DNA of 64,000 nucleotides from Prochlorococcus marinus CUG1417 (GTDB lineage: Bacteria > Cyanobacteriota > Cyanobacteriia > PCC-6307 > Cyanobiaceae): assembly GCF_017695975.1 (NCBI RefSeq), contig NZ_JAAORN010000002.1, positions 62,001-126,000 on the forward strand, in the 5' to 3' direction. Position 1 is the first letter of the stretch; every line of letters begins with the position of its first letter. The position numbers were made by a program, and so were the translations under genes. Shown here in pieces: positions 1 to 64,000 of the stretch. The notes beneath the pieces are model-generated. The model was not told the DNA's origin. It made no database searches and worked only from the letters and a program-made list of their open reading frames with translations.

Positions 1-11
1 AAGAAGAGAAA

Positions 12-2942
12 ATGAGTTTAAAATCTGAAAACTCTAAAAAACCAATTTTACTTTTAGTCGATGGCCACTCACTTGCTTTTAGAAGCTTCTATGCATTTAG
101 CAAAGGGATTGATGGAGGTTTAACTACCAAAGAGGGATTTCCAACAAGTGTCACTTATGGATTCCTAAAAAGTCTTCTGGATAATTGCAAAAATATTAGT
201 CCTGAGGGTGTTTGTATTACGTTTGATACCGAAAAACCAACTTTCAGACATGAATTAGATCCAAATTATAAGGCCAACAGAGATGTGGCACCAGATGTTT
301 TTTTTCAGGATATTGAACAACTAGAAATTATCTTAGAAGAAAGCCTTAATTTACCAATTTTTAAATCTCCAGGATACGAAGCAGATGATCTCCTAGGCAC
401 AATTGCAAATGATGCTTCCTCTAAAGGATGGTGCGTGAATATTCTTTCTGGAGATAGGGACTTATTTCAATTAGTAGATGATCAAAAAGATATTTATGTA
501 CTTTATATGGGTGGTGGTCCATATGCGAAAAGTGGAAATCCAACTCTTATGAATGAAAATGGAGTAAAAGAAAAATTAGGTGTTGCGCCAGAAAGAGTAG
601 TTGATCTTAAAGCCCTAACTGGTGATAGTTCTGATAATATTCCGGGTATTAAAGGGGTTGGTCCAAAAACTGCAATTAATCTACTAAAAGAGAACGACAC
701 GCTTGATGGAATCTATCAGGCTTTGGACAAGGTTCAGCAAAACAACGATAAGAAATATAAAGGATTCATCAAAGGTTCAGTTATAGAAAAGCTAAGAAAC
801 GATAAACATAATGCTTTTCTTTCTAGGGATTTAGCAAAAATAAATACTGAGGTTCCTTTAATTTTAAGTAACGGATATGAATTAAAAAATATAAATCAAG
901 AACTACTTTCAGAGTCACTGAAAAAATTAGAACTATCAACACTACTTAGACAAATTGATATTTTCAATTCAACTTTCAGCAAAGGTGGTTTTGACAAAAA
1001 TCATGTAGCTAAAGAGGAGGAGAAGGCTCCAAAAGTCGCAGCCAATAATGAATTAGAAAATAGTGAAAATAAAATCCCTAAAATCAACGTAACTGTTGTA
1101 AATGATTTCGAATTACTTGATAAATTAATTGAAAGATTAGACAAGACTAATCAAATAGTTTCTTTAGATACAGAGACCAATAGTTTGAATCCAATCGATG
1201 CGGAACTTGTTGGGATAGGGTTATGTCTTGGAGAAGAAGATGATGATTTATTTTATATACCTCTTGGTCATCAAACAAAAAAGGAGACCTCCAATCAATT
1301 ATCAATAGAAGATGTTTTCTCAAAGCTTAGAAATTGGATAGAAGATCCAAAAAAAGAAAAGGCACTCCAAAATTCAAAATTTGATAGGCAAATATTTTTT
1401 AATCATGGACTTGATCTTAAAGGCGTAACCTTTGACACCTTGTTAGCAGACTACCTTCTTAATAATCAGGAGAAACATGGGTTAAGTGAAATTAGTTTTA
1501 GATTATTTGGATTTAAGCCTCCTTCATTTAAGGAGACAGTTGGAAAAAATAAAGACTTTTCATTTGTTGATATTGATGAAGCAAGTATTTACTGCGGTTA
1601 TGATGTTTTTCTAACTTTTAAGATTGTCAAAATTTTTAAAGAAAGTTTTTCAAATGAAAAAGATGAATTAATCAAATTGTTCGAAGAAATCGAGCTGCCT
1701 TTAGAGCCGGTATTGTCCCAAATGGAAATGAATGGCATAACCATCGACATCCCTTATTTAGAAAAACTCTCAAAAGAATTAAAAAGTACCTTAGAAGATA
1801 TTGAAAGTAAAGTTTATGAGTTAGCAGAGGAGAGTTTCAATCTATCTTCACCAAAACAACTTGGTGAGATCTTGTTTGAAAAATTAAATTTAGATAAGAA
1901 AAAATCACGTAAAACAAAAACAGGATGGAGTACAGATGCAGTAGTTTTGGAAAGATTAGTCGACGAACATGAAATAATCCAATATTTAATAAAACATAGA
2001 ACCCTTAGCAAATTACTTAGCACCTATATTGATGCTCTTCCAAATCTTATAAACGAAAAAACAGGAAGGGTTCATACAAACTTTAATCAAGCTGCTACAG
2101 CGACTGGGAGACTAAGTAGTAGCAATCCTAATCTTCAAAATATCCCAGTTAGGACTGAATTTAGTAGGAGAATCAGAAAAGCATTCTTGCCTGAAAAAAA
2201 TTGGAAACTTTTATCAGCTGATTATTCTCAGATCGAATTAAGAATTCTTGCTCACTTAGCGGATGAAGAAATACTAATTAATGCATTTCATAAAAGTGAT
2301 GACATTCATTCTTTGACTGCAAGATTAATTTTCGAGAAAGAAGAAATTTCTTCTGATGAGAGGAGAGTTGGGAAAACAATAAATTTTGGAGTTATCTATG
2401 GTATGGGTATAAAAAAGTTTGCCCGTTCAACAGGAGTAAGTACTCCAGAGGCAAAAGAATTCCTAATAAAATACAAAGAAAGATATTCAAAAATTTTCAA
2501 ATTTCTTGAATTCCAAGAAAGGCTTGCCTTATCAAAAGGTTATGTTAAAACAATTTTTGGTCGAAAAAGAGAATTTAAGTTTGATAAAAATGGACTTGGA
2601 AGATTAATAGGAAAAGATCCTTACGAAATTGATTTGCAATCTGCAAGAAGGGCTGGCATGGAAGCACAGTCATTAAGAGCCGCAGCTAATGCACCAATTC
2701 AGGGTTCAAGTGCAGACATTATAAAAATAGCAATGATTCAACTTAATAAGAAATTCAAAGAAATGAATGTTCCCGCAAAAATGCTTTTACAAGTACATGA
2801 TGAATTATTATTTGAAGTTGAACCAGATTCTCTTGAAATTACTAAGAAATTAGTAAAGAAGACTATGGAAGATTGTGTAAAATTAAATGTGCCTCTTTTA
2901 GTTGATATTGGTATTGGAGACAATTGGATGGAGACAAAATAA
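12..2942 (+). CDS. polA: DNA polymerase I
   Basis: Family A DNA polymerase of 976 residues that fills gaps and removes RNA primers in replication and repair. The order is a 5'-3' flap exonuclease domain (about 1-300, with YKANRD and GDSSDNIPG), a 3'-5' exonuclease domain (about 360-560) and the polymerase domain (about 600-976). The proofreading site looks intact: DTE near residue 386, the NSKFD segment and a YCGYD motif. Polymerase motifs are present as SADYSQIELR (near 736), RRVGKTINFGVIYG and QVHDELLFEV (near 929). It starts at an ATG close to the window edge, so its upstream neighbour is not visible. cysS follows after 24 bases on the same strand. Length is normal for the family. Confidence 0.97.
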   Translation: MSLKSENSKKPILLLVDGHSLAFRSFYAFSKGIDGGLTTKEGFPTSVTYGFLKSLLDNCKNISPEGVCITFDTEKPTFRHELDPNYKANRDVAPDVFFQDIEQLEIILEESLNLPIFKSPGYEADDLLGTIANDASSKGWCVNILSGDRDLFQLVDDQKDIYVLYMGGGPYAKSGNPTLMNENGVKEKLGVAPERVVDLKALTGDSSDNIPGIKGVGPKTAINLLKENDTLDGIYQALDKVQQNNDKKYKGFIKGSVIEKLRNDKHNAFLSRDLAKINTEVPLILSNGYELKNINQELLSESLKKLELSTLLRQIDIFNSTFSKGGFDKNHVAKEEEKAPKVAANNELENSENKIPKINVTVVNDFELLDKLIERLDKTNQIVSLDTETNSLNPIDAELVGIGLCLGEEDDDLFYIPLGHQTKKETSNQLSIEDVFSKLRNWIEDPKKEKALQNSKFDRQIFFNHGLDLKGVTFDTLLADYLLNNQEKHGLSEISFRLFGFKPPSFKETVGKNKDFSFVDIDEASIYCGYDVFLTFKIVKIFKESFSNEKDELIKLFEEIELPLEPVLSQMEMNGITIDIPYLEKLSKELKSTLEDIESKVYELAEESFNLSSPKQLGEILFEKLNLDKKKSRKTKTGWSTDAVVLERLVDEHEIIQYLIKHRTLSKLLSTYIDALPNLINEKTGRVHTNFNQAATATGRLSSSNPNLQNIPVRTEFSRRIRKAFLPEKNWKLLSADYSQIELRILAHLADEEILINAFHKSDDIHSLTARLIFEKEEISSDERRVGKTINFGVIYGMGIKKFARSTGVSTPEAKEFLIKYKERYSKIFKFLEFQERLALSKGYVKTIFGRKREFKFDKNGLGRLIGKDPYEIDLQSARRAGMEAQSLRAAANAPIQGSSADIIKIAMIQLNKKFKEMNVPAKMLLQVHDELLFEVEPDSLEITKKLVKKTMEDCVKLNVPLLVDIGIGDNWMETK

Positions 2943-2966
2943 ACCTTATGAAATACTTAATTTAAG

Positions 2967-4436
2967 ATGATCAAACTTTTTAACACTTTAAGCAAAAGAG
3001 TTGAGGTTTTTAAACCTATTGATGATGTAGTAAAAATTTATTGTTGTGGAGTAACTGTTTATGATTTATGTCATCTTGGTCATGCCAGAAGTTATATAGC
3101 TTGGGATGTATTGAGAAGATTTTTAATTTACAGTGATTTCAAAGTGAAATATGTTCAGAATTTTACAGATATTGATGACAAGATTTTAAAAAGAGCTAAA
3201 GAAGAAAGCAGTTCAATGAAGGAAGTATCTGAAAAAAATATTATTGAATTTCATAAAGATATGGATTCTTTAGGAATAATGCGACCTGACAGTATGCCAA
3301 GAGCAACTAATCATATATGCAATATCTGCTCCTTCATAACAATCCTTGAGGATAAAGGTTATGCATACTCTAGGGATGGAGATGTTTATTATTCTGTTTT
3401 TAAAAATAAAAATTATGGAAAGCTAAGTAATCAAAATATACAAGAACAAAATATCAATCAGCAAGGAAGAATGGCTAATGATGAAAATAGTAAAAAGCTT
3501 AATCCGCAAGATTTTGCATTATGGAAAAAAGCCAAAGATGATGAACCATTTTTTGATTCGCCATGGGGTAAGGGTAGGCCAGGATGGCATATTGAATGTT
3601 CCGCGATGGTTAAAGATGAATTAGGAGATACGATAGATATCCATTTAGGTGGCTCTGATTTGATTTTTCCACATCATGAGAATGAAATCGCCCAATCAGA
3701 AGCAGCCAATGGCAAAAAGCTAGCCAACTATTGGTTACACAATGGGATGGTGAATGTAAATGGACAAAAGATGAGTAAATCCCTTAAAAATTTTAAAACT
3801 ATCAGAGAGCTAATTAAGTCAGGTATAAGTCCTATGACTTTGCGATATTTTGTTATGACTGTGAATTATAGAAAACCACTTGATTTTACTGAAGAAGCTT
3901 TAAGGAGTGCTTCAGAAGCTTGGAAAAACATTAATGTAGCCCTTTCTTTTATGGACCTTACAAAAGGTACTTTTAGATCTATTGATAAAGATGAATCTAT
4001 CGAAGAAGAATATAAAAAGAAAATAAGTTTTGAACTATCTCAAAAAAAGCTTAAATTTTCTGATGCTTTGGGAAATGACCTTAATACAGCAGGTGCTATT
4101 GCAATTATTTACGATTTAGCGAAACCATTAAAAAACTTTTTAAACCAATTTCAAAGGGTTGAAGGTTTTAAAATAGACCCAAATGAAAAATTCTTTCTAC
4201 TTGAGAATTTTAAAACTCTTGAAAAGTTGACTGAGGTACTTGGTCTTAAAAAAGAGGTTTTAGTAAAAGAAAGTAAAATAACAGAAGAAGAAATATCATC
4301 GCTTATTAATGAAAGATTGAAAGCAAAAAAGAAAAAGAATTATGCAAAGGCCGATGAAATCAGGAATTTGTTACAAGAAAAAGGTATTGAACTTATTGAT
4401 CAATCAAAGGAAATAACCACATGGATAAAGATCTAA
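2967..4436 (+). CDS. cysS: Cysteinyl-tRNA synthetase
   Basis: Class I aminoacyl-tRNA synthetase of 489 residues that charges tRNA-Cys in the cytoplasm. The N-terminal YCCGVTVYD and CHLGHARSY segments carry the first zinc-ligand cysteine and the HIGH-type motif. WHIECSAM and FPHHENEIAQ supply further zinc ligands, and GQKMSKSLKN (about 266-275) is the KMSKS loop. The C-terminal KAKKKKNYAKADEIR region matches the anticodon-binding DALR-type end. It lies 24 bases after polA and is probably cotranscribed with it. Nothing unusual is seen. Confidence 0.97.
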   Translation: MIKLFNTLSKRVEVFKPIDDVVKIYCCGVTVYDLCHLGHARSYIAWDVLRRFLIYSDFKVKYVQNFTDIDDKILKRAKEESSSMKEVSEKNIIEFHKDMDSLGIMRPDSMPRATNHICNICSFITILEDKGYAYSRDGDVYYSVFKNKNYGKLSNQNIQEQNINQQGRMANDENSKKLNPQDFALWKKAKDDEPFFDSPWGKGRPGWHIECSAMVKDELGDTIDIHLGGSDLIFPHHENEIAQSEAANGKKLANYWLHNGMVNVNGQKMSKSLKNFKTIRELIKSGISPMTLRYFVMTVNYRKPLDFTEEALRSASEAWKNINVALSFMDLTKGTFRSIDKDESIEEEYKKKISFELSQKKLKFSDALGNDLNTAGAIAIIYDLAKPLKNFLNQFQRVEGFKIDPNEKFFLLENFKTLEKLTEVLGLKKEVLVKESKITEEEISSLINERLKAKKKKNYAKADEIRNLLQEKGIELIDQSKEITTWIKI

Positions 4437-4518
4437 ATTTTAAGAAAAAAACCAATTTGAAATTTTTGTTTTTTAAATACACCTTTAAATGGGAAGATAT
4501 TAGAAATATCAGAGAAAA

Positions 4519-5748
4519 TTGAAATACATTACTGTGCTCGGTTCTACCGGTTCAATAGGGACTCAAACCCTCGAAATAGCTTCTGAGCAACCTGATAAGT
4601 TTAAAGCCGTAGCTCTTTCGGCAGGACGAAATATTAATTTATTAACAGAACAAGTTAAAACACATAAACCAGAAGTAGTTGCAATTGAGGATGAAAATCT
4701 TATAGAAGATTTAAAAGCTAATATTAATAACTTAGATTTGGATAGTGCCCCCTTGGTTTTAGGTGGAAAGGAGGGGATTAACTCAGTTGCAGCCTGGGAT
4801 AAGGCAGATACTGTGGTAACCGGGATAGTAGGCTGTGCAGGCTTAATTCCAACAATGTCAGCAATTAATGCGGGTAAAAATATTGCACTTGCTAACAAAG
4901 AAACTTTAATTGCGGCAGGGCCAATTGTTATTCCTGCATTAAAGAAAAATAATAGTAAGCTTTTACCTGCTGATTCAGAACACTCTGCTATCTTTCAATG
5001 TTTACAAGGATTACCTAATTATGAGAATGCAGATTTTTCAACAGGAGAGATACCTAAAGGTTTAAGAGCCATACATTTAACAGCTTCTGGTGGTGCTTTC
5101 AGAGATTGGGCAGTTGAGGATTTAAAGCATGTCACAGTGGAAGATGCGACTTCACATCCTAATTGGGATATGGGGAAAAAAATAACTGTAGATTCTGCAA
5201 CCCTTATGAATAAAGGATTAGAAGTTATAGAAGCTCATTATTTATTTGGGACATCCTACGAAAATATCGAAATAGTTATCCACCCTCAAAGTATTATTCA
5301 TTCAATGATTGAGATGGAAGATTCTTCAGTATTAGCTCAATTAGGTTGGCCAGATATGAAGCTACCTATTTTATATGCGATGAGTTGGCCTGAAAGATTT
5401 AAAACAAATTGGAAAAGATTAAACTTAAGTGAAATTGGGAAATTAACTTTTAAAGAGCCAGACGAGTTTAAATATCCATGTATGGGACTTGCCTATGCCG
5501 CAGGAAAATCTTCTGGGACTATGCCTGCAGTTTTAAATGCTGCTAATGAAATGGCGGTAGAACAATTCCTTAAAGAAAAAATTTCTTTTCAAGAAATTCC
5601 AACATTTATAAGTAAGGCTTGTGAATCACATATGGAGAATTTGAATTTAAGCCCAGAATTGGAAGATATTCTTGAAGTAGACAATTGGGCCAGACTTTTT
5701 GTTAAGCAAGAAATTAAAAAAGGGAAAAAATACGTAAGTATTGGGTAA
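4519..5748 (+). CDS. dxr: 1-deoxy-D-xylulose 5-phosphate reductoisomerase
   Basis: Catalyses the NADPH-dependent conversion of DXP to methylerythritol 4-phosphate, the first committed step of the MEP isoprenoid pathway that feeds chlorophyll phytyl chains, carotenoids and quinones. The N-terminal [12 protein letters not shown] motif is the NADPH-binding fingerprint. NKETLIAAG, the flexible-loop segment around HPNWDMGKK and [15 protein letters not shown] are typical substrate- and metal-site motifs. The 409-residue length fits the family. The start is a TTG directly before [10 protein letters not shown]; no better upstream start is seen. The next gene begins 2 bases after the stop, so the two are probably coupled. 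Confidence 0.96.
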
Positions 5749-5750
5749 AA

Positions 5751-6095
5751 GTGAATATTAAAAAGCATCTTCTACTATGCGCAACACCCACAAAACAGAA
5801 ATGCTTTAAAGGAAATGAAGGTCAAAAAACATGGGAATGTCTGAAAAAGACTTTAAAAAAATTTGAAAATGATCCCTCTACAAAAAATGTTCTTATATTA
5901 AGATCAAAAGTTGACTGTTTAAGGATATGTAAGAACGGCCCAATTCTTCTTGTTTGGCCTGATGGTACTTGGTACGAGAAAGTTTCGCCAGAAAAAATTT
6001 CAGAAATTTTTACCTCACATATCATTAATGGTAAGCCAATAGAAAAATGGATTTTTAAAAAAACACCTTTTTTAGATAGTCCTAGATACTCATAA
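5751..6095 (+). CDS. Thioredoxin-like [2Fe-2S] ferredoxin-domain protein
   Basis: A 114-residue protein of the thioredoxin-like [2Fe-2S] ferredoxin type. LLCATPTKQKCF supplies two cysteines separated by eight residues and DCLRICKNGP gives a CxxxC pair, together the four-cysteine pattern of this fold. The following GPILLVWPDGTWY segment is characteristic of the cyanobacterial family. It probably carries electrons, but the partner is unknown. It starts with GTG 2 bases after dxr, suggesting cotranscription; a role beside the iron-sulfur-dependent MEP pathway is only inference. Its end overlaps the convergent hydrolase gene by 14 bases. Confidence 0.85.
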   Translation: MNIKKHLLLCATPTKQKCFKGNEGQKTWECLKKTLKKFENDPSTKNVLILRSKVDCLRICKNGPILLVWPDGTWYEKVSPEKISEIFTSHIINGKPIEKWIFKKTPFLDSPRYS

Positions 6096-7170
6096 ACCAA
6101 TTCTTTACCACTTCGTCTGACCAGCAGCCATTAATCGAGTGAAACCCATTATGACCTCCTTTTTTAGTTATAAAAATAGTAAATTTATCAATAGATTCTT
6201 TTCTTAAATTAAAAGTATCCTTATATGGAACCCAAGGATCATCCATGGCATGAATAAAAAGCATTGGCGGTAATTTGTTTATTGAGTTATGGATTCTAAA
6301 TATTGGAGAAGCTTTAATATAATAATCTTCTAGAGAATTAAATCCCCAACTAGGCGCTGTAAATTCCTGATCAAATTCCCTTATACTTTTTAACCTTTTA
6401 ATTTTTTTTCTTAATTTATCATTATTAATAATTTTGCCTTCATCATTAAATCCGTCCCATAACTGATTTTTTAAGCGGTGAAGTAACCATTTTTGGTAGA
6501 TATAATTTCTAGATTTTTCAATACAAAGACTACATGATAATAAATCTAAAGGGCTACTCACGCAGGCTAAACCATCTAAAAGTTTTTCTCCTTTGTCTTC
6601 ATCGTAATCTAAGCAGGCATTTAAAAGAATTGTTCCGCCTAAGGATAATCCAACTCCATAAATTGGAAGATTATTATTCCTTTTCATAAGATCTTTGAAC
6701 TCTAAATTAATCAATTTTTTAAAATAATTAATTGCTGGAATAACATCACTGGAGCATCTGGCACAATAATTTCCTTTAGCTAAATATCTCGCAGATCCAG
6801 ATCCTCTTAGATTTAATTTAAGAACTCCAAAACCATTATTTGCTAATTTCCTAGAGATTCTTCTCAAACCAAACCGTTTAGTTGAGCCCCCTAAACCATG
6901 CGTAATGATTACAAAACCCCTTAGAGAGTTTAATTTTTCAGGTAATTCTAAAAATCCCAGAAGATAATCAAATTCAAATTTATCAGAAAGAATTTTATTA
7001 ATCGGAAAGAATATTTTTTTATTTTTTTTTGATTTACCAAAGTCAATAACAAAAGTATCTCTCAAAGTTTGTAAGTCGCCACCTATCCAAGGTAAGACTT
7101 CTCGAAATGGCTTATTTTTTAAATAATCTGAAAAAATAAAAGATATACTATTATTTCTCACCAACTCCAA
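6082..7170 (-). CDS. YheT-like alpha/beta hydrolase
   Basis: A 362-residue alpha/beta-hydrolase of the YheT/EMB8 group, with unknown substrate. THGLGGSTKR (His91 region) fits the oxyanion loop, YGVGLSLGGT holds the nucleophile elbow (Ser176), HAMDDPWVP the acid and KGGHNGFH the catalytic histidine, so the triad looks complete. No signal peptide is seen, so a cytoplasmic location is likely. The start overlaps the end of pntB by 20 bases, so it is the last gene of the transhydrogenase operon and is probably translationally coupled. Any metabolic link to transhydrogenase is unknown. Confidence 0.88.
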   Translation of the reverse strand: MELVRNNSISFIFSDYLKNKPFREVLPWIGGDLQTLRDTFVIDFGKSKKNKKIFFPINKILSDKFEFDYLLGFLELPEKLNSLRGFVIITHGLGGSTKRFGLRRISRKLANNGFGVLKLNLRGSGSARYLAKGNYCARCSSDVIPAINYFKKLINLEFKDLMKRNNNLPIYGVGLSLGGTILLNACLDYDEDKGEKLLDGLACVSSPLDLLSCSLCIEKSRNYIYQKWLLHRLKNQLWDGFNDEGKIINNDKLRKKIKRLKSIREFDQEFTAPSWGFNSLEDYYIKASPIFRIHNSINKLPPMLFIHAMDDPWVPYKDTFNLRKESIDKFTIFITKKGGHNGFHSINGCWSDEVVKNWFMSI

Positions 7171-8590
7171 GATCCTTTAATTCCCCAATAAGATCATTTA
7201 ATACCTTCTTTGCATCCCCAAAAACCATAGAAGTATTTGGCAGATCAAATAAATCATTTTTTATTCCGGAGTAACCTGCACTCATACCTCTTTTAATTAC
7301 AAATACCGTTCTTGCTTCCTGCACATCAAGAACTGGCATGCCATATAGAGGAGAAGAACTATCATTTTTAGCCTGAGGATTAACCACATCATTTGCTCCT
7401 AAAACTAAAACAACATCTGTTGCTGGAAAATCAGGATTCACAACATCCATCTCTTTAAGTTGTTCATAAGGTACATCCGCCTCTGCTAAAAGTACATTCA
7501 TATGTCCAGGCATCCTCCCTGCTACAGGATGAATTGCATAGACAACTTCAATACCATTTTGTTCTAGTTTTTTTGTCACTTCTCTTAAAGTATGTTGAGC
7601 CTGAGCTACCGCGAGACCATAACCAGGAACAATTATTACTTTGTTTGCAGCCTCTAAAGTCAATGCACATTCTTCAACACTACAAGAAGTTATATTTGTA
7701 TATTCTCCTGATCCAGAAGAGGCCGTACTTTGCGCAGATAAAGATCCTCCAAAAAGAACTGAGACCAAAGATCTATTCATCCCCTTACACATTACTTGCG
7801 TAAGTATTAGACCTGCTGCTCCAACCATTGCGCCTGCTACTATCAAAAGCTGACTATCTACAACGAAACCTGCTGCTGCTGCTGCAATACCTGAATAGCT
7901 ATTTAATAAAGATATAACAACTGGCATATCGGCCCCACCAATTGGCAAAGTAACTCCGATGCCTAATAAAGAGGAAACTATAACTAAAAGCCAAATTGAA
8001 CTTGTATTGCCATTTATCAAATCAAAGAAGGCTATCAATGAAGCAACTGCAAAAACAATATTTACAAAATGTCTAACTTTGCTCTGAGTCCATCCTGGAG
8101 TTGACAACCAACCCTGTAACTTTGCCATTGCTACAATTGAACCCGTGAAAGTTATGGCGCCTACAAATATAGAAACAGATATTGAAACTTCGTTAATCAG
8201 TGACTTAAAAAAATCAAGATTTTCTAAACTATTAGATAAAGGGAAAATAGCTACTCCTAAGGCCACCAAAAGTGATGACATACCTCCACAACCATTGAAC
8301 AACGCAACTGTCTCAGGCATGGAGGTCATAGGTACTTTTTTTGCAAGAATTGCTCCGAATAAACTACCTATTATTGATCCAATTATTATCCAAATCCAAG
8401 ACTGAATAGCAATTCCAGAAGTGCCTAAATAATAAGAAAGTAATCCTACTACTGATAGTGACATTGCAAATGCAGCTAATCTATTTGCATCCCTTGCTGA
8501 TTTTACTTTTGACAATCCTTTTATTCCCAAAGCCAGTAAAAGTACTGCTAGAAGGTCAATAACGAATTTAATGATTACAGGTAGATTCAT
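7151..8590 (-). CDS. pntB: NAD(P) transhydrogenase subunit beta
   Basis: Membrane subunit (479 residues) of the proton-translocating transhydrogenase, which exchanges hydride between NADH and NADP+ using the proton gradient. The N-terminal two thirds is a series of hydrophobic helices. The C-terminal soluble NADP(H) domain begins near VPGYGLAVAQAQH, the family fingerprint, and continues with AIHPVAGRMPGHMNVLLAEA and VLGANDVVNPQA. It follows the small alpha subunit by 8 bases in a three-gene operon. Length and motifs are normal. Confidence 0.97.
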   Translation of the reverse strand: MNLPVIIKFVIDLLAVLLLALGIKGLSKVKSARDANRLAAFAMSLSVVGLLSYYLGTSGIAIQSWIWIIIGSIIGSLFGAILAKKVPMTSMPETVALFNGCGGMSSLLVALGVAIFPLSNSLENLDFFKSLINEVSISVSIFVGAITFTGSIVAMAKLQGWLSTPGWTQSKVRHFVNIVFAVASLIAFFDLINGNTSSIWLLVIVSSLLGIGVTLPIGGADMPVVISLLNSYSGIAAAAAGFVVDSQLLIVAGAMVGAAGLILTQVMCKGMNRSLVSVLFGGSLSAQSTASSGSGEYTNITSCSVEECALTLEAANKVIIVPGYGLAVAQAQHTLREVTKKLEQNGIEVVYAIHPVAGRMPGHMNVLLAEADVPYEQLKEMDVVNPDFPATDVVLVLGANDVVNPQAKNDSSSPLYGMPVLDVQEARTVFVIKRGMSAGYSGIKNDLFDLPNTSMVFGDAKKVLNDLIGELKDLGVGEK

Positions 8591-8598
8591 TTTAAAAA

Positions 8599-8892
8599 TT
8601 ACTTCTTATTTGATGGTTTACGACTAAACATCGCGAGCATTCGATCAGTTACAAAGAAACCGCCTACAACGTTAAAAAGAGCAAATCCAAGAGAAACTGA
8701 ACCAATAATTAAAAGTGGTACGTTACCTTCTGCTTTTACAATTAAAGTCAATGCTGCAAGCATCGTTATTCCCGAAATTGCATTTGCTCCACTCATTAGA
8801 GGTGTATGTAGAGTAGGAGGAACTTTTCCAATTAACTCTAGGCCTAATAAACTACCAAGTAAAAGAACCCAAAGAAGACTTATAAAAGACAT
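8599..8892 (-). CDS. pntA-2: NAD(P) transhydrogenase subunit alpha part 2 (membrane part)
   Basis: A 97-residue membrane protein that corresponds to the C-terminal transmembrane part of PntA in species where PntA is split. Three hydrophobic helices are visible, with the motif LHTPLMSGANAISGI, typical of this subunit. It lies between the soluble alpha part (12 bases upstream) and pntB (8 bases downstream). The split arrangement is usual in cyanobacteria. Confidence 0.95.
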   Translation of the reverse strand: MSFISLLWVLLLGSLLGLELIGKVPPTLHTPLMSGANAISGITMLAALTLIVKAEGNVPLLIIGSVSLGFALFNVVGGFFVTDRMLAMFSRKPSNKK

Positions 8893-8904
8893 AATTTTAA
8901 AACC

Positions 8905-10035
8905 TCAATTTTCAAAAACTTTATTTTGAAGAACAACTCCTTCATCGCTTAATAAACATCCAGAAATGAGTTCATCCTCTTTATCTAATTTAATTAGACC
9001 ATCTTTTATAAATGGTGTAATCAAAGATGTTAAGTTCTTAGCATAAAGTGAACTTGCATCATAAGGAACTGAAGAGGGTAATTCTCCCGCTCCTATAAGT
9101 TTTACCCCATCTTTGATAATAGTTTCATTTGATTTTGTTCCTTCGCAGTTCCCTCCCTGAGAAACTGCTAAATCAATAACTACTGCTCCAGGCCTCATTT
9201 TTTTAATCATGGGTGAGTCTATTAAAACAGGGGCCTTTTTACCTAAAACTTGCGCAGTACATATAGCAACATCAGCTTCAGATAAATATTTAGTTAAAGT
9301 TGCCTTCTGTTTTGAGAGGAATTCGGGTGTTACAGCTTTTGCATAACCTCCTGCCTCTCCAGGCTTTTCCTCAACTTCAGGAAGTTCTATAAACCTTGCT
9401 CCGAGGGACTCTACTTGTTCTTTAACAGCAGGTCTAATATCAGATACAAATACTATTGCTCCAAGTCTTTTTGCTGTCGCAACTGCCTGCAATCCTGCAA
9501 CGCCTCCACCAAGAACCACCACTTTGGCAGGTTGGACTGTTCCAGCTGCAGTCATAAGCATTGGAAAATATCTATCTAACTCACTTGCAGCCAAAAGAAC
9601 TGCTTTATATCCAGCAATATTGGCCTGTGAAGAAAGAACATCAGAAGATTGAGCTCTACTAATCCTCGGAAGCAACTCTAGTGATAAAGCTGAAATCTTA
9701 TTACTATTTATAATCCTTAGAAGCTCCTTATTACCATATGGGTTAAGAAGACCGAGAAGAACAGCACCTTTTTTTAACTTAGTTAAATTATCCTCTGATG
9801 GAGTTTGAACGCAAAATATTAAGTCCGCTTCACCCCAAATTTTTTGATCTAAGTTGTTTACTATTGTTCCGCCCGATTCTTCATATGATAAGTCACTAAA
9901 TCCTGATAATTTCCCTGCTGAACTTTCAATATAAACATCACATCCAAGGCTTTTTAATTTCTTTACCGCTTCTGGTGTAGCTGAAACTCTCCTTTCACCA
10001 GAGCTTGTTTCGGAAGGAATAAGTATCTTTGTCAA
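8905..10035 (-). CDS. pntA-1: NAD(P) transhydrogenase subunit alpha part 1 (NAD-binding)
   Basis: Soluble NAD(H)-binding domain I of transhydrogenase, 376 residues, related to alanine dehydrogenase. The N-terminal ETSSGERRVSATPEAVKKL and the Rossmann motif VVLGGGVAGLQAVATAKRLGA are diagnostic; RPAVKEQVESLGA follows. It is the first gene of the pntA1-pntA2-pntB-hydrolase operon. It diverges from the His/Cys-rich gene across a 128-base intergenic region that should hold both promoters. Confidence 0.96.
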   Translation of the reverse strand: MTKILIPSETSSGERRVSATPEAVKKLKSLGCDVYIESSAGKLSGFSDLSYEESGGTIVNNLDQKIWGEADLIFCVQTPSEDNLTKLKKGAVLLGLLNPYGNKELLRIINSNKISALSLELLPRISRAQSSDVLSSQANIAGYKAVLLAASELDRYFPMLMTAAGTVQPAKVVVLGGGVAGLQAVATAKRLGAIVFVSDIRPAVKEQVESLGARFIELPEVEEKPGEAGGYAKAVTPEFLSKQKATLTKYLSEADVAICTAQVLGKKAPVLIDSPMIKKMRPGAVVIDLAVSQGGNCEGTKSNETIIKDGVKLIGAGELPSSVPYDASSLYAKNLTSLITPFIKDGLIKLDKEDELISGCLLSDEGVVLQNKVFEN

Positions 10036-10163
10036 TTTATTTATTTTTTTAACATACTAAATATAAATTGAAGAAAGTCAAAAGTCTTGGATTTTTGTTA
10101 AAAATATATTTTCTTTTCTAAAAAAAATAGCTATCTAAGAATATATAAGTACTAAGTAATCCA

Positions 10164-10742
10164 ATGAGTATAAAAGCAATCGAATGTCCTGATGGAGTGT
10201 GCCACAGTCATCATGGTGGTCATGCTGTTCCAAGGCAAGCTATGCAGAAAAATCTAGAAAAGCATGGTAAAGACTGGTGCGAGAAATTAGCAGAGAGAAT
10301 TTATGAAATGTCAGTTGATACTTATTCACAGACAGTCATGCCCAGTCTCCACTCGGCAGGTTGGCAAAGAAGACATTTAGATTGGGAATTTAAGCTGGCA
10401 GAAAATGATTCTGAACCTGATGAAGCTCTTGTTGAAGGAATTATTAATGCCACAGAAAGCTTTCTAAGGAGTAGTGAGGTTCATCGATTATTTATTCAAG
10501 AATTAGTTCAGGGCACATTCGAAGAAGCAAATGATAAAAAAATAATTTCTAAAGCGATAAAATCTATCATTGAAGAAGAAATTGTTATTTCACTAAGAGA
10601 AAAGAAAGAAACTCTTTTAAAGAAAATATCCGCAAAATTAATATCAGAAGAAAAAGTTAGCGAGGAACTTGCAATAAATTCAGCTAAAGAGGGTTTTGAG
10701 GAGGTTGAAAGGCTACTTGCAAATCACAGCGAGGCAGTCTAA
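10164..10742 (+). CDS. Conserved cyanobacterial protein with Cys/His-rich N-terminus
   Basis: I do not recognise a defined family for this 192-residue protein. The N-terminus carries CPDGVCHSHHGGH, a short Cys/His cluster that could bind a metal. The rest is predicted to be mainly helical, acidic and soluble, with a long charged helix region (about 120-190). No membrane segment or signal peptide is seen. It starts at an ATG after the divergent intergenic region shared with the transhydrogenase operon. The sequence looks typical of marine picocyanobacterial conserved proteins. Function unknown. Confidence 0.85.
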   Translation: MSIKAIECPDGVCHSHHGGHAVPRQAMQKNLEKHGKDWCEKLAERIYEMSVDTYSQTVMPSLHSAGWQRRHLDWEFKLAENDSEPDEALVEGIINATESFLRSSEVHRLFIQELVQGTFEEANDKKIISKAIKSIIEEEIVISLREKKETLLKKISAKLISEEKVSEELAINSAKEGFEEVERLLANHSEAV

Positions 10743-10896
10743 CTCTATTTCTTTATATTTTCTTTATAATTCACCCGAAAATTGGCTCAAATATAAATTA
10801 AAGATTAAATTATTGTTTGGAAGTACAAAGTTGTAACTTATTAGACAATACATTAGTTCTCGGATGTGTTTATCTATATACAACTTTTAAGTTTCA

Positions 10897-11121
10897 ATGA
10901 ACAATTTCATTAGAAAAAGGATCGACATAGCGACCTGTTGGGCAACTAATAGAATTTCTGCAATGGACACTTTAGAAAGGTATGAAGATAGTTATGCAAT
11001 TGCAGAAGAATTTAGAGAGTGGATATTACATATTGGAGAAAAGAACGAAAATTTAAAAGATTCTGTTTTAAACTTCCCAAAGGAATTAGAAAAGTTATTA
11101 GACCAAAAAGTCAACGATTAA
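10897..11121 (+). CDS. Small conserved hypothetical protein
   Basis: A 74-residue protein, probably all-helical and soluble, with no recognised domain. The sequence is rich in charged residues and has no signal peptide. It sits alone between the His/Cys-rich gene (154 bases upstream) and the thioredoxin reductase gene (79 bases downstream), all on the plus strand. The ATG start is the only reasonable choice. Function unknown. Confidence 0.72.
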   Translation: MNNFIRKRIDIATCWATNRISAMDTLERYEDSYAIAEEFREWILHIGEKNENLKDSVLNFPKELEKLLDQKVND

Positions 11122-11152
11122 GTAATAAATCTATCGAGTGAAATCCGCCCTA

Positions 11153-11186
11153 CACTATTTGGGTTAGTTTATTATTATAAATAGTG
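11153..11186. repeat. 8-bp inverted repeat upstream of NTRC
   Basis: CACTATTT (11153-11160) is repeated perfectly inverted as AAATAGTG (11179-11186), separated by 18 bases and ending 14 bases before the NTRC start. It could be an operator or a leader hairpin. In such AT-rich DNA it could also be chance. Confidence 0.35.
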
Positions 11187-11200
11187 AAATTAGCAAATGA

Positions 11201-12577
11201 ATGGAAAATAAAGAGAAGATTCCAAACGTAGAAAATGTTGTAATTATAGGTTCTGGACCTGCAGGTTACACCGCTGCAATATATGCCGCACGAGCAAATC
11301 TTCAACCACTACTTGTAACAGGATTTAATTCTGGTGGAATTCCTGGTGGGCAATTAATGACTACAACTTTTGTTGAAAATTATCCAGGTTTCCCAGATGG
11401 AGTACTGGGTCCTGAATTGATGGATCTAATGAAGGCTCAAGCAGAAAGATGGGGTACTAATTTATACGAAAGTGATGTAGTCTCAATAAATACTGATTCA
11501 CACCCATTTGAATTAAAAACTTTAGAAGGGACTATAAAAACTAACTCAATTATTATTGCAACTGGAGCAAGTGCTAATAGATTGGGAGTGATAAATGAAG
11601 ATAAATTCTGGAGTAAAGGAATAAGTGCTTGTGCAATCTGTGATGGAGCAACTCCACAATTCAGAGATGAAGAACTAGCTGTTATAGGAGGAGGCGACTC
11701 TGCCTGTGAAGAAGCCGCATACCTCACGAAGTATGGCAGCAAGGTGCATTTAATTGTTAGATCAGAAAAATTAAGGGCTAGCGCTGCAATGGTAGATAGA
11801 GTAAAAGCTAATCCAAAAATAGAAATTCATTGGAACACAAAAGTTGATAAAGCAGATGGTTCTGAATGGCTTGAGAGAATAGAAACTATTAACTCTCAAG
11901 AAGGTAAAGGGGAAATCAATATAAAAGGTCTTTTTTACGCGATAGGTCACACACCAAATACGAAGTTTTTGGGCAACAAAATTGACTTAGATAATAAGGG
12001 ATATATTGCTTGTAAATCAGGAAGACCAGAAACATCTATCGAAGGCATCTTCGCAGCAGGTGATGTTGTTGATTCTGAGTGGAGACAAGGAGTTACCGCT
12101 GCAGGAACTGGTTGCATGGCAGCATTAGCTACCGAGAGGTGGCTAGCCGAGAAAAACTTAGCAAAAACTATAGTTAGAGAAACACCCGAACCAGAAAAAA
12201 AACTTAATTCATCAGATTTTAATGAAGAAGAAGTTAATGCAGATACTTTTGATTCAAATTCTGAATGGCAAAAAGGCAGTTATGCATTAAGGAAACTTTA
12301 TCACGAGAGTAAAAAACCCATCTTAGTAATTTTTAGTTCTCCAAGTTGCGGTCCATGTCATGTTTTGAAACCTCAGTTAAAAAGAGTAATCAAAGAACTT
12401 GATGGTGCTGTGCTGGGTGTTGAAATAGATATTGATAAAGATCAAGACATCGCAAAACAAGCTGGAATCAACGGGACACCAACAGTTCAACTTTTTAAAG
12501 AAAAATTATTAAAAAAACAATGGCAAGGTGTCAAACAAAGAAGTGAGTTTAAAGAAGCGATAAAAAATATTATCTAA
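11201..12577 (+). CDS. trxB: NADPH-thioredoxin reductase with fused thioredoxin (NTRC type)
   Basis: A 458-residue fusion of NADPH-dependent thioredoxin reductase (about 1-325) and a C-terminal thioredoxin domain (about 345-458). The reductase has IIGSGPAGYTAAIYAARA for FAD, the redox pair CAIC (Cys143/Cys146), IGGGDSACEEA for NADPH and a second FAD motif near GIFAAGDV. The thioredoxin part has the CGPC active site (Cys383/Cys386) and the cis-proline segment GTPTVQLF. In plants and cyanobacteria this fusion reduces 2-Cys peroxiredoxins and other targets using NADPH. All catalytic residues appear intact. The linker is acidic and low in complexity. Confidence 0.96.
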   Translation: MENKEKIPNVENVVIIGSGPAGYTAAIYAARANLQPLLVTGFNSGGIPGGQLMTTTFVENYPGFPDGVLGPELMDLMKAQAERWGTNLYESDVVSINTDSHPFELKTLEGTIKTNSIIIATGASANRLGVINEDKFWSKGISACAICDGATPQFRDEELAVIGGGDSACEEAAYLTKYGSKVHLIVRSEKLRASAAMVDRVKANPKIEIHWNTKVDKADGSEWLERIETINSQEGKGEINIKGLFYAIGHTPNTKFLGNKIDLDNKGYIACKSGRPETSIEGIFAAGDVVDSEWRQGVTAAGTGCMAALATERWLAEKNLAKTIVRETPEPEKKLNSSDFNEEEVNADTFDSNSEWQKGSYALRKLYHESKKPILVIFSSPSCGPCHVLKPQLKRVIKELDGAVLGVEIDIDKDQDIAKQAGINGTPTVQLFKEKLLKKQWQGVKQRSEFKEAIKNII

Positions 12578-12586
12578 AATAACTTT

Positions 12587-12853
12587 TTACTTATTATTCC
12601 TCTTGGGGTTATTTTTATTAGTTGTAGGTCTAGCACCCCCTGCGTTTCTCTCTCTATAAGTTATCCTTCCTCTAGAAAGATCATATGGGCTTATCTCCAC
12701 TAAAACTTTGTCTCCAGCTAATAATTTAATTCTAAATTTAGTCAATTTACCTGCAGCTCTGCATAAACATTGATGTCCTTCAGGTTGTTCTAGGGTTACC
12801 AAATAAAAACCATTTCCCTGCTCTTTTTCAATTACACCTGAAGTTTCAATCAT
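12587..12853 (-). CDS. infA: Translation initiation factor IF-1
   Basis: An 88-residue OB-fold protein matching IF-1, which helps place initiator tRNA in the ribosomal P site. LLAGDKVLVEISPYDLSRGRITYRER is reproduced only in part here but is the recognisable core: GDKVLVEISPYDL and GRITYRERN. The N-terminal half is divergent and has two cysteines (CLCRAAGKL). The C-terminus has an Asn/Lys/Arg-rich tail of roughly 15 residues that goes beyond the usual end at about 72. It is convergent with NTRC, 9 bases away. Confidence 0.9.
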   Translation of the reverse strand: MIETSGVIEKEQGNGFYLVTLEQPEGHQCLCRAAGKLTKFRIKLLAGDKVLVEISPYDLSRGRITYRERNAGGARPTTNKNNPKRNNK

Positions 12854-12945
12854 TAATTAATCTTTTACTAAATTAATATTATCAGAAAAAGATTGGCCAA
12901 AAAATATTTTAGAAAAATTATATACGTAAAAATTTGAAATTCAAT

Positions 12946-13158
12946 TCAAATTGAAAATTTAATTTCATTAATTATTTGAAGTTGACCATAGTAAAAATTT
13001 GCTTTCGCAATTTTTTCAGAATCTTCTAATTGATCAAAAAAAACAAAGCCAAGGCTTTCCCATAATGAAGATCCGCAAACATTATTCAATTCACTTTTTG
13101 CTTCTTTTGCAAAATTATCTAGTTTTCGTTCAAGATTTTTAGACTTAGAAACAGACAT
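12946..13158 (-). CDS. Small hypothetical protein
   Basis: A 70-residue soluble protein with charged N-terminal helices and no recognised domain. I chose the ATG at 13158 (MSVSKSKNL). An earlier in-frame ATG at 13242 would overlap the Ycf39-like gene by 29 bases and adds an implausible hydrophobic, cysteine-bearing stretch. It lies downstream of the Ycf39-like gene on the same strand and may be cotranscribed. Function unknown. Confidence 0.6.
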   Translation of the reverse strand: MSVSKSKNLERKLDNFAKEAKSELNNVCGSSLWESLGFVFFDQLEDSEKIAKANFYYGQLQIINEIKFSI

Positions 13159-13213
13159 AGGCAAATACCATTTATATAGTACAAAGATACTACATAAATC
13201 TAGAATTGCAATA

Positions 13214-14176
13214 TTAAAAAGGTAATCTCTTTTTTTCTTCAATATTTAGATCTGCTTCCATTTCCTTTAATCTCTTAAGAATTTGTTGATAGTACTCCTT
13301 AATATAACTTTCTAGTGATGTCATATCTTCTTTTTTAAGTTCCAATATTTCGTAAGTTTTGCTCATGTCAGCATCCAATGATTCACCACTACTAGTTACT
13401 TCAGCAAAAGCCAATCTTTCAGCAACATTCAAAGAATCTTGGAAAAAGGAAACTACTTTTTGAGTAACACTTATTAGGAAGGGGGAAACTCTAAAAATTT
13501 TAGCCTTCTTTTCGCTAAATTTTTCACATAGGGATATAACTTCGTTTGAGTCCCACGCCTTAGGACCAACCAATGGCAATGATATTCTATGAGTTTTTGG
13601 ATTATTAACTGCTGCAACAATAACTTTTGCCATATCTTGGGTGTTCATGTATGCGATTTTGGTTGGAGTTCCACTCATCCATACTGCTTGACTATCTAAA
13701 ATTGGGATAGCAAATTGACCTATAACTCCTTGCATAAAAGCTGCACATTTGAAGATTGTATAATCTAAAGTAGATCCTTCAAGAAGTTTTTCAGTACAAT
13801 ATTTAATGTCCATTAATGGAACATTTCTAAATTTCTCTGTTAAGAGGATTGAAAGGAATATGACTCTTTTTACGTTTAAAGATTCACAAGCATTAAATAA
13901 GTTAAGTTTTCCATCCCAATCTATTTCATAAATACTTTTAGGATCCTCTGGTTTACTAGTAGCAGCATCAATAACAGCTTCGATGTCTTGCAATGCATAT
14001 TCAATATCAGAAGAATTTAATAAATTACCTTTTGTTAATTCACAACCCCATTCTTGTAGAAAGGAGGCTTTTCTTGGGTTTCTTACAAAGCATCGTACTT
14101 CGTGACCATCTTCTATAGCTTGCTTTGCTATTTGTCTCCCAAGTGTCCCTGTTGCTCCTACTAAAAGAATCTTCAT
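13214..14176 (-). CDS. ycf39: Ycf39-like atypical SDR (NmrA family)
   Basis: A 320-residue NAD(P)-binding protein of the atypical short-chain dehydrogenase/NmrA type. ILLVGATGTLGRQIAKQAI is the dinucleotide-binding motif at the N-terminus and HEVRCFVRNPRKA follows, as in Ycf39. Cyanobacterial Ycf39 (HCF244 in plants) acts in early photosystem II assembly, helping deliver chlorophyll to new D1 and D2. The position near petM, ycf4 and psbD fits that role. Exact orthology among the Ycf39 relatives is inferred from remembered sequence similarity. Confidence 0.88.
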   Translation of the reverse strand: MKILLVGATGTLGRQIAKQAIEDGHEVRCFVRNPRKASFLQEWGCELTKGNLLNSSDIEYALQDIEAVIDAATSKPEDPKSIYEIDWDGKLNLFNACESLNVKRVIFLSILLTEKFRNVPLMDIKYCTEKLLEGSTLDYTIFKCAAFMQGVIGQFAIPILDSQAVWMSGTPTKIAYMNTQDMAKVIVAAVNNPKTHRISLPLVGPKAWDSNEVISLCEKFSEKKAKIFRVSPFLISVTQKVVSFFQDSLNVAERLAFAEVTSSGESLDADMSKTYEILELKKEDMTSLESYIKEYYQQILKRLKEMEADLNIEEKKRLPF

Positions 14177-14233
14177 ATTTAAGATTTACTTAACCTGTAG
14201 ACAATAACTCAAATTGTAATGTATTCGTGAGAA

Positions 14234-14332
14234 TCAATCTCCCTGAAACTTTAATAACAATGCACCACCAACCAACCCTATTGGTATCAGTATCCAAAAA
14301 ACTGCTGCAATACTAAAAATTTCTTTAGCCAT
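14234..14332 (-). CDS. petM: Cytochrome b6f complex subunit PetM
   Basis: A 32-residue single-span membrane protein that I read directly from the minus strand. It begins [13 protein letters not shown] and ends LLLKFQGD, which matches PetM (subunit VII) of the cytochrome b6f complex. The central hydrophobic helix spans about residues 6-27. It lies between the Ycf39-like gene and the divergent hydrolase gene. It is short enough to be missed by many gene finders. Confidence 0.93.
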
Positions 14333-14426
14333 AGTAAAATTTTATGATTACTATAATTTACATTCAATATACATTTATTTGTTAAAAAAGTAGATAATGC
14401 AAATATCTTGAAAATTTTTGATTTAT

Positions 14427-15368
14427 ATGAATAATAATTTCAAAGAAAATATGAACTTTCCTAATTACTGGAATTGGAAAGGTTTTAAAATTTGCTGGAG
14501 TGTTAGAGGCGAAGAGAATGAAATTCCAATTATCTTTCTCCATGGATTTGGCGCTAGTCGAAAACATTGGAGAAACAATTTAGAATTTTTTGCGAAAAGG
14601 AATTGTGCCTCTTATTCTTTGGATTTAATAGGATTTGGGGAATCAGATCAACCTGGGATAAGACAAATAGGAAGATTAAATAATGAGATTTGGTGTAATC
14701 AAGTAAGAGACTTTATTGCACAGGTCATAAGACCAAAAAGTTCTGGGAAAGTCATTCTTATTGGCAATTCCCTTGGATCATTAGTTGCTTTAACTTGTGC
14801 TGTTTCATTAGAAGACCAAATTGCAACAGTTATTGCATCGGCTTTACCAGATCAAATTCAAGGGAATAAAAAAACCTTAACGAATAAAGATGTTTTTAAA
14901 AAATTCAAAGATAGATTCATAAAAATATTTTTTATATTTTTCCCTTTAGAGATTATTTTATTTTTAATAACCAAATTAGGAGTTATCAGACTGGGTCTAA
15001 ATACTGCTTATTTCAAAAAAGATAATATCAATAGCGAACTTATAGATTTAGTAACAAAACCAGTTTTAAGGAAAACTTCAGCTAGATCATTAAGAGCAAT
15101 GTGTATTGGAATGTCTTTAAGAGATGAAAAATTACAAACCTCTTATCTTTTAAGTAAACTAAGCTCCTCAAAAAAAGTTCCTTTTCTATTAATTTGGGGA
15201 GATAAGGATAATTTCATACCTTTGTTTGTTGGTAAAAAGATTGCAAATTTTCATAGATGGGTAAAATTAAAAATAGTTCCCAATTCAGGGCATTGTATTC
15301 ATGATGAAGATCCCTCAGTTTTCAATAACATCTCTTATGAATGGATTAGAGATTTAAAAACCCTTTAA
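14427..15368 (+). CDS. Alpha/beta hydrolase fold protein
   Basis: An alpha/beta hydrolase of about 313 residues. FLHGFGASRKHW is the oxyanion loop, IGNSLGSLVAL the nucleophile elbow with serine, WGDKDNFIP the acid and NSGHCIHDED the histidine, so the triad is complete. A hydrophobic segment near the middle (FIKIFFIFFPLEII) is part of a lid or contacts the membrane. I chose the ATG at 14427; a TTG at 14418 is also in frame. Related cyanobacterial proteins act on pigments or lipids, but the substrate here is not known. It is followed after 3 bases by ilvH. Confidence 0.87.
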   Translation: MNNNFKENMNFPNYWNWKGFKICWSVRGEENEIPIIFLHGFGASRKHWRNNLEFFAKRNCASYSLDLIGFGESDQPGIRQIGRLNNEIWCNQVRDFIAQVIRPKSSGKVILIGNSLGSLVALTCAVSLEDQIATVIASALPDQIQGNKKTLTNKDVFKKFKDRFIKIFFIFFPLEIILFLITKLGVIRLGLNTAYFKKDNINSELIDLVTKPVLRKTSARSLRAMCIGMSLRDEKLQTSYLLSKLSSSKKVPFLLIWGDKDNFIPLFVGKKIANFHRWVKLKIVPNSGHCIHDEDPSVFNNISYEWIRDLKTL

Positions 15369-15371
15369 AAT

Positions 15372-15896
15372 ATGAAACATACACTATCAGTTCTAGTAGA
15401 AGACGAATCTGGAGCTTTGAGCAGAATCTCAGGTCTCTTTGCCAGAAGAGGATTCAATATAGACAGTCTCGCAGTAGGGCCAGCAGAATCCAAGGGAATT
15501 TCAAGATTAACTATGGTTGTAGAAGGTGACGATGAGACTCTTCAACAAATGACTAAACAACTTAATAAATTATTTAATGTTTTAGGAGTAGTAGATTTTA
15601 CTAATCTCGCAGCCGTTGAAAGAGAATTGATGTTATTAAAAGTTTCATCGAAAGAAGATACAAGAAGTAATATCTTGGATATTGTTCAGATATTCCGTGC
15701 AAAAGTTGTTGACGTTTCAGATATAGCCTTAACACTCGAAGTAGTTGGAGATCCTGGAAAGTTAGTTGCTTTAGAGAAATTACTCGAACCCTACGGCATC
15801 CTTGAAATAGCGAGAACTGGCAAGGTAGCCCTTAAACGATCTTCAGGGGTCAATACAGAAATGTTAAAAATAAACAAATATTCTCTAGAAATTTAA
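15372..15896 (+). CDS. ilvH: Acetolactate synthase small (regulatory) subunit
   Basis: A 174-residue regulatory subunit of acetohydroxyacid synthase, which controls branched-chain amino acid synthesis by valine feedback. The N-terminal ACT domain begins [21 protein letters not shown], here seen as [20 protein letters not shown], followed by [18 protein letters not shown] starts the C-terminal domain. Length is standard. It starts 3 bases after the hydrolase stop. Its stop codon shares the TTAA at 15893-15896 with the convergent cyclophilin gene. Confidence 0.95.
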
Positions 15897-16504
15897 TTAT
15901 AAATCTGGACTTCCTTGATATAGTCTTCTTTATCTATTTTTTTTAGTACATCTAATCCTTTAATAATCTTTCCAAAAATTGAATATCTTCCGTCAAGTTC
16001 TGGAATCTTATTAGTTACAAAAAAAAATTCAGTAGAAGAAGATTTGTTTTTGCCGCTCTTAACCATTGCGATTGAACCACTTTCAAAAGTATTAACTAAT
16101 TTCTCAGTCTCAGAAATTTTTTTTATTTGATAACTGTATCTTGGTTTAATTTCTTTTTGAAATTTTATTTCTAAGGGGATTGAAGGACTTGTTTTATTTA
16201 GGTTTTGATTTCGATCATTATAAAATGTATTTTTCTGATTAACACCACTATGAACAAATTTTAGTTGAGGATAATTTATTATTTTATAAAATTTTTGATT
16301 TTCATAAATATTGTTGTCTACGTTTTCTATAAAATTCGAAACTGTTACTGGGCTGTCTTTACCAAATAATTTCACTTCAAAATCACCTTTTGAAGTCTTA
16401 AATAGAGCTACTTTATTATTTTTAATACAACTTAATTCAAGTTTTTGGCAGTAATAATTTGAATCAATATTATTTTTATATACACAAGCTTGAACCAAAA
16501 ACAA
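15893..16504 (-). CDS. Cyclophilin-type peptidyl-prolyl isomerase, probable lipoprotein
   Basis: The region from about residue 30 has a divergent cyclophilin fold: [23 protein letters not shown] is family-like (shown here in part as [20 protein letters not shown]), and the end has [20 protein letters not shown] and [11 protein letters not shown]. It probably speeds prolyl isomerisation of exported proteins. The listed 5' end is a TTG. The frame stays open upstream to 16549 and encodes a lysine-rich, then hydrophobic stretch ending VQAC, which looks like a lipoprotein signal. The likely true start is therefore near 16549, after a GGAGGG at 16556-16561, but no ATG, GTG or TTG is there. ycf4 lies just upstream. 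Confidence 0.82.
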
Positions 16505-16545
16505 AACCTGTAAAAAAGAAAATGTTTTTAAAAAATATTTTTTTT

Positions 16546-17103
16546 TTATTTTAAGCCCTCCAAATTAACATCCAAAAATTTAGCCAGACGAGCCCCTTCT
16601 TCTTCAACTTGAAGTAGTGGTTTAAGATCGCCTGCTCCGCTTAGAGGGAGAGGTTTTTTTCTACCTTTGAGTACTAATGCAATTCTCCTTCTAGGATTAA
16701 ATCCCTCACTAATATCCAACTTAACTGATTTAATTTCATCAAAATTTAATTTAACTTCAATATCTTTAAATAATCCTTTTCTTTTTATTTCCACAGATTT
16801 TGATGATTTATCAAAATAATTACTCCCTGAACCAAAATTTATGTAAACCAAATACCACAAGTAAAAATTTAATAGATTGGCAATGACTCCGTATGCTCCC
16901 ATTATGATTCCTTGAGGGATAAACAATAAAGTTGAAGGATTCCCTAAAGGTAATAAATCCCTTCCTGTATAACTAGATATAGAGGCCAAAAGAAAACCAA
17001 TACCTCCTATAGTTAGCATGCCTCCAATAATATAATTTGAAATTTTTCTTGATCCACCAATTTTTTGTTCGATTTTATCGAAAGACGTGAGGTCTGAATT
17101 CAT
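16546..17103 (-). CDS. ycf4: Photosystem I assembly protein Ycf4
   Basis: A 185-residue thylakoid membrane protein that matches Ycf4, a factor for photosystem I assembly. Two membrane spans are visible (about 22-45 and 60-90: IIGGMLTIGGIGFLLAS and PQGIIMGAYGVIANLLNFYL). The C-terminal soluble domain has RRIALVLKGRKKPLPLSGAG, a conserved Ycf4 segment. It diverges from psbD across 182 bases, an arrangement common in cyanobacteria. Downstream the cyclophilin reading frame begins at its stop codon. Confidence 0.95.
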   Translation of the reverse strand: MNSDLTSFDKIEQKIGGSRKISNYIIGGMLTIGGIGFLLASISSYTGRDLLPLGNPSTLLFIPQGIIMGAYGVIANLLNFYLWYLVYINFGSGSNYFDKSSKSVEIKRKGLFKDIEVKLNFDEIKSVKLDISEGFNPRRRIALVLKGRKKPLPLSGAGDLKPLLQVEEEGARLAKFLDVNLEGLK

Positions 17104-17285
17104 TTTTATCTTTTTTTAGAGCCTAATTCAGATAATTTAACAAACTAAGGGAGTATTCTTACCTAATTTTTAATAAAAAAGTCAGGAAAGCTTTACAAGG
17201 CATTTCAGATATACAAATATTTCCCCACATTACTCTCAATCTTTGTTACAGTCACTGCGTATCCCGAAGCTAAAAACGATTTCTC
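17104..17285. promoter_or_regulatory. Divergent ycf4/psbD intergenic region
   Basis: These 182 bases must hold the psbD-psbC promoter on the plus strand and the ycf4 promoter on the minus strand. I see no convincing -35/-10 pair or palindrome that I could assign with confidence, and no small reading frame. Confidence 0.4.
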
Positions 17286-18362
17286 ATGACGATCGCAGTT
17301 GGTAGCGCCCCACAAAGAGGATGGTTTGATGTCCTTGATGATTGGTTGAAGCGCGACCGCTTTGTATTTATTGGTTGGTCCGGACTACTTCTACTTCCTT
17401 GTGCATATCTTGCTATTGGTGGTTGGTTTGTCGGAACAACATTTGTTACCTCTTGGTACACACACGGAGTTGCAAGCTCATACCTTGAAGGTTGTAACTT
17501 TTTAACAGCAGCTGTAAGCACCCCTGGTGATGCCATGGGACACAGTCTTCTATTCTTATGGGGTCCTGAAGCCCAAGGTAGTTTTGTAAGATGGCTACAA
17601 CTTGGTGGTCTTTGGAACTTCGTCGCATTACATGGAGTATTTGGCCTAATTGGTTTTATGCTTCGTCAGTTTGAAATTGCTGGCCTTGTTGGAATTAGAC
17701 CATACAACGCGTTAGCTTTCTCAGCAGTAATCGCAGTATTCACAAGCATTTTCCTTATTTATCCTTTAGGACAGCATAGTTGGTTCTTCGCACCTTCATT
17801 TGGTGTTGCAGCAATCTTCCGTTATATCCTGTTCATTCAAGGTTTTCACAATATCACTTTAAATCCTTTCCACATGATGGGAGTTGCTGGAATTCTTGGT
17901 GGTGCTCTACTTTGCGCTATCCATGGAGCTACAGTACAAAATACTCTGTATGAAGATACAAGTATTTATACAGATGGTAAGGTTCAAAGTTCAACATTTA
18001 GAGCTTTTGACCCAACACAAGAAGAAGAAACCTATTCAATGATTACAGCGAATAGATTCTGGAGTCAAATCTTCGGTATTGCTTTCTCAAACAAGCGTTT
18101 CTTACATTTCTTGATGCTATTTGTACCTGTTATGGGTATGTGGACATCTTCAATTGGCATTGTAGGCTTAGCACTAAACTTAAGAGCTTATGATTTCGTA
18201 AGCCAAGAAATCCGTGCAGCAGAAGATCCAGAATTTGAAACTTTCTATACAAAAAATATACTTTTGAACGAAGGTATGCGAGCATGGATGTCTTCTGTGG
18301 ATCAACCACACGAAAACTTTGTATTCCCTGAGGAGGTTCTTCCACGTGGAAACGCCCTTTAA
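17286..18362 (+). CDS. psbD: Photosystem II D2 protein
   Basis: The D2 core subunit of the photosystem II reaction centre, 358 residues, with five transmembrane helices. [17 protein letters not shown] contains the histidines for P680 chlorophyll and non-heme iron/quinone coordination. The N-terminal segment [11 protein letters not shown] and the C-terminal [14 protein letters not shown] are typical. It starts with ATG at 17286. The end overlaps psbC by 17 bases, and its last codons carry the Shine-Dalgarno sequence of psbC. No features suggest an atypical form. Confidence 0.99.
18331..18336 (+). promoter_or_regulatory. Shine-Dalgarno sequence for psbC inside psbD
   Basis: AGGAGG lies inside the last codons of psbD, 9 bases before the GTG at 18346. 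It decides the psbC start and explains translation of CP43 from the shared mRNA. Strong Shine-Dalgarno sequences are rare elsewhere in this window. Confidence 0.85.
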
Positions 18363-19728
18363 TAATCTATTAAGAGCTCCAAACCAAAGTATTGAGGAAA
18401 CTGGTTATGCCTGGTATGTAGGCAACGCTAGATTAATCAATTTATCTGGACGTTTATTAGGAGCTCACATTGCTCACTCTGGACTAATAGTCTTTTGGGC
18501 GGGAGCAATGATGCTCTTTGAGGTTAATCATTTTACTTTTGATAAACCAATGTGGGAGCAAGGTTTAATCTGTATGCCACACGTTGCAATGTTTGGCTAT
18601 GGAATAGGCCCCGGTGGTGAAGTTACTGATATCATGCCTTTCTTCCAAGCAGGTGTGGTTCACTTGATAGCTTCTGCTGTTCTTGGTTTTGGTGGTATTT
18701 ACCATTCATTAGCAGGTCCAGAAAAACTTGAAGAAGATTTTCCATTTTTCTCCACAGATTGGAGAGATAAAAATCAAATGACAAATATCCTTGGATATCA
18801 TTTGATTGTTCTAGGTATAGGTGCACTAGCATGGTCAGTAAACTGGTGTTTTATTGGCGGTGCATATGACACATGGGCACCTGGTGGTGGTGAAGTTAGA
18901 CTTGTAAATCCAACTTTAGATCCAAGAGTTATTCTTGGTTATCTATTCAGATCTCCATGGGGAGGGGCTGGTTCTATAATCGGTGTTAACTCCATAGAAG
19001 ATATTGTTGGTGGACATGTTTATGTGGGTATTACTGCAATTATTGGAGGAATATTCCATATCTTTACTAAACCCTTTGGATGGGCAAGAAGAGCATTCAT
19101 CTGGAATGGTGAAGGACTATTAAGTTATGCTCTTGGTGGAATTTGTGTAGCAAGTTTTATCGCTTCAACATTCATCTGGTTTAACAACACTGCTTACCCC
19201 TCTGAATTTTATGGCCCTACAAATGCTGAAGCTTCACAGGCTCAAAGCTTTACTTTCCTAGTGAGAGATCAAAGAATTGGAGCTAATGTAGGTTCAACAA
19301 TGGGACCAACAGGTTTAGGTAAGTATCTCATGAGATCTCCTACTGGTGAAATTATATTTGGTGGTGAAACAATGAGATTTTGGGATTTCAGAGGCCCATG
19401 GTTAGAGCCTTTAAGAGGACCTAATGGATTAAGCCTTGAGAAAATCCAGAATGATATTCAGCCTTGGCAAGTAAGAAGAGCTGCTGAATATATGACTCAT
19501 GCTCCTAACGCTTCTATCAACTCTGTTGGTGGAATCATTACAGAGCCTAATGCTGTTAACTTCGTTAACTTAAGACAGTGGTTAGCTGCAGCTCAATTCT
19601 TCCTAGGATGGTTTACATTCATCGGTCACCTTTGGCATGCAGGACGTGCTAGAGCAGCCGCTGCTGGTTTCGAAAAAGGAATCGACAGAAAGAGTGAACC
19701 AGCTCTAGAAATGCCTGATTTAGATTAA
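18346..19728 (+). CDS. psbC: Photosystem II CP43 core antenna protein
   Basis: CP43, 460 residues, binds chlorophyll in the photosystem II inner antenna and contributes to the oxygen-evolving site. I chose the GTG at 18346, which gives [13 protein letters not shown] and has AGGAGG 9 bases upstream. An earlier ATG at 18319 lies within psbD and would add nine residues that are not CP43-like. The large lumenal loop (about 290-410) contains [20 protein letters not shown], here seen around [19 protein letters not shown], with the arginine and glutamate near the manganese cluster. A terminator follows the stop codon. Confidence 0.98.
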
Positions 19729-19743
19729 CTTCTATCTCAATTT

Positions 19744-19775
19744 AAAAACCCTATCAAAAGATAGGGTTTTTTTTT
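19744..19775 (+). terminator. Rho-independent terminator after psbC
   Basis: A 12-base stem (AAAAACCCTATC, four-base loop AAAA, GATAGGGTTTTT) is followed by a T run. It closes the psbD-psbC transcript and may work on both strands, since maf ends 12 bases beyond it on the minus strand. Confidence 0.92.
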
Positions 19776-19786
19776 GCTCAATTTTA

Positions 19787-20398
19787 CTATCTATATAAAT
19801 TTTCTCTGAGCCATGGCAGGCTTAAACCCATTACATTACTGAAACAACCCTCTATCTTATCTATATATTTCCCGCCTATACCTTCCAAGGCAAATCCTCC
19901 GGCGCAATATAAAGGTTCATTTGTATCTACATAACTCTTGATCTCCCAATCTTCCAACTTAGAAAAATAAACTCTTGAACTTACTGTTTTTTTTATTATT
20001 TCAGCAATTTTAAAATTTTTGGAAGTTGAATCAAAATTCCCAATTATTAGAGTATGACCAGTATGTAAAAATCCAAATTCTCCAGACATTTTTTTCCATC
20101 TAATAAATGCCTCCTCTTTATTAGATGGTTTTCCATAAGCTTCTCCTTTAAATTCAAAAATTGAATCGCACCCAAGTATTTCCACTGGACCATAATTAAA
20201 TTCTTCTGGCAATGATATTTTATGAATATTTTCAGATAAACTATTAGCCTTATGAAAAGATAATTCCAAAGCTAATTTGTATATGTTTTTTTCTTTTATT
20301 GAAGACTCATCAAAATTACTAGAAATTTGAAGGAACTTTATTTGACAATTTTCAAGTAATTTCTTTCTAGATTGGGAAGCAGAGGCTAGAATTAACAC
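19787..20398 (-). CDS. maf: Maf-like nucleotide pyrophosphatase
   Basis: A 203-residue Maf/HAM1-fold nucleoside triphosphate pyrophosphatase, a house-cleaning enzyme of the septum-inhibitor family. It begins [15 protein letters not shown], the family signature, and contains [18 protein letters not shown] and [18 protein letters not shown]. Near the C-terminus [18 protein letters not shown] is also conserved. It is convergent with psbC and divergent from cobQ (67 bases apart). Confidence 0.95.
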
Positions 20399-20465
20399 AA
20401 ATTTTTTACCAAATTATAATTCAATTTACTTAATTAATAAATTTCAAAATTAATATAAATTACTT

Positions 20466-21992
20466 ATGGAGTTAGAAGCAAAATTATATGAAATAAAGAA
20501 ACCAATAATGGTGCTAGGCACTTCCAGTGGAGCAGGGAAATCTTTAACGGTTACTGCTATTTGCAGGATGCTTAAAAATTTAGGAGAAGAACCAATCCCT
20601 TTCAAAGGACAAAATATGAGTAACAACGCTTGGGTTGATTGGGAAGGTGGAGAGATGGCGTATTCACAAGCTCTTCAAGCTTTTGCTTGTGGTATTAATC
20701 CCTCTGCGGAGATGAATCCCATTTTATTAAAACCGCAAGGCAATTCTACAAGTGAGGTGATTCACCTTGGCACAAGTAAAGGAATAACTACTGCCAAAAA
20801 TTACTACAAGGATTGGTTCGCTCCGGGTTGGGAAGTAATAAAAAAAAGTTTAAATTCTATTTATAAAAAAAATCCAAATTGCCGTTTAATTATCGAAGGG
20901 GCTGGAAGTCCAGTAGAGATGAATTTAATTCATAGAGATCTTACTAATTTAAAAGTTGCTAAGTATTTAAATGCAAATTGCATTTTGGTTACTGATATTG
21001 AAAGGGGGGGCGTATTTGCCCAAATCATTGGGACTCTTGAATTAATGAAACCTGAAGAAAAAAAACTTGTTAAAGGAATAATTATAAATAGATTCAGAGG
21101 AGACCTTTCATTATTTGAAGAAGGGAGAAAATGGATCCAGAGAAAAACTCAAATTCCTGTTTTAGGAATAATTCCTTGGCTAAACGATAAATTTCCTCCA
21201 GAAGATTCTTTAGATTTGCTTGAAAGAAAATCCCATTTAAATAATCCTGAAATAAAAGTTGGAATTATAAAATTGCCCTCTATTAGCAACTTTTCAGATT
21301 TTGATCCTTTAGAAAATGAAGATTCAATAGAAATAGAGTGGGTAATTAAATCTCAAGGTTTAAATCAATTTGACTTTGTGATTATTCCTGGAAGTAAACA
21401 AACCATTAAAGATCAACTATTTCTGGAAAAGTCAGGTCTAATTGATGACATCACAGAATATTCAAATAAAGGTAATATTTTCGGAATTTGTGGTGGACTA
21501 CAAATGTTAGGAACTATAATTGAAGATCCTTTTTTAAAGGAAGGTTCAAAAAATAATTTAGAAAAAAAAATCAGAGGTATTGGATTACTTCCACTAAAAA
21601 CAACCTTCTTCAAACAAAAAATAACTCGTCAAACTTACTCCAAATCAATATGGCCTTGCTTATCAGAAATAAACGGGTTTGAAATTCATAATGGCATAAC
21701 AGAATTAGACAAAAGTCAAAAATCTTTAAAAATAATGCCTATTTTTAAAGATTCAGAGCTAGGTTGGTATAGAGAAAACGAAGGCGGAGGAACTATCGCT
21801 GGCACATACCTTCACGGTATCTTTGAAAATGATGAATGGAGAGCTCAATATATAAATTTAATAAGAAAGAGAAAAAAATTACCAACAATAGATAAAAAAA
21901 CAAAATCTTATAAAATCAAGAGAGAATCAATCATTGATAATCTTGCGAATGAGTTTAACAAACATTTAAATATTTCATCATTATTAAATTGA
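20466..21992 (+). CDS. cobQ: Cobyric acid synthase
   Basis: A 508-residue glutamine-dependent amidotransferase that amidates adenosylcobyrinate a,c-diamide in cobalamin (pseudocobalamin) synthesis. The N-terminal domain has the P-loop-like VLGTSSGAGKSLTVTA. The C-terminal class I glutaminase domain has GICGGLQMLG with nucleophile Cys342, and GTYLHGIF with His450. All expected motifs are intact. Its stop overlaps the next gene's TTG start by 4 bases (TTGA), so the ferredoxin is probably translated by coupling. Confidence 0.96.
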   Translation: MELEAKLYEIKKPIMVLGTSSGAGKSLTVTAICRMLKNLGEEPIPFKGQNMSNNAWVDWEGGEMAYSQALQAFACGINPSAEMNPILLKPQGNSTSEVIHLGTSKGITTAKNYYKDWFAPGWEVIKKSLNSIYKKNPNCRLIIEGAGSPVEMNLIHRDLTNLKVAKYLNANCILVTDIERGGVFAQIIGTLELMKPEEKKLVKGIIINRFRGDLSLFEEGRKWIQRKTQIPVLGIIPWLNDKFPPEDSLDLLERKSHLNNPEIKVGIIKLPSISNFSDFDPLENEDSIEIEWVIKSQGLNQFDFVIIPGSKQTIKDQLFLEKSGLIDDITEYSNKGNIFGICGGLQMLGTIIEDPFLKEGSKNNLEKKIRGIGLLPLKTTFFKQKITRQTYSKSIWPCLSEINGFEIHNGITELDKSQKSLKIMPIFKDSELGWYRENEGGGTIAGTYLHGIFENDEWRAQYINLIRKRKKLPTIDKKTKSYKIKRESIIDNLANEFNKHLNISSLLN

Positions 21993-22240
21993 AAAAATCA
22001 TTCATTAAAATTTCTTGGCCTAATAATATCGAGACATATGCCTATGAAGGAGATGATTGGTTTTCAACTGCAGAAAAAGCAGGCTTAGAAATCCCTACAG
22101 GTTGTTTAACAGGAAGTTGCGGAGCTTGTGAAATTGATGTTAACGGAGAAACTGTAAGAGCTTGCATAACAACTATTAAAAGTAAAAAAGAAAAAATATT
22201 AAATGTTTCGCTTACAACAGACCCATTTTGGGAAACCTAA
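21989..22240 (+). CDS. Small plant-type [2Fe-2S] ferredoxin
   Basis: An 83-residue ferredoxin. The ligand motif is TGCLTGSCGAC followed by a distal cysteine in VRACITT, the plant-type [2Fe-2S] pattern of C-x4-C-x2-C plus one more. It is shorter than photosynthetic PetF (about 97-99), so it is probably not the main photosystem I acceptor. It starts with TTG inside the cobQ stop region. This coupling suggests a link to the cobalamin pathway, but the redox partner is unknown. Confidence 0.9.
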   Translation: MKKSFIKISWPNNIETYAYEGDDWFSTAEKAGLEIPTGCLTGSCGACEIDVNGETVRACITTIKSKKEKILNVSLTTDPFWET

Positions 22241-22269
22241 GTTGTTAAAAAATTTTTTATATTTAAAAG

Positions 22270-22354
22270 CGGAGAGGGTGGGATTCGAACCCACGAATAG
22301 TTACCTATTAAACGATTTCGAGTCGTTCGCTTTCGACCACTCAGCCACCTCTCC
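22270..22354 (-). tRNA. tRNA-Ser (anticodon CGA)
   Basis: An 85-base tRNA read on the minus strand. The acceptor stem is GGAGAGG/CCTCTCC with discriminator G, the T-arm contains GGTTCGAATCC and the D-arm GGCTGAGTGG. The anticodon stem AACGA/TCGTT encloses loop CTCGAAA, anticodon CGA, reading UCG. The long variable arm is typical of serine. CCA is not encoded. Confidence 0.95.
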
Positions 22355-22417
22355 ACCTGCTTATAAGTATGCACATAATAAAAAAGAAAATTATGAACTA
22401 AAAAAATATCTTAATTT

Positions 22418-23440
22418 TTAATTCCAACCTGCCTCTTTCATCATTTTTAATGCAAGAGAATTATTTTCTCCCAGTTCATCAACAGTCACTTTATCAGGTA
22501 TAAATTCTCCGAAATTTTTGACTATTTCATTCTGATTAATTTCTTTCAGAGGATGTTCAAAAGTAGGCGCTGCTAAGCCTTTACTTCCTTCTGGTGAAGC
22601 CAAAAATTCAAGTAACTTAATTGCTTCAGATTTATTTGCTGCATATTTTGCAATTCCACCTGCACTAATATTTACATGTGCAGGATTAGGTGTAATAACA
22701 GATGTTTTTTTTGCGTATAAGGTATCTCTTCTTCCATTAATACCTCCTAGCATTCTTGCCACATAATAATGATTAACAATACCTACTCCACACTTTTTCT
22801 TAGCAACTGCTCTTACTATAGAAATATCGCCTGGGAAAAAAGGTCTAGAAACATTTGATATCATTCCACTTAACCAAGCTTTAGTTTCTAATTCTCCCTT
22901 ATTAACGATTTGATTGGCTACAAGAGATTGATTATATGGACTCTTTCTATTTCTTAAGCATACTTTACCCTTTAAAGATGGATCAGCTAAATCTGTGTAG
23001 TCCTTAATTTTATTTACATCAACAACTTTTGGATTGGCTACCATAACTCTAACTCGTCGAGTTAATGCATACCATTCCTTCCCTGGATCTTTTAATCCTA
23101 TCGGTACATCTTTTTCTAAAGTTGATGAATTAATACTCTGCAGTAAGCCTGCTTTTGCGGCATTAGTTATTCTTGCTGCATCAACAAGTAAGATTAAATC
23201 TGCTTGGGAACTCTTCCCCTCTCTCTTTAATCTCTCAATTAATGAGATCCCTGCAGCTTCAATAAGTCTAACTTTAATTCCTGTTTCTTCTGCAAATTTC
23301 TTATAAACCGCTCTATCAGTATTGTAATGTCTACCAGAATAAACTTTTACTTCTCTTTCTATTGAACTTGCAGGTATATTTAAATTAAATAAAAAAGTAC
23401 AAGATAAAGCTGAATAAAGTAATTTTTTAAAGTTTTGCAC
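22418..23440 (-). CDS. futA: Iron(III) ABC transporter substrate-binding protein (FutA/IdiA type)
   Basis: A 340-residue periplasmic or thylakoid-associated ferric-iron-binding protein. The N-terminus is a signal peptide with a hydrophobic core (about 6-24). VKVYSGRHYNTDRAVYKKF and VNHYYVARMLGG hold the tyrosines and histidine expected to bind iron in the FutA/IdiA family. The start is GTG at 23440. It diverges from a PiuC-like dioxygenase over a repeat-rich intergenic region. Permease and ATPase genes are not in this window. It is likely iron-regulated, by analogy with IdiA. Confidence 0.93.
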   Translation of the reverse strand: MQNFKKLLYSALSCTFLFNLNIPASSIEREVKVYSGRHYNTDRAVYKKFAEETGIKVRLIEAAGISLIERLKREGKSSQADLILLVDAARITNAAKAGLLQSINSSTLEKDVPIGLKDPGKEWYALTRRVRVMVANPKVVDVNKIKDYTDLADPSLKGKVCLRNRKSPYNQSLVANQIVNKGELETKAWLSGMISNVSRPFFPGDISIVRAVAKKKCGVGIVNHYYVARMLGGINGRRDTLYAKKTSVITPNPAHVNISAGGIAKYAANKSEAIKLLEFLASPEGSKGLAAPTFEHPLKEINQNEIVKNFGEFIPDKVTVDELGENNSLALKMMKEAGWN

Positions 23441-23452
23441 TTTTATAAAATA

Positions 23453-23483
23453 GTATCTATGGTTACTTTATATGTATCTATAG
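23453..23483. promoter_or_regulatory. GTATCTAT direct repeat in the futA/piuC intergenic region
   Basis: GTATCTAT occurs at 23453-23460 and 23474-23481, 21 bases apart, which is two helical turns. A further GTATC is at 23522. The site lies within 45 bases of the futA start and may be a binding site for a regulator such as Fur. This is inference from position and spacing. Confidence 0.4.
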
Positions 23484-23509
23484 CTTAAGGATTCTAAAAG
23501 ATATTTTAT

Positions 23510-23525
23510 ATACATGAACATGTAT
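23510..23525. promoter_or_regulatory. 16-base palindrome upstream of the PiuC-like gene
   Basis: ATACATG-AA-CATGTAT is a perfect inverted repeat ending 17 bases before the ATG at 23543. It has the form of a dimeric repressor operator, and its position fits repression of the dioxygenase gene. It does not match the classical Fur box closely, so the regulator is not identified. Confidence 0.5.
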
Positions 23526-23542
23526 CATTTTTTATACTCAAT

Positions 23543-24208
23543 ATGAATTATTTAACTCATCAACTTCTCATTCAAGAAGAAATTGAAGCATTTGTTCAAA
23601 ATTTAAATAAAGCAAAGAATCTTTGGGAAGATGGGAAACTGACTGCTGGGAGCCATGCATCAAAAGTAAAAAATAATCTGCAATTAAATAAAGGATCAGA
23701 AATATCTAAGAAACTCTCTCATTTAATCAAAAAGAAACTTCTTTCTAACTCTCTAATAAAAAGTTTTGCCCTACCCAAAACGATACATGGGATTATGTTT
23801 ACAAAATCACTAAATAATATGCATTATGGAAGGCATATAGATAATCCATTTATGTCATCTGGAAGATCTGATTTGTCTTTTACTATTTCATTAACTGATA
23901 AAAATAAATATAACGGAGGAGAGTTAATTATTGAAGAGATGAATTCAGAAAAAGAATTCAAACTAAATGCAGGTGAAATTGTTATTTATCCAAGCACCTA
24001 TTTGCATTCTGTTAAAGAAATTAAAAATGGAGAAAGGTTAGTATGTGTGGGTTGGATTGAAAGTTATGTAAAATCAATAGAGGAAAGAGAATATTTATTT
24101 GATCTTGATGCAGGTGCCAAAGGCTTACTAGCAAAAAATGGACGGTCAGATGAATTGGATCTTATTTTCAAGTCTTATTCAAATCTTCTTAGATTACTTG
24201 GTAATTAG
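23543..24208 (+). CDS. piuC: PKHD-type Fe(II)/2-oxoglutarate dioxygenase (PiuC-like)
   Basis: A 221-residue 2-oxoglutarate-dependent dioxygenase matching the PiuC/YbiX family, often iron-repressed and found beside iron-uptake genes. The metal motif HIDN (HxD) is in MHYGRHIDNPFM, the distal histidine is in YPSTYLHSVKEI, and ERLVCVGWIES has the arginine for 2-oxoglutarate. GGELIIEE is also typical. It lies divergent to futA, consistent with shared iron control. The substrate is unknown. Confidence 0.92.
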   Translation: MNYLTHQLLIQEEIEAFVQNLNKAKNLWEDGKLTAGSHASKVKNNLQLNKGSEISKKLSHLIKKKLLSNSLIKSFALPKTIHGIMFTKSLNNMHYGRHIDNPFMSSGRSDLSFTISLTDKNKYNGGELIIEEMNSEKEFKLNAGEIVIYPSTYLHSVKEIKNGERLVCVGWIESYVKSIEEREYLFDLDAGAKGLLAKNGRSDELDLIFKSYSNLLRLLGN

Positions 24209-24281
24209 GGAATCATTTTATACACTAAAAAGAAAATTGTTTGAAAATTATTTAAAATAAATATATTAACTAAAACTATAA

Positions 24282-24509
24282 ATGCAAAAAAAAAGTTCCA
24301 TTGCTTTATTCTTAGCAGCAACTAGCGCAATCGCACTATCTACCCCGGTCAAAAGTGGTGAATATGATTTGGGCGGCCTAAAAGAGTGGAATACTGATAT
24401 GGATATCGACGCAGATTTCGTGCTTGATGCAGAGGCTCAAAAATTAGCTGATGAAGCGGAGAAGTCAAGTATGTGCATTCCTATTGGAGAAGGAGAAAAC
24501 TGCTGGTAA
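24282..24509 (+). CDS. Small secreted hypothetical protein
   Basis: A 75-residue protein with a likely signal peptide (KKSSIALFLAATSAIALS, cleavage near residue 25, VKSGE) and an acidic mature part. The last residues have a pair of cysteines (SSMCIPIGEGENCW). It is probably exported to the periplasm. No family is recognised. It ends before a bidirectional terminator and is convergent with the porin gene. Confidence 0.72.
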   Translation: MQKKSSIALFLAATSAIALSTPVKSGEYDLGGLKEWNTDMDIDADFVLDAEAQKLADEAEKSSMCIPIGEGENCW

Positions 24510-24558
24510 ACCAATAAAAAACTCGATAAATTTTAAGTTATTTTTTAGAAGATTAATA

Positions 24559-24583
24559 AAAAACGCCCTATTAGGGCGTTTTT
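24559..24583. terminator. Bidirectional terminator between small secreted gene and porin
   Basis: A stem AAAAACGCCCT/AGGGCGTTTTT with loop ATT, flanked by A and T runs on both sides. It can end transcription of the plus-strand small gene and of the minus-strand porin. Confidence 0.9.
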
Positions 24584-24601
24584 ATATGAATTAAATTCAA
24601 A

Positions 24602-25957
24602 TTAGAATTTAAATGAAGTTTCTAGAATAGCACCTTTGTGATTGTGCTCTTTTTCTCCTGTACTATCTATTCCACCAAAGACAGCAGGAGTAATAGTTAC
24701 TGAATCATTTAGTTTGTATGAATAATACAATTCAAAAGCTAAAGGATCTCCACCTTGATCTTCCCTACCTCCACTTCCTGCTCTAACTGCATCATCTTCA
24801 TTCGTTGTAGGTTTACCAAATGCAAAACCAATTTTATCATCTGGCTGGAACATATCTGCCCAGTTAAGCCCCACAAAATAAGCACTAGAATTATCAGTTG
24901 ACGAAGTCGCATTTTCATACGAAGTTGTATCAAAACCTAGTGAGACTGAAGGTACAAAAGTTCCTACATCATCAGGTCTCCACCATCCTCTTAAACCTAC
25001 TGAAGTAAAGTTCTCGCATACTTTACCTGACTTACAAGTTCCCCCATGGCCATTGGTGTGGTAATAAGTATCACTCCAACCGTTTGATTTGACATTAAGA
25101 AGCGCTGAAACAGAGTAATTTGGTTTTGTATAACCAACCTGAGTAGCCCAACTTGTCTTTGTCTCATCAGTCAAAATCCCAGTATTGTAGTAAGCTGCAG
25201 GACTTCCTGTTGTCTGAGAGGTGTTTGATTTAGTACCTACGTTTGTACTGATTGAGAATCCGTTATCTGCCTTATAAGCAACACCAGCTCCTGTATCTGT
25301 ACTCGCACCGTATGCCTCACCATTACCTCCAAGGGTAAATTGCTTTGTAACCGGCTTATAGATGGAGGGTGTAGCTCCATGCATATAGTAGTTTTCAATT
25401 TTTGGACCAACCCAGGCAGTCAAGTTATCACCTACAGGGAATTCGTACCAAATCTTATCTACCTTTAGAGTATCTCCGTTGCTATTACCAGACTTGAGGT
25501 ATGTACCATAAGTTTTAGTAACTGACCAATCTGAATGATTACCTGTTTTAATTCTTACGTAAAGATTATCATCACCAGTGAAACTTGTATTGAGATTCAT
25601 CTGATAGGTATACATTCCTGAAATTGCTTCAGACGCAGTTGAGTCGACGTCAGAATAGTTGACTCCACCTAATGTAAAGATAGCCTTACCATCTAATGTT
25701 GTAGTATCTGAGAAGCTCCCTGCTTCAAAGTTATTTTGTTTAGCTTCTAATGCATCAACTCGAGCTTTAGTAATTGCTAAATCTTCATTAACTTCGTTAA
25801 CGAATGTGTTACTGTCTAATCTGTTTAAAGATGATTTATTGCTACTACTGTAGCTATTCATCTCTTTTAAATTGATAATGTCGGAAGCTTGTGCTGCAAT
25901 TGGAGCTACTAAGCCCACAGCAGTTGAAGCTACCATCATTTGTTGGAAGAGTTTCAT
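24602..25957 (-). CDS. Outer-membrane porin
   Basis: A 451-residue outer-membrane beta-barrel of the cyanobacterial porin type. The N-terminus is a signal peptide (about 1-24, ending AAQA before SD). Next comes a serine-rich and coiled-coil segment (about 45-80, KARVDALEAKQNNFE) and then alternating aromatic beta strands to a C-terminal phenylalanine (ILETSFKF), the usual porin ending. I see no clear surface-layer homology domain, which many freshwater cyanobacterial porins have. A small CKSGKVC loop may form a disulfide. It has a GAGG-type ribosome site before ATG. Confidence 0.88.
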   Translation of the reverse strand: MKLFQQMMVASTAVGLVAPIAAQASDIINLKEMNSYSSSNKSSLNRLDSNTFVNEVNEDLAITKARVDALEAKQNNFEAGSFSDTTTLDGKAIFTLGGVNYSDVDSTASEAISGMYTYQMNLNTSFTGDDNLYVRIKTGNHSDWSVTKTYGTYLKSGNSNGDTLKVDKIWYEFPVGDNLTAWVGPKIENYYMHGATPSIYKPVTKQFTLGGNGEAYGASTDTGAGVAYKADNGFSISTNVGTKSNTSQTTGSPAAYYNTGILTDETKTSWATQVGYTKPNYSVSALLNVKSNGWSDTYYHTNGHGGTCKSGKVCENFTSVGLRGWWRPDDVGTFVPSVSLGFDTTSYENATSSTDNSSAYFVGLNWADMFQPDDKIGFAFGKPTTNEDDAVRAGSGGREDQGGDPLAFELYYSYKLNDSVTITPAVFGGIDSTGEKEHNHKGAILETSFKF

Positions 25958-25976
25958 TTTACCTCACACGAAAAAC

Positions 25977-25992
25977 ACCCATACGAATGGGT
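25977..25992 (-). promoter_or_regulatory. Leader hairpin with T run, 5' of porin
   Basis: On the minus strand ACCCAT-TCGT-ATGGGT forms a 6-bp hairpin directly followed by GTTTTT, 19 bases before the porin ATG. It resembles a small intrinsic terminator but lies inside the 5' leader, so it may be an attenuator or a stability element. Confidence 0.5.
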
Positions 25993-26046
25993 ATACTTAT
26001 TGTATCGACGGTAACTTTTTAAGGCAGGGATAAAAGATGCAGGAAT

Positions 26047-26064
26047 GCGTATCAAAAGATACGC
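26047..26064. repeat. Perfect hairpin GCGTATC-AAAA-GATACGC downstream of glyQ
   Basis: A 7-bp stem with an AAAA loop on the plus strand, 21 bases beyond the glyQ stop. No T run follows on the minus strand, so it is not a standard terminator for glyQ. It may stabilise the glyQ transcript or be a regulator site for the porin. Confidence 0.5.
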
Positions 26065-26084
26065 TATTCTAATTATTTTTATAT

Positions 26085-26960
26085 CTATTTTCTGTTTGTT
26101 AGTAGAGGGAAGTTCATTGACTCTCTTTCTTGTATCCATGTAGATGCGACTTCTCTTGCTAATTTTCGAATCTTCTGAATATATTGAGCCCGATCAGTTA
26201 CTGATATTACGCCTCTAGCATCAAGCAAATTAAAAGTATGACTACATTTTAAGACATAATCAAGCGCGGGATATGTTAATTTCTTTTCTATCAAAGAAAT
26301 TGCCTCGGCTTGATAAATTTCAAATAATTTCCTGAGATTTTCAGGATTAGATTCAGTGAAATTATATGAGCATTGACCTTTTTCAAATTGAAGCCAAATA
26401 TCACTATATTTCAGATTCTTGTTCCAGTTTAAATCCCAAATACTTTCCTTATCTTGTAAAAACATTGCAATTCTCTCTAAACCATATGTAATTTCAATTG
26501 GTATAGGTTGACAATCAATGCCACCGCATTGTTGAAAATAAGTAAACTGAGTAACTTCCATTCCGTCTAGCCATACTTCCCAACCTACTCCCCAAGCACC
26601 AAGAGTTGGTGACTCCCAATTATCCTCAACAAATCGTATATCATGATTTTTAGGTTCTATTCCAAGAGATTCCAGAGATTTTAAATATTTTTCTTGAATC
26701 CCATCTGGGGAAGGCTTAATAATTAATTGATATTGAAAATAATGTTGTGCACGATTAGGATTATCCCCAAATCTTCCGTCTGTGGGTCTTCTACATGGTT
26801 CAGCATATGCAACAGACCAAGGCTCCGGTCCAATGGCTCTCAAAAAAGTATGAGGATTCATTGTGCCAGCACCCTTTTCCGTATCGTAAGGCTGCATAAT
26901 CAAACAACCTTCTTTGGACCAAAAATTATTTAGATTTTGAATTATATCCTGAAAAAACAT
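26085..26960 (-). CDS. glyQ: Glycyl-tRNA synthetase alpha subunit
   Basis: A 291-residue class II synthetase alpha chain of the alpha2-beta2 glycyl-tRNA synthetase. It has [19 protein letters not shown], with [19 protein letters not shown] (seen as [19 protein letters not shown]) and [17 protein letters not shown], all highly conserved in GlyQ. The beta subunit gene (glyS) is not in this window. Length is standard. Confidence 0.97.
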
Positions 26961-27112
26961 TAACTTTTAGACATTGGAGAAATTTAGATCAATACCAGTA
27001 AATATAATAACAAAGCTTTAAACATAAAATATTTTCAAATCTAAGTTCTGAAAAGCATTATCTGAAAGGACGAGATTATAAAATAATTCTAGGATAAAAC
27101 ATAAATTAGAAA

Positions 27113-27502
27113 TTAATTATGAAAAAAATCCAAAGGTAATGGACCAAAAGTATTAGATTCTTGAGCATTTTCATCATATTGACAAGTTATTAAAATTCCT
27201 TCTCCCAGACCATCTTCAGATCTAACAAAAACATTACCAGTTTTTTGATTACCTTTCAAAAAAACGCTTCCATCAGCATGGAGCGAATCTAAATTATCAA
27301 ATTTTATTGAAGAATATTTTTTAGAAATTGATTTTAATGTTTCAATAGCCCTCGTATCAGAAGGTGCCATTATTCCTATTGTTATCCAATCGGCATTATA
27401 AATATAAGTTTCTAGTTCCTCTAATATTTTTTTTACTTGATTATCACTTAATAGAGGAGCACTTCTAAGACTGTTTAAATCAACTAATTTTTTTATTTCC
27501 AC
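27113..27502 (-). CDS. DUF1824-like conserved cyanobacterial protein
   Basis: A soluble protein of about 129 residues that I recognise as DUF1824-like. LNSLRSAPLLSDNQVKKILEEL near the N-terminus is shown in part as LRSAPLLSDNQVKKIL; IGIMAPSDTRAIETLKSI and FVRSEDGLGEGILITCQYD follow. I chose the GTG at 27502 because the in-frame ATG at 27559 would overlap the upstream gene by 31 bases and add a hydrophobic extension not expected in the family. Function unknown. Confidence 0.78.
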   Translation of the reverse strand: MEIKKLVDLNSLRSAPLLSDNQVKKILEELETYIYNADWITIGIMAPSDTRAIETLKSISKKYSSIKFDNLDSLHADGSVFLKGNQKTGNVFVRSEDGLGEGILITCQYDENAQESNTFGPLPLDFFHN

Positions 27503-27528
27503 TAAATCAATACCAAATATAATAAGTA

Positions 27529-27861
27529 TTAACCAAAGGTTCTTCCATTCCAAGCCCACATTGAAGCAGGCACATCCTCGAAAGAAATATAAATCCTATC
27601 TATTGGAATTCCCATTTTCTCGCACACAAAATTAGATATTGGCTTAGACATTTCTGAAGGATTTAAGGAGCCTATTGACTTAATCTCTAAAAAGCAACAA
27701 GGGCTTTCATCATCAAAATACATTTCGAAATTATCACTTAATTTAGCCATAACAAATCTTTTTGATTTATTTGTTAAAGACGAAACTAATAATGAGATTT
27801 CTTCAAGAAATTTATTCTTATTCTCTATTTTTACTGAAGTAGTAACGTTAATATAAGGCAT
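27529..27861 (-). CDS. MIF/tautomerase-superfamily protein
   Basis: A 110-residue protein resembling macrophage migration inhibitory factor/phenylpyruvate tautomerase. The initial proline after methionine (MPYINVTTSV) is the expected catalytic Pro1, and IDRIYISFEDVPASMWAWNGRTFG is close to the conserved C-terminus. The region DDESPCCFLEIKSIG matches the central strand. Cyanobacteria carry such proteins, but the natural substrate is unknown. It lies 2 bases after a small reading frame on the same strand. Confidence 0.88.
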   Translation of the reverse strand: MPYINVTTSVKIENKNKFLEEISLLVSSLTNKSKRFVMAKLSDNFEMYFDDESPCCFLEIKSIGSLNPSEMSKPISNFVCEKMGIPIDRIYISFEDVPASMWAWNGRTFG

Positions 27862-27863
27862 AT

Positions 27864-28034
27864 TTATGCAGCTAAGTTATCTTTTTGAAAACCATTTTTT
27901 AGATTAATAGTTTGATTTTTCAAAACTTTTTTTGATGAAAGATATGTCATATCGTATTGACTTATTCCATTTTTATAAGGATTGAAAAGGGCATTTTTTG
28001 ATCTACTTTTTTTGCTCCTTTTGAATTCAATCAT
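27864..28034 (-). CDS. Candidate 56-residue basic small protein
   Basis: A short reading frame beginning MIEFKRSKKSRSKNALF and ending QKDNLAA, with a lysine/arginine-rich N-terminus. It ends only 2 bases before the tautomerase gene start, which suggests coupling, but no good ribosome site is seen and no family is known. It could be a real small gene or a chance frame. Confidence 0.45.
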   Translation of the reverse strand: MIEFKRSKKSRSKNALFNPYKNGISQYDMTYLSSKKVLKNQTINLKNGFQKDNLAA

Positions 28035-28187
28035 TTTTAACAAAATTATTATTTATTAATTTAACTTTTTTTAAATATATGTCTAGCTTTTTTAAAAATC
28101 TTTCATTAATAAAATCTAATATATATTTCTTAATCACAATATGAATATCTATTTACTAAATTTAAAATACATCACATTTTAATCGTT

Positions 28188-28826
28188 TTGGAAGTTTTAA
28201 ATAATTATCAAAGAAAAAAACTTGACGAGAGTAATGATGAAGAATTTTATTCTGACCCAAAATTTGTTTACCATTTAGACTCAAACTTCAGGCAATATCT
28301 ATCAAATCTTTATAAAAAAGAAATTTCAAATTATTCAACAGTTTTAGATTTAATGTCCAGTTGGGATAGTTATTTACCTGAAGAGAAAAAGTATAAAAAG
28401 GTTATTGGACATGGATTAAACAAACAAGAACTTGAGAAAAATAAAATTTTTGATACTTATTGGATACAAAATTTCAATTTAAATCAAGTAATCCCTTTAG
28501 GCGATGAAAGTGTTGATTATTGTTTAATGGTCGCAGCTTGGCAATATTTACAATATCCAGAAAATTTAACTAGAGAAATTGCAAGAATTTTGAGTCGTCA
28601 TGGCAAGATAATTATTGCTTTTTCAAACAGAGCATTTTGGCATAAGGCTCCAATCATATGGACTACCTCTACTGAGGAAGAAAGAGTCAAATATGTAAGA
28701 AAAGTATTAATCTCAAATGGATTTCATGAGCCAGAAATTATTAAAAAGTTTAATGAACCAAGACTTAAAATCTTGAATTTTTTAAATAAAGATCCATTTT
28801 ATTGTTTAATCGCAAATAAAGAGTAA
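28188..28826 (+). CDS. SAM-dependent methyltransferase-like protein
   Basis: A 212-residue class I methyltransferase-fold protein. VLDLMSSWDSYLPEE at about residue 48 corresponds to the SAM-binding first strand, though its glycine motif is changed to a serine/tryptophan one. Later strands are DYCLMVAAWQYLQYPENLTREIARIL (in part) and GKIIIAFSNRAFWHKAP, as in related cyanobacterial proteins. The start is TTG, with no ATG or GTG nearby. Substrate unknown. Confidence 0.8.
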   Translation: MEVLNNYQRKKLDESNDEEFYSDPKFVYHLDSNFRQYLSNLYKKEISNYSTVLDLMSSWDSYLPEEKKYKKVIGHGLNKQELEKNKIFDTYWIQNFNLNQVIPLGDESVDYCLMVAAWQYLQYPENLTREIARILSRHGKIIIAFSNRAFWHKAPIIWTTSTEEERVKYVRKVLISNGFHEPEIIKKFNEPRLKILNFLNKDPFYCLIANKE

Positions 28827-28935
28827 ATAATTTATTTTTTCAAGCTGGATACTAAATCTTTTAAAAAATAACCAACTATGATTCATAGCCATACTTTTAT
28901 ATTTTTACTAATATTGGGTAGTTAAAATTATTCAT

Positions 28936-29181
28936 ATGGGTTCTAAAAGAGAAAAATATCCTGAAAAATGTCCTTGGGATCTTGGACCTAATCAACATTT
29001 AGCCAAAGAAGAGAACTGGACTTTAAGATTAGGAGAAGCAAATGTATGTTTTAGCAAAAATAAATTAGATAATAATTATTTTCATGTAATTAGCAATGAA
29101 AATGAAGAACAAATTTTAGCTTTTAGAGCAAGACTTCTATATCAAAAACTACTAGATAAAGGTTTTAGGTTGGTTGAATAA
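28936..29181 (+). CDS. Small conserved hypothetical protein
   Basis: An 81-residue soluble protein with a KCPWDLGPNQHLAKEENW segment near the N-terminus and a mixed beta/alpha remainder. No domain is recognised. It sits alone between the methyltransferase-like gene and the convergent DUF3386-like gene, 4 bases from the latter. The sequence has the look of a picocyanobacterial core gene, but that is not tested. Confidence 0.72.
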   Translation: MGSKREKYPEKCPWDLGPNQHLAKEENWTLRLGEANVCFSKNKLDNNYFHVISNENEEQILAFRARLLYQKLLDKGFRLVE

Positions 29182-29185
29182 GAAC

Positions 29186-29839
29186 CTAGTTTAATAAACA
29201 CAAATCCTCGAAAACAAACTTTTGCATTTCTTCTTCTTGATTTTGGTTTAGGTATTTTATTGTTCTGGAATTTAAGAGCCAATAATTCTTTTCCCCTATA
29301 TTTATAAATTCATCCTCATATTCTAATTTTTGTGATTTCGCCTTAAGTGTATCTGGATCAATTGATTGACTACTATATTTTTTACTGAGGGCTCCAATCC
29401 CGGTATGTAAAAATTCTTCAACAAAAATCTCAATTATTGTTCCATGAATTTTTCTATACACCATATTAATACAGTCATTTTTAACTCTATATTTATCACC
29501 TTGATTCTTACCTGAAACACTCATTTCAATTCCACTTTCAGAATTTTTGACTAAATTAAAATTATTATCTGAGTGAATAGATTTAAATTCCCTCTTTACT
29601 CTATGTATAGATACCTCAAATAACTGAGAGGAAATACTTTTAACAATTTTCTCATCTTCAATTTTTTGAATATTTGGTTTAAAGTCTTTACCTAATAAAA
29701 ATTCGCCTTCATAGATATTTTTATTAACAAAAAAAATACATTTACCTTCGTAACCTTTAAATTCGTTATTCCACGTGTATCTATTTTCATAAGCCTTTCG
29801 AAAAATCTCTTTACAATTAATTTCTCTTGGATTCACCAT
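29186..29839 (-). CDS. DUF3386-like conserved protein
   Basis: A 217-residue soluble protein that I take to be DUF3386, a family found in cyanobacteria and plastids. Recognisable segments are FRKAYENRYTWNNEFKGYEG near the N-terminus (shown in part) and VNKNIYEGEFLLG. The middle is predicted mostly beta strand. No signal peptide is seen. It lies downstream of pcb but after its terminator, so it probably has its own promoter. Function unknown. Confidence 0.8.
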   Translation of the reverse strand: MVNPREINCKEIFRKAYENRYTWNNEFKGYEGKCIFFVNKNIYEGEFLLGKDFKPNIQKIEDEKIVKSISSQLFEVSIHRVKREFKSIHSDNNFNLVKNSESGIEMSVSGKNQGDKYRVKNDCINMVYRKIHGTIIEIFVEEFLHTGIGALSKKYSSQSIDPDTLKAKSQKLEYEDEFINIGEKNYWLLNSRTIKYLNQNQEEEMQKFVFEDLCLLN

Positions 29840-29869
29840 TAATTTATTTGATTCGTAAAATTATTCTAC

Positions 29870-29905
29870 AAAAAAAAACCTCCCTAATAGAGGAGAGGTT
29901 TTTTA
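29870..29905 (-). terminator. Terminator of pcb
   Basis: On the minus strand AAAACCTC pairs with GAGGTTTT around an inner CCT/AGG pair, followed by a long T run. It lies 11 bases beyond the pcb stop and probably ends its transcript. Confidence 0.85.
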
Positions 29906-29915
29906 TTAGATTGAA

Positions 29916-30974
29916 CTAGTTTTGAGTAATTTTTGTATTTTCAATATTGTCAAATGCTTGACCAATTTTCTTGAAGTCAAATCCCATTGCTCTTAATGCA
30001 TGCCAAAGATGACCTTGTAAGAAAAAGAATCCCAAATAAAAATGAGTATTAGCAAGCCAAGCTCTTGAACTGTATGCTCCTGAACCTAAATCAACCGTAT
30101 CAGTAAAATAAGGAGCAAATTCAAATTGAAGCTTTAAAGGTTCTCCATATAGATCAACTGGATAAATGGTTGTATTTGAAGCACACCAAAAAGCAGCAAC
30201 AAAAGCCATATAAGCTACACCAACTACTGAGTAGGACAAAATAGCTTCAGCGCCAAGTAATCCTTTTCCTTTAAATTCTGTATATTCTCCAAATTGTTTT
30301 GTACAAATATGGAAAACTCCTCCAATTATTTCAAGGAAAGCTAAGAAAGCGTGTCCTCCCATAACATCTTCAAGACTATCTATTTTTAAAAAATCAAATT
30401 GATGATTCCAAATAGCTGCAATATCTAAGTTGTAAACAACTTGTCTTGTAGATCCAATCGCAGGATCGTAAATTCCATGGATACGGGCCCATTCGACGAA
30501 CATTATTGCTCCAAGGCCAAGAAATATCAAATGATGACCAAGAATAAAAGTTAATTTATCTGGATCATCCCACTCAAAATCAAATTTTTGTGGCTTACTA
30601 TCCACTGGATAGTCCCCGAGATCGCCTGCAAATTTATTGGAATGTAATAATCCTCCAGCACCTAACACTGCTGAGAAAATTAGATGTAATGTACAAATTA
30701 CAACAATTCCATATGGTTCAGTAATAACACCATTTTCAATACCGCCAATTCCAATACCCGCGAGGTGAGGCAAAACAATTGCTTTCTGTGCACCCATTGG
30801 AATACTGGCGTCATATCGAGCCAATTCAAATAATCCAAAAGCTCCTGCCCAGAACATCATTAATCCTGCGTGGGCAGCATGAGCTGCTATGAATTTACCT
30901 GAACGGCCTACAACACCAGAATTCCCTGCGTACCAGTCATAGGTGACATCAGATTTTCCGTAAGTTTGTAACAC
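29916..30974 (-). CDS. pcb: IsiA-like chlorophyll-binding light-harvesting protein (Pcb family)
   Basis: A 352-residue, six-helix chlorophyll antenna related to CP43 but without its large lumenal loop, as in Pcb and IsiA. Similarity to psbC in this window is direct: WYAGNSGVVGRSGKFIAAH aligns with [19 protein letters not shown]. The C-terminal FLQGHLWHALRAMGFDF is the Pcb/IsiA ending. The N-terminal half resembles IsiA and iron-induced Pcb more than the major constitutive PcbA I remember. Its neighbour isiB, 143 bases upstream on the same strand, supports an iron-stress role, as inference. Confidence 0.94.
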   Translation of the reverse strand: MLQTYGKSDVTYDWYAGNSGVVGRSGKFIAAHAAHAGLMMFWAGAFGLFELARYDASIPMGAQKAIVLPHLAGIGIGGIENGVITEPYGIVVICTLHLIFSAVLGAGGLLHSNKFAGDLGDYPVDSKPQKFDFEWDDPDKLTFILGHHLIFLGLGAIMFVEWARIHGIYDPAIGSTRQVVYNLDIAAIWNHQFDFLKIDSLEDVMGGHAFLAFLEIIGGVFHICTKQFGEYTEFKGKGLLGAEAILSYSVVGVAYMAFVAAFWCASNTTIYPVDLYGEPLKLQFEFAPYFTDTVDLGSGAYSSRAWLANTHFYLGFFFLQGHLWHALRAMGFDFKKIGQAFDNIENTKITQN

Positions 30975-31117
30975 TTGATTTAAGTAAACAGCAAATTGAG
31001 CTTATTGCTAATCAGTATGTTTTTTTACATGTTCTTTACAGATTTAATTACTTATGTAAAAAAAACATATTTTGAGAGAACAAATGTTACAAATTAGAAA
31101 GTAATATCTTTGAAATC

Positions 31118-31642
31118 TTAAGCCAACGAGGGGATTTCAGCTTTTAATTGCATGGCCCAAGACTCAAGACGTTTATCGGTTAAATCAGATTCACTATCCT
31201 CATCAAGAGGTAATCCACAAAAGCTCTCTCCTATAACACTTTTAGACTCATCAAATGTATAAGAAGATTTATCTACGTAACCGACCATTTCGGCTCCTGC
31301 TTTAGTGAAGTAGCTATGAAGTTCTTCCATTGCATCACAATAGTTTTCTGTATAGGTAGAAGAATCTCCTAACCCAAAAATTGCAACTTTTTTCCCTGAT
31401 AAACTTAGTTCACCAATATCCTCTAAGATTGAATCCCATGCAGTCCCAGATCTTTCTTCATCGGCACCAGTATTCCAAGTAGGAATCCCGCAGATAATTC
31501 CATCAAGACCTTCAAATTCTGAAAGATCATCAACATCAGATACATCTTTAGGTGCTTCTGCTGAAGAGATAAAGTTGTGAAGACGATCAGCTACATCTTC
31601 AGTTTTTCCAGTTGTTGTTGCGTAATAAATTCCTACAGTCAT
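31118..31642 (-). CDS. isiB: Flavodoxin
   Basis: A 174-residue FMN electron carrier that replaces ferredoxin in photosynthesis under iron limitation. The phosphate loop is YYATTTGKTEDVADRL, the aromatic loops flanking FMN contain IPTWNTGADEERSGTAWD and GLGDSSTYTENYCDAM. The long-chain loop between these regions is present, so this is a long-chain flavodoxin. Highly acidic, as expected for a photosystem I acceptor. It stands upstream of pcb on the same strand and diverges from a peroxiredoxin-like gene. Confidence 0.97.
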   Translation of the reverse strand: MTVGIYYATTTGKTEDVADRLHNFISSAEAPKDVSDVDDLSEFEGLDGIICGIPTWNTGADEERSGTAWDSILEDIGELSLSGKKVAIFGLGDSSTYTENYCDAMEELHSYFTKAGAEMVGYVDKSSYTFDESKSVIGESFCGLPLDEDSESDLTDKRLESWAMQLKAEIPSLA

Positions 31643-31784
31643 AACTTCAAAATGTTTACATTAAGATAATAAAATCTAAAAACGTTAAATTAATTTCTTT
31701 AAAAACTTTTTCAAGTAAAATTTTATACTAATCAACGTAAGAAAAATTTTTTTGAGAATAACTCTATAAAACATTTAAAACATC

Positions 31785-32519
31785 GTGACTGACAATTTGC
31801 AAAATAATATCAAAAATCTCGTTGAAGAATTTAATTTTAATGGGCAGAAAGATTTTAAATTAATTGTTTTATTTGGTTTATTAGGAGATTTTGATAGCTT
31901 TGAATATGCCATTAATTTGAAAAGTTTTACCGATAATCATCAAGATAAAAATTTAGATATTTTTGCGATTGCTATTGGAAACAAAAATGGAAAAGAAAAA
32001 TTCTGTAATTTTACTGGCTTTAGTGCAGAAAATTTAATAGTCGTCTCTGATAATCAAATTCACAATAACCTTAAAGTCTCAAGAGGATTAGATATAGGCT
32101 TAGGAGGTTGGGTCAATATGCTTTTAATGTTATCTGGAATAAATTCTTTTAAAACAATCAAAGAAGTTATTAGAGGTTATGTAGGTGACCGTAAAGCAAA
32201 TCAAATCTATTCAGAATTTGACAAAATTGAAGTTTTAAGATTTTTGAAAATCTCAGGTAATTCTTTTAGTAAGGTTTTCGGGTATGGTTATTTGAGACCA
32301 TTTGAATTAGCAACATTTAGATTAAATAATATGAATGAAATAATCCAAAATTGGAGCGATTATATTCTTAATGAAGAATACCTTCCACAAAGGGGGGCTT
32401 CTTTTTTGCTGAACAATCAAAATCAAGTTATTTACAAATTCTTTTCAACTGATGTGCTTGGATATTCATCAAACATGAGAGATCCCTTAGGATTTTTATC
32501 TGATTTAATTAAAAAATAG
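31785..32519 (+). CDS. AhpC/TSA-like thioredoxin-fold protein (PRXL2-like)
   Basis: A 244-residue protein that seems to belong to the AhpC/TSA-related thioredoxin-fold group. The N-terminal LIVLFGLLGDFDSFEYAINL resembles the first strand and helix, but the usual peroxidatic cysteine in TCP is missing there. A cysteine occurs at EKFCNFTGF. RGASFLLNNQNQVIYKFFS near the C-terminus (shown in part) is typical of the redox fold end. The start is GTG. Divergent from isiB. Activity is uncertain. Confidence 0.7.
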   Translation: MTDNLQNNIKNLVEEFNFNGQKDFKLIVLFGLLGDFDSFEYAINLKSFTDNHQDKNLDIFAIAIGNKNGKEKFCNFTGFSAENLIVVSDNQIHNNLKVSRGLDIGLGGWVNMLLMLSGINSFKTIKEVIRGYVGDRKANQIYSEFDKIEVLRFLKISGNSFSKVFGYGYLRPFELATFRLNNMNEIIQNWSDYILNEEYLPQRGASFLLNNQNQVIYKFFSTDVLGYSSNMRDPLGFLSDLIKK

Positions 32520-32535
32520 TTCTTGAAATTTTTTT

Positions 32536-32793
32536 ATGAATGAAGATATATTTGGATATTTTGCAGCGATTTTAACAACCGCGGCATTTCTACCTCAATT
32601 GATAAAAACTTTAAAAACAAAAAAGGCCGATGATGTATCTTTGACAACATTAATAATGTTTATTATCGGAGTTTTATCTTGGATAATTTACGGTTACGAA
32701 ATTTCGTCTATACCAATATTAATTGCAAATGTAATTACCCTACTATTAAATCTATTGATATTAATCTCAAAAATATATTTTCAAAAAACTTAA
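32536..32793 (+). CDS. SemiSWEET-type sugar transporter
   Basis: An 85-residue membrane protein with three hydrophobic helices, the size and topology of bacterial SemiSWEETs, which form dimers that carry sugars across the membrane. The signature is AAFLPQLIKTLKTKKADDVS, with the PQ motif, and the second and third helices follow (TLIMFIIGVLSWIIYGYE). It starts 16 bases after the peroxiredoxin-like gene, so may be cotranscribed. Substrate unknown. Confidence 0.92.
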   Translation: MNEDIFGYFAAILTTAAFLPQLIKTLKTKKADDVSLTTLIMFIIGVLSWIIYGYEISSIPILIANVITLLLNLLILISKIYFQKT

Positions 32794-32877
32794 ATAAGTA
32801 AAATATTACTCTAAAAGTTATAAATTTAAGATTTTTTGCTTAAATATTGATTAAGATAAAACAAAAAATTACTGATC

Positions 32878-33102
32878 TTGAAAACTTCAAAATGCTGGGT
32901 CTGGTTTAAAGGTAGTTTGAACAATAGTGGGTTTTGGAAAGAGGGCTTTACTTGTACTTTTGATGAGAAGCCTGGTGTTTTAATAGAAAGTCCTGCTTAC
33001 GTCACATGTAGAGTCCCAACTTGGAGAGTTTTGACTAAAGAACCAGAAGACTTATACAAATCCCCTTTAATTCCTGATAAAGCAATATGGAAAATTATTT
33101 AA
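32878..33102 (+). CDS. Small conserved hypothetical protein
   Basis: A 74-residue soluble protein starting at TTG (KTSKCWVWFKGSLNNSGFW). It is beta-rich, contains tryptophans and cysteines and ends DKAIWKII. No family is recognised. It lies between the SemiSWEET and AEC genes on the plus strand. Function unknown. Confidence 0.65.
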   Translation: MKTSKCWVWFKGSLNNSGFWKEGFTCTFDEKPGVLIESPAYVTCRVPTWRVLTKEPEDLYKSPLIPDKAIWKII

Positions 33103-33303
33103 TTTATCCATTTATAAAAACTTTTTGACTGTGCTACGGCGAGTTAATATTGCTTTATTAAATATTTAATTAATACCATCTACTCTCTTTTTATAAACAT
33201 TATACCTTTTTTAATTTTTGGTTTTCTTATTGGGAAAAAGAATCCAAAGATATCTAGCTATATTGCAAGACCTCTAATAAGATTTGGAATCCCTTTAAGT
33301 GTA

Positions 33304-34089
33304 ATGGGTGTTTTATTAAAGGAGGGTATAGATATAAACCTTATTAAAAGTGCATTTTTAGCATTCTCATTAATTGGATTTTTAATAGTTTTAATAAATA
33401 TATTCCCAATATTTAAAAATAGGCTTTCAAGTCATACTTTGCAGATGGCAGGCTTAATAGGTAATACTTCATTCCTAGGAATACCAATTGCAATAGCTCT
33501 TCTACCCTCTACCACTATTAATTTTACTATCGGATTTGACTTAGGAACAACACTATTTGCTTGGATATTTGGACCTTTTTTTCTTCAAAGCAAATCTAAA
33601 AACAAGAACATCCCAAAGATCGAAGGCTTACTAAACGCATTGATAAATAGTCCTGCATCAAGGGGGATCATTGGAGTACTTTTAGTATATCTTTTTAATC
33701 TAAATGAGGTATTAGGTAATTACCTTTGGATACCTGCAAGAATAGTCATAGCTTTAGCAATAATAATTGTCGGGACAAGGCTTGGAATAATAACAAATCA
33801 AAAGGGTAGATTTTTTGATCTTAATGAAGAAATTAAATTCTCAATTTTATTAAAATTATTTATTCTTCCTTTAATTGTTTTTTTTATAAGCAAATTTTTA
33901 AATTTTGATTTCTACCAATCATCAGCACTAATACTTCAGGCAGGAACTCCAACAGCGATTTCTACCATTTTAATGGCAGAGGCTTATGACGTGAAACAAA
34001 AAATCGCTTCAAAAATTCTTTTTACTACAACCCTAATTTCAATACTTACAATTCCTCTTTTAAAAATTCTTATGAATGTGTTTAAATAA
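33304..34089 (+). CDS. AEC-family (auxin efflux carrier-like) transporter, 5' end uncertain
   Basis: A membrane transporter of the AEC family. From the ATG listed the protein has 261 residues and about seven to eight helices, with GNTSFLGIPIAIALL, the typical central motif, and the C-terminal QAGTPTAISTILMAEAYD. The frame is open upstream to the stop at 33145. It encodes INIIPFLIFGFLIGKKNPK and RPLIRFGIPLSVM, the expected first helix and linker of AEC proteins. The listed ATG therefore truncates the first helix, but no ATG, GTG or TTG exists in those 52 codons. The real start may be ATT at 33157 or ATC at 33178. Confidence 0.85.
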   Translation: MGVLLKEGIDINLIKSAFLAFSLIGFLIVLINIFPIFKNRLSSHTLQMAGLIGNTSFLGIPIAIALLPSTTINFTIGFDLGTTLFAWIFGPFFLQSKSKNKNIPKIEGLLNALINSPASRGIIGVLLVYLFNLNEVLGNYLWIPARIVIALAIIIVGTRLGIITNQKGRFFDLNEEIKFSILLKLFILPLIVFFISKFLNFDFYQSSALILQAGTPTAISTILMAEAYDVKQKIASKILFTTTLISILTIPLLKILMNVFK

Positions 34090-34169
34090 ATCTTCTACCA
34101 AAAAGCATGATTGATGAATATTGTAAAGATAATATCCTGATAACTACATAATGTCTTAAGATTTAGATT

Positions 34170-34421
34170 ATGAAGTCAGCGAACCCTGAAAATGAATACA
34201 TCCCTTTAGATCTCAGGATTTCCGTGAGAAGAGATACTCTAAGGCTAATCTCAGAGATGGCTCAAGATATGGGAATAAGCATTAATGAAGTTTTTAGTTT
34301 TTTAGCCGAAGATTCCGTAATCGATCTTGAATTACTTGAAGATTTGAATGAAATTGAAATCCCAAATGAGTGCAGTATTGATGATCTTAAAAAAGCTCTT
34401 CTTAAAAGGAAGCTTTGTTAA
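34170..34421 (+). CDS. Small protein with ribbon-helix-helix-like N-terminus
   Basis: An 83-residue acidic protein. The order DLRISV (strand), RRDTLRLISEMAQDMG (helix), SINEVFSFLAEDSV (helix) resembles a ribbon-helix-helix DNA-binding unit like CopG. The C-terminal part is acidic. This is a pattern match by eye. It ends sharing the TTAA stop with the convergent glycosyltransferase gene. Function unknown. Confidence 0.7.
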   Translation: MKSANPENEYIPLDLRISVRRDTLRLISEMAQDMGISINEVFSFLAEDSVIDLELLEDLNEIEIPNECSIDDLKKALLKRKLC

Positions 34422-36223
34422 AATTTCTCAACTTTTCTATTTTTCCAGTTAGCTTTATAACCACTATTAATTAAAAATTCCGAATATTTGTTCAAATCAC
34501 TTTTCTGAATTCGCCATAAATTATAAATCCCATATTCACCCAATTTTTGATGATTAATATTTGACCAGTGTTGTTCGTGAGCAGAGTATTCGTCTATCAC
34601 TAACAATAAAGATTTGTATTCATAATCAGGTTGGTCCTCATAATTTTCTCTTCTATCATTATTTAGCCTATCTGAAAGATTAATTAATCCCTCTTTTGTA
34701 TTTGGTTCATAAAAAACTATTTGCCCTGAATAATAATGTAAGGATGGTTTTCTTATCCCTATCATCGCTAAAGTTTCATTTCCCTCCCTAATATCTGAAA
34801 TCAATCTTGAGATATTCCTCAAAGGTAATTGCCTAGAAGTATCTGCTAATTTTCTTATTGGTGGCATCAAGAGAGACTGGCCTATTAAAAGTGAAATTTG
34901 AAGATAAAGAAATATATTGTTGGATTTAAAAGAAAATAAAATTATTGCAAGTAGTGTAAATGAAGAGAAGAACAATTTTGCTTTAAAAATTATCCCAGAA
35001 CTTATTAATTCAGATCCAAGATTAGGCATCTCAGGATCATTTATTGAACTTAACCAAATATTTGAGAAAAAGAATGCTGTTGAGAGACCAAACAAAATTA
35101 AAATATTAAAAATCCATAAATATGAATAACTTTTATTTGATTTTTTTAAGCTTATAAAGCTATTACTAATTAAGATTGATGCTGCTGGAATTGCTGGCAA
35201 CCAATAGCTTGGAAGTTTCGTAGCAGAAATACTAAAGAAAATTAAAACTGATAAAAACCAACATAAGGAATATGTATGAAGAGTTTCAGAGACATCGCAA
35301 ATATCTTTTGAACTTTTCAAGAAATCCTTAATGGTTTTAAATATCCCGTAATACAAAAAAGGGGTAAATGGTAATGAAGCAAATATCATTATGTATAGAA
35401 AAAACCAAAGTGGTTCTGCATGATTATTTACAACCGAAGTATATCTTTGAAAGTTATGATAACCAAAAAAATTGTCCCAAAAAGGCTTTCCCTCCTTTAT
35501 GAGCTCTAAGACGTACCATGGAAGACTTAACAATATCGTTATCAAAAAACCTTTCTTAGGATTTATCTTATGGAGCAAAGTTTTCCAATCATTCTGAATA
35601 ATTAAGAATGATGTAATAGTTAATGCTGCTAAAACGAATGCGACTGGTCCTTTAGATAAAATTGCAAATCCTAAAAAAACCCACGCTGAAATGCATTGAT
35701 CCTTATTTTCACTTACCATTCTTCTCCAGAACAACAGCAGGCTAATCCCTAAGGTACCAGTTAAAAGAGCATCACTCACAGCAGCTCTACTCCAGATAAT
35801 TATGAATGGAGACAAGGCAAATCCTAATGATGCAACTATGGGAGTAAAGAATTGCCTATCACCCCTCTGTGGCCAACAAAACAAAGTATCTCCAATCATC
35901 AACATTAACAATAATGAGCCCAAAGCTGAAGGAAGTCTTGCTGATATTGTCCCCAAATTATCCCAAATTTCGTTTTTCGGTAATGAGTAAAAAAAACCCA
36001 TTAGCCAATAAATTAGTGGAGGCTTATCAAAACGTAGAATTCCATTGACTTTTGGAGTTAACCAATCACCAGATTTACTCATTGCACGCCCAGCAGCCGC
36101 AAATAAAGGAGGAGTCTCATCCACCAGTCCAGTAATGCCTAAATCTAAGATAAATATAATGATTCCACAAATCAAAACTATCAGTAAGGTTATAAGCCTT
36201 TTTTTTGATTTAAGAAGAATCAT
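34418..36223 (-). CDS. ArnT-like membrane glycosyltransferase (GT83/GT39 type)
   Basis: A 601-residue integral membrane protein with about eleven to twelve helices and a C-terminal soluble domain, built like ArnT/dolichyl-phosphate mannosyltransferases. The first periplasmic loop has LVDETPPLFAAAGRAM followed by GDWLTPKVNGILRFDKPP, the catalytic acidic motif of the family. It probably transfers a sugar from a polyprenyl-phosphate carrier onto a lipid or glycan at the outer face of the membrane. It follows the GT4 gene by 13 bases and is probably cotranscribed with it. Confidence 0.9.
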   Translation of the reverse strand: MILLKSKKRLITLLIVLICGIIIFILDLGITGLVDETPPLFAAAGRAMSKSGDWLTPKVNGILRFDKPPLIYWLMGFFYSLPKNEIWDNLGTISARLPSALGSLLLMLMIGDTLFCWPQRGDRQFFTPIVASLGFALSPFIIIWSRAAVSDALLTGTLGISLLLFWRRMVSENKDQCISAWVFLGFAILSKGPVAFVLAALTITSFLIIQNDWKTLLHKINPKKGFLITILLSLPWYVLELIKEGKPFWDNFFGYHNFQRYTSVVNNHAEPLWFFLYIMIFASLPFTPFLYYGIFKTIKDFLKSSKDICDVSETLHTYSLCWFLSVLIFFSISATKLPSYWLPAIPAASILISNSFISLKKSNKSYSYLWIFNILILFGLSTAFFFSNIWLSSINDPEMPNLGSELISSGIIFKAKLFFSSFTLLAIILFSFKSNNIFLYLQISLLIGQSLLMPPIRKLADTSRQLPLRNISRLISDIREGNETLAMIGIRKPSLHYYSGQIVFYEPNTKEGLINLSDRLNNDRRENYEDQPDYEYKSLLLVIDEYSAHEQHWSNINHQKLGEYGIYNLWRIQKSDLNKYSEFLINSGYKANWKNRKVEKF

Positions 36224-36236
36224 TTAATATTATTTT

Positions 36237-37313
36237 TTATTTATAATCCTGCATTACCTTATTAAGCCAGTTCACAACCTTATTAGCAAATATATCGGTG
36301 GAGGCATTCTTTTCTACCCATTCTCTACATTTCTTACGCTTTATTTTTTCAATAATTTCTACATAGGAAAGCATATTTTTTTTATCATCAGGCTCAGCAA
36401 GATACCCAGTTTTCCCATGCTGAATAATTTCACTAGGTCCTCCCCTTTTATAAGCTATGACTGGCACCCCGCATGCTAAAGCTTCAACAACTACGTTCCC
36501 ATAAGCTTCATTCCATTTCGGGGTATTTAGCAACACCCTACATTTACCAAGTTCTTTTTGTAATTCATTGGTTGATAAAAAACCCATCCAATCTATAGTC
36601 CCTGAAGGAAAAGATTTTTCTATCTTTGAGGCATAGGTCTCATCTTCTTTAACTCCCCAAACTTTTAGTTGTTCACCAAGTTCATTTGCAACATAAACAG
36701 CATCCTCTAAACCTTTCTCCGGGGCTACTCTCCCAACCCACCCCAATGGTCCCTTAACTGATTCTTGAAAAGTATAGTTATTTAATTTAAAGCCATTTCC
36801 AATAATTATTGGTTTTTTTATAAATGGATAATCATCAGCTTGTATTTTTGAATGAAAAGCAAAATTGTTTGGATGTTTAGCATATACCTTTGAGATTAAA
36901 TTTCTAATTACTGAACTCTCAGAACCCATACTAATAATGTGTGCGATAGGAATCTCTACATTTAAAGTCATCCAAATAGGCAGCCAATCATAAGACATAT
37001 TCAACAATACATCTGATTGCTTAGCAATATCTATTGCCTTTTCAAGCATGCCTGCTAGAAGAGAATTGTCTGGGATAGTTACAGGAGAATTGTAATTTTG
37101 ATGCTGCCAACTAATTTGATCTTTACCTTCTACAAAATGTACTTTTGCCTTTTCATTGCTTTTATGTAATTTTGAATTTCTTGGAGCTATCACATCTACC
37201 GAATGACCTAAAGAAAGCAATCCTGAAACTAAGGAGTTCAAAGTTAATTCAACTCCTCCACCTTTGCCACTTCCGAGGAAACCTAATGGAGTACTTATTA
37301 AAACTATGCGCAT
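36237..37313 (-). CDS. GT4-family glycosyltransferase
   Basis: A 358-residue GT-B glycosyltransferase. GSGKGGGVELTLNSLVSGL is the glycine-rich acceptor loop; the donor-binding EX7E motif is in EAYGNVVVEALACG, followed by PVIAYKRGGPSEI. GWVGRVAPEKGLEDA marks the start of the C-terminal domain. The sugar is unknown. It lies between the EamA transporter and the ArnT-like gene in a three-gene minus-strand cluster. Confidence 0.93.
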   Translation of the reverse strand: MRIVLISTPLGFLGSGKGGGVELTLNSLVSGLLSLGHSVDVIAPRNSKLHKSNEKAKVHFVEGKDQISWQHQNYNSPVTIPDNSLLAGMLEKAIDIAKQSDVLLNMSYDWLPIWMTLNVEIPIAHIISMGSESSVIRNLISKVYAKHPNNFAFHSKIQADDYPFIKKPIIIGNGFKLNNYTFQESVKGPLGWVGRVAPEKGLEDAVYVANELGEQLKVWGVKEDETYASKIEKSFPSGTIDWMGFLSTNELQKELGKCRVLLNTPKWNEAYGNVVVEALACGVPVIAYKRGGPSEIIQHGKTGYLAEPDDKKNMLSYVEIIEKIKRKKCREWVEKNASTDIFANKVVNWLNKVMQDYK

Positions 37314-37342
37314 TATCTAGACTTTTTACACAAAGAAAATAA

Positions 37343-38284
37343 TTAAATAGAATTATCAATAAATTTATTTTCCCATAAAGCTCTTCTCTGGCTAACAAAA
37401 AATACCGAAATAAGAACAAAAACTACCCCTATCCATTGAACAACAGTAAGTCTTTCATCCAACCAAATACCTCCACTAAGAAGTGCAAATACAGGAGTTA
37501 AAAATGCAAGAGTACTAAATCCAGTTATTTCCTTATTATTAGCAAAATAGAAAAACAAACCATAAGCTATTGCTCCTCCGAAAATACTTGCAAATGACAT
37601 CAGTCCCCAATCAAATATTGACCAATCTGGAATTATTTGAAAATTTGATTGTAAGCAATGCTTAATAATAAGTGGTACACTCCCTATCACCATGTGCCAT
37701 CCTGTAACTGCAACTGGATCACTTTTTGTACAGGTGAATCTAATTAAAATAGTTCCTAGTGCCATAGCTAGAGAAGCTGCAAGCATCCAGAGCTCTCCAA
37801 AGTTAAAAGCCACATCAGTTATTGCCTCATCAGACATCAACCACCAATTTCCAAGAAATTCTTGCGGGATACCTAAGAATATTATTCCTCCCAAACCAAA
37901 AAGTAAGCCTAACCATCCTATTGGATTAATTAAATTTCCAAAAATTGCCCTCGCTAATATAGCTACCAAAAGGGGCTGAGAATCAATCAATACAGACCCT
38001 AGACCTGCTCCAGTTTTTTCTATACCATAAGTTAAAAACAACTGAAAAAAAGTTGCGTCGACAATTGTAAAAACAAAAAACCACTTCAAATCGCACTTAT
38101 AAATTTTTAGATCTCTTTTAAACAAATATGTTGTAATTAGAACAAGAATTCCTGCAGGAAGTAATCTTAAAGAAGCCACAAACTCTGGTCCAGCACTTGA
38201 TACTAAGGGAGTCATAGCCGCCATTGAAGTTCCCCAAAGTGCAAAAGGGAGTATCATTAAAAACCAATTTAAGATTGAATTCAT
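37343..38284 (-). CDS. EamA/DMT-family transporter
   Basis: A 313-residue membrane protein with ten predicted helices in two EamA repeats. Both repeats have the usual ending (LLVAILARAIFGN in the first and GGIWLDERLTVVQWIGVVF in the second). It may export metabolites or act as a flippase for lipid-linked sugars; placement upstream of two glycosyltransferases is compatible with the latter but does not prove it. It diverges from sppA with 52 bases between. Confidence 0.92.
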   Translation of the reverse strand: MNSILNWFLMILPFALWGTSMAAMTPLVSSAGPEFVASLRLLPAGILVLITTYLFKRDLKIYKCDLKWFFVFTIVDATFFQLFLTYGIEKTGAGLGSVLIDSQPLLVAILARAIFGNLINPIGWLGLLFGLGGIIFLGIPQEFLGNWWLMSDEAITDVAFNFGELWMLAASLAMALGTILIRFTCTKSDPVAVTGWHMVIGSVPLIIKHCLQSNFQIIPDWSIFDWGLMSFASIFGGAIAYGLFFYFANNKEITGFSTLAFLTPVFALLSGGIWLDERLTVVQWIGVVFVLISVFFVSQRRALWENKFIDNSI

Positions 38285-38336
38285 TAAGTCTGCTGATAAT
38301 CTTTTTAAAGTAGTTTTATGAATTTACTTTAAAAGA

Positions 38337-39146
38337 ATGATTTGGCCTTTTAGACGAAAGTCAAAAAAAAGAATGGCTCGTATTGTAATTGATGAGCCTA
38401 TTACAAGTTCAACAAGGATTTCTGTCCTTAAAGCACTTAAACAAATTGAGGATAGAGAATTTCCTGCTTTAATCGTGAGAATTGATTCGCCAGGAGGTAC
38501 TGTTGGTGATAGCCAAGAAATATACTCTGCTATTAAAAGACTAAAAGGAAAAGGATGTAAAGTCATTGCTAGTTTTGGAAATATATCAGCATCTGGAGGA
38601 GTTTACATTGGTGTTGCATCTGACAAAATAGTTGCGAATCCAGGTACAATCACAGGATCAATTGGTGTCATTATAAGGGGAAATAATTTATCTGAATTGT
38701 TAGACAAAGTCGGAATAAAATTCGAGACTGTCAAAAGTGGTGTATTCAAAGATATACTTTCTCCAGATAAAGCTTTAAGTGAGGAAGGTAGAAAACTCCT
38801 TCAAGGTTTAATAGATGAAAGCTACAAACAATTTACTGAAGCTGTTGCTGAAGGAAGAAATTTACCCATTGAAGAAGTAAAAAAGTTTGCCGATGGAAGA
38901 ATTTTCACTGGGACCCAAGCAAAAGAATTAGGGCTTATTGATGAAGTTGGAGATGAATTTGTGGCGAGGGAACTTGCATCAAAAATGGTCAATATTGATC
39001 CTAAAATTCAGCCGTTAACATTTGGGAAGAAAAAAAAGAAAATACTTGGGCTAATTCCTGGAAGTAAAATTATTGAAAAAGTTTTTAATATTATCTCCTT
39101 TGAGATTGACTCATCTAATAAAATACTCTGGTTATATAAGCCCTAA
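38337..39146 (+). CDS. sppA: Signal peptide peptidase SppA
   Basis: A 269-residue serine protease of the short SppA class that digests remnant signal peptides in the membrane. The catalytic serine is in NISASGGVYIGVA (Ser86), with NPGTITGSIGVI conserved downstream and a lysine in LIDESYKQF as the likely dyad base. GRIFTGTQAKELGLID is the family C-terminal motif. No strong N-terminal membrane anchor is seen, unlike E. coli SppA. Confidence 0.94.
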   Translation: MIWPFRRKSKKRMARIVIDEPITSSTRISVLKALKQIEDREFPALIVRIDSPGGTVGDSQEIYSAIKRLKGKGCKVIASFGNISASGGVYIGVASDKIVANPGTITGSIGVIIRGNNLSELLDKVGIKFETVKSGVFKDILSPDKALSEEGRKLLQGLIDESYKQFTEAVAEGRNLPIEEVKKFADGRIFTGTQAKELGLIDEVGDEFVARELASKMVNIDPKIQPLTFGKKKKKILGLIPGSKIIEKVFNIISFEIDSSNKILWLYKP

Positions 39147-39166
39147 ATCAATCAACAGTTATAAAA

Positions 39167-39538
39167 ATGAAAGGTGATTATAAGATTACATTTATTCGAG
39201 GAGCTACAACAGCATCTGGCAATTCCGTTGAGGAAATAGAGGATGCAGTAGTGGAGTTAATAGATGAATTAATTTCACGTAATTCTCTGATTAAGTCGAA
39301 CTTATTATCCATTATATTTACTACTACAAAAGATTTGGATGCATGTTTCCCTGCTTCAATCGCGAGAAAATGTAATGGACTTAATTCAGTGGCTTTTTTA
39401 GACTGTCAACAAATGCACGTATCAAATGATATTAATTTTTGTATAAGAATAATGGCTCAAGTTTTTATGCCGCCAAATAATTCGGTAAAGCATCCTTATT
39501 TAAGAGGTGCTGCCAAATTAAGGACAGATAGATGTTAA
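39167..39538 (+). CDS. aroH: Chorismate mutase, AroH type
   Basis: A 123-residue monofunctional chorismate mutase of the AroH class that turns chorismate into prephenate for phenylalanine and tyrosine. IRGATTASGNS is the N-terminal active-site loop with arginine; FPASIARKC follows, and CIRIMAQVF has the second active-site arginine; YLRGAAKLR ends the domain. The segment CQQMHV aligns with CMQEMDV of the Bacillus enzyme, so the residue equal to catalytic Glu78 is glutamine here, if the remembered alignment is right. Confidence 0.92.
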   Translation: MKGDYKITFIRGATTASGNSVEEIEDAVVELIDELISRNSLIKSNLLSIIFTTTKDLDACFPASIARKCNGLNSVAFLDCQQMHVSNDINFCIRIMAQVFMPPNNSVKHPYLRGAAKLRTDRC

Positions 39539-39609
39539 CCTTAGTTAAACTAACTTCCTTTTTTATAAGTTTGGATAGCCCGAATTAATCCTAAAAAAAT
39601 TTTACTTAA

Positions 39610-40188
39610 ATGTTAAAAAACACAAAGAAACTTGCTTTAAATTTTAAAATTTTAAGTTTTTTTCTTATACCCTCTATTTTAGTTTCGATTCCATTCTTTA
39701 GTAAGATCCAAGACGCTAAAGCAGGTTTGGAATTTCAATGGGACCAGAACTCCGGGATCAGACGATTAAGGTGGTTTCAAAAAGAAAACAAAAAAAGACT
39801 TAGAAATAAGATTTATTTTTTCTTAAGGCCAAGAGATAGAAACTCTGAACTATTAAGAATAAATTTAGCCATCCCCGAAACCTTTAAAGTCAAGTTAAAT
39901 ACAGAAAAAATAAGTTTTTGTAATGTAAGGATAGGAGGTTTTGAAAGTAGAACAAAATGTCTAGAGGATATTCCTGCTGATATCGAAATTAATACTGATG
40001 AAGCAGGGTTAAGATCAGTGGATATTTATCCTTATAAACCAATTCCCACTAATAAAAAGAGTTATGCAATTGTTTTAAAAGTTTTTAATCCAAGAAGATC
40101 AGGACTTTATCAATTTCATTTATATGGTCAGCCTAAAGGAAATACAGGTTTAAGTTATTTAGGATCCTCGACTATTGTGATCGATTAA
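39610..40188 (+). CDS. DUF2808-family protein
   Basis: A 192-residue protein that matches DUF2808, common in cyanobacteria. It has an N-terminal signal peptide or membrane anchor (about 14-36) and a beta-rich domain with LRWFQKENKKRLRNKIYFFL, shown in part, and FNPRRSGLYQFHLYGQPKG. It is probably exported to the periplasm. It lies 30 bases upstream of rpmH. Function unknown. Confidence 0.88.
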   Translation: MLKNTKKLALNFKILSFFLIPSILVSIPFFSKIQDAKAGLEFQWDQNSGIRRLRWFQKENKKRLRNKIYFFLRPRDRNSELLRINLAIPETFKVKLNTEKISFCNVRIGGFESRTKCLEDIPADIEINTDEAGLRSVDIYPYKPIPTNKKSYAIVLKVFNPRRSGLYQFHLYGQPKGNTGLSYLGSSTIVID

Positions 40189-40218
40189 ATGATAAATTAA
40201 TTATGGATAATTAAAAAA

Positions 40219-40356
40219 ATGACTAAAAGAACTTTTGGCGGAACTTCAAGAAAAAGAAAACGTGTATCTGGTTTTAGAGTAAGAATGCGTTCTCATACTG
40301 GTAGAAGAGTTATTAAAAGCAGAAGGCAAAAGGGAAGAGAAAGAATAGCTGTTTAA
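40219..40356 (+). CDS. rpmH: Ribosomal protein L34
   Basis: A 45-residue, strongly basic ribosomal protein, read directly from the plus strand as [19 protein letters not shown] to [29 protein letters not shown], shown in part, is the L34 signature. It is too short to be listed by many gene finders. It lies immediately upstream of rnpA, the conserved order. Confidence 0.97.
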
Positions 40357-40367
40357 CTTTATCTATA

Positions 40368-40754
40368 ATGGCCCTACCTAAAGAAATGCGTTTAAAAGGT
40401 CATAGGGCTTTTAATTATATCCATAAAAATTCCATAAAATATCATGGAAAATTAATGACTTTTAAAGTAGCAAAATCAAATCCCGAAATTCTCTTATCCC
40501 ATAAATTGGCAAATACCCCAGACAATTTGAGGATAGCAATTGCCATAAGTAAAAAAGTTTCAAAAAAAGCTGTAAATAGAAATAAAATTAGAAGAATGCT
40601 TCAAGAGTGGTTGTTAACAAACATTCAAAAAATTAATAGCCACAAACCTTATTGGTTACTTGTTAACCTTAAATTTGGGAATTTCTGCAATGATAAAAAT
40701 AGACTTTTGGAGGAATTTCAAAACTTAATGTCCAAATCTCATCTAATCAAATGA
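40368..40754 (+). CDS. rnpA: Ribonuclease P protein component
   Basis: A 128-residue basic protein subunit of RNase P that supports the catalytic RNA in tRNA 5' maturation. The RNR motif is present as KKAVNRNKIRRMLQEW. It follows rpmH by 11 bases. Its stop overlaps the next gene's ATG by 4 bases, so translation is probably coupled. Confidence 0.96.
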   Translation: MALPKEMRLKGHRAFNYIHKNSIKYHGKLMTFKVAKSNPEILLSHKLANTPDNLRIAIAISKKVSKKAVNRNKIRRMLQEWLLTNIQKINSHKPYWLLVNLKFGNFCNDKNRLLEEFQNLMSKSHLIK

Positions 40755-41164
40755 TAAACATTAATGAAGTAACCTTTTACGAAGGTGGTCCCGCAAAAAG
40801 TGATTTAATAATAAACCTTTTAGCAGGATTTACTATTCTTGGTTTACCATTTACATTTGCTGCAATAGTTAGAGCATTGTGGTTAAGGTATAAAATCACA
40901 AATAAGAGAATCACAATTGATGGGGGATGGTTTGGTAAAAATAAATCACAGGTTTCATTAAGTAAAATTGAAGAGATCAGATCTATTCCAAGAGGATTTG
41001 GATCATACGGCGATATGGTTCTGATCCTTGATGACGGATCAAAAGTTGAAATGAAATCATTACCTCTATTCAGAGAAAAGCAAAAATTTATTGAAGAAAA
41101 TATAATTAAAAAATCAGAAACTTCAAATCTCAACGAGGTAACTGGGTTTGCTACTAAATCCTAA
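40751..41164 (+). CDS. PH-domain membrane protein
   Basis: A 137-residue protein with a hydrophobic segment of about 35 residues (about 17-50, one or two helices) and a bacterial PH domain (about 55-120, YKITNKRITIDGGWFGK). Its position between rnpA and yidC is conserved in cyanobacteria as far as I recall. It overlaps rnpA by 4 bases. It may take part in membrane-protein insertion, but this is inferred from position only. Confidence 0.83.
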   Translation: MININEVTFYEGGPAKSDLIINLLAGFTILGLPFTFAAIVRALWLRYKITNKRITIDGGWFGKNKSQVSLSKIEEIRSIPRGFGSYGDMVLILDDGSKVEMKSLPLFREKQKFIEENIIKKSETSNLNEVTGFATKS

Positions 41165-41235
41165 ATAAATTAATTACAAAAAACTTATTTTCCTGTAAGA
41201 TAAATGACTAGTAAATTCAAAATCTTTTTAATATC

Positions 41236-42378
41236 GTGATAGGGTTCATTTCAGAAAAACTACTTATCCCTATTCTAGATTTTTTCTACGGTTTAGTCCC
41301 AAGTTATGGATTAGCAATTGTTGCATTAACGGTAGTAATAAGAATTGCGCTTTTCCCTTTAAGCGCAGGCTCAATACGAAGTGCAAGACGAATGAAGATT
41401 GCCCAGCCAGTAATGCAAAAGAGGCAAGCGGAAATAAAATCTAAGTTCTCAGGAGATCCAAAGAAACAACAAGAAGAATTAGGTAAATTAATGAATGAGT
41501 TCGGCAGTCCTCTTGCGGGTTGTCTTCCACTTATTGTTCAAATGCCTGTGCTTTTTGCATTATTTGCAACTTTAAGAGGTTCTCCATTCGCAGACGTTCC
41601 TTACAACATTAATCTAAAGGTCGTTCCACAAGATCAAATTGCGGCTATTGATCCAAAGCCCTACAAATCTCCAAGACACTCTATATTCATTACAGAAAAA
41701 TCTCATTTTCCTGTGATAGCAACAATTCCTAATGGGACAAAATTAGGAACAGAAGAATCAATAAAAATTAATTTACAAACAACAAATGGCAACAGCTATT
41801 CGGATGTTTTATCTAAGTACGACAATGGCTCTAAGTTCCTACCCACTTGGACAGTTTCAAAGGGATCTGAAAATTTAAAAGTTTCTCAAGACGGAACAGT
41901 AACTGCCATTAAACCAGGTGACGCTACAATCGAAGCTAAAATTCCTGGTCTTGCTGCTAAAAGTGGTTTTCTCTTTATTAAAGCGCTTGGTCAAGTTGGA
42001 TTTTATGTAGATGGTTCTATTAATTGGGATATTGCTGCGCTAGTTGGGGCTTTTGGATTAACCCTACTACTATCTCAAGTTTTATCCAGTCAGGGAATGC
42101 CTGCCAATCCTCAACAATCAACTGCCAACAAAATTACTCCAGTTATGATTACTGGAATGTTTCTTTTCTTCCCACTTCCAGCAGGAGTATTACTATATAT
42201 GGTTGTTGCTAATATTTTTCAGGCATTTCAGACCTTCCTTCTCAACAAAGAGGCTCTTCCTGAGAATTTACAGAAAATTTTGGATCAACAACTATTAGGA
42301 AAAAATGAAGCAATAACAACAGCTGCTTCAACTATCTCAGAGAAAAGATTGCCTTTTGAACCTAATAGCAAGAAATAG
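41236..42378 (+). CDS. yidC: YidC/Oxa1/Alb3 membrane protein insertase
   Basis: A 380-residue insertase that inserts proteins into the cytoplasmic and thylakoid membranes. The core helices carry [34 protein letters not shown] and [19 protein letters not shown], typical of Oxa1/Alb3/YidC. A soluble insert of roughly 130 residues (about 120-250) between the second and third helices has [20 protein letters not shown], like a bacterial Ig-like (BIG2) repeat. The start is GTG at 41236. Confidence 0.95.
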
Positions 42379-42393
42379 ACTTAATCCTAACTA

Positions 42394-43860
42394 ATGAATT
42401 CTTGGTGTAAAAATTTAGAATTGCTCATAAAATCAAGAACTTCATTAATCTGGATAAGGAATAAAGAGGAGGAAAGATTAGAAAATATTCTCAATTATTC
42501 ATGTGAAAAATTAAATATAAAAAGATTTGTTTCCTGGGATTGCGTTAGCGGTATTAAAGGATTGGTAAATGAAAAAGGTAAATTTCAAAATAACCCATTA
42601 GGAGTGCTTAATTGGCTTAAAGAACAAAGTTCTGAATTATCAACAATATTATTAGTTAAAGATTTTCATAAATTTTATGATGATCCATCTATAAATAGAA
42701 CTATTAAAGGACTATCTTCCTCGCTTAAGGAAACAAATCATAATTTAGTATTCAGTTCACATATATTTCCATCATCAGAAGAACTTGATGAATTAATGAC
42801 AATTATCAACTTACCTTTACCTGATCAGAAAGAGTTAAAAAATCTAATAAAAAAAATTGCTGCAAATACCAACTCAAAACTTAATGAACAAGACTTAAAC
42901 GAACTCTCTTTGGCTTCAAGCGGATTAACAGAAATAAAAGTGAAACAAGTTACAGCGAAAGCACTTGCTCAAAGAGGGAAAATTAGTAAAGAGGATATCA
43001 AAGATATTCTTGAGGAGAAAAAACAAGTAATTGCAAGAAGTGAAATATTAGAATTTTTTGAATCCAAATCATGTCAAGATGATATAGGTGGTCTAAGTGT
43101 TTTAAAAGTTTGGCTTAATCAAAGATATAGGGCCTTTTCTAAAGAAGCTATGGACTATGGACTACCTATCCCAAAAGGGGTCTTACTCGTTGGTGCACAA
43201 GGTACTGGTAAATCACTTACGGCGAAATCAATTTCTAGGAGTTGGTCTATGCCCCTTCTAAGGTTAGATGTGGGGAGACTATTTTCTAGCCTTGTCGGTT
43301 CAAGTGAGGCAAGAACAAGAGAAACCATATCTAGAGCTGAAGCAATGTCCCCTTGTATCCTTTGGATTGATGAAATTGATAAGGGCTTTGGAGGTGATGC
43401 TAGGAGTGATGGAGGGACAAGTCAGAGAGTTTTGGCGAGTCTGTTAACTTGGATGGCTGAAAAAGAATCAGCCGTATTTGTAATTGCTACCGCTAACTCC
43501 ATAGATAAGCTTCCTGCTGAATTATTAAGGAAAGGTAGGTTTGATGAGATATTTTTTCTTGATTTGCCAAATTCTGAAGAAAGATTGAGCATTCTTGATT
43601 TGCACTTAAAAAAAAGAAGGCCAGGTTATAGTTTCCCTCTTTCTACCATTATCGACAGAACAGATGGATACTCAGGTGCAGAACTTGAACAAGCAGTAAT
43701 AGAGGGTATGCACATTTCATTCTCTGAGAATAGAGAGCTAATGGAGAAAGATTTAATAAAGGCAGTTTCTGAATTAGTTCCCTTATCCAGAACAGCAAAA
43801 GAACAAATTGATTTACTAAAAAAATGGTCATCAACGGGACGGGCTCGTTCTGCGTCGTAA
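42394..43860 (+). CDS. ycf46: AAA ATPase, Ycf46-like
   Basis: A 488-residue AAA+ ATPase of the Ycf46 type. The N-terminal 240 residues form a degenerate ATPase-like region; the AAA module has Walker A GAQGTGKSLTAKS (Lys273), Walker B ILWIDEIDKGF (Asp326, Glu327) and the arginine-finger region RKGRFDEIFFLDLP. Cyanobacterial Ycf46 has been linked to CO2 uptake regulation, but the role is not settled. It starts 15 bases after yidC. Confidence 0.9.
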   Translation: MNSWCKNLELLIKSRTSLIWIRNKEEERLENILNYSCEKLNIKRFVSWDCVSGIKGLVNEKGKFQNNPLGVLNWLKEQSSELSTILLVKDFHKFYDDPSINRTIKGLSSSLKETNHNLVFSSHIFPSSEELDELMTIINLPLPDQKELKNLIKKIAANTNSKLNEQDLNELSLASSGLTEIKVKQVTAKALAQRGKISKEDIKDILEEKKQVIARSEILEFFESKSCQDDIGGLSVLKVWLNQRYRAFSKEAMDYGLPIPKGVLLVGAQGTGKSLTAKSISRSWSMPLLRLDVGRLFSSLVGSSEARTRETISRAEAMSPCILWIDEIDKGFGGDARSDGGTSQRVLASLLTWMAEKESAVFVIATANSIDKLPAELLRKGRFDEIFFLDLPNSEERLSILDLHLKKRRPGYSFPLSTIIDRTDGYSGAELEQAVIEGMHISFSENRELMEKDLIKAVSELVPLSRTAKEQIDLLKKWSSTGRARSAS

Positions 43861-43982
43861 CTAAATCTAAATTTATTTAAATATCAAATAAGTTAGGAAT
43901 CATTAATTTAGTTAATTTTTCATCAAAAATCCCTAATAATGAATTTAGATTAACTATCTTTATTAAGGTATAAAAAAAAAGA

Positions 43983-45260
43983 GTGTTAGATCAAAAATTA
44001 ATAAGAGAAAATCCAACATCTGTTGAACAAAATTTATCCTCAAGAGGGAAAGCTTTTAATATTTCTCATATACATGAGTTAACTCTTAAGAAAAAAGAAA
44101 TTGATATAGAAATATCAAGTCTCCAATCTGAGAGTAAAAAATTAAGTAAATTAATTGGTCAAACAATTAGCAAATCTCAGAACAACAATTATCCAGAACT
44201 GAATGATCTCAAGAAAAAGGGGAATGATTTTAGATTGAGAATCTCTAAATTTGAGGAGAAACAAAGAATATTGGATAAACAAATAAATGATGAGATTTGT
44301 AATTTGCCAAATTTCCCTAGCAAAGATGCACCTTTTGGGAAAGATGAAACTAATAATGTACAAATAAAAACTTGGGGAGAGCCTTTAATTACAGAAAATG
44401 TCAAATCTCACTGGGAGATAGGCGAAAGTCTCAATCTTTTTGACTCTGTAAAATCAGCAAAAATATCAAAAAGTCGTTTTATCACGCTCATTGGGGATGG
44501 CGCCAGATTAGAGAGAGCCTTAATAAACTTCATGCTCGATATGCATACTAAAAATGGGTACATAGAGTTAATGCCTCCAGCTTTAGTAAATTCAGAGAGT
44601 TTAAAGGGATCTGGACAATTACCTAAATTTTCTAATGAAAGTTTTAATTGTACCAATGACGATTTATGGCTTTCTCCAACGGCCGAAGTACCACTAACTG
44701 CATTTCACAGAAACGAGATTGTTGATCCCAAGCATTTACCTATTAAATATGTTGCATATAGCCCATGCTTTAGGCGAGAAGCCGGGAGTTATGGAAAAGA
44801 TACTAAAGGGTTAATAAGACTTCATCAATTTAATAAGGTTGAGTTGTATTGGTTTTGTGATCCAAGTCAATCTTTAGAAGCACATAAAAAAATTACTTCT
44901 GATGCAGAAAGTATTTTAAAAAAGCTCAATCTACCCTATCGATTAGTAGATATTTGTACTGGAGACTTGGGATTCTCTGCTAGTAGAACCTTTGATATTG
45001 AAGTTTGGCTACCCAGTAGTAAATGTTATAGAGAAATTTCAAGTTGTAGCAATTGCTTAGATTTTCAAGCACGCAGATCATCAATAAGAACAAAAATTGA
45101 TAAAAAAAATACATATTTACACACCTTAAATGGCAGTGGTCTTGCCATTGGAAGAACAATGGCTGCGATTCTAGAGAATGGCCAACAAACAGATGGGAGC
45201 GTTAAGATTCCAGATGCTTTAGTTCCATATTTTGGATCAAATTTTTTAAAAACTGCTTAA
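43983..45260 (+). CDS. serS: Seryl-tRNA synthetase
   Basis: A 425-residue class II synthetase. The N-terminal coiled-coil arm (about 30-100) binds the long variable arm of tRNA-Ser. Motif 2 is [19 protein letters not shown] and motif 3 [30 protein letters not shown] is also conserved. The start is GTG. It is followed by rseP after 9 bases. A tRNA-Ser lies at 22270-22354 in this window. Confidence 0.97.
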
Positions 45261-45269
45261 TATAAGAAA

Positions 45270-46349
45270 ATGAATGTTTTAACCTCAATAACAGTTTTGG
45301 GATTTCTCATTTTTTTTCATGAGATGGGACATTTTCTTGCTGCAATTTTACAAGGGATATATGTTGATGGATTTTCTATTGGTTTTGGGCCTTCAATAAT
45401 TCAGAAAAAGTACAATAATATTACCTATTCATTAAGAGCATTTCCTTTGGGAGGCTTTGTTTCATTCCCAGATGAAGAACTAAACAATATTGATCCAAAA
45501 GATCCAAATCTCTTAAAGAATAGACCAATAATCCAAAGAGTTATTGTGATATCAGCTGGAGTTTTTGCTAATTTACTTCTTGCTTATACTATTTTAATTA
45601 TAAACGTAACTACTATTGGCATTCCATATAATCCAGAACCAGGTGTCTTAGTTTTAGCTACTCAGCCTGATAAAGCTGCTTCTTATGCTGGATTAGAAGC
45701 AGGAGATAAAATTTTAGAAATTGAAAATATTACTTTAGGAGTTGGTGATCAAGCTGTTTCTACTTTTGTAAAAGAGATTCAAAATTCTTCAGATAATCAC
45801 ATTTCAATAAAAATAGAGAGGAATGGTGTTTTTAGAGATTTAACTTTGGTACCCAAAAATATTGATGGGAAAGGTACAATAGGCGCTCAATTACAACCTA
45901 ACATAAGAAAGGAGACTAAAAAGACAAAAAACTTTTACGAACTTTTTAAATATACTAATAATGAGTTTTCATCACTTTTAGTAAAAACAATTCAAGGTTA
46001 TAAAGGATTAATAACAAATTTCTCCTCAACAGCACAACAATTAAGTGGCCCAGTGAAAATTGTTGAAATTGGAGCTCAACTATCAGAACAGGGAGGGACT
46101 GGGATATTATTATTCGCAGCATTAATTTCAATCAATTTGGCAGTTCTCAATTCATTACCTCTACCACTATTAGATGGTGGGCAGCTCGTTTTCACTTTAA
46201 TTGAGGGATTTAGGGGGAAGCCTGTCCCCATTAAAGTACAAATAGCAGTTACTCAATCCAGTTTTTTTCTATTAGTAGGTCTTAGTGTATTACTTATTAT
46301 TAGAGATACTAGTCAACTTTTAATAGTACAGAGATTATTAAACCAATAA
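45270..46349 (+). CDS. rseP: Site-2 protease RseP-like zinc metalloprotease
   Basis: A 359-residue intramembrane zinc protease. The zinc motif HEMGH is at residues 17-21 within the first helix, and the second metal-site motif LPLPLLDGGQLVF is in the C-terminal membrane region. A PDZ domain lies between (about 110-190, SYAGLEAGDKILEIEN). It probably releases membrane-bound regulators such as anti-sigma factors; the target is not visible here. Confidence 0.95.
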   Translation: MNVLTSITVLGFLIFFHEMGHFLAAILQGIYVDGFSIGFGPSIIQKKYNNITYSLRAFPLGGFVSFPDEELNNIDPKDPNLLKNRPIIQRVIVISAGVFANLLLAYTILIINVTTIGIPYNPEPGVLVLATQPDKAASYAGLEAGDKILEIENITLGVGDQAVSTFVKEIQNSSDNHISIKIERNGVFRDLTLVPKNIDGKGTIGAQLQPNIRKETKKTKNFYELFKYTNNEFSSLLVKTIQGYKGLITNFSSTAQQLSGPVKIVEIGAQLSEQGGTGILLFAALISINLAVLNSLPLPLLDGGQLVFTLIEGFRGKPVPIKVQIAVTQSSFFLLVGLSVLLIIRDTSQLLIVQRLLNQ

Positions 46350-46410
46350 ATAAATTTCGAGATTTGCTAGGGAGCTGTTACAATAACTGAAGTTTATAAA
46401 AATTTTTTCG

Positions 46411-46713
46411 ATGGCGAAAAAGTCCATGATCGCAAGAGAAGTAAAGCGTAAAAAGCTTGTAAAAAAATATGCTGCGAAAAGAAAATCTTTACTAGATGAA
46501 TTTAAGGCTGCTAAAGATCCTATGGAAAGACTAGAAATTCATAGAAAAATTCAGGGTCTTCCAAGAAACTCAGCTCCAAACCGAGTCAGGAATAGATGTT
46601 GGGCTACAGGGAAACCTAGGGGTGTTTATAGAGATTTCGGTTTATGCAGGAATCAATTAAGAAAAAGAGCTCACAATGGTGAACTACCTGGAGTTGTGAA
46701 ATCTAGTTGGTAG
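46411..46713 (+). CDS. rpsN: Ribosomal protein S14
   Basis: A 100-residue, basic S14 of the zinc-free long form. The C-terminus [20 protein letters not shown] and [18 protein letters not shown] is typical. It starts with ATG at 46411, 61 bases after rseP. A 175-base stretch follows before pnp. Confidence 0.97.
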
Positions 46714-46888
46714 TATAATTTTTTTTGCATCAATTATAAATTGCTCATAAAACAACTATTAATTTTTTAAATGACTCCTAATTTGCATTTCTTCATTTTT
46801 AAAAATTTACAGTTTATTTAAATATTTCACTCAATATGTCCCTATAAAATGTAAGAATAAATTATGTATTGATTTTATAATTTAAAAA
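46714..46888 (+). promoter_or_regulatory. rpsN-pnp intergenic region
   Basis: The 175 bases are AT-rich and hold no convincing reading frame. TATAAAAT near 46843 is a possible -10 element for pnp. No obvious RNase III-type hairpin that would mark autoregulation of pnp could be read. Confidence 0.35.
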
Positions 46889-49054
46889 GTGGAAGGACAA
46901 AATAAGTCGATCACGTTTGATGGACGAGAGATACGACTAACTACAGGACTATATGCTCCTCAAGCAAGTGGATCAGTAATGATTGAATGTGGAGACACAT
47001 CTTTATTAGTTACAGCAACAAAAACGACAAAGAAAGAACCTGCTGACTTTCTACCTCTAATTTGTGATTACGAGGAAAAACTATATGCTGCAGGAAGAAT
47101 TCCGGGAGGTTTCATGAGAAGGGAGGGGCGTCCTCCTGAGAGAGCCACTTTAATAGCCAGATTGATAGACAGGCCAATGAGACCTCTCTTCCCTTCTTGG
47201 ATGAGAGACGAAATACAAATAGTTGCTTCTTGCCTATCTCTTGACGAAAGGGTACCTGCAGATGTTCTTGCGGTTACTGGCGCATCATTAGCAACTTTAT
47301 TAGGTGAAATACCTTTCTATGGGCCGATGGCTGCAGTAAGAGTTGGATTGATAGGAGATGATTTCATCCTTAATCCAAGCTACAGAGAGATAGAAAAAGG
47401 CGATTTAGATATTGTTGTAGCAGGATCACCTGATGGTATTGTTATGATTGAAGCAGGTGCTAATCAACTCTCAGAACAAGATACTATAGAAGCTATTGAT
47501 TTTGGATATGAAGCTGTTACCGAATTAATAAAATCTCAAGAAGCACTTCTTGAAGATTTAGGTATAAAACAAATTAAGCCTTCAAATCCAAAAGAAGACA
47601 AGACCTTATTAGATTATCTTGAGAAAAATTGTACAAAGCCTATTGATTTGATCTTAAAGAAATATGATCAATCAAAAGATCAAAGAGATGAAGCTCTAGA
47701 TCAAATTAAATCAGAAATACAAGAAAAAATTGATGGATTGAAAGATGATAATGAATTAAAAGTTGTAACTTCAGAAAATGATAAATTGATTCATTCTGAC
47801 TTTAAGAAACTAACCAAAAAATTAATGAGGGCTCAAATCATTAATGAAGGGAAAAGAGTTGATGGAAGAGATCTTGACGAGGTCAGAAAAATATCTGCCT
47901 CAGCTGGAATTCTCCCAAAAAGAGTTCATGGTTCCGCTTTATTTCAAAGAGGTCTAACTCAGGTCTTATCAACTACCACTCTTGGGACTCCGAGTGATGC
48001 TCAAGAGATGGACGACCTTAATCCAAGCACAGAAAAAACTTATTTGCACCACTACAATTTTCCACCATATTCCGTGGGAGAAACTAGACCGATGAGAACT
48101 CCTGGGAGAAGAGAGATAGGTCATGGAGCTCTTGCAGAGAGAGCTATTATACCCGTTCTTCCTGGTAAGGAAACTTTTCCTTATGTGCTAAGAGTTGTTA
48201 GTGAGGTCTTAAGTTCAAATGGTTCAACTTCGATGGGATCTGTTTGTGGAAGTACGCTTTCATTATTAGATGCAGGTGTACCTCTAAAAGCTCCAGTTAG
48301 CGGTACAGCTATGGGTTTAATTAAAGAAGGGAAAGAAATTCGCATACTAACAGATATTCAGGGAATTGAAGATTTTCTAGGAGATATGGATTTCAAGGTT
48401 GCAGGAACCGAAAAGGGTATAACAGCTTTACAAATGGATATGAAGATTACAGGTCTACCTGTCAACATTATTTCTGATGCCATCAAAAAAGCGAGACCAG
48501 CGAGGATACATATCCTGGATAAAATGAAAGAAGCAATTGAAAAGCCTCAAGAATCCTTATCACCTCATGCACCTAGACTATTAAGCTTCAGAATTGATCC
48601 TGAACTTATTGGTACTGTTATTGGTCCAGGAGGCAGAACTATAAAAGGTATTACTGAAAGGACTAATACTAAAATTGATATTGAGGATGGTGGGATTGTT
48701 ACTATTGCTTCTCACGATGGAGCTGCTGCAGAAGAAGCTCAAAAAATCATAGAGGGACTTACTAGAAAAGTTCATGAAGGGGAAATATTCTCTGGAGTAG
48801 TAACTAGAATTATCCCAATTGGAGCTTTTGTAGAAATTCTTCCAGGTAAAGAAGGAATGGTCCACATCTCACAATTATCCGAGGCAAGGGTTGAAAGAGT
48901 TGAAGATGTCGTAAGGCAAGGTGACGAAGTAACTGTAAGAGTTAGAGAGATTGATAGCCGAGGTAGGATCAATCTTACTCTTAGAGGAGTTTCCCAGAAT
49001 GGAGGGATGTCCTATCCAGAGCCAACCCCTACTCCAGTAGCGCCTTTAAACTAA
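46889..49054 (+). CDS. pnp: Polyribonucleotide nucleotidyltransferase (PNPase)
   Basis: A 721-residue phosphorolytic 3'-5' exoribonuclease. The order is two RNase PH domains (about 10-225 and 320-550), a KH domain (about 560-620, [14 protein letters not shown]) and an S1 domain (about 630-700, [19 protein letters not shown]). The catalytic half has [14 protein letters not shown] and [20 protein letters not shown] (shown in part). The start is GTG. The stop overlaps the convergent cysQ end by 4 bases. Confidence 0.97.
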
Positions 49055-49962
49055 AAATTTATAGAAAAATTGTTTTCTTTTTCAATTATTTCTTTTATTT
49101 GAAGGCATATTTCTTTATGCCTTTTATTATTTTTCGAGGCAATAATTAGGCCACCCTGTTCAAAGCCAGTTTGACCATAAATTAAAGATTCGTTATTGAT
49201 TCTGGTAATTCTTCCTCCAGCAGTATTTAAGATTGCTTCTGGGGCCGCGAAATCCCAATCTTTTGGTGAACTTTTTCCTGGCAGACTCAAACATATATAA
49301 ATATCGCTATCGCCTCTGATTATTGAAGCAATCTTACAACCTATGCTCCCCATTTCAATTGTTTTTTTGAACTTCAACCTATCGATTAAATTTTTTAAAG
49401 TTAGATTATTGTGGTTTTTGCTAGTTACTACCGTCATTTCTGAGATATCTTTTTCGAGAGATAAATCAAAGCTTTGTTTAGAATTATCTCTTCTCTCGCA
49501 CCAAACATTCTTACCATTTGATATCCACAGTTCGTCTTTTTCAGGAATAAGGACTACTCCAATTACAGGTTTTTTTTCATGATTAAGCGCAAATTGCATC
49601 GCATAATCTCCTGTACCTTGAATGAAATCTTTCGTACCATCCAAAGGATCAAGTATCCATAGCCATTCAGAATCCATTTCTAAATTATTTATGAGATTTA
49701 TTTTTGTATTTTCCTCACTTAGATATTTCCAGGTGATGTTATTGTATTTTTCTTTCATCCTTTTGAGGATTAAATCATTGACCTCTAAGTCGGCAATAGT
49801 AACAGGATCTTTTATATCTGTATTTTGAATTATTTTATTTTTTTGATCTAAACTTTTTAGTTTTTGGGAATAGTTTATCAATATATCAGCAGCTTCCCAG
49901 CTGAAAATTCTTAGATCATCGATAAGATTATTAATATCAACACCAACAGGTAATTTAACCAT
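49051..49962 (-). CDS. cysQ: 3'(2'),5'-bisphosphate nucleotidase (CysQ family)
   Basis: A 303-residue Mg2+-dependent phosphatase of the inositol monophosphatase fold that clears 3'-phosphoadenosine 5'-phosphate. The metal-binding motif [12 protein letters not shown] is intact, [11 protein letters not shown] is the second motif and SEEN near residue 82 gives the metal glutamate. It is divergent from rsmI by 3 bases and convergent with pnp. Related family members also act on fructose-1,6-bisphosphate or inositol phosphates. Confidence 0.9.
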
Positions 49963-49965
49963 AAT

Positions 49966-50826
49966 ATGAAATCTAAATCATCATTATCTCATAGAAGCCA
50001 AGAACCAGAGAATGGCGTTTTATATATTGTTGGTACTCCAATTGGCAATTTAGAGGATATTTCTTTTAGAGCTTTAACAATTTTGAAAAACGTTACTTTA
50101 ATTGCATGTGAAGATACCAGACAAACAAGAAAAATTATGAATAAATTTAAGTTTGAAAATGATCTTATAAGCTTTAATAAAGATAATGGATATAAGAAAA
50201 TTCCAAAACTAATTAATTATCTTCAATCAGGCAAATCTCTAGCATTGGTAAGTGACGCAGGAATGCCCGGCATTTGCGATCCGGGAGAAGATCTTGTAAG
50301 AAATGCAAAAATTAATGGAATAGATGCAATTTGTATTCCGGGGCCTTGTGCGGCTATTAATGCACTTATTTCAAGCGGGATGCCAAGCTCAAGTTTCATC
50401 TTTGAAGGTTTTCTTCCAAAGAAGAAAAAAGATAGAGAGGAAATCCTTTTAGAAATTAGTAAACGTAAAAAAACAACCATTCTATTCGAGTCCCCACATC
50501 GCCTATTAAAGCTACTAAAGGAACTAAAAGATTGTTGTGGCGGTGAAAGGGAAATTCAAGTTTCCAGAGAAATAACAAAAAAGTACGAAGAGCATTTTAA
50601 TTTTAGTGTTAATAAGGTAATTGAATATTTTGAAGGAAAGGAAGTAGTTGGGGAAATAACGCTAGTAATTAAAGGTATCGGCAAAAAAGATTCCAAATTC
50701 AATGAATTCCTATTAAGAAAAGAGCTTAATGAACTAATTAATGCAGGACTAAGTTTGTCATCTGCTTCTAGTTATTTAGCTAAGAAGAAAAACCTTACTA
50801 AAAACAAGATTTATAATTTGTATTAG
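49966..50826 (+). CDS. rsmI: 16S rRNA 2'-O-ribose C1402 methyltransferase
   Basis: A 286-residue methyltransferase of the RsmI/tetrapyrrole-methylase fold. LYIVGTPIGNLEDISFRAL is the N-terminal motif (shown in part as IVGTPIGNLEDISFRA). LVSDAGMPGICDPG and PGPCAAINALISSGMP are the cofactor-binding motifs. Start is ATG 3 bases after the divergent cysQ start, so the promoters overlap the neighbouring coding sequence. Length is normal. Confidence 0.96.
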   Translation: MKSKSSLSHRSQEPENGVLYIVGTPIGNLEDISFRALTILKNVTLIACEDTRQTRKIMNKFKFENDLISFNKDNGYKKIPKLINYLQSGKSLALVSDAGMPGICDPGEDLVRNAKINGIDAICIPGPCAAINALISSGMPSSSFIFEGFLPKKKKDREEILLEISKRKKTTILFESPHRLLKLLKELKDCCGGEREIQVSREITKKYEEHFNFSVNKVIEYFEGKEVVGEITLVIKGIGKKDSKFNEFLLRKELNELINAGLSLSSASSYLAKKKNLTKNKIYNLY

Positions 50827-50829
50827 AAT

Positions 50830-51060
50830 TTGGATGTGGATTTAACTTTGATTAGAAAATTGAAAAAAATATTTTTCACTTTAACATTCAACCTTAGTTT
50901 AATTTTAATGTTACTAGTAGGTTTACAAAATAGTTCAAATAAAGGCAAAATTTATATGCTAAATCAAAGTTCGATAAGTTTACCAATTGGTTTTATTATT
51001 GGGATTAATTTTATATGCGGCTCATTAGCAGGTAGTATTTTTAATTTAAACAAAAAATAG
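50830..51060 (+). CDS. Small LapA-like membrane protein
   Basis: A protein of 74-76 residues with two hydrophobic helices (about 15-35 and 50-68) separated by a short soluble loop, resembling the LapA/DUF1049 topology. The start could be TTG at 50830 or GTG at 50836. It follows rsmI by 3 bases. Function unknown; in other bacteria LapA helps with lipopolysaccharide assembly control. Confidence 0.65.
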   Translation: MDVDLTLIRKLKKIFFTLTFNLSLILMLLVGLQNSSNKGKIYMLNQSSISLPIGFIIGINFICGSLAGSIFNLNKK

Positions 51061-51068
51061 ATTGAATT

Positions 51069-51761
51069 TTAAAGAGCGATTAATTTATCATCGCTAATAA
51101 TTCGAGATATTCCTCGGGAAATTAAAATTGGTGCTGCAATTTCGAATACTTTAGTATTTGGGACTTTGATAACCTTTTGCTCTTTATTGCATGACCTTTT
51201 TGCAGCTTTCAAATCAGTATAAATTTCAATAGTTTTTCTTTGTAATTCATTTTCAGATAAAAAATGCCACTCTGGATAATCCTCTAATTTTTTAATTTCT
51301 AATTCAATTTTTTTATCAACTACCATATAAACAACATTTGGAAAATTAACTTCAAATATAGATACAGAAGAAAAATCTTTTCGTGGCAAATTTTCTATTT
51401 CTTCAGTTAATGGAACGATCTCTGTAAAAGGAGAAAAATCAAGATCTTTTTTTACATCTAAATCTAAATTTAAATTTGAATCTACTTTTTCCCATTCCTT
51501 CTGCTGATTAACTTGTTGATTAGAATGATTTTTTTCTTGAGAATCAGACAATTTTTTTTGATTTATAAAAAAATTTTTTTTCTTATTTCTGTTATTAGTA
51601 TTTAATGATTTAAACTCTTGGTTACTTATATATTTTTTTAAATTTCTGGAAATTGTTAAATTTGTGAAATTAAATTCCTTCGCCAATAAATCAATGGAAT
51701 AACCCTCTCTAAATTTCCTTAGGATCTCTTCCCTTTGTTTTTCTGTAAGTCTCTTAGCCAA
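51069..51761 (-). CDS. Protein with N-terminal helix-turn-helix, function unknown
   Basis: A 230-residue protein. The N-terminus KRLTEKQREEILRKFREGYS and LLAKEFNFTNLTISRNLKK (about 5-42) form a helix-turn-helix of the transposase/Hin-like sort, followed by a long Asn/Lys/Gln-rich linker (about 50-100) and a C-terminal domain (about 110-230) that I do not recognise. It could be a DNA-binding regulator. It lies on the minus strand between the LapA-like gene and the tRNA-Arg at the island boundary. Confidence 0.75.
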   Translation of the reverse strand: MAKRLTEKQREEILRKFREGYSIDLLAKEFNFTNLTISRNLKKYISNQEFKSLNTNNRNKKKNFFINQKKLSDSQEKNHSNQQVNQQKEWEKVDSNLNLDLDVKKDLDFSPFTEIVPLTEEIENLPRKDFSSVSIFEVNFPNVVYMVVDKKIELEIKKLEDYPEWHFLSENELQRKTIEIYTDLKAAKRSCNKEQKVIKVPNTKVFEIAAPILISRGISRIISDDKLIAL

Positions 51762-51847
51762 ACTAGTTTTTATTTATATTCTATGAAACTTTTGAGCAAT
51801 TTCCAACTTTAAATTTTAACTCAAAAATTATAAGAGCATTAAATTGA

Positions 51848-51876
51848 TTGTTTAGTAAGTGTTGTTCAGATATAAT
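51848..51876 (+). promoter_or_regulatory. Promoter of tRNA-Arg
   Basis: TTGTTT (51848-51853) and TATAAT (51871-51876) are spaced by 17 bases and end 8 bases before the tRNA, so transcription should start about at its 5' end. It is the clearest sigma70-type promoter I could read in the window. Confidence 0.8.
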
Positions 51877-51884
51877 GACTAGGT

Positions 51885-51958
<74 letters not shown>

Positions 51959-51974
51959 GTTTTATTGCAAAAAT

Positions 51975-52820
51975 ATGTATTTCTTACAAAACTTTTTTAT
52001 ATTTTTAAGAAAATTAAGCATAAGAATATTATTAAGAGAGTATCCTAACAAGCTTTTAAAAGCATCTTCAATATCAAGCTTTAAAGCACAAAAAAATATA
52101 AATTTAATTTCTAGTACTGATAATTTTTGGGTTTCTGAAAGTATGTTTTGGAAATGGGATTACTATTCAAATTTCAAAAAAATTGCTTTAAATATTTATT
52201 CAAATAAGCAAGTGAACACCTTTATGAGAGATAATTTTAAAGATGACTTAATTTATGAAATTTATCAAAAATCAATTTTACCAGTTCAGAAAATAGATTT
52301 ATTTAGAATTTGCTGTATTTATTTACATGGAGGTATTTGGCTAGATCTAAAATCAGAAATAAATATTGAAAAAGTTTTAATGATTTATAATAAAAACGAA
52401 TCGAATGGAATCTTACTTTGGGAGCCTAGAAAAATTGAAGTAATCAGAACCGCAGGAAGGGAACAAAATAGATCAAGTAGAAATGTAATACATAATGGTT
52501 TTTTTGCGTTACCTAAAGGTTCAAAATTTCTGAAAGAGCTTCTCTTTAATATAAGAAAAGATTATCTTTACTTCCAGGATATTGTTTTTAGTTTTCCAAA
52601 ACAGGGAATAATGAACTTAACAGGACCACATCAATTTACAAGAACCTATTTTAACCTTGAGAAAAATAAAAGGCCTCATCTTGTTTCTCAAAAAGAAATT
52701 GATTGGATATTTTATTCAAAATATGGAGAATTTATTTCACCCTTTAAAAGAGTAAAGCATTATTCAACTTTGAAAAAATTAAAAACTATTGATTCCTCAA
52801 AGAAATTATATTTAGAATAA
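51975..52820 (+). CDS. Sugar-binding-region glycosyltransferase (DXD type)
   Basis: A protein of about 281 residues with the Gly_transf_sug fold seen in capsule and lipopolysaccharide transferases. The motif KIDLFRICCIYLHGGIWLDL has the usual R..LY..GG.Y.D pattern, with aspartate in place for the DXD-type metal site (WLDLKSE). I chose ATG at 51975; an earlier ATG at 51927 lies inside the tRNA and is not plausible. The N-terminus is hydrophobic (YFLQNFFIFLRKL). Donor and acceptor are unknown. Confidence 0.83.
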   Translation: MYFLQNFFIFLRKLSIRILLREYPNKLLKASSISSFKAQKNINLISSTDNFWVSESMFWKWDYYSNFKKIALNIYSNKQVNTFMRDNFKDDLIYEIYQKSILPVQKIDLFRICCIYLHGGIWLDLKSEINIEKVLMIYNKNESNGILLWEPRKIEVIRTAGREQNRSSRNVIHNGFFALPKGSKFLKELLFNIRKDYLYFQDIVFSFPKQGIMNLTGPHQFTRTYFNLEKNKRPHLVSQKEIDWIFYSKYGEFISPFKRVKHYSTLKKLKTIDSSKKLYLE

Positions 52821-52930
52821 ATCGAATATCCTATTTAATTCTACTTCTTAAATGTGCAATTAATTAAGCGAAACAAGGTTGATTTCCAAAGCTATTTATT
52901 CAAATATAATTTATTTATCAACCTAAAAAT

Positions 52931-54256
52931 ATGTTTATATCTATTAAAAAAAATATTTTATTAAAAAATTATAATCAAGAAAATATAGGAGGCTTATTTT
53001 TTTATTCAGGGGTATTCTTTTTAGCCTCTGCTGTTGGAGTATCAATTCTTCTATTAATTATTTCTCAATTTATTAGTTTTCTAAAACCATCTCAGTTTTT
53101 AAAAGATAAATGGAATTATCCTTTGTTCATAAGTGCGATTCTTATGGGAGCGAGTAGTTTTATCCATTTCCTAAGATATGAAAAATATATTGATTTAAAT
53201 TTAGATCCTAAACTTTCTTTATTAGGATTAATTAATTGGATTCCATTTTTTTTATGTTTTTGGGGATTCCAAAAATATTTGAATTCCCCAGAAAAAAGAT
53301 TATTTACATCAAAATTACTAATTTGTGGATCTATACCTGTAATTTTTTCTGGAGTACTTCAGCTTTTAAATATTAATGGTCCTTTTGAATTATTTAATGG
53401 ATTTGTTATTTGGTTTCAAAAACCATTATCAGATATCGGCTCTCTAGCAGGCCTTTTTAACAATCAAAATTATGCTGGCTTATGGATGGTACTAGTATGG
53501 CCTTTCTGCTTAGCTGAACTTACGAGGCCAAGAAAAAATTTAAATATAAAGTTAATAATGTTTTTTATATCTGTTTTATTTATAGCTTTTATAACTCTAA
53601 CAGATTCTAGAAATGCTTTTTTAGGTCTTATTATTTCTTCTCCAATTGTATTAGGTTTATCAAGCCTTGTTTGGTACATTCCATTAGTTATTGTTGGGTT
53701 TTCATTATTGGCATTATCTGTATTACCAATTTTCCCAAATGAAATACAAGTTTTCATGAAAACAATAATTCCTTCAAGAATATATACCTTATTTCCTGAA
53801 ATTGGATTTAGTAACTTAGGAAATTATCCAAGAATTAATAAATGGTTTGCAGCCTTAAATTACATAAACCAAAAGCCAATCTTTGGATGGGGAGCTGCAG
53901 CATTCCCAATCTTATATTTAGCTAAGAGTGGAGAATGGTTTGGTCATGCTCATAACCTACCTATTGAGTTAGCTGTAAGTTATGGTTTTTTACCATCATT
54001 AATCATTTTTTCTTTTTACTTGTTAATCTTGTATTTTTCTTTTAAAAAAATTTCACTACTCTCAGAAAAAGGGGGTGATAATTATGAAATTTTCTTAAAT
54101 CAAAAAGCATGGTTTGCTTCTTCTTTAATTTTTTTATTCTCACACCTTGTTGACATACAATATTTTGATGTAAGGATAAGCACTATTTGTTGGATATTAC
54201 TAGCAGGACTAAGATCAACAATGAAAGAAAATATTAAGGGTCAATTTCTAACATAA
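52931..54256 (+). CDS. O-antigen ligase-like membrane protein
   Basis: A 441-residue integral membrane protein with about ten to eleven helices and a large periplasmic loop. TDSRNAFLGLIISSPIVLGL, shown in part, and the loop GWGAAAFPILY...FGHAHNLPIELAVSYGF are typical of the WaaL/Wzy O-antigen ligase-polymerase superfamily. It either ligates or polymerises lipid-linked glycan at the outer face of the membrane. Ligase and polymerase roles cannot be separated by sequence alone. Confidence 0.86.
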   Translation: MFISIKKNILLKNYNQENIGGLFFYSGVFFLASAVGVSILLLIISQFISFLKPSQFLKDKWNYPLFISAILMGASSFIHFLRYEKYIDLNLDPKLSLLGLINWIPFFLCFWGFQKYLNSPEKRLFTSKLLICGSIPVIFSGVLQLLNINGPFELFNGFVIWFQKPLSDIGSLAGLFNNQNYAGLWMVLVWPFCLAELTRPRKNLNIKLIMFFISVLFIAFITLTDSRNAFLGLIISSPIVLGLSSLVWYIPLVIVGFSLLALSVLPIFPNEIQVFMKTIIPSRIYTLFPEIGFSNLGNYPRINKWFAALNYINQKPIFGWGAAAFPILYLAKSGEWFGHAHNLPIELAVSYGFLPSLIIFSFYLLILYFSFKKISLLSEKGGDNYEIFLNQKAWFASSLIFLFSHLVDIQYFDVRISTICWILLAGLRSTMKENIKGQFLT

Positions 54257-54367
54257 AATAATTAAAGTTGTATTTAAGTTATTAACAATCAAATAGATTG
54301 TATAATTGTTAATTGATAACGAATTGGAATATATATTATTTATTCCGTAGAAAAAAATTTTGAAGAA

Positions 54368-55495
54368 ATGAAAAAAGAAAAAAAAATAACCTCCCCAAAA
54401 AAAGCCTTAATAACAGGAGTAACTGGTCAAGATGGCAGTTATCTTGTTGAATTTTTACTTAATAAAGATTACGAAGTACATGGAATCAAAAGAAGAAGTA
54501 GTAGTTTAAATACACAGAGAGTTGATCATTTATATCAAGATCCGCATGATAATAATCCAAGATTCTTCATGCACTACGGAGATTTAACTGATAGTACAAA
54601 TATAATGAGGTTAATAAAAGATATTGAACCTGATGAAATTTATAATTTAGGAGCCCAAAGTCATGTGGCAGTTAGCTTCGAGACTCCAGAATATACCGCG
54701 AATTGTGATGCTTTGGGCACGCTTAGAATATTAGAAGCAATTAGAACTCTAGGTTTTATTAATAAAACAAAATTCTATCAAGCAAGTACTAGTGAACTTT
54801 ATGGTTTAGTTCAAGAAACTCCTCAAAATGAAAAAACCCCTTTTTATCCAAGAAGCCCTTATGGAGCATCTAAACTTTATGCATATTGGATAACTGTAAA
54901 TTACAGAGAAGCATACAATATGTTTGCGTGCAATGGCATTTTATTTAATCATGAGAGTCCAAGAAGAGGTGAGACTTTTATTACAAGAAAAATTACAAGA
55001 GGATTAGCAAGAATCGATGCTGGGCTAGAAAAATACCTTTTTCTTGGAAATTTAAATTCGATGAGAGATTGGGGTCATGCAAAAGATTATGTAGAGATGC
55101 AATGGTTAATGCTTCAACAAAATAAACCTGAAGATTATGTTATCTCAACAGGCAGAGCTGAAAGTGTGAGGAAGTTTGCAGAAATAAGTGCTCATTATTT
55201 GGGATGGGGGAAAAATAATCAAGGTATTATATGGGAAGGGGAAGGATTAAATGAGGTTGGCAAAAGAGCAGATACATTAGAGGTAGTAATAAAAGTTGAC
55301 CCAAGATACTTTAGACCTACAGAAGTAGATTTTCTCTTAGGAGATTCTAAAAAAGCTAAAAATAATCTAGGCTGGTACCCTAAGACTTCACTTGAAGAAC
55401 TTATCAAAGAAATGATTAATAATGATAAAGAAGAGGCAAAAAAAGAAGCTCTATTAAAAAAATCGGGATTTAATATAAGTTTTCCCCAAGAATAG
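54368..55495 (+). CDS. gmd: GDP-mannose 4,6-dehydratase
   Basis: A 375-residue extended SDR that converts GDP-mannose to GDP-4-keto-6-deoxymannose. [16 protein letters not shown] is the NADP-binding motif and [16 protein letters not shown] the family signature. The catalytic set is STSELYG and [31 protein letters not shown] binds substrate. With the downstream fcl gene it makes GDP-L-fucose. Length and motifs are normal. Confidence 0.97.
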
Positions 55496-55518
55496 AAAAT
55501 GATAAATTTAGAAATTAA

Positions 55519-56892
55519 ATGAAATTTAGATTCCATTGGTTTAATGCTAGAAAGAGTTTATTCTTTGCAATCTTTATAGATTTTTCTTTATACTTTATTT
55601 TTTTCTTAAATACATTTAATAATTCAATTTCAAATAAGTCATTATTAATTTTTTTATTATTGGTAAATGATCTTATTTGGATTATTTCTAGCTATATAAC
55701 CGGTAAATATTCATACAAGAAAAGAGAAAGGCTTTATTTTTTTTTAAACCCTTTTTTTAAAACAATATTAAATATATTTATAAACATAGTTTTTTCTCAA
55801 TTGTTATTCAGAATATTGTGGAATTGGAATGATATGAATTTCGAATCATTTTCAAATTTTCTGAACGATTTTTCAAATTTTTATTTAAAAATCTTTTTTA
55901 CAACTTCTTTAGCGAACTATTTTATAAGTTTCCATTCAGTGAAGAAATCATCATCAAAATCAATTTGGCTTTTTATGGGAAAAATTGAAAGAAAAAAATA
56001 TCTCGAAGAAATTATAGGTTCAAGTGCCGTATTTGATATTAAGTTATTTGATAAAGCATATTTACTAAAACCTATTTTTAACTATAAAGGGATAATAATT
56101 GATGAAGATGATGATGACTTAGTAAAAAAGAAAAATATGCAATTTTTATATGACTTAAATAATAAAGGAATTAAATTCATGAAAATATCTTATTGGTGTG
56201 AGAGATATTTAAATAGGTATCCTTCTGAATTAGTAAAACCCAGTGAAATAATTAATGGAGAGTTTTTATATAATGAAATAAGTTTACGAGCAAAAATAAA
56301 ACGAATTGGAGAATCAATTTTAAGTTTGATAATCTTAATAATATCTTTTCCAATATTATTTTTATCGGCCTTTCTCATAAAATTGGAAGATGGCGGACCA
56401 GTATTTTATAGTCAAATACGTAATGGTTTTGAAGGTAAACAATTCAGAATTTACAAATTAAGAACTATGATAATTAATGCAGAAAAAGATGGAATACAAT
56501 GGGCAAAAAAATCAGATCAAAGAATTACTAAAATCGGAAAAATATTAAGAAAACTCAGAATAGATGAACTTCCTCAACTTTTATTAGTTATTTCTGGGGA
56601 GATGAGTTTAATAGGGCCAAGACCTGAAAGACCTAAAATCGATAATTTACTGAGAAAGCATTTGAATAATTACGATTTAAGATATTCAATTAAACCTGGA
56701 ATAAGTGGTTGGGCACAGGTAAATTATCCATATGGATCCTCAATTGAAGATTCTAAATATAAATTAAGTTATGACATATATTACATTAAAAACTTTTCAA
56801 TTTTATTAGACTTTATAATATTTCTTAAGACCATTAGGCTAGTTTTAAATGGTAAAGGTTCTTCTCCAATTAGGGGAAAAGAAAGCGGTTGA
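55519..56892 (+). CDS. Polyprenyl-phosphate sugar-1-phosphate transferase (WcaJ-like)
   Basis: A 457-residue initiating glycosylphosphotransferase. The N-terminal half has about four membrane helices. The C-terminal catalytic part (about 260-457) has one further helix, FRIYKLRTM, ELPQLLLVISGEMSLIGPRPERP and PGISGWAQVNYPYG, the bacterial sugar transferase motifs. It should load the first sugar phosphate onto undecaprenyl phosphate and begin repeat-unit assembly. It lies between gmd and fcl. Confidence 0.95.
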   Translation: MKFRFHWFNARKSLFFAIFIDFSLYFIFFLNTFNNSISNKSLLIFLLLVNDLIWIISSYITGKYSYKKRERLYFFLNPFFKTILNIFINIVFSQLLFRILWNWNDMNFESFSNFLNDFSNFYLKIFFTTSLANYFISFHSVKKSSSKSIWLFMGKIERKKYLEEIIGSSAVFDIKLFDKAYLLKPIFNYKGIIIDEDDDDLVKKKNMQFLYDLNNKGIKFMKISYWCERYLNRYPSELVKPSEIINGEFLYNEISLRAKIKRIGESILSLIILIISFPILFLSAFLIKLEDGGPVFYSQIRNGFEGKQFRIYKLRTMIINAEKDGIQWAKKSDQRITKIGKILRKLRIDELPQLLLVISGEMSLIGPRPERPKIDNLLRKHLNNYDLRYSIKPGISGWAQVNYPYGSSIEDSKYKLSYDIYYIKNFSILLDFIIFLKTIRLVLNGKGSSPIRGKESG

Positions 56893-56898
56893 AATTAA

Positions 56899-57894
56899 AT
56901 GTTTTTAATTGATAAAAAAGATAAAATATTTATTGCAGGTGCCAATGGGATGGTTGGAAGCGCTATAAAAAGAAAACTTAAAAAATATCACTATGAAAAT
57001 TTAGAATGTCCATCTCGAGAAGAACTTGACCTTTCAAATACTGAATTAGTTTCTAAATGGTTTAAAGAAAAAAAACCATCAGTAGTTATTCTCGCAGCTG
57101 CAAAAGTTGGAGGAATTTATGCAAATGATAAATATCCTGCTGATTTCCTGCTGGAAAATTTAAAAATACAAAATAATGTTATTGAAAATGCTTGGAAAAA
57201 TGATTCTAAAAGATTATTATTTTTAGGAAGTAGTTGTATTTATCCTAAATTTTCGAGCCAACCAATAAAAGAGGAAGAGTTATTAAAAAGTTCACTTGAA
57301 AAAACTAATGAATGGTACGCATTAGCAAAGATAAGTGGAATAAAAATTTGTCAGGCCTTAAGAAAACAATATGGATTCGATGCTATTTCTCTTATGCCAA
57401 CCAATCTTTATGGTAAGGGTGATAATTACCATAAATACAATAGCCATGTTTTACCAGCATTACTAAACAGATTTTATATTCATAAATTAGAAAATAAAGA
57501 TTTATTAGAATGTTGGGGTTCTGGCAAACCTCGAAGAGAATTTATGCATGTTGATGACTTAGCTGAAGCCTGTATTTTTGCTCTTGAAAAATGGAATCCA
57601 AGTAATAAAGATGCGCCATTAGATGAGTCTGGCGAACCTCTAACATGGCTTAATGTTGGTACTGGTAATGATATATCAATTAAAGAATTAGCTACAATGA
57701 TCGCAAATATAACTTCTTACAAAGGAAATATTATTTGGGATCAAAGCAAACCAGATGGAACTTATCAGAAACTTTTAGATGTTTCAAAATTGAAAAAGTT
57801 AGGATGGAATTCAAAAATCACCCTTGAAGAAGGCTTAAAGAAAACATTTGAAGAATATAAAAATGATTTTAAAAAAAATAATCTGAGAATATAA
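56899..57894 (+). CDS. fcl: GDP-L-fucose synthase
   Basis: A 331-residue GDP-4-keto-6-deoxymannose 3,5-epimerase-4-reductase. FIAGANGMVGSAIKRKL binds NADPH; GSSCIYPKF and EWYALAKISGIKICQALRKQYG hold the Ser-Tyr-Lys set; SLMPTNLYGKGDNYH and SGKPRREFMHVDDLAEAC are signature segments. It is 6 bases after the initiating transferase. With gmd it gives a complete route from GDP-mannose to GDP-L-fucose. Confidence 0.97.
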   Translation: MFLIDKKDKIFIAGANGMVGSAIKRKLKKYHYENLECPSREELDLSNTELVSKWFKEKKPSVVILAAAKVGGIYANDKYPADFLLENLKIQNNVIENAWKNDSKRLLFLGSSCIYPKFSSQPIKEEELLKSSLEKTNEWYALAKISGIKICQALRKQYGFDAISLMPTNLYGKGDNYHKYNSHVLPALLNRFYIHKLENKDLLECWGSGKPRREFMHVDDLAEACIFALEKWNPSNKDAPLDESGEPLTWLNVGTGNDISIKELATMIANITSYKGNIIWDQSKPDGTYQKLLDVSKLKKLGWNSKITLEEGLKKTFEEYKNDFKKNNLRI

Positions 57895-57899
57895 TATTA

Positions 57900-58829
57900 T
57901 TAATTCCAATTTAAGGAAATAGGGTGCAATTTATGAGCATTATTTAAAGATATTGTCCGTAAATAGTTACTTTTAGAAGGTAAATATATTTTCTCATGAA
58001 ACATGAAAGATAAACTTAATGCCAATGTAGAAGCATTACAAATAACTGCTTTAGCAGTATATAAATAATTTACGAAGAGATCCAAAAAAGAAATGTCTTT
58101 TGTGATTTCATTATCCGCTAATAAGACTTTAATATTATGGCTCTCTAATTTAGAAATAAATGAAAGATTTATCTTAGAATCACTAAAAATTACCACTCGG
58201 TTTAAAGATTCATTTTGGCAAACCTTAATAATAGATTTTAACCAGACATCATCTAAAAAATTAAGTTCTTTAAAATTGGCTATTTTTAAAAAATCAGATC
58301 TTCTTATATGTACAAATAAGAAATCTTTATCGATTTTTAAATTAGAATCTAGTAAGGGTAAAAATGCTTTAGATAAATTATTAATAATTAAATCTTTATG
58401 CTTTATAACTAAATCCCAATCCCTTAAACCCCAACCAGATAAAACTATATTTTTTTCTTTTGATTCTTGGATTAATTTATATCTAGAAAAATCTTTATTT
58501 AATTTTTTTCCTAAAATAAATTTGTGACTTAATTTTAGTTTATATGAATTTCTTTTTGGGTGAAGATAATAATAAATATGTATTATCCTAATGAAAATTT
58601 TTAGAAATAATTTGTCAACTTTTTTTGGTTTTGAATAATCAGAAACAATTCTCCAATTTATTCTATTCTTGTCAAGTTTATAAAGAAATGATTTCTCTTC
58701 ACAAATTATAAAAGAGTCTTTAACTTTAAAAATGTCAACATCATATTCAAATAAGAAAGCTTGCAAATGAATTAAATTAAGTAATTGATTACCAAGTCTC
58801 CCTCCTCCTGAAGAAAATATTAAAGCCAA
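57900..58829 (-). CDS. GT11-like alpha-1,2-fucosyltransferase
   Basis: A 309-residue protein of the GT11 fucosyltransferase type. The N-terminal SSGGGRLGNQLLNLIHLQAF resembles the GGLGNQLFQ motif, and FVHIRRSDFLKI corresponds to the HIRRGDY motif for GDP-fucose binding. VVIFSDSKINLSFI matches the typical FSDD-like region. Proximity to gmd and fcl supports fucose as the donor sugar. Convergent with fcl, 5 bases apart. Confidence 0.83.
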   Translation of the reverse strand: MALIFSSGGGRLGNQLLNLIHLQAFLFEYDVDIFKVKDSFIICEEKSFLYKLDKNRINWRIVSDYSKPKKVDKLFLKIFIRIIHIYYYLHPKRNSYKLKLSHKFILGKKLNKDFSRYKLIQESKEKNIVLSGWGLRDWDLVIKHKDLIINNLSKAFLPLLDSNLKIDKDFLFVHIRRSDFLKIANFKELNFLDDVWLKSIIKVCQNESLNRVVIFSDSKINLSFISKLESHNIKVLLADNEITKDISFLDLFVNYLYTAKAVICNASTLALSLSFMFHEKIYLPSKSNYLRTISLNNAHKLHPISLNWN

Positions 58830-58861
58830 TATTTATTCTAAATTTATAATTTGAATATACA

Positions 58862-59836
58862 TTATTCAACACAATAAAATTTTTTAAAAGCATTTCTTTT
58901 AACTATTCTTAAATAAAAGATAAATGAAAAAAACAAAGATTTTAGTAAATCAATTTTTAAAGAAAAGATATTTTTGTATTTTGAAGTTGAGAAACCACAT
59001 TTACTTATAGTAGAAATTTCCTTATTTTTTTCAAGTTTTTGGATTTTAAATTCATCTACATTTCTTTCACAAAATAATTTAAAGTCAATATCTACATTTT
59101 TAATATTATCTGTATGAGTTGCAGAATTATCAAATCCATAAACATAATTATTTATTCCGCCAATAGTAAGAGATTTTTTATTATTTACTATATGTGAAAA
59201 ATTAAATTCATAATCCCATGCATCCATAAGATTCAATTGACATGACTTGATAAGTTCTGCAGTTTCAATCAACCTATATTCTTTAGGTAATAAATTATAT
59301 ATTTGCCAGATATTTAGGTTTTTAATTCTGTTAGAGAACTTTAAATGCATTTGCCACTTTTCAGCCCAAGAGGCCCATCCCCAACTACGCCAAACTGGGA
59401 CTTCATAAATAGATTCAATTTTTTTGTTTGTAAACTCATTAAAAGATGAAATAGAAATTATATTTTCATTAAAATAATATTCTTCAAGTAATATTGAGAA
59501 CAAATCAATACATTTTCTAGAAATTATGACATCATCTTCGAGAATTACACCATATTTATTTTCTTTAAAAAACCATGTTATACCATTAATGGGACCTAAT
59601 CTACAACCATAATTTTTATTTAAATTCTGTATTTTAATATCTAAATTTAAACTATTATTTAAGCAAAAATTTATTATTTTTTTTTGTACTTTTTTATCGA
59701 ATTCATTTTTTGGACCATCAATAGAAACATATATATTTTTTAAACCTTGTTCCTCTAAAGTATTTATACATCTACTGAATTTATCAAATCTATTATATCC
59801 TAATATCAATATAGGTAAATCTTTAATATTAATCAT
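58862..59836 (-). CDS. GNT-I/HlpA-like glycosyltransferase
   Basis: A 324-residue GT-A-type glycosyltransferase. ILGYNRFDKFSRCINTL near the N-terminus and GVILEDDVIISRKCIDLFS with EDDV as the metal motif point to the family of GNT-I/HlpA-like transferases. VPVWRSWGWASWAEKWQ is the conserved acceptor-side motif. It lies on the minus strand, upstream of the GT11-like gene, 32 bases from it. Sugar unknown. Confidence 0.83.
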   Translation of the reverse strand: MINIKDLPILILGYNRFDKFSRCINTLEEQGLKNIYVSIDGPKNEFDKKVQKKIINFCLNNSLNLDIKIQNLNKNYGCRLGPINGITWFFKENKYGVILEDDVIISRKCIDLFSILLEEYYFNENIISISSFNEFTNKKIESIYEVPVWRSWGWASWAEKWQMHLKFSNRIKNLNIWQIYNLLPKEYRLIETAELIKSCQLNLMDAWDYEFNFSHIVNNKKSLTIGGINNYVYGFDNSATHTDNIKNVDIDFKLFCERNVDEFKIQKLEKNKEISTISKCGFSTSKYKNIFSLKIDLLKSLFFSFIFYLRIVKRNAFKKFYCVE

Positions 59837-59893
59837 GTTATTTATTTACCTTCATCATTTTAATATAGCCCTTCAAATAATTAGCGAAGCCAA

Positions 59894-60718
59894 ATGTTAA
59901 AAATTAATATTCAAATCTCGATAATCACTCTCACTAAGGATGATAATTTAAAATTTCTCAAAACACTTAAAAGTATAAATAGTCAAAAAGTCTCATTTAA
60001 TCTTGAATGGATAATCATTGATGGTTCAAATAAACAAAACCAAGTTAAAAATAAAAATAATATAAAAAAAAGATTATCTGAAGATAAGCAAATCCTTATA
60101 AAACATATTGATGCTAATAGAGTTAATATCTTTGGAATATACCCTTGCATGAATTATGGAAAAAAAATATCTAAAGGTAACTTTATTATTTTCCTAAATA
60201 GCGGCGATACTTTTTTTAATAAAAATTCCCTAAAAATACTTTTCGAGAAAACTCTTACTACAGATATTCATTCTAGCTTAATTTTTGGACAAGCAAATAT
60301 TATCGCTAATAAAAAAATAAGTTGGAATTTCCCAGGTAAAAAATTAAAAAATATCAATACATGGCTTAAGTTTTTTGAACCTAATCACCAATCAATGCTT
60401 GTTTCAAGAACACTAGCTAATAAAATCGAATTTCCAGTTAAATATAATTTAATTGGCGATGGTTATTGGAAAAGAAATATTATAAAAAATGCTAATTATA
60501 TAGTTTATATTAATAAACCTGTAATTAAATTTTTTTTAGATGGTGTTTCATCAACCAAACCGTCAAAAAAAGTATTTTTAGATCTAATTTATAATAAAGA
60601 AATCTCAAGAATTAGAAAATTTATTTTTGCAGTAAAATTTTTTTTTCCTAAGAAAATTTTCTATTTTTATTTTCTAATGCAGAAATTAAAGTCAAATTTA
60701 TTTGATCTAATAATTTAG
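59894..60718 (+). CDS. GT2-family glycosyltransferase (WcaE/WcaA-like)
   Basis: A 274-residue GT-A glycosyltransferase. The N-terminus ISIITLTKDDNLKFLKTLKS is the nucleotide-binding start, GIYPCMNYGKKISKGNFIIF with NSGDTFF the DXD-like motif of WcaE-type transferases. It is the only plus-strand gene in the right part of the island and stands between two minus-strand units. The C-terminus is hydrophobic and basic, so it probably sits on the membrane. Confidence 0.87.
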   Translation: MLKINIQISIITLTKDDNLKFLKTLKSINSQKVSFNLEWIIIDGSNKQNQVKNKNNIKKRLSEDKQILIKHIDANRVNIFGIYPCMNYGKKISKGNFIIFLNSGDTFFNKNSLKILFEKTLTTDIHSSLIFGQANIIANKKISWNFPGKKLKNINTWLKFFEPNHQSMLVSRTLANKIEFPVKYNLIGDGYWKRNIIKNANYIVYINKPVIKFFLDGVSSTKPSKKVFLDLIYNKEISRIRKFIFAVKFFFPKKIFYFYFLMQKLKSNLFDLII

Positions 60719-60720
60719 GT

Positions 60721-61662
60721 TTACCTAAATCTTTTTGAATCTGATGATAATAAATATCTTACCGTATTTCTTATACTGCTTTCTATAGTAGTTTTGGGTT
60801 CCCATCCATAGGAAGTTGCTTTTTTAGTATCTAAATGCACGAGCGGTGAATCTCCAAGCCAACCTCTCTCACCTCCGGCAAATTCATACTTTACTTTATT
60901 TAAGTCCATTTCATCGCAAACTATATCTGCTAAATCCTTTACATTCATAGTCTCGTAATGACCTAAATTAAAAACTGAAGAAACTTCATTATTATAATTT
61001 GAAATATTAATTACTCCATCAAGACCGTCTTTCACATCTAGATAAGATTTAACTTGTTTACCATCTCCAAGTATTTCTAATTTTGAAGAATTATTTAGTA
61101 ATTTTTTTACAAAATCATAAATTACTCCATGCGAGTACCCATAGCCAGTCCATGAAACAAATCTAAAAATTGTAGACTTGAAATATCCATAATTAGAATA
61201 AGCTTGAATAAATGCTTCACAAGAAATCTTGCTAGCTCCATATAAAGATGTTTGATTAGATATATGGCTTTCAGGAGTAGGAAAAATATCTGGTTCACCA
61301 TAGACTGTTGCGCTACTAGAGAAAACAAAGTTGCGAATATCATTTTTAATTGAATAATCACAAACATTTTTTGTAACAAGCAAGTTCTCATTTAGATCAA
61401 TATAGTGGTCTTTAAATCCACCTCTTACATCTGCATTAGCTGCTAGATGATAAATATGAGAAGCTTTAATACTTGGCCAAGTGTCCCAAGGATTTTTCAA
61501 ATCAATATTATAAAATTCAATCTTATCTAAGGGAAGATTTTTTATATCGCCTGTTGATAAATTATCAAATACGTGTATTTTAAATCCCTTAATTAAAAGA
61601 GCTTTTACTAGATTAGCTCCAATAAAACCTGCTCCCCCAGTAATAATTACTTCAGAATTCAA
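60721..61662 (-). CDS. Nucleotide-sugar epimerase/dehydratase, extended SDR (GalE-like)
   Basis: A 313-residue extended short-chain dehydrogenase. IITGGAGFIGANLVKALL binds NAD. The catalytic set is SSSATVYGEP and SLYGASKISCEAF, Ser-Tyr-Lys. It fits a UDP-sugar 4-epimerase or a heptose-modifying epimerase. The first ATG overlaps the upstream gene by 4 bases (61659-61662). Substrate cannot be read from sequence. Confidence 0.9.
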   Translation of the reverse strand: MNSEVIITGGAGFIGANLVKALLIKGFKIHVFDNLSTGDIKNLPLDKIEFYNIDLKNPWDTWPSIKASHIYHLAANADVRGGFKDHYIDLNENLLVTKNVCDYSIKNDIRNFVFSSSATVYGEPDIFPTPESHISNQTSLYGASKISCEAFIQAYSNYGYFKSTIFRFVSWTGYGYSHGVIYDFVKKLLNNSSKLEILGDGKQVKSYLDVKDGLDGVINISNYNNEVSSVFNLGHYETMNVKDLADIVCDEMDLNKVKYEFAGGERGWLGDSPLVHLDTKKATSYGWEPKTTIESSIRNTVRYLLSSDSKRFR

Positions 61663-62642
61663 GATATAAAATTAGATTTTGAAATGGATGTTTTAAAAAT
61701 AGTTAGTAAACGCCAAGAAAATCCTAAAATCCATGAAAATTGACATAAAGTGCCATAAATGGGTATGAGTAAATTCTTTACTTTTTCAGACAAAATTATC
61801 TCATTAAAGAGATTAAATATTAAAAGTATAACTGGTAAAAAAAATAAACCTTTTAATGCAAATTTCGAAAAAATTATTACAATCAAAATTAAGGAAATAA
61901 AAACATAAAAATGTCTTTTAGAAATAAATAATTTCTTTGAAACAAAAATTGTGTTAGCTCTACAAAATCCATATGTATTAAATAACTTTAAAACATTAAA
62001 AAAAGAAGATCTGCAAATATACCGAACTTTAATTCTTGATGAAATATAAGCTTTAAATCCTCTTTCCAAAAAATCATTAATTATCAATGAATCCTCAGAG
62101 AGGATATCTTCTTTCTCATTAAATCTAATATTTTTTAAAATTGAAGTTACAAAACATCCTAAATAAATAGAAGCTGAATAACCACTATAGTTTATATTTC
62201 TATGCTTAGGGAAAAAATAGAGATAGGGACGACCCATTATTTCTGCGCAAAGTTTGGGAATAAATTCACTCGAACTACTAATCACCTTAGGCACTCCACC
62301 GACAACTGCGGCATCCAAACTTTTATTTTGTAAAGCTAATAATGCATTCTCAGCATAATCCTTTGTGAATCTTGATCTAGTATCGAACCTAAATGAATAT
62401 TTGGAAGATGATTTATCGACAGCTAAATTTAGTGCCTTAACTCTAGACACTTTCGTGGAAATATAAACTAATTTTATCTCCTTATTACCAATCTTATCTA
62501 ATATCTTCTTCTCAATATTAATTTCTCCAGAGTTTACTAAAATTATTTCTTTAGGACTAATTGTCTGATCTAAAATAGTTTGTAAACAATCAAAGAACTC
62601 TTGATGATCGGAGTAACATGTCCCAAAAAAAGAATAATTCAT
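61659..62642 (-). CDS. GT2-family glycosyltransferase, membrane-anchored (ExoA-like)
   Basis: A 327-residue GT2 protein. The start YSFFGTCYSDHQEFFDCLQT and IILVNSGE are donor-domain features. FRFDTRSRFTKDYAENAL lies where ExoA-type transferases have their DXD/metal region. The C-terminal part (about 245-290) has two hydrophobic helices that place it in the membrane. It overlaps both neighbours by 4 bases. Donor unknown. Confidence 0.82.
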   Translation of the reverse strand: MNYSFFGTCYSDHQEFFDCLQTILDQTISPKEIILVNSGEINIEKKILDKIGNKEIKLVYISTKVSRVKALNLAVDKSSSKYSFRFDTRSRFTKDYAENALLALQNKSLDAAVVGGVPKVISSSSEFIPKLCAEIMGRPYLYFFPKHRNINYSGYSASIYLGCFVTSILKNIRFNEKEDILSEDSLIINDFLERGFKAYISSRIKVRYICRSSFFNVLKLFNTYGFCRANTIFVSKKLFISKRHFYVFISLILIVIIFSKFALKGLFFLPVILLIFNLFNEIILSEKVKNLLIPIYGTLCQFSWILGFSWRLLTIFKTSISKSNFIS

Positions 62643-63883
62643 AAATCATTAACGTTCAAAAAATTGCAGCCTGCATTCATCGCGGCCAAGTAGTCATTAT
62701 CAGAATCGCCAATCATTAATGATTTTTTAAGATCAATATTTCTAAAAAAAGCCTGTTCTAAAAAAAGTCCGGGATTAGGTTTTCTGCAAAAACAATCTTT
62801 TTTTAGTATCGAGATTTCACCTTGGTAACCTTTATGAGGATGATGTGGACAAAATGTTACGACATCAATTTTCAAACCCTTTGAAAGGCAAAATTTAACC
62901 ACAAAAGTATTAATTCTGTCTAAATCTTTTAAATTTAATCTGCCCATCGATATAGATGGTTGATTAGTTAATAAGCAAACAAAATCATAATTAAAAGATA
63001 TTGGTAAAATTTTTTCAATATTATGAATATCAAAATCAATATCCTTTTCTTTAAGTATGTATTTACCAATATCACATTTTATAAGAGTGTTATCTCTATC
63101 TAAGAATAAAGTTTTTTGTGAATTAGTGTAATTTTTTTTGTTTACCTTATCTCTTAACAAATCATTTTCAACAACTTTTAATCTTTTAGGAGTCCCCATA
63201 TCTTTTATGTACTCAGTAGTGTTATAGGAGTAAATATTTATATTCAAGTTAAAAGCATTTTTAACGATAAAATGAAAAATTGATTTTGAATCATTTTCTT
63301 TTGGAGCGCTTATTTTTTCTAATAAAACTTTATTCAAAATAAAAATACCTGAATTACCAAGATATGCATCTTTATCAATTTCTTTATTTTTTTCTTTTGA
63401 AAATATAGCCTCTACTAAAGAACCATTTGGAACCGAAACTAAGTCTGAATCCTCAGGATGATCACTGGTATGAGTAACTAAAGTTAAATTTGAAGATAAT
63501 CGCTTATGGAAATATTTTAATTTCTTAAAATCAATTGAAAAAATAAGATCTCCATTAATAAAAATAAAATCATCACATAATTTCTCCTTCAAATTCCAAA
63601 GAGCTCCACATTCACCCATGGGCTTTTTTTCTAAAAATACTTCTATATAAATCTGATATTTTTTATTTAAATACTCTACAAATTCCAAAAAATTTTTACT
63701 CTTATATCCAATAGTAAGAATAACTCTTTTAAATTGATAATTTTCTAATTGTTCTATGCATCTTTCAAGGGTACTTTTCCCATTTACTAAAAATAGTGGT
63801 TTAGGGATATCTTTTGTTATTTCTTGTAGTCGTGTTCCTAAGCCTCCACAAGCCAAAACAACATCATATTTATCTGGCTTCAT
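62639..63883 (-). CDS. Bifunctional sugar-1-phosphate nucleotidyltransferase/GmhB-like phosphatase fusion
   Basis: A 414-residue fusion. The N-terminal domain (about 1-235) is a nucleotidyltransferase like HddC, with LACGGLGTRLQEITKDIPKP and INGDLIF (Asp112) as metal motif. The C-terminal domain (about 255-414) is a HAD phosphatase like GmhB, with FLDRDNTLI (Asp262, Asp264), a zinc-type cluster CPHHPHKGY...CFCRKPNPG and IGDSDNDYLAAMNAG. Together they suggest two steps of nucleotide-heptose synthesis: removal of the 7-phosphate and addition of GMP to C1. That substrate assignment is inference. Confidence 0.88.
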   Translation of the reverse strand: MKPDKYDVVLACGGLGTRLQEITKDIPKPLFLVNGKSTLERCIEQLENYQFKRVILTIGYKSKNFLEFVEYLNKKYQIYIEVFLEKKPMGECGALWNLKEKLCDDFIFINGDLIFSIDFKKLKYFHKRLSSNLTLVTHTSDHPEDSDLVSVPNGSLVEAIFSKEKNKEIDKDAYLGNSGIFILNKVLLEKISAPKENDSKSIFHFIVKNAFNLNINIYSYNTTEYIKDMGTPKRLKVVENDLLRDKVNKKNYTNSQKTLFLDRDNTLIKCDIGKYILKEKDIDFDIHNIEKILPISFNYDFVCLLTNQPSISMGRLNLKDLDRINTFVVKFCLSKGLKIDVVTFCPHHPHKGYQGEISILKKDCFCRKPNPGLFLEQAFFRNIDLKKSLMIGDSDNDYLAAMNAGCNFLNVNDL

Positions 63884-64000
63884 ATCTGAAAATTAGAAAG
63901 ACCTTCAGTTGCTGGCTTTGCCTTAAAAACACCCTTTAGACCTTCTTTAAAAGATAATTCGTAAATTTTATCTTGTCCAATTTTAGAAGAAACTAGAAAA
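63880..64000 (-). CDS. Partial CDS, C-terminal end only
   Basis: An open frame enters from the right edge and ends with TGA at 63880-63882, overlapping the ATG of the next gene by 4 bases (ATGA). Thirty-nine C-terminal residues are visible, ending PATEGLSNFQI. No motif is recognised. By operon context a sugar kinase or isomerase of the same heptose-like pathway is possible, but that is speculation. Confidence 0.6.
   Translation of the reverse strand, partial: FLVSSKIGQDKIYELSFKEGLKGVFKAKPATEGLSNFQI

Follow-up and report, generated by a model that had tools for sequence, protein, structure and literature searches.

A dyad with the core TAC-N8-GTA (dyad B) lies in the 102-bp gap (20% G+C) that separates the divergent futA and piuC-like genes of Prochlorococcus marinus CUG1417, and its conservation within and beyond the genus indicates that it is very probably a regulator site. 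The conserved element, CATTTnATAC-N8-GTATCAAwTG, may well be an operator of the iron regulon of marine picocyanobacteria and the binding site of reg1, a CRP/FNR-family protein. The core was present in all 22 genus loci, 20 of which carried the longer form ATAC-N8-GTAT around a variable centre, and in 23 of 40 futA/piuC loci of other genera, where each of eight other spacings occurred in 0–1 of the 40. Within the same 125 bp of the genus loci, other spacers from 4 to 12 gave 0–2 of 22, for the TAC/GTA and the GTA/TAC patterns alike.

The region between futA and piuC

The window, the whole stretch of 64,000 nucleotides that was analysed, belongs to a genome of 1.65 Mb; its features are collected in Table 1. 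The genus set (n = 22) comprised this genome and those genus members, 24 in a draw of 300 genomes, in which the dioxygenase was detected. The other-genus set comprised 40 piuC upstream regions, mostly one per genus, and futA was not found upstream in six of them. The name futA was taken from the preliminary description of this DNA and agrees with the gene order, the protein having no dedicated family match. The piuC-like protein matches the NCBIfam Fe2+-dependent dioxygenase family NF003974 with 320.7 bits (cut-off 143). The aligned futA start codon in 22 relatives is GTG in 16, TTG in four, ATG in one and none of these in one. If TATACT serves as the piuC -10 element, the mRNA would be nearly leaderless; taken together, the futA start codons and the TATA-like element directly 5' of the piuC ATG suggest that both mRNAs may be nearly leaderless. 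The 75-aa small ORF is also found 3' of piuC in other genera; a dyad lies 5' of it at one locus (L050), and at another (L051) it faces futA without piuC between them.

Table 1 Coordinates of the features in the window and of reg1.
Feature	Position	Strand	Remarks
futA/idiA, Fe(III) ABC-transporter binding protein	22418..23440	-	GTG start at 23440; solute-binding families
Block A, TAGTATCTATGGTTACTTTATA	23451..23472	.	Contains GTA-N8-TAC at 23453-23466, including first GTATCTAT
Second GTATCTAT copy	23474..23481	+	Not conserved, taken as chance
Dyad B, TATAC-ATGAACAT-GTATC, TAC-N8-GTA core	23509..23526	.	Conserved, between futA and piuC
TATACT, possible piuC -10 element	23533..23538	+	Position only; TATA-like in genus alignment
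piuC-like (PiuC/YbiX-like) Fe(II)/2OG oxygenase	23543..24208	+	ATG 23543; Pfam PF13640
Small secreted-looking 75-aa protein	24282-24509	+	No Pfam or NCBIfam match
OprB-type porin gene	24602-25957	-	Adjoins futA/piuC island
GTA-N8-TAC box before porin gene	26049..26062	-	13/14 aligned relatives and own
isiB, flavodoxin	31118..31642	-	Family matches
GTATAAAATTTTAC (GTA-N8-TAC), overlapping isiB dyad	31715..31728	-	23/25 genus loci
Dyad TTAC-N8-GTAT before isiB	31725..31740	-	TAC-N8-GTATAA in 23/25 genus isiB promoters
reg1, CRP/FNR-family regulator, 206 aa	L141:1438-2058		Convergent with ferritin; PF13545, PF00325

The preliminary description, whose coordinates for the futA start, the dioxygenase ATG and both of its motifs were correct, had proposed a direct repeat and a perfect palindrome as regulator sites in a divergent iron promoter. 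The repeat GTATCTAT is present at 23453-23460 and 23474-23481, 21 bases apart. However, a repeat of at least 8 arose in 30% of 2000 dinucleotide shuffles of the 102 bp (P 0.30), and both copies occur together in this genome alone among the 22 of the genus, so the repeat is best taken as chance. It was rejected as a regulator site on the same two counts, lack of conservation in close relatives being the refuting condition that the description itself had named. The second motif, ATACATGAACATGTAT (23510-23525), falls short of a perfect palindrome: the reverse complement reads ATACATGTTCATGTAT, and the motif consists of two 7-bp arms around AA. An inverted repeat as good as this arose in 11% of shuffles (P 0.11), and the exact form is specific to this strain (1 of 22). 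The comparison with other strains thus left the repeats as written unique to this genome and brought out TAC-N8-GTA and GTA-N8-TAC, conserved in 22 of 22 loci each; the former bears out the broader claim of a regulator site in a divergent iron promoter.

Dyad B of this genome scores 11/14 against TTGATAC-N8-GTATCAA (shuffle P 0.02). A logo was built from 27 sites, namely the 25 of 40 loci that scored at least 11/14 at a fitting position and the representatives L030 and L034, and it reads C-A-T-T-T-n-A-T-A-C-N8-G-T-A-t-C-A-A-w-T-G-n-T-n-C. Its scored arm positions are partly selected, because the rows were picked by that score, and its centre contains almost no information. Outside the scored arms, C at -3 is conserved in 19, T23 in 23, G24 in 22 and C28 in 17 of the 27 sites. 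The distance from dyad B to the piuC start varies between genera: the TAC lies 30–32 bp 5' of the piuC ATG in the genus of this strain and 71–83 bp 5' of it in 21 of the 23 other-genus loci with the dyad, the remaining two being at 58 and 30. The exact core is missing from 17 of the 40 other-genus loci, and 10 of these 17 fall in the last 11 loci (L099–L109; g5, g25, g34, g10, g49, g45, g23, g48 and g6). In the marine Synechococcus-like g5, which has reg1, no dyad was found at futA/piuC in L264, L286 and L287 (best 9/14).

NtcA, the global nitrogen regulator, recognizes boxes of the pattern GTA-N8-TAC, which in activated promoters lie ~ 22 nt from the -10 element. Block A has this pattern and dyad B does not. 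The GTA-N8-TAC of block A was found in 22 of 22 genus loci and in 4 of 40 other-genus loci; a 20-mer from the block, GTATCTATGGTTACTTTATA, is exact in 19 of the 22 and unique in the genome of this strain at up to three mismatches. The end of the box is 12 bp from the futA start codon, and block A probably overlaps the futA promoter. Judged by pattern and distribution, block A is a separate, nearly genus-specific candidate NtcA-type box close to the futA start, where NtcA or reg1 could possibly act as a repressor.

Related sites at isiB, ferritin and the porin gene

The preliminary description had suggested a motif search near isiB and other iron genes, and in the genus TAC-N8-GTA is indeed found again 5' of isiB and of ferritin. 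The isiB set contains 25 of 30 loci, the five left out being other flavodoxin-domain proteins. The conserved genus arrangement at isiB is TAC-N8-GTA-N8-TAC, in which one full site shares a half with the dyad. In other genera, 16 of 20 isiB loci have a dyad score no better than that of shuffles (fraction >0.05), and among the five g5 isiB loci that were read one (L043) has the dyad. Before ferritin, sites resembling TATAC-AAAATGTT-GTATT (TAC-N8-GTATTA) occur in 74 of 81 genus loci; in the remaining seven the site was not found or the flank was too short. Close relatedness alone could explain the ferritin site, because its centre is as conserved as its arms.

Three further placements of the dyad were rejected. 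At the porin gene the sequence of this strain scores 11/14 (P 0.005), but the relatives keep GTA-N8-TAC there; the porin set excluded one of 15 loci, which had no porin start. Before the small ORF at 24282 the score is 8/14 (P 0.9). Before reg1 it is 9/14 in this genome (P 0.78), and in other genera a shuffle fraction of 0.05 or less was obtained at 1 of 19 loci (L260).

The exact sequence TGATAC-N8-GTATCA occurs at 17 places in 16 of the 300 genomes. Eight of these are at iron loci: between futA and piuC (L040, L041, L045 and L047), between futA and the small ORF (L051), between piuC and the small ORF (L050), at isiB (L043) and at a CRP paralogue with futC (L042). The other nine lie mostly in coding frames, some having no clear context and one not having been viewed. 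Looser searches added little: a whole-genome search for KATAC-N8-GTATM at up to one mismatch was uninformative (109 places versus 175 for the reversed control), and ATACATG-NN-CATGTAT at up to two mismatches gave seven places versus three, with no iron context at L002–L004.

Candidate regulators of the dyad

The FUR and CRP regulator families were searched in the genome of this strain. Two proteins, NtcA and reg1, exceeded the PF13545 cut-off, and a GntR-like protein stayed below it; the Crp-type HTH of reg1 matches PF13545 with 30.5 bits (cut-off 27) and PF00325 with 24.9 (cut-off 21). The recognition helix of reg1, STRVTSTR, is one letter apart from that of NtcA, STRVTITR, and reg1 should therefore read GTA/TAC half-sites. 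No PF00027 match to a cNMP-binding domain was obtained for reg1 at 0.001, and its AlphaFold2 model was poor (mean pLDDT 40.4). Five cysteines (C46, C48, C71, C76 and C135) are invariant in the 15 of 15 aligned reg1 proteins. A small ORF of ~ 90–110 aa lies 3' of reg1 in most of L141 and L265–L280.

The gene neighbourhood of reg1 is rich in iron genes. Ferritin adjoins reg1 in this genome and lies within the same 3.6 kb in 16 of 17 further loci with reg1 called, often with pcb; one regulator/ferritin comparison took 17 of the 81 loci, and three GC-rich regulator/ferritin loci gave no reg1 ORF call. In the genome of this strain reg1 and isiB are on different contigs. Counted by eye, isiB lies within 2 kb of reg1 in at least 15 genomes and within 6 kb in at least 12 further ones (at least 27 in total). 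In the marine Synechococcus-like locus L264, a single 8.6-kb stretch contains reg1, isiB, a ferredoxin-like gene, ferritin, futA and piuC. The 80 nearest reg1 loci encode proteins 96–99% identical to reg1. Their labels read Prochlorococcus, with MIT 9201 and MIT 9314 among them, or uncultured Synechococcaceae; they agree with the placement of this strain in Prochlorococcus, and we take the names to denote the high-light II clade. A search of 242 genomes of the class at E 1e-20 gave no match to reg1 outside its own family. Helix and neighbourhood together make reg1 a credible candidate for the protein that binds the dyad, an assignment held with about even confidence.

A regulator other than reg1, NtcA and Fur might bind the dyad instead, which is rather unlikely: the link from reg1 to the site is one that we infer, the half-sites are oriented in a puzzling way and some near-complete genomes with piuC are without reg1, but the gene neighbourhood favours reg1. 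By eye, ~ 47 of the 300 genomes have no reg1-level match (best E >1e-20 or none), many of them incomplete; at least six near-complete ones keep piuC (for example G005, G032, G132, G217, G224 and G226).

Binding by NtcA, at least at block A, would couple nitrogen status to iron uptake. NtcA is present in this genome, and GTA-N8-TAC is conserved at futA (22 of 22), isiB (23 of 25) and the porin gene (13 of 14 relatives and this strain). As a yardstick glnA was of limited use, 22 of 23 loci having no GTA-N8-TAC within 230 bp; the genus glnA upstream regions nevertheless keep a GTTAC-n4-GATAC-type element with the same GATAC half-site, so that NtcA and reg1 cannot be told apart by their half-site letters. 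The half-sites of dyad B, however, are reversed and its outer triplet is not TAC; ferritin has dyad B, yet GTA-N8-TAC is nearby in 1 of 74 loci; and block A, unlike dyad B, hardly occurs beyond the genus (4 of 40). Overall, an NtcA role at these sites is considered unlikely.

The preliminary description had also noted a poor match to the classical Fur box, and this was borne out: the best match in the futA/piuC promoter is 10/19 against GATAATGATAATCATTATC, equalled by all 200 shuffles (P 1.0), and the TGAGAA core is absent from both strands. The dyad might be a variant Fur box with wide spacing, bound by Fur. The targets are iron genes, the genome encodes two Fur-family proteins, and the outer letters TGATA...TATCA of the dyad resemble what we take to be Fur half-sites. 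One of the two proteins is probably Zur, as it adjoins metal ABC-transporter genes. Matches to the Fur consensus reach 17/19 before reg1 and 15/19 before ferritin, both beyond all 200 shuffles, versus shuffle level in the futA/piuC promoter; the isiB promoter (11/19) is likewise at shuffle level. Given such strong Fur-type matches at other promoters of this genome, the site of Fur itself looks different from the dyad. Fur boxes have a 7-1-7 geometry, which the dyad does not fit, being even-centred with 8 letter-free bp in the middle. Of the two options left by the preliminary description, a variant Fur or another regulator, the second is favoured and Fur as the reader of the dyad is improbable.

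The reg1 gene itself may well be under Fur. The Fur box TGATAWTAATTCTCATTATCA is present in 77 of 80 genus reg1 loci, and an element resembling TTGCTATTGAGAATCGCTTGCAA with TGAGAAT lies ~ 70–105 bp before reg1 in 19 of 19 other-genus loci. This element is a predicted Fur site, on the basis of its TGAGAAT core, which we take to be Fur-type, and of TGAGAATTATTCTCA at a single locus (L253); when scored solely on the E. coli Fur consensus, it mostly falls short of significance.

That the repeats are chance and the conservation reflects core promoter elements only is very improbable and already disfavoured for dyad B, less so for block A: the repeats are near chance in this one genome and the futA -10 region may fall within block A, but the dyad keeps its exact N8 spacing in 23 of 40 loci of other genera, its centre is without information and copies stand at other iron genes.

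A proposed circuit and its relation to known systems

A two-step circuit is put forward tentatively, in which Fur would repress reg1 and reg1, a CRP/FNR protein restricted to its family in this sample, would control futA, piuC, flavodoxin and ferritin by binding NtcA-like half-sites in pairs (TAC-N8-GTA), perhaps sensing iron or an Fe-S cluster through its invariant cysteines. In iron-replete cells Fur would keep reg1 low via the Fur-type boxes at its gene; upon iron loss reg1 would rise and turn on futA, piuC and isiB, possibly acting in the opposite sense at ferritin. Because TAC-N8-GTA reverses GTA-N8-TAC, dyad B would be no direct match for a single dimer whose helix resembles that of NtcA. 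Dyad B could instead represent the inner halves of two NtcA-like sites with centres 22 bp (two helical turns) apart, so that its GTATCA-like half-sites would point outward and two CRP-type dimers would sit side by side; the outer TAC halves of such a pair are weak in the logo.

According to PMC3598940, four genes respond to iron in both MED4 and MIT9313, futA/idiA and isiB among them, and PMC9606707 reports that idiA rises under iron deficiency. Because of these responses, activation by reg1 once Fur releases the reg1 gene is the simplest reading. Putative Fe-uptake porins rise with FutA in iron-limited Synechococcus, according to PMC10912551. Prochlorococcus and Synechococcus are iron-limited in parts of the ocean, and futA/idiA and flavodoxin serve as iron-stress markers. 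Should both the operator and its reading by a CRP-type protein prove real, these markers would report a second regulator under Fur and possibly, by way of NtcA-like sites, a link to nitrogen; the motif would then offer a direct route to the prediction of iron-regulated genes in uncultured picocyanobacteria.

The dyad shares with the Fur boxes of iron genes an iron regulon and the TGATA/TATCA outer letters, but differs from them in being even-centred, with N8 and without a 7-1-7 core, and in that Fur-like boxes occur elsewhere in the genome. NtcA resembles the pair of dyad B and reg1 in its half-site letters, its nearly identical recognition helix and the N8 spacer; unlike the NtcA system, dyad B has the order TAC-N8-GTA and iron-gene targets, and reg1 is without a cNMP-domain match. 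IdiB of Synechococcus elongatus PCC 7942 is a CRP/FNR-like protein that regulates idiA (= futA). IdiB and reg1 are both non-Fur regulators linked, in the case of reg1 by prediction, to futA/idiA; reg1 had no relative at the threshold given above outside its own family in the 242 genomes. In PMC11979508, IdiB is listed as a local transcription factor that has a regulon. In the accessible parts of the open-licence literature, neither the operator nor a role of reg1 in iron regulation was found described; Prochlorococcus iron-transcriptome work may mention either.

The best NCBIfam relative of reg1 is PtrA, a cyanobacterial CRP/FNR protein (42.3 bits, far under the cut-off of 300). Other genera contain a second CRP-family paralogue, 29–35% identical to reg1 in L286–L288, which lies directly 5' of futC (L288 and L042) or near the porin/piuC island (L286 and L287). 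In L042 an exact TGATAC-N8-GTATCA is located 5' of this paralogue; in L287 a dyad scoring 12/14 lies at its called start.
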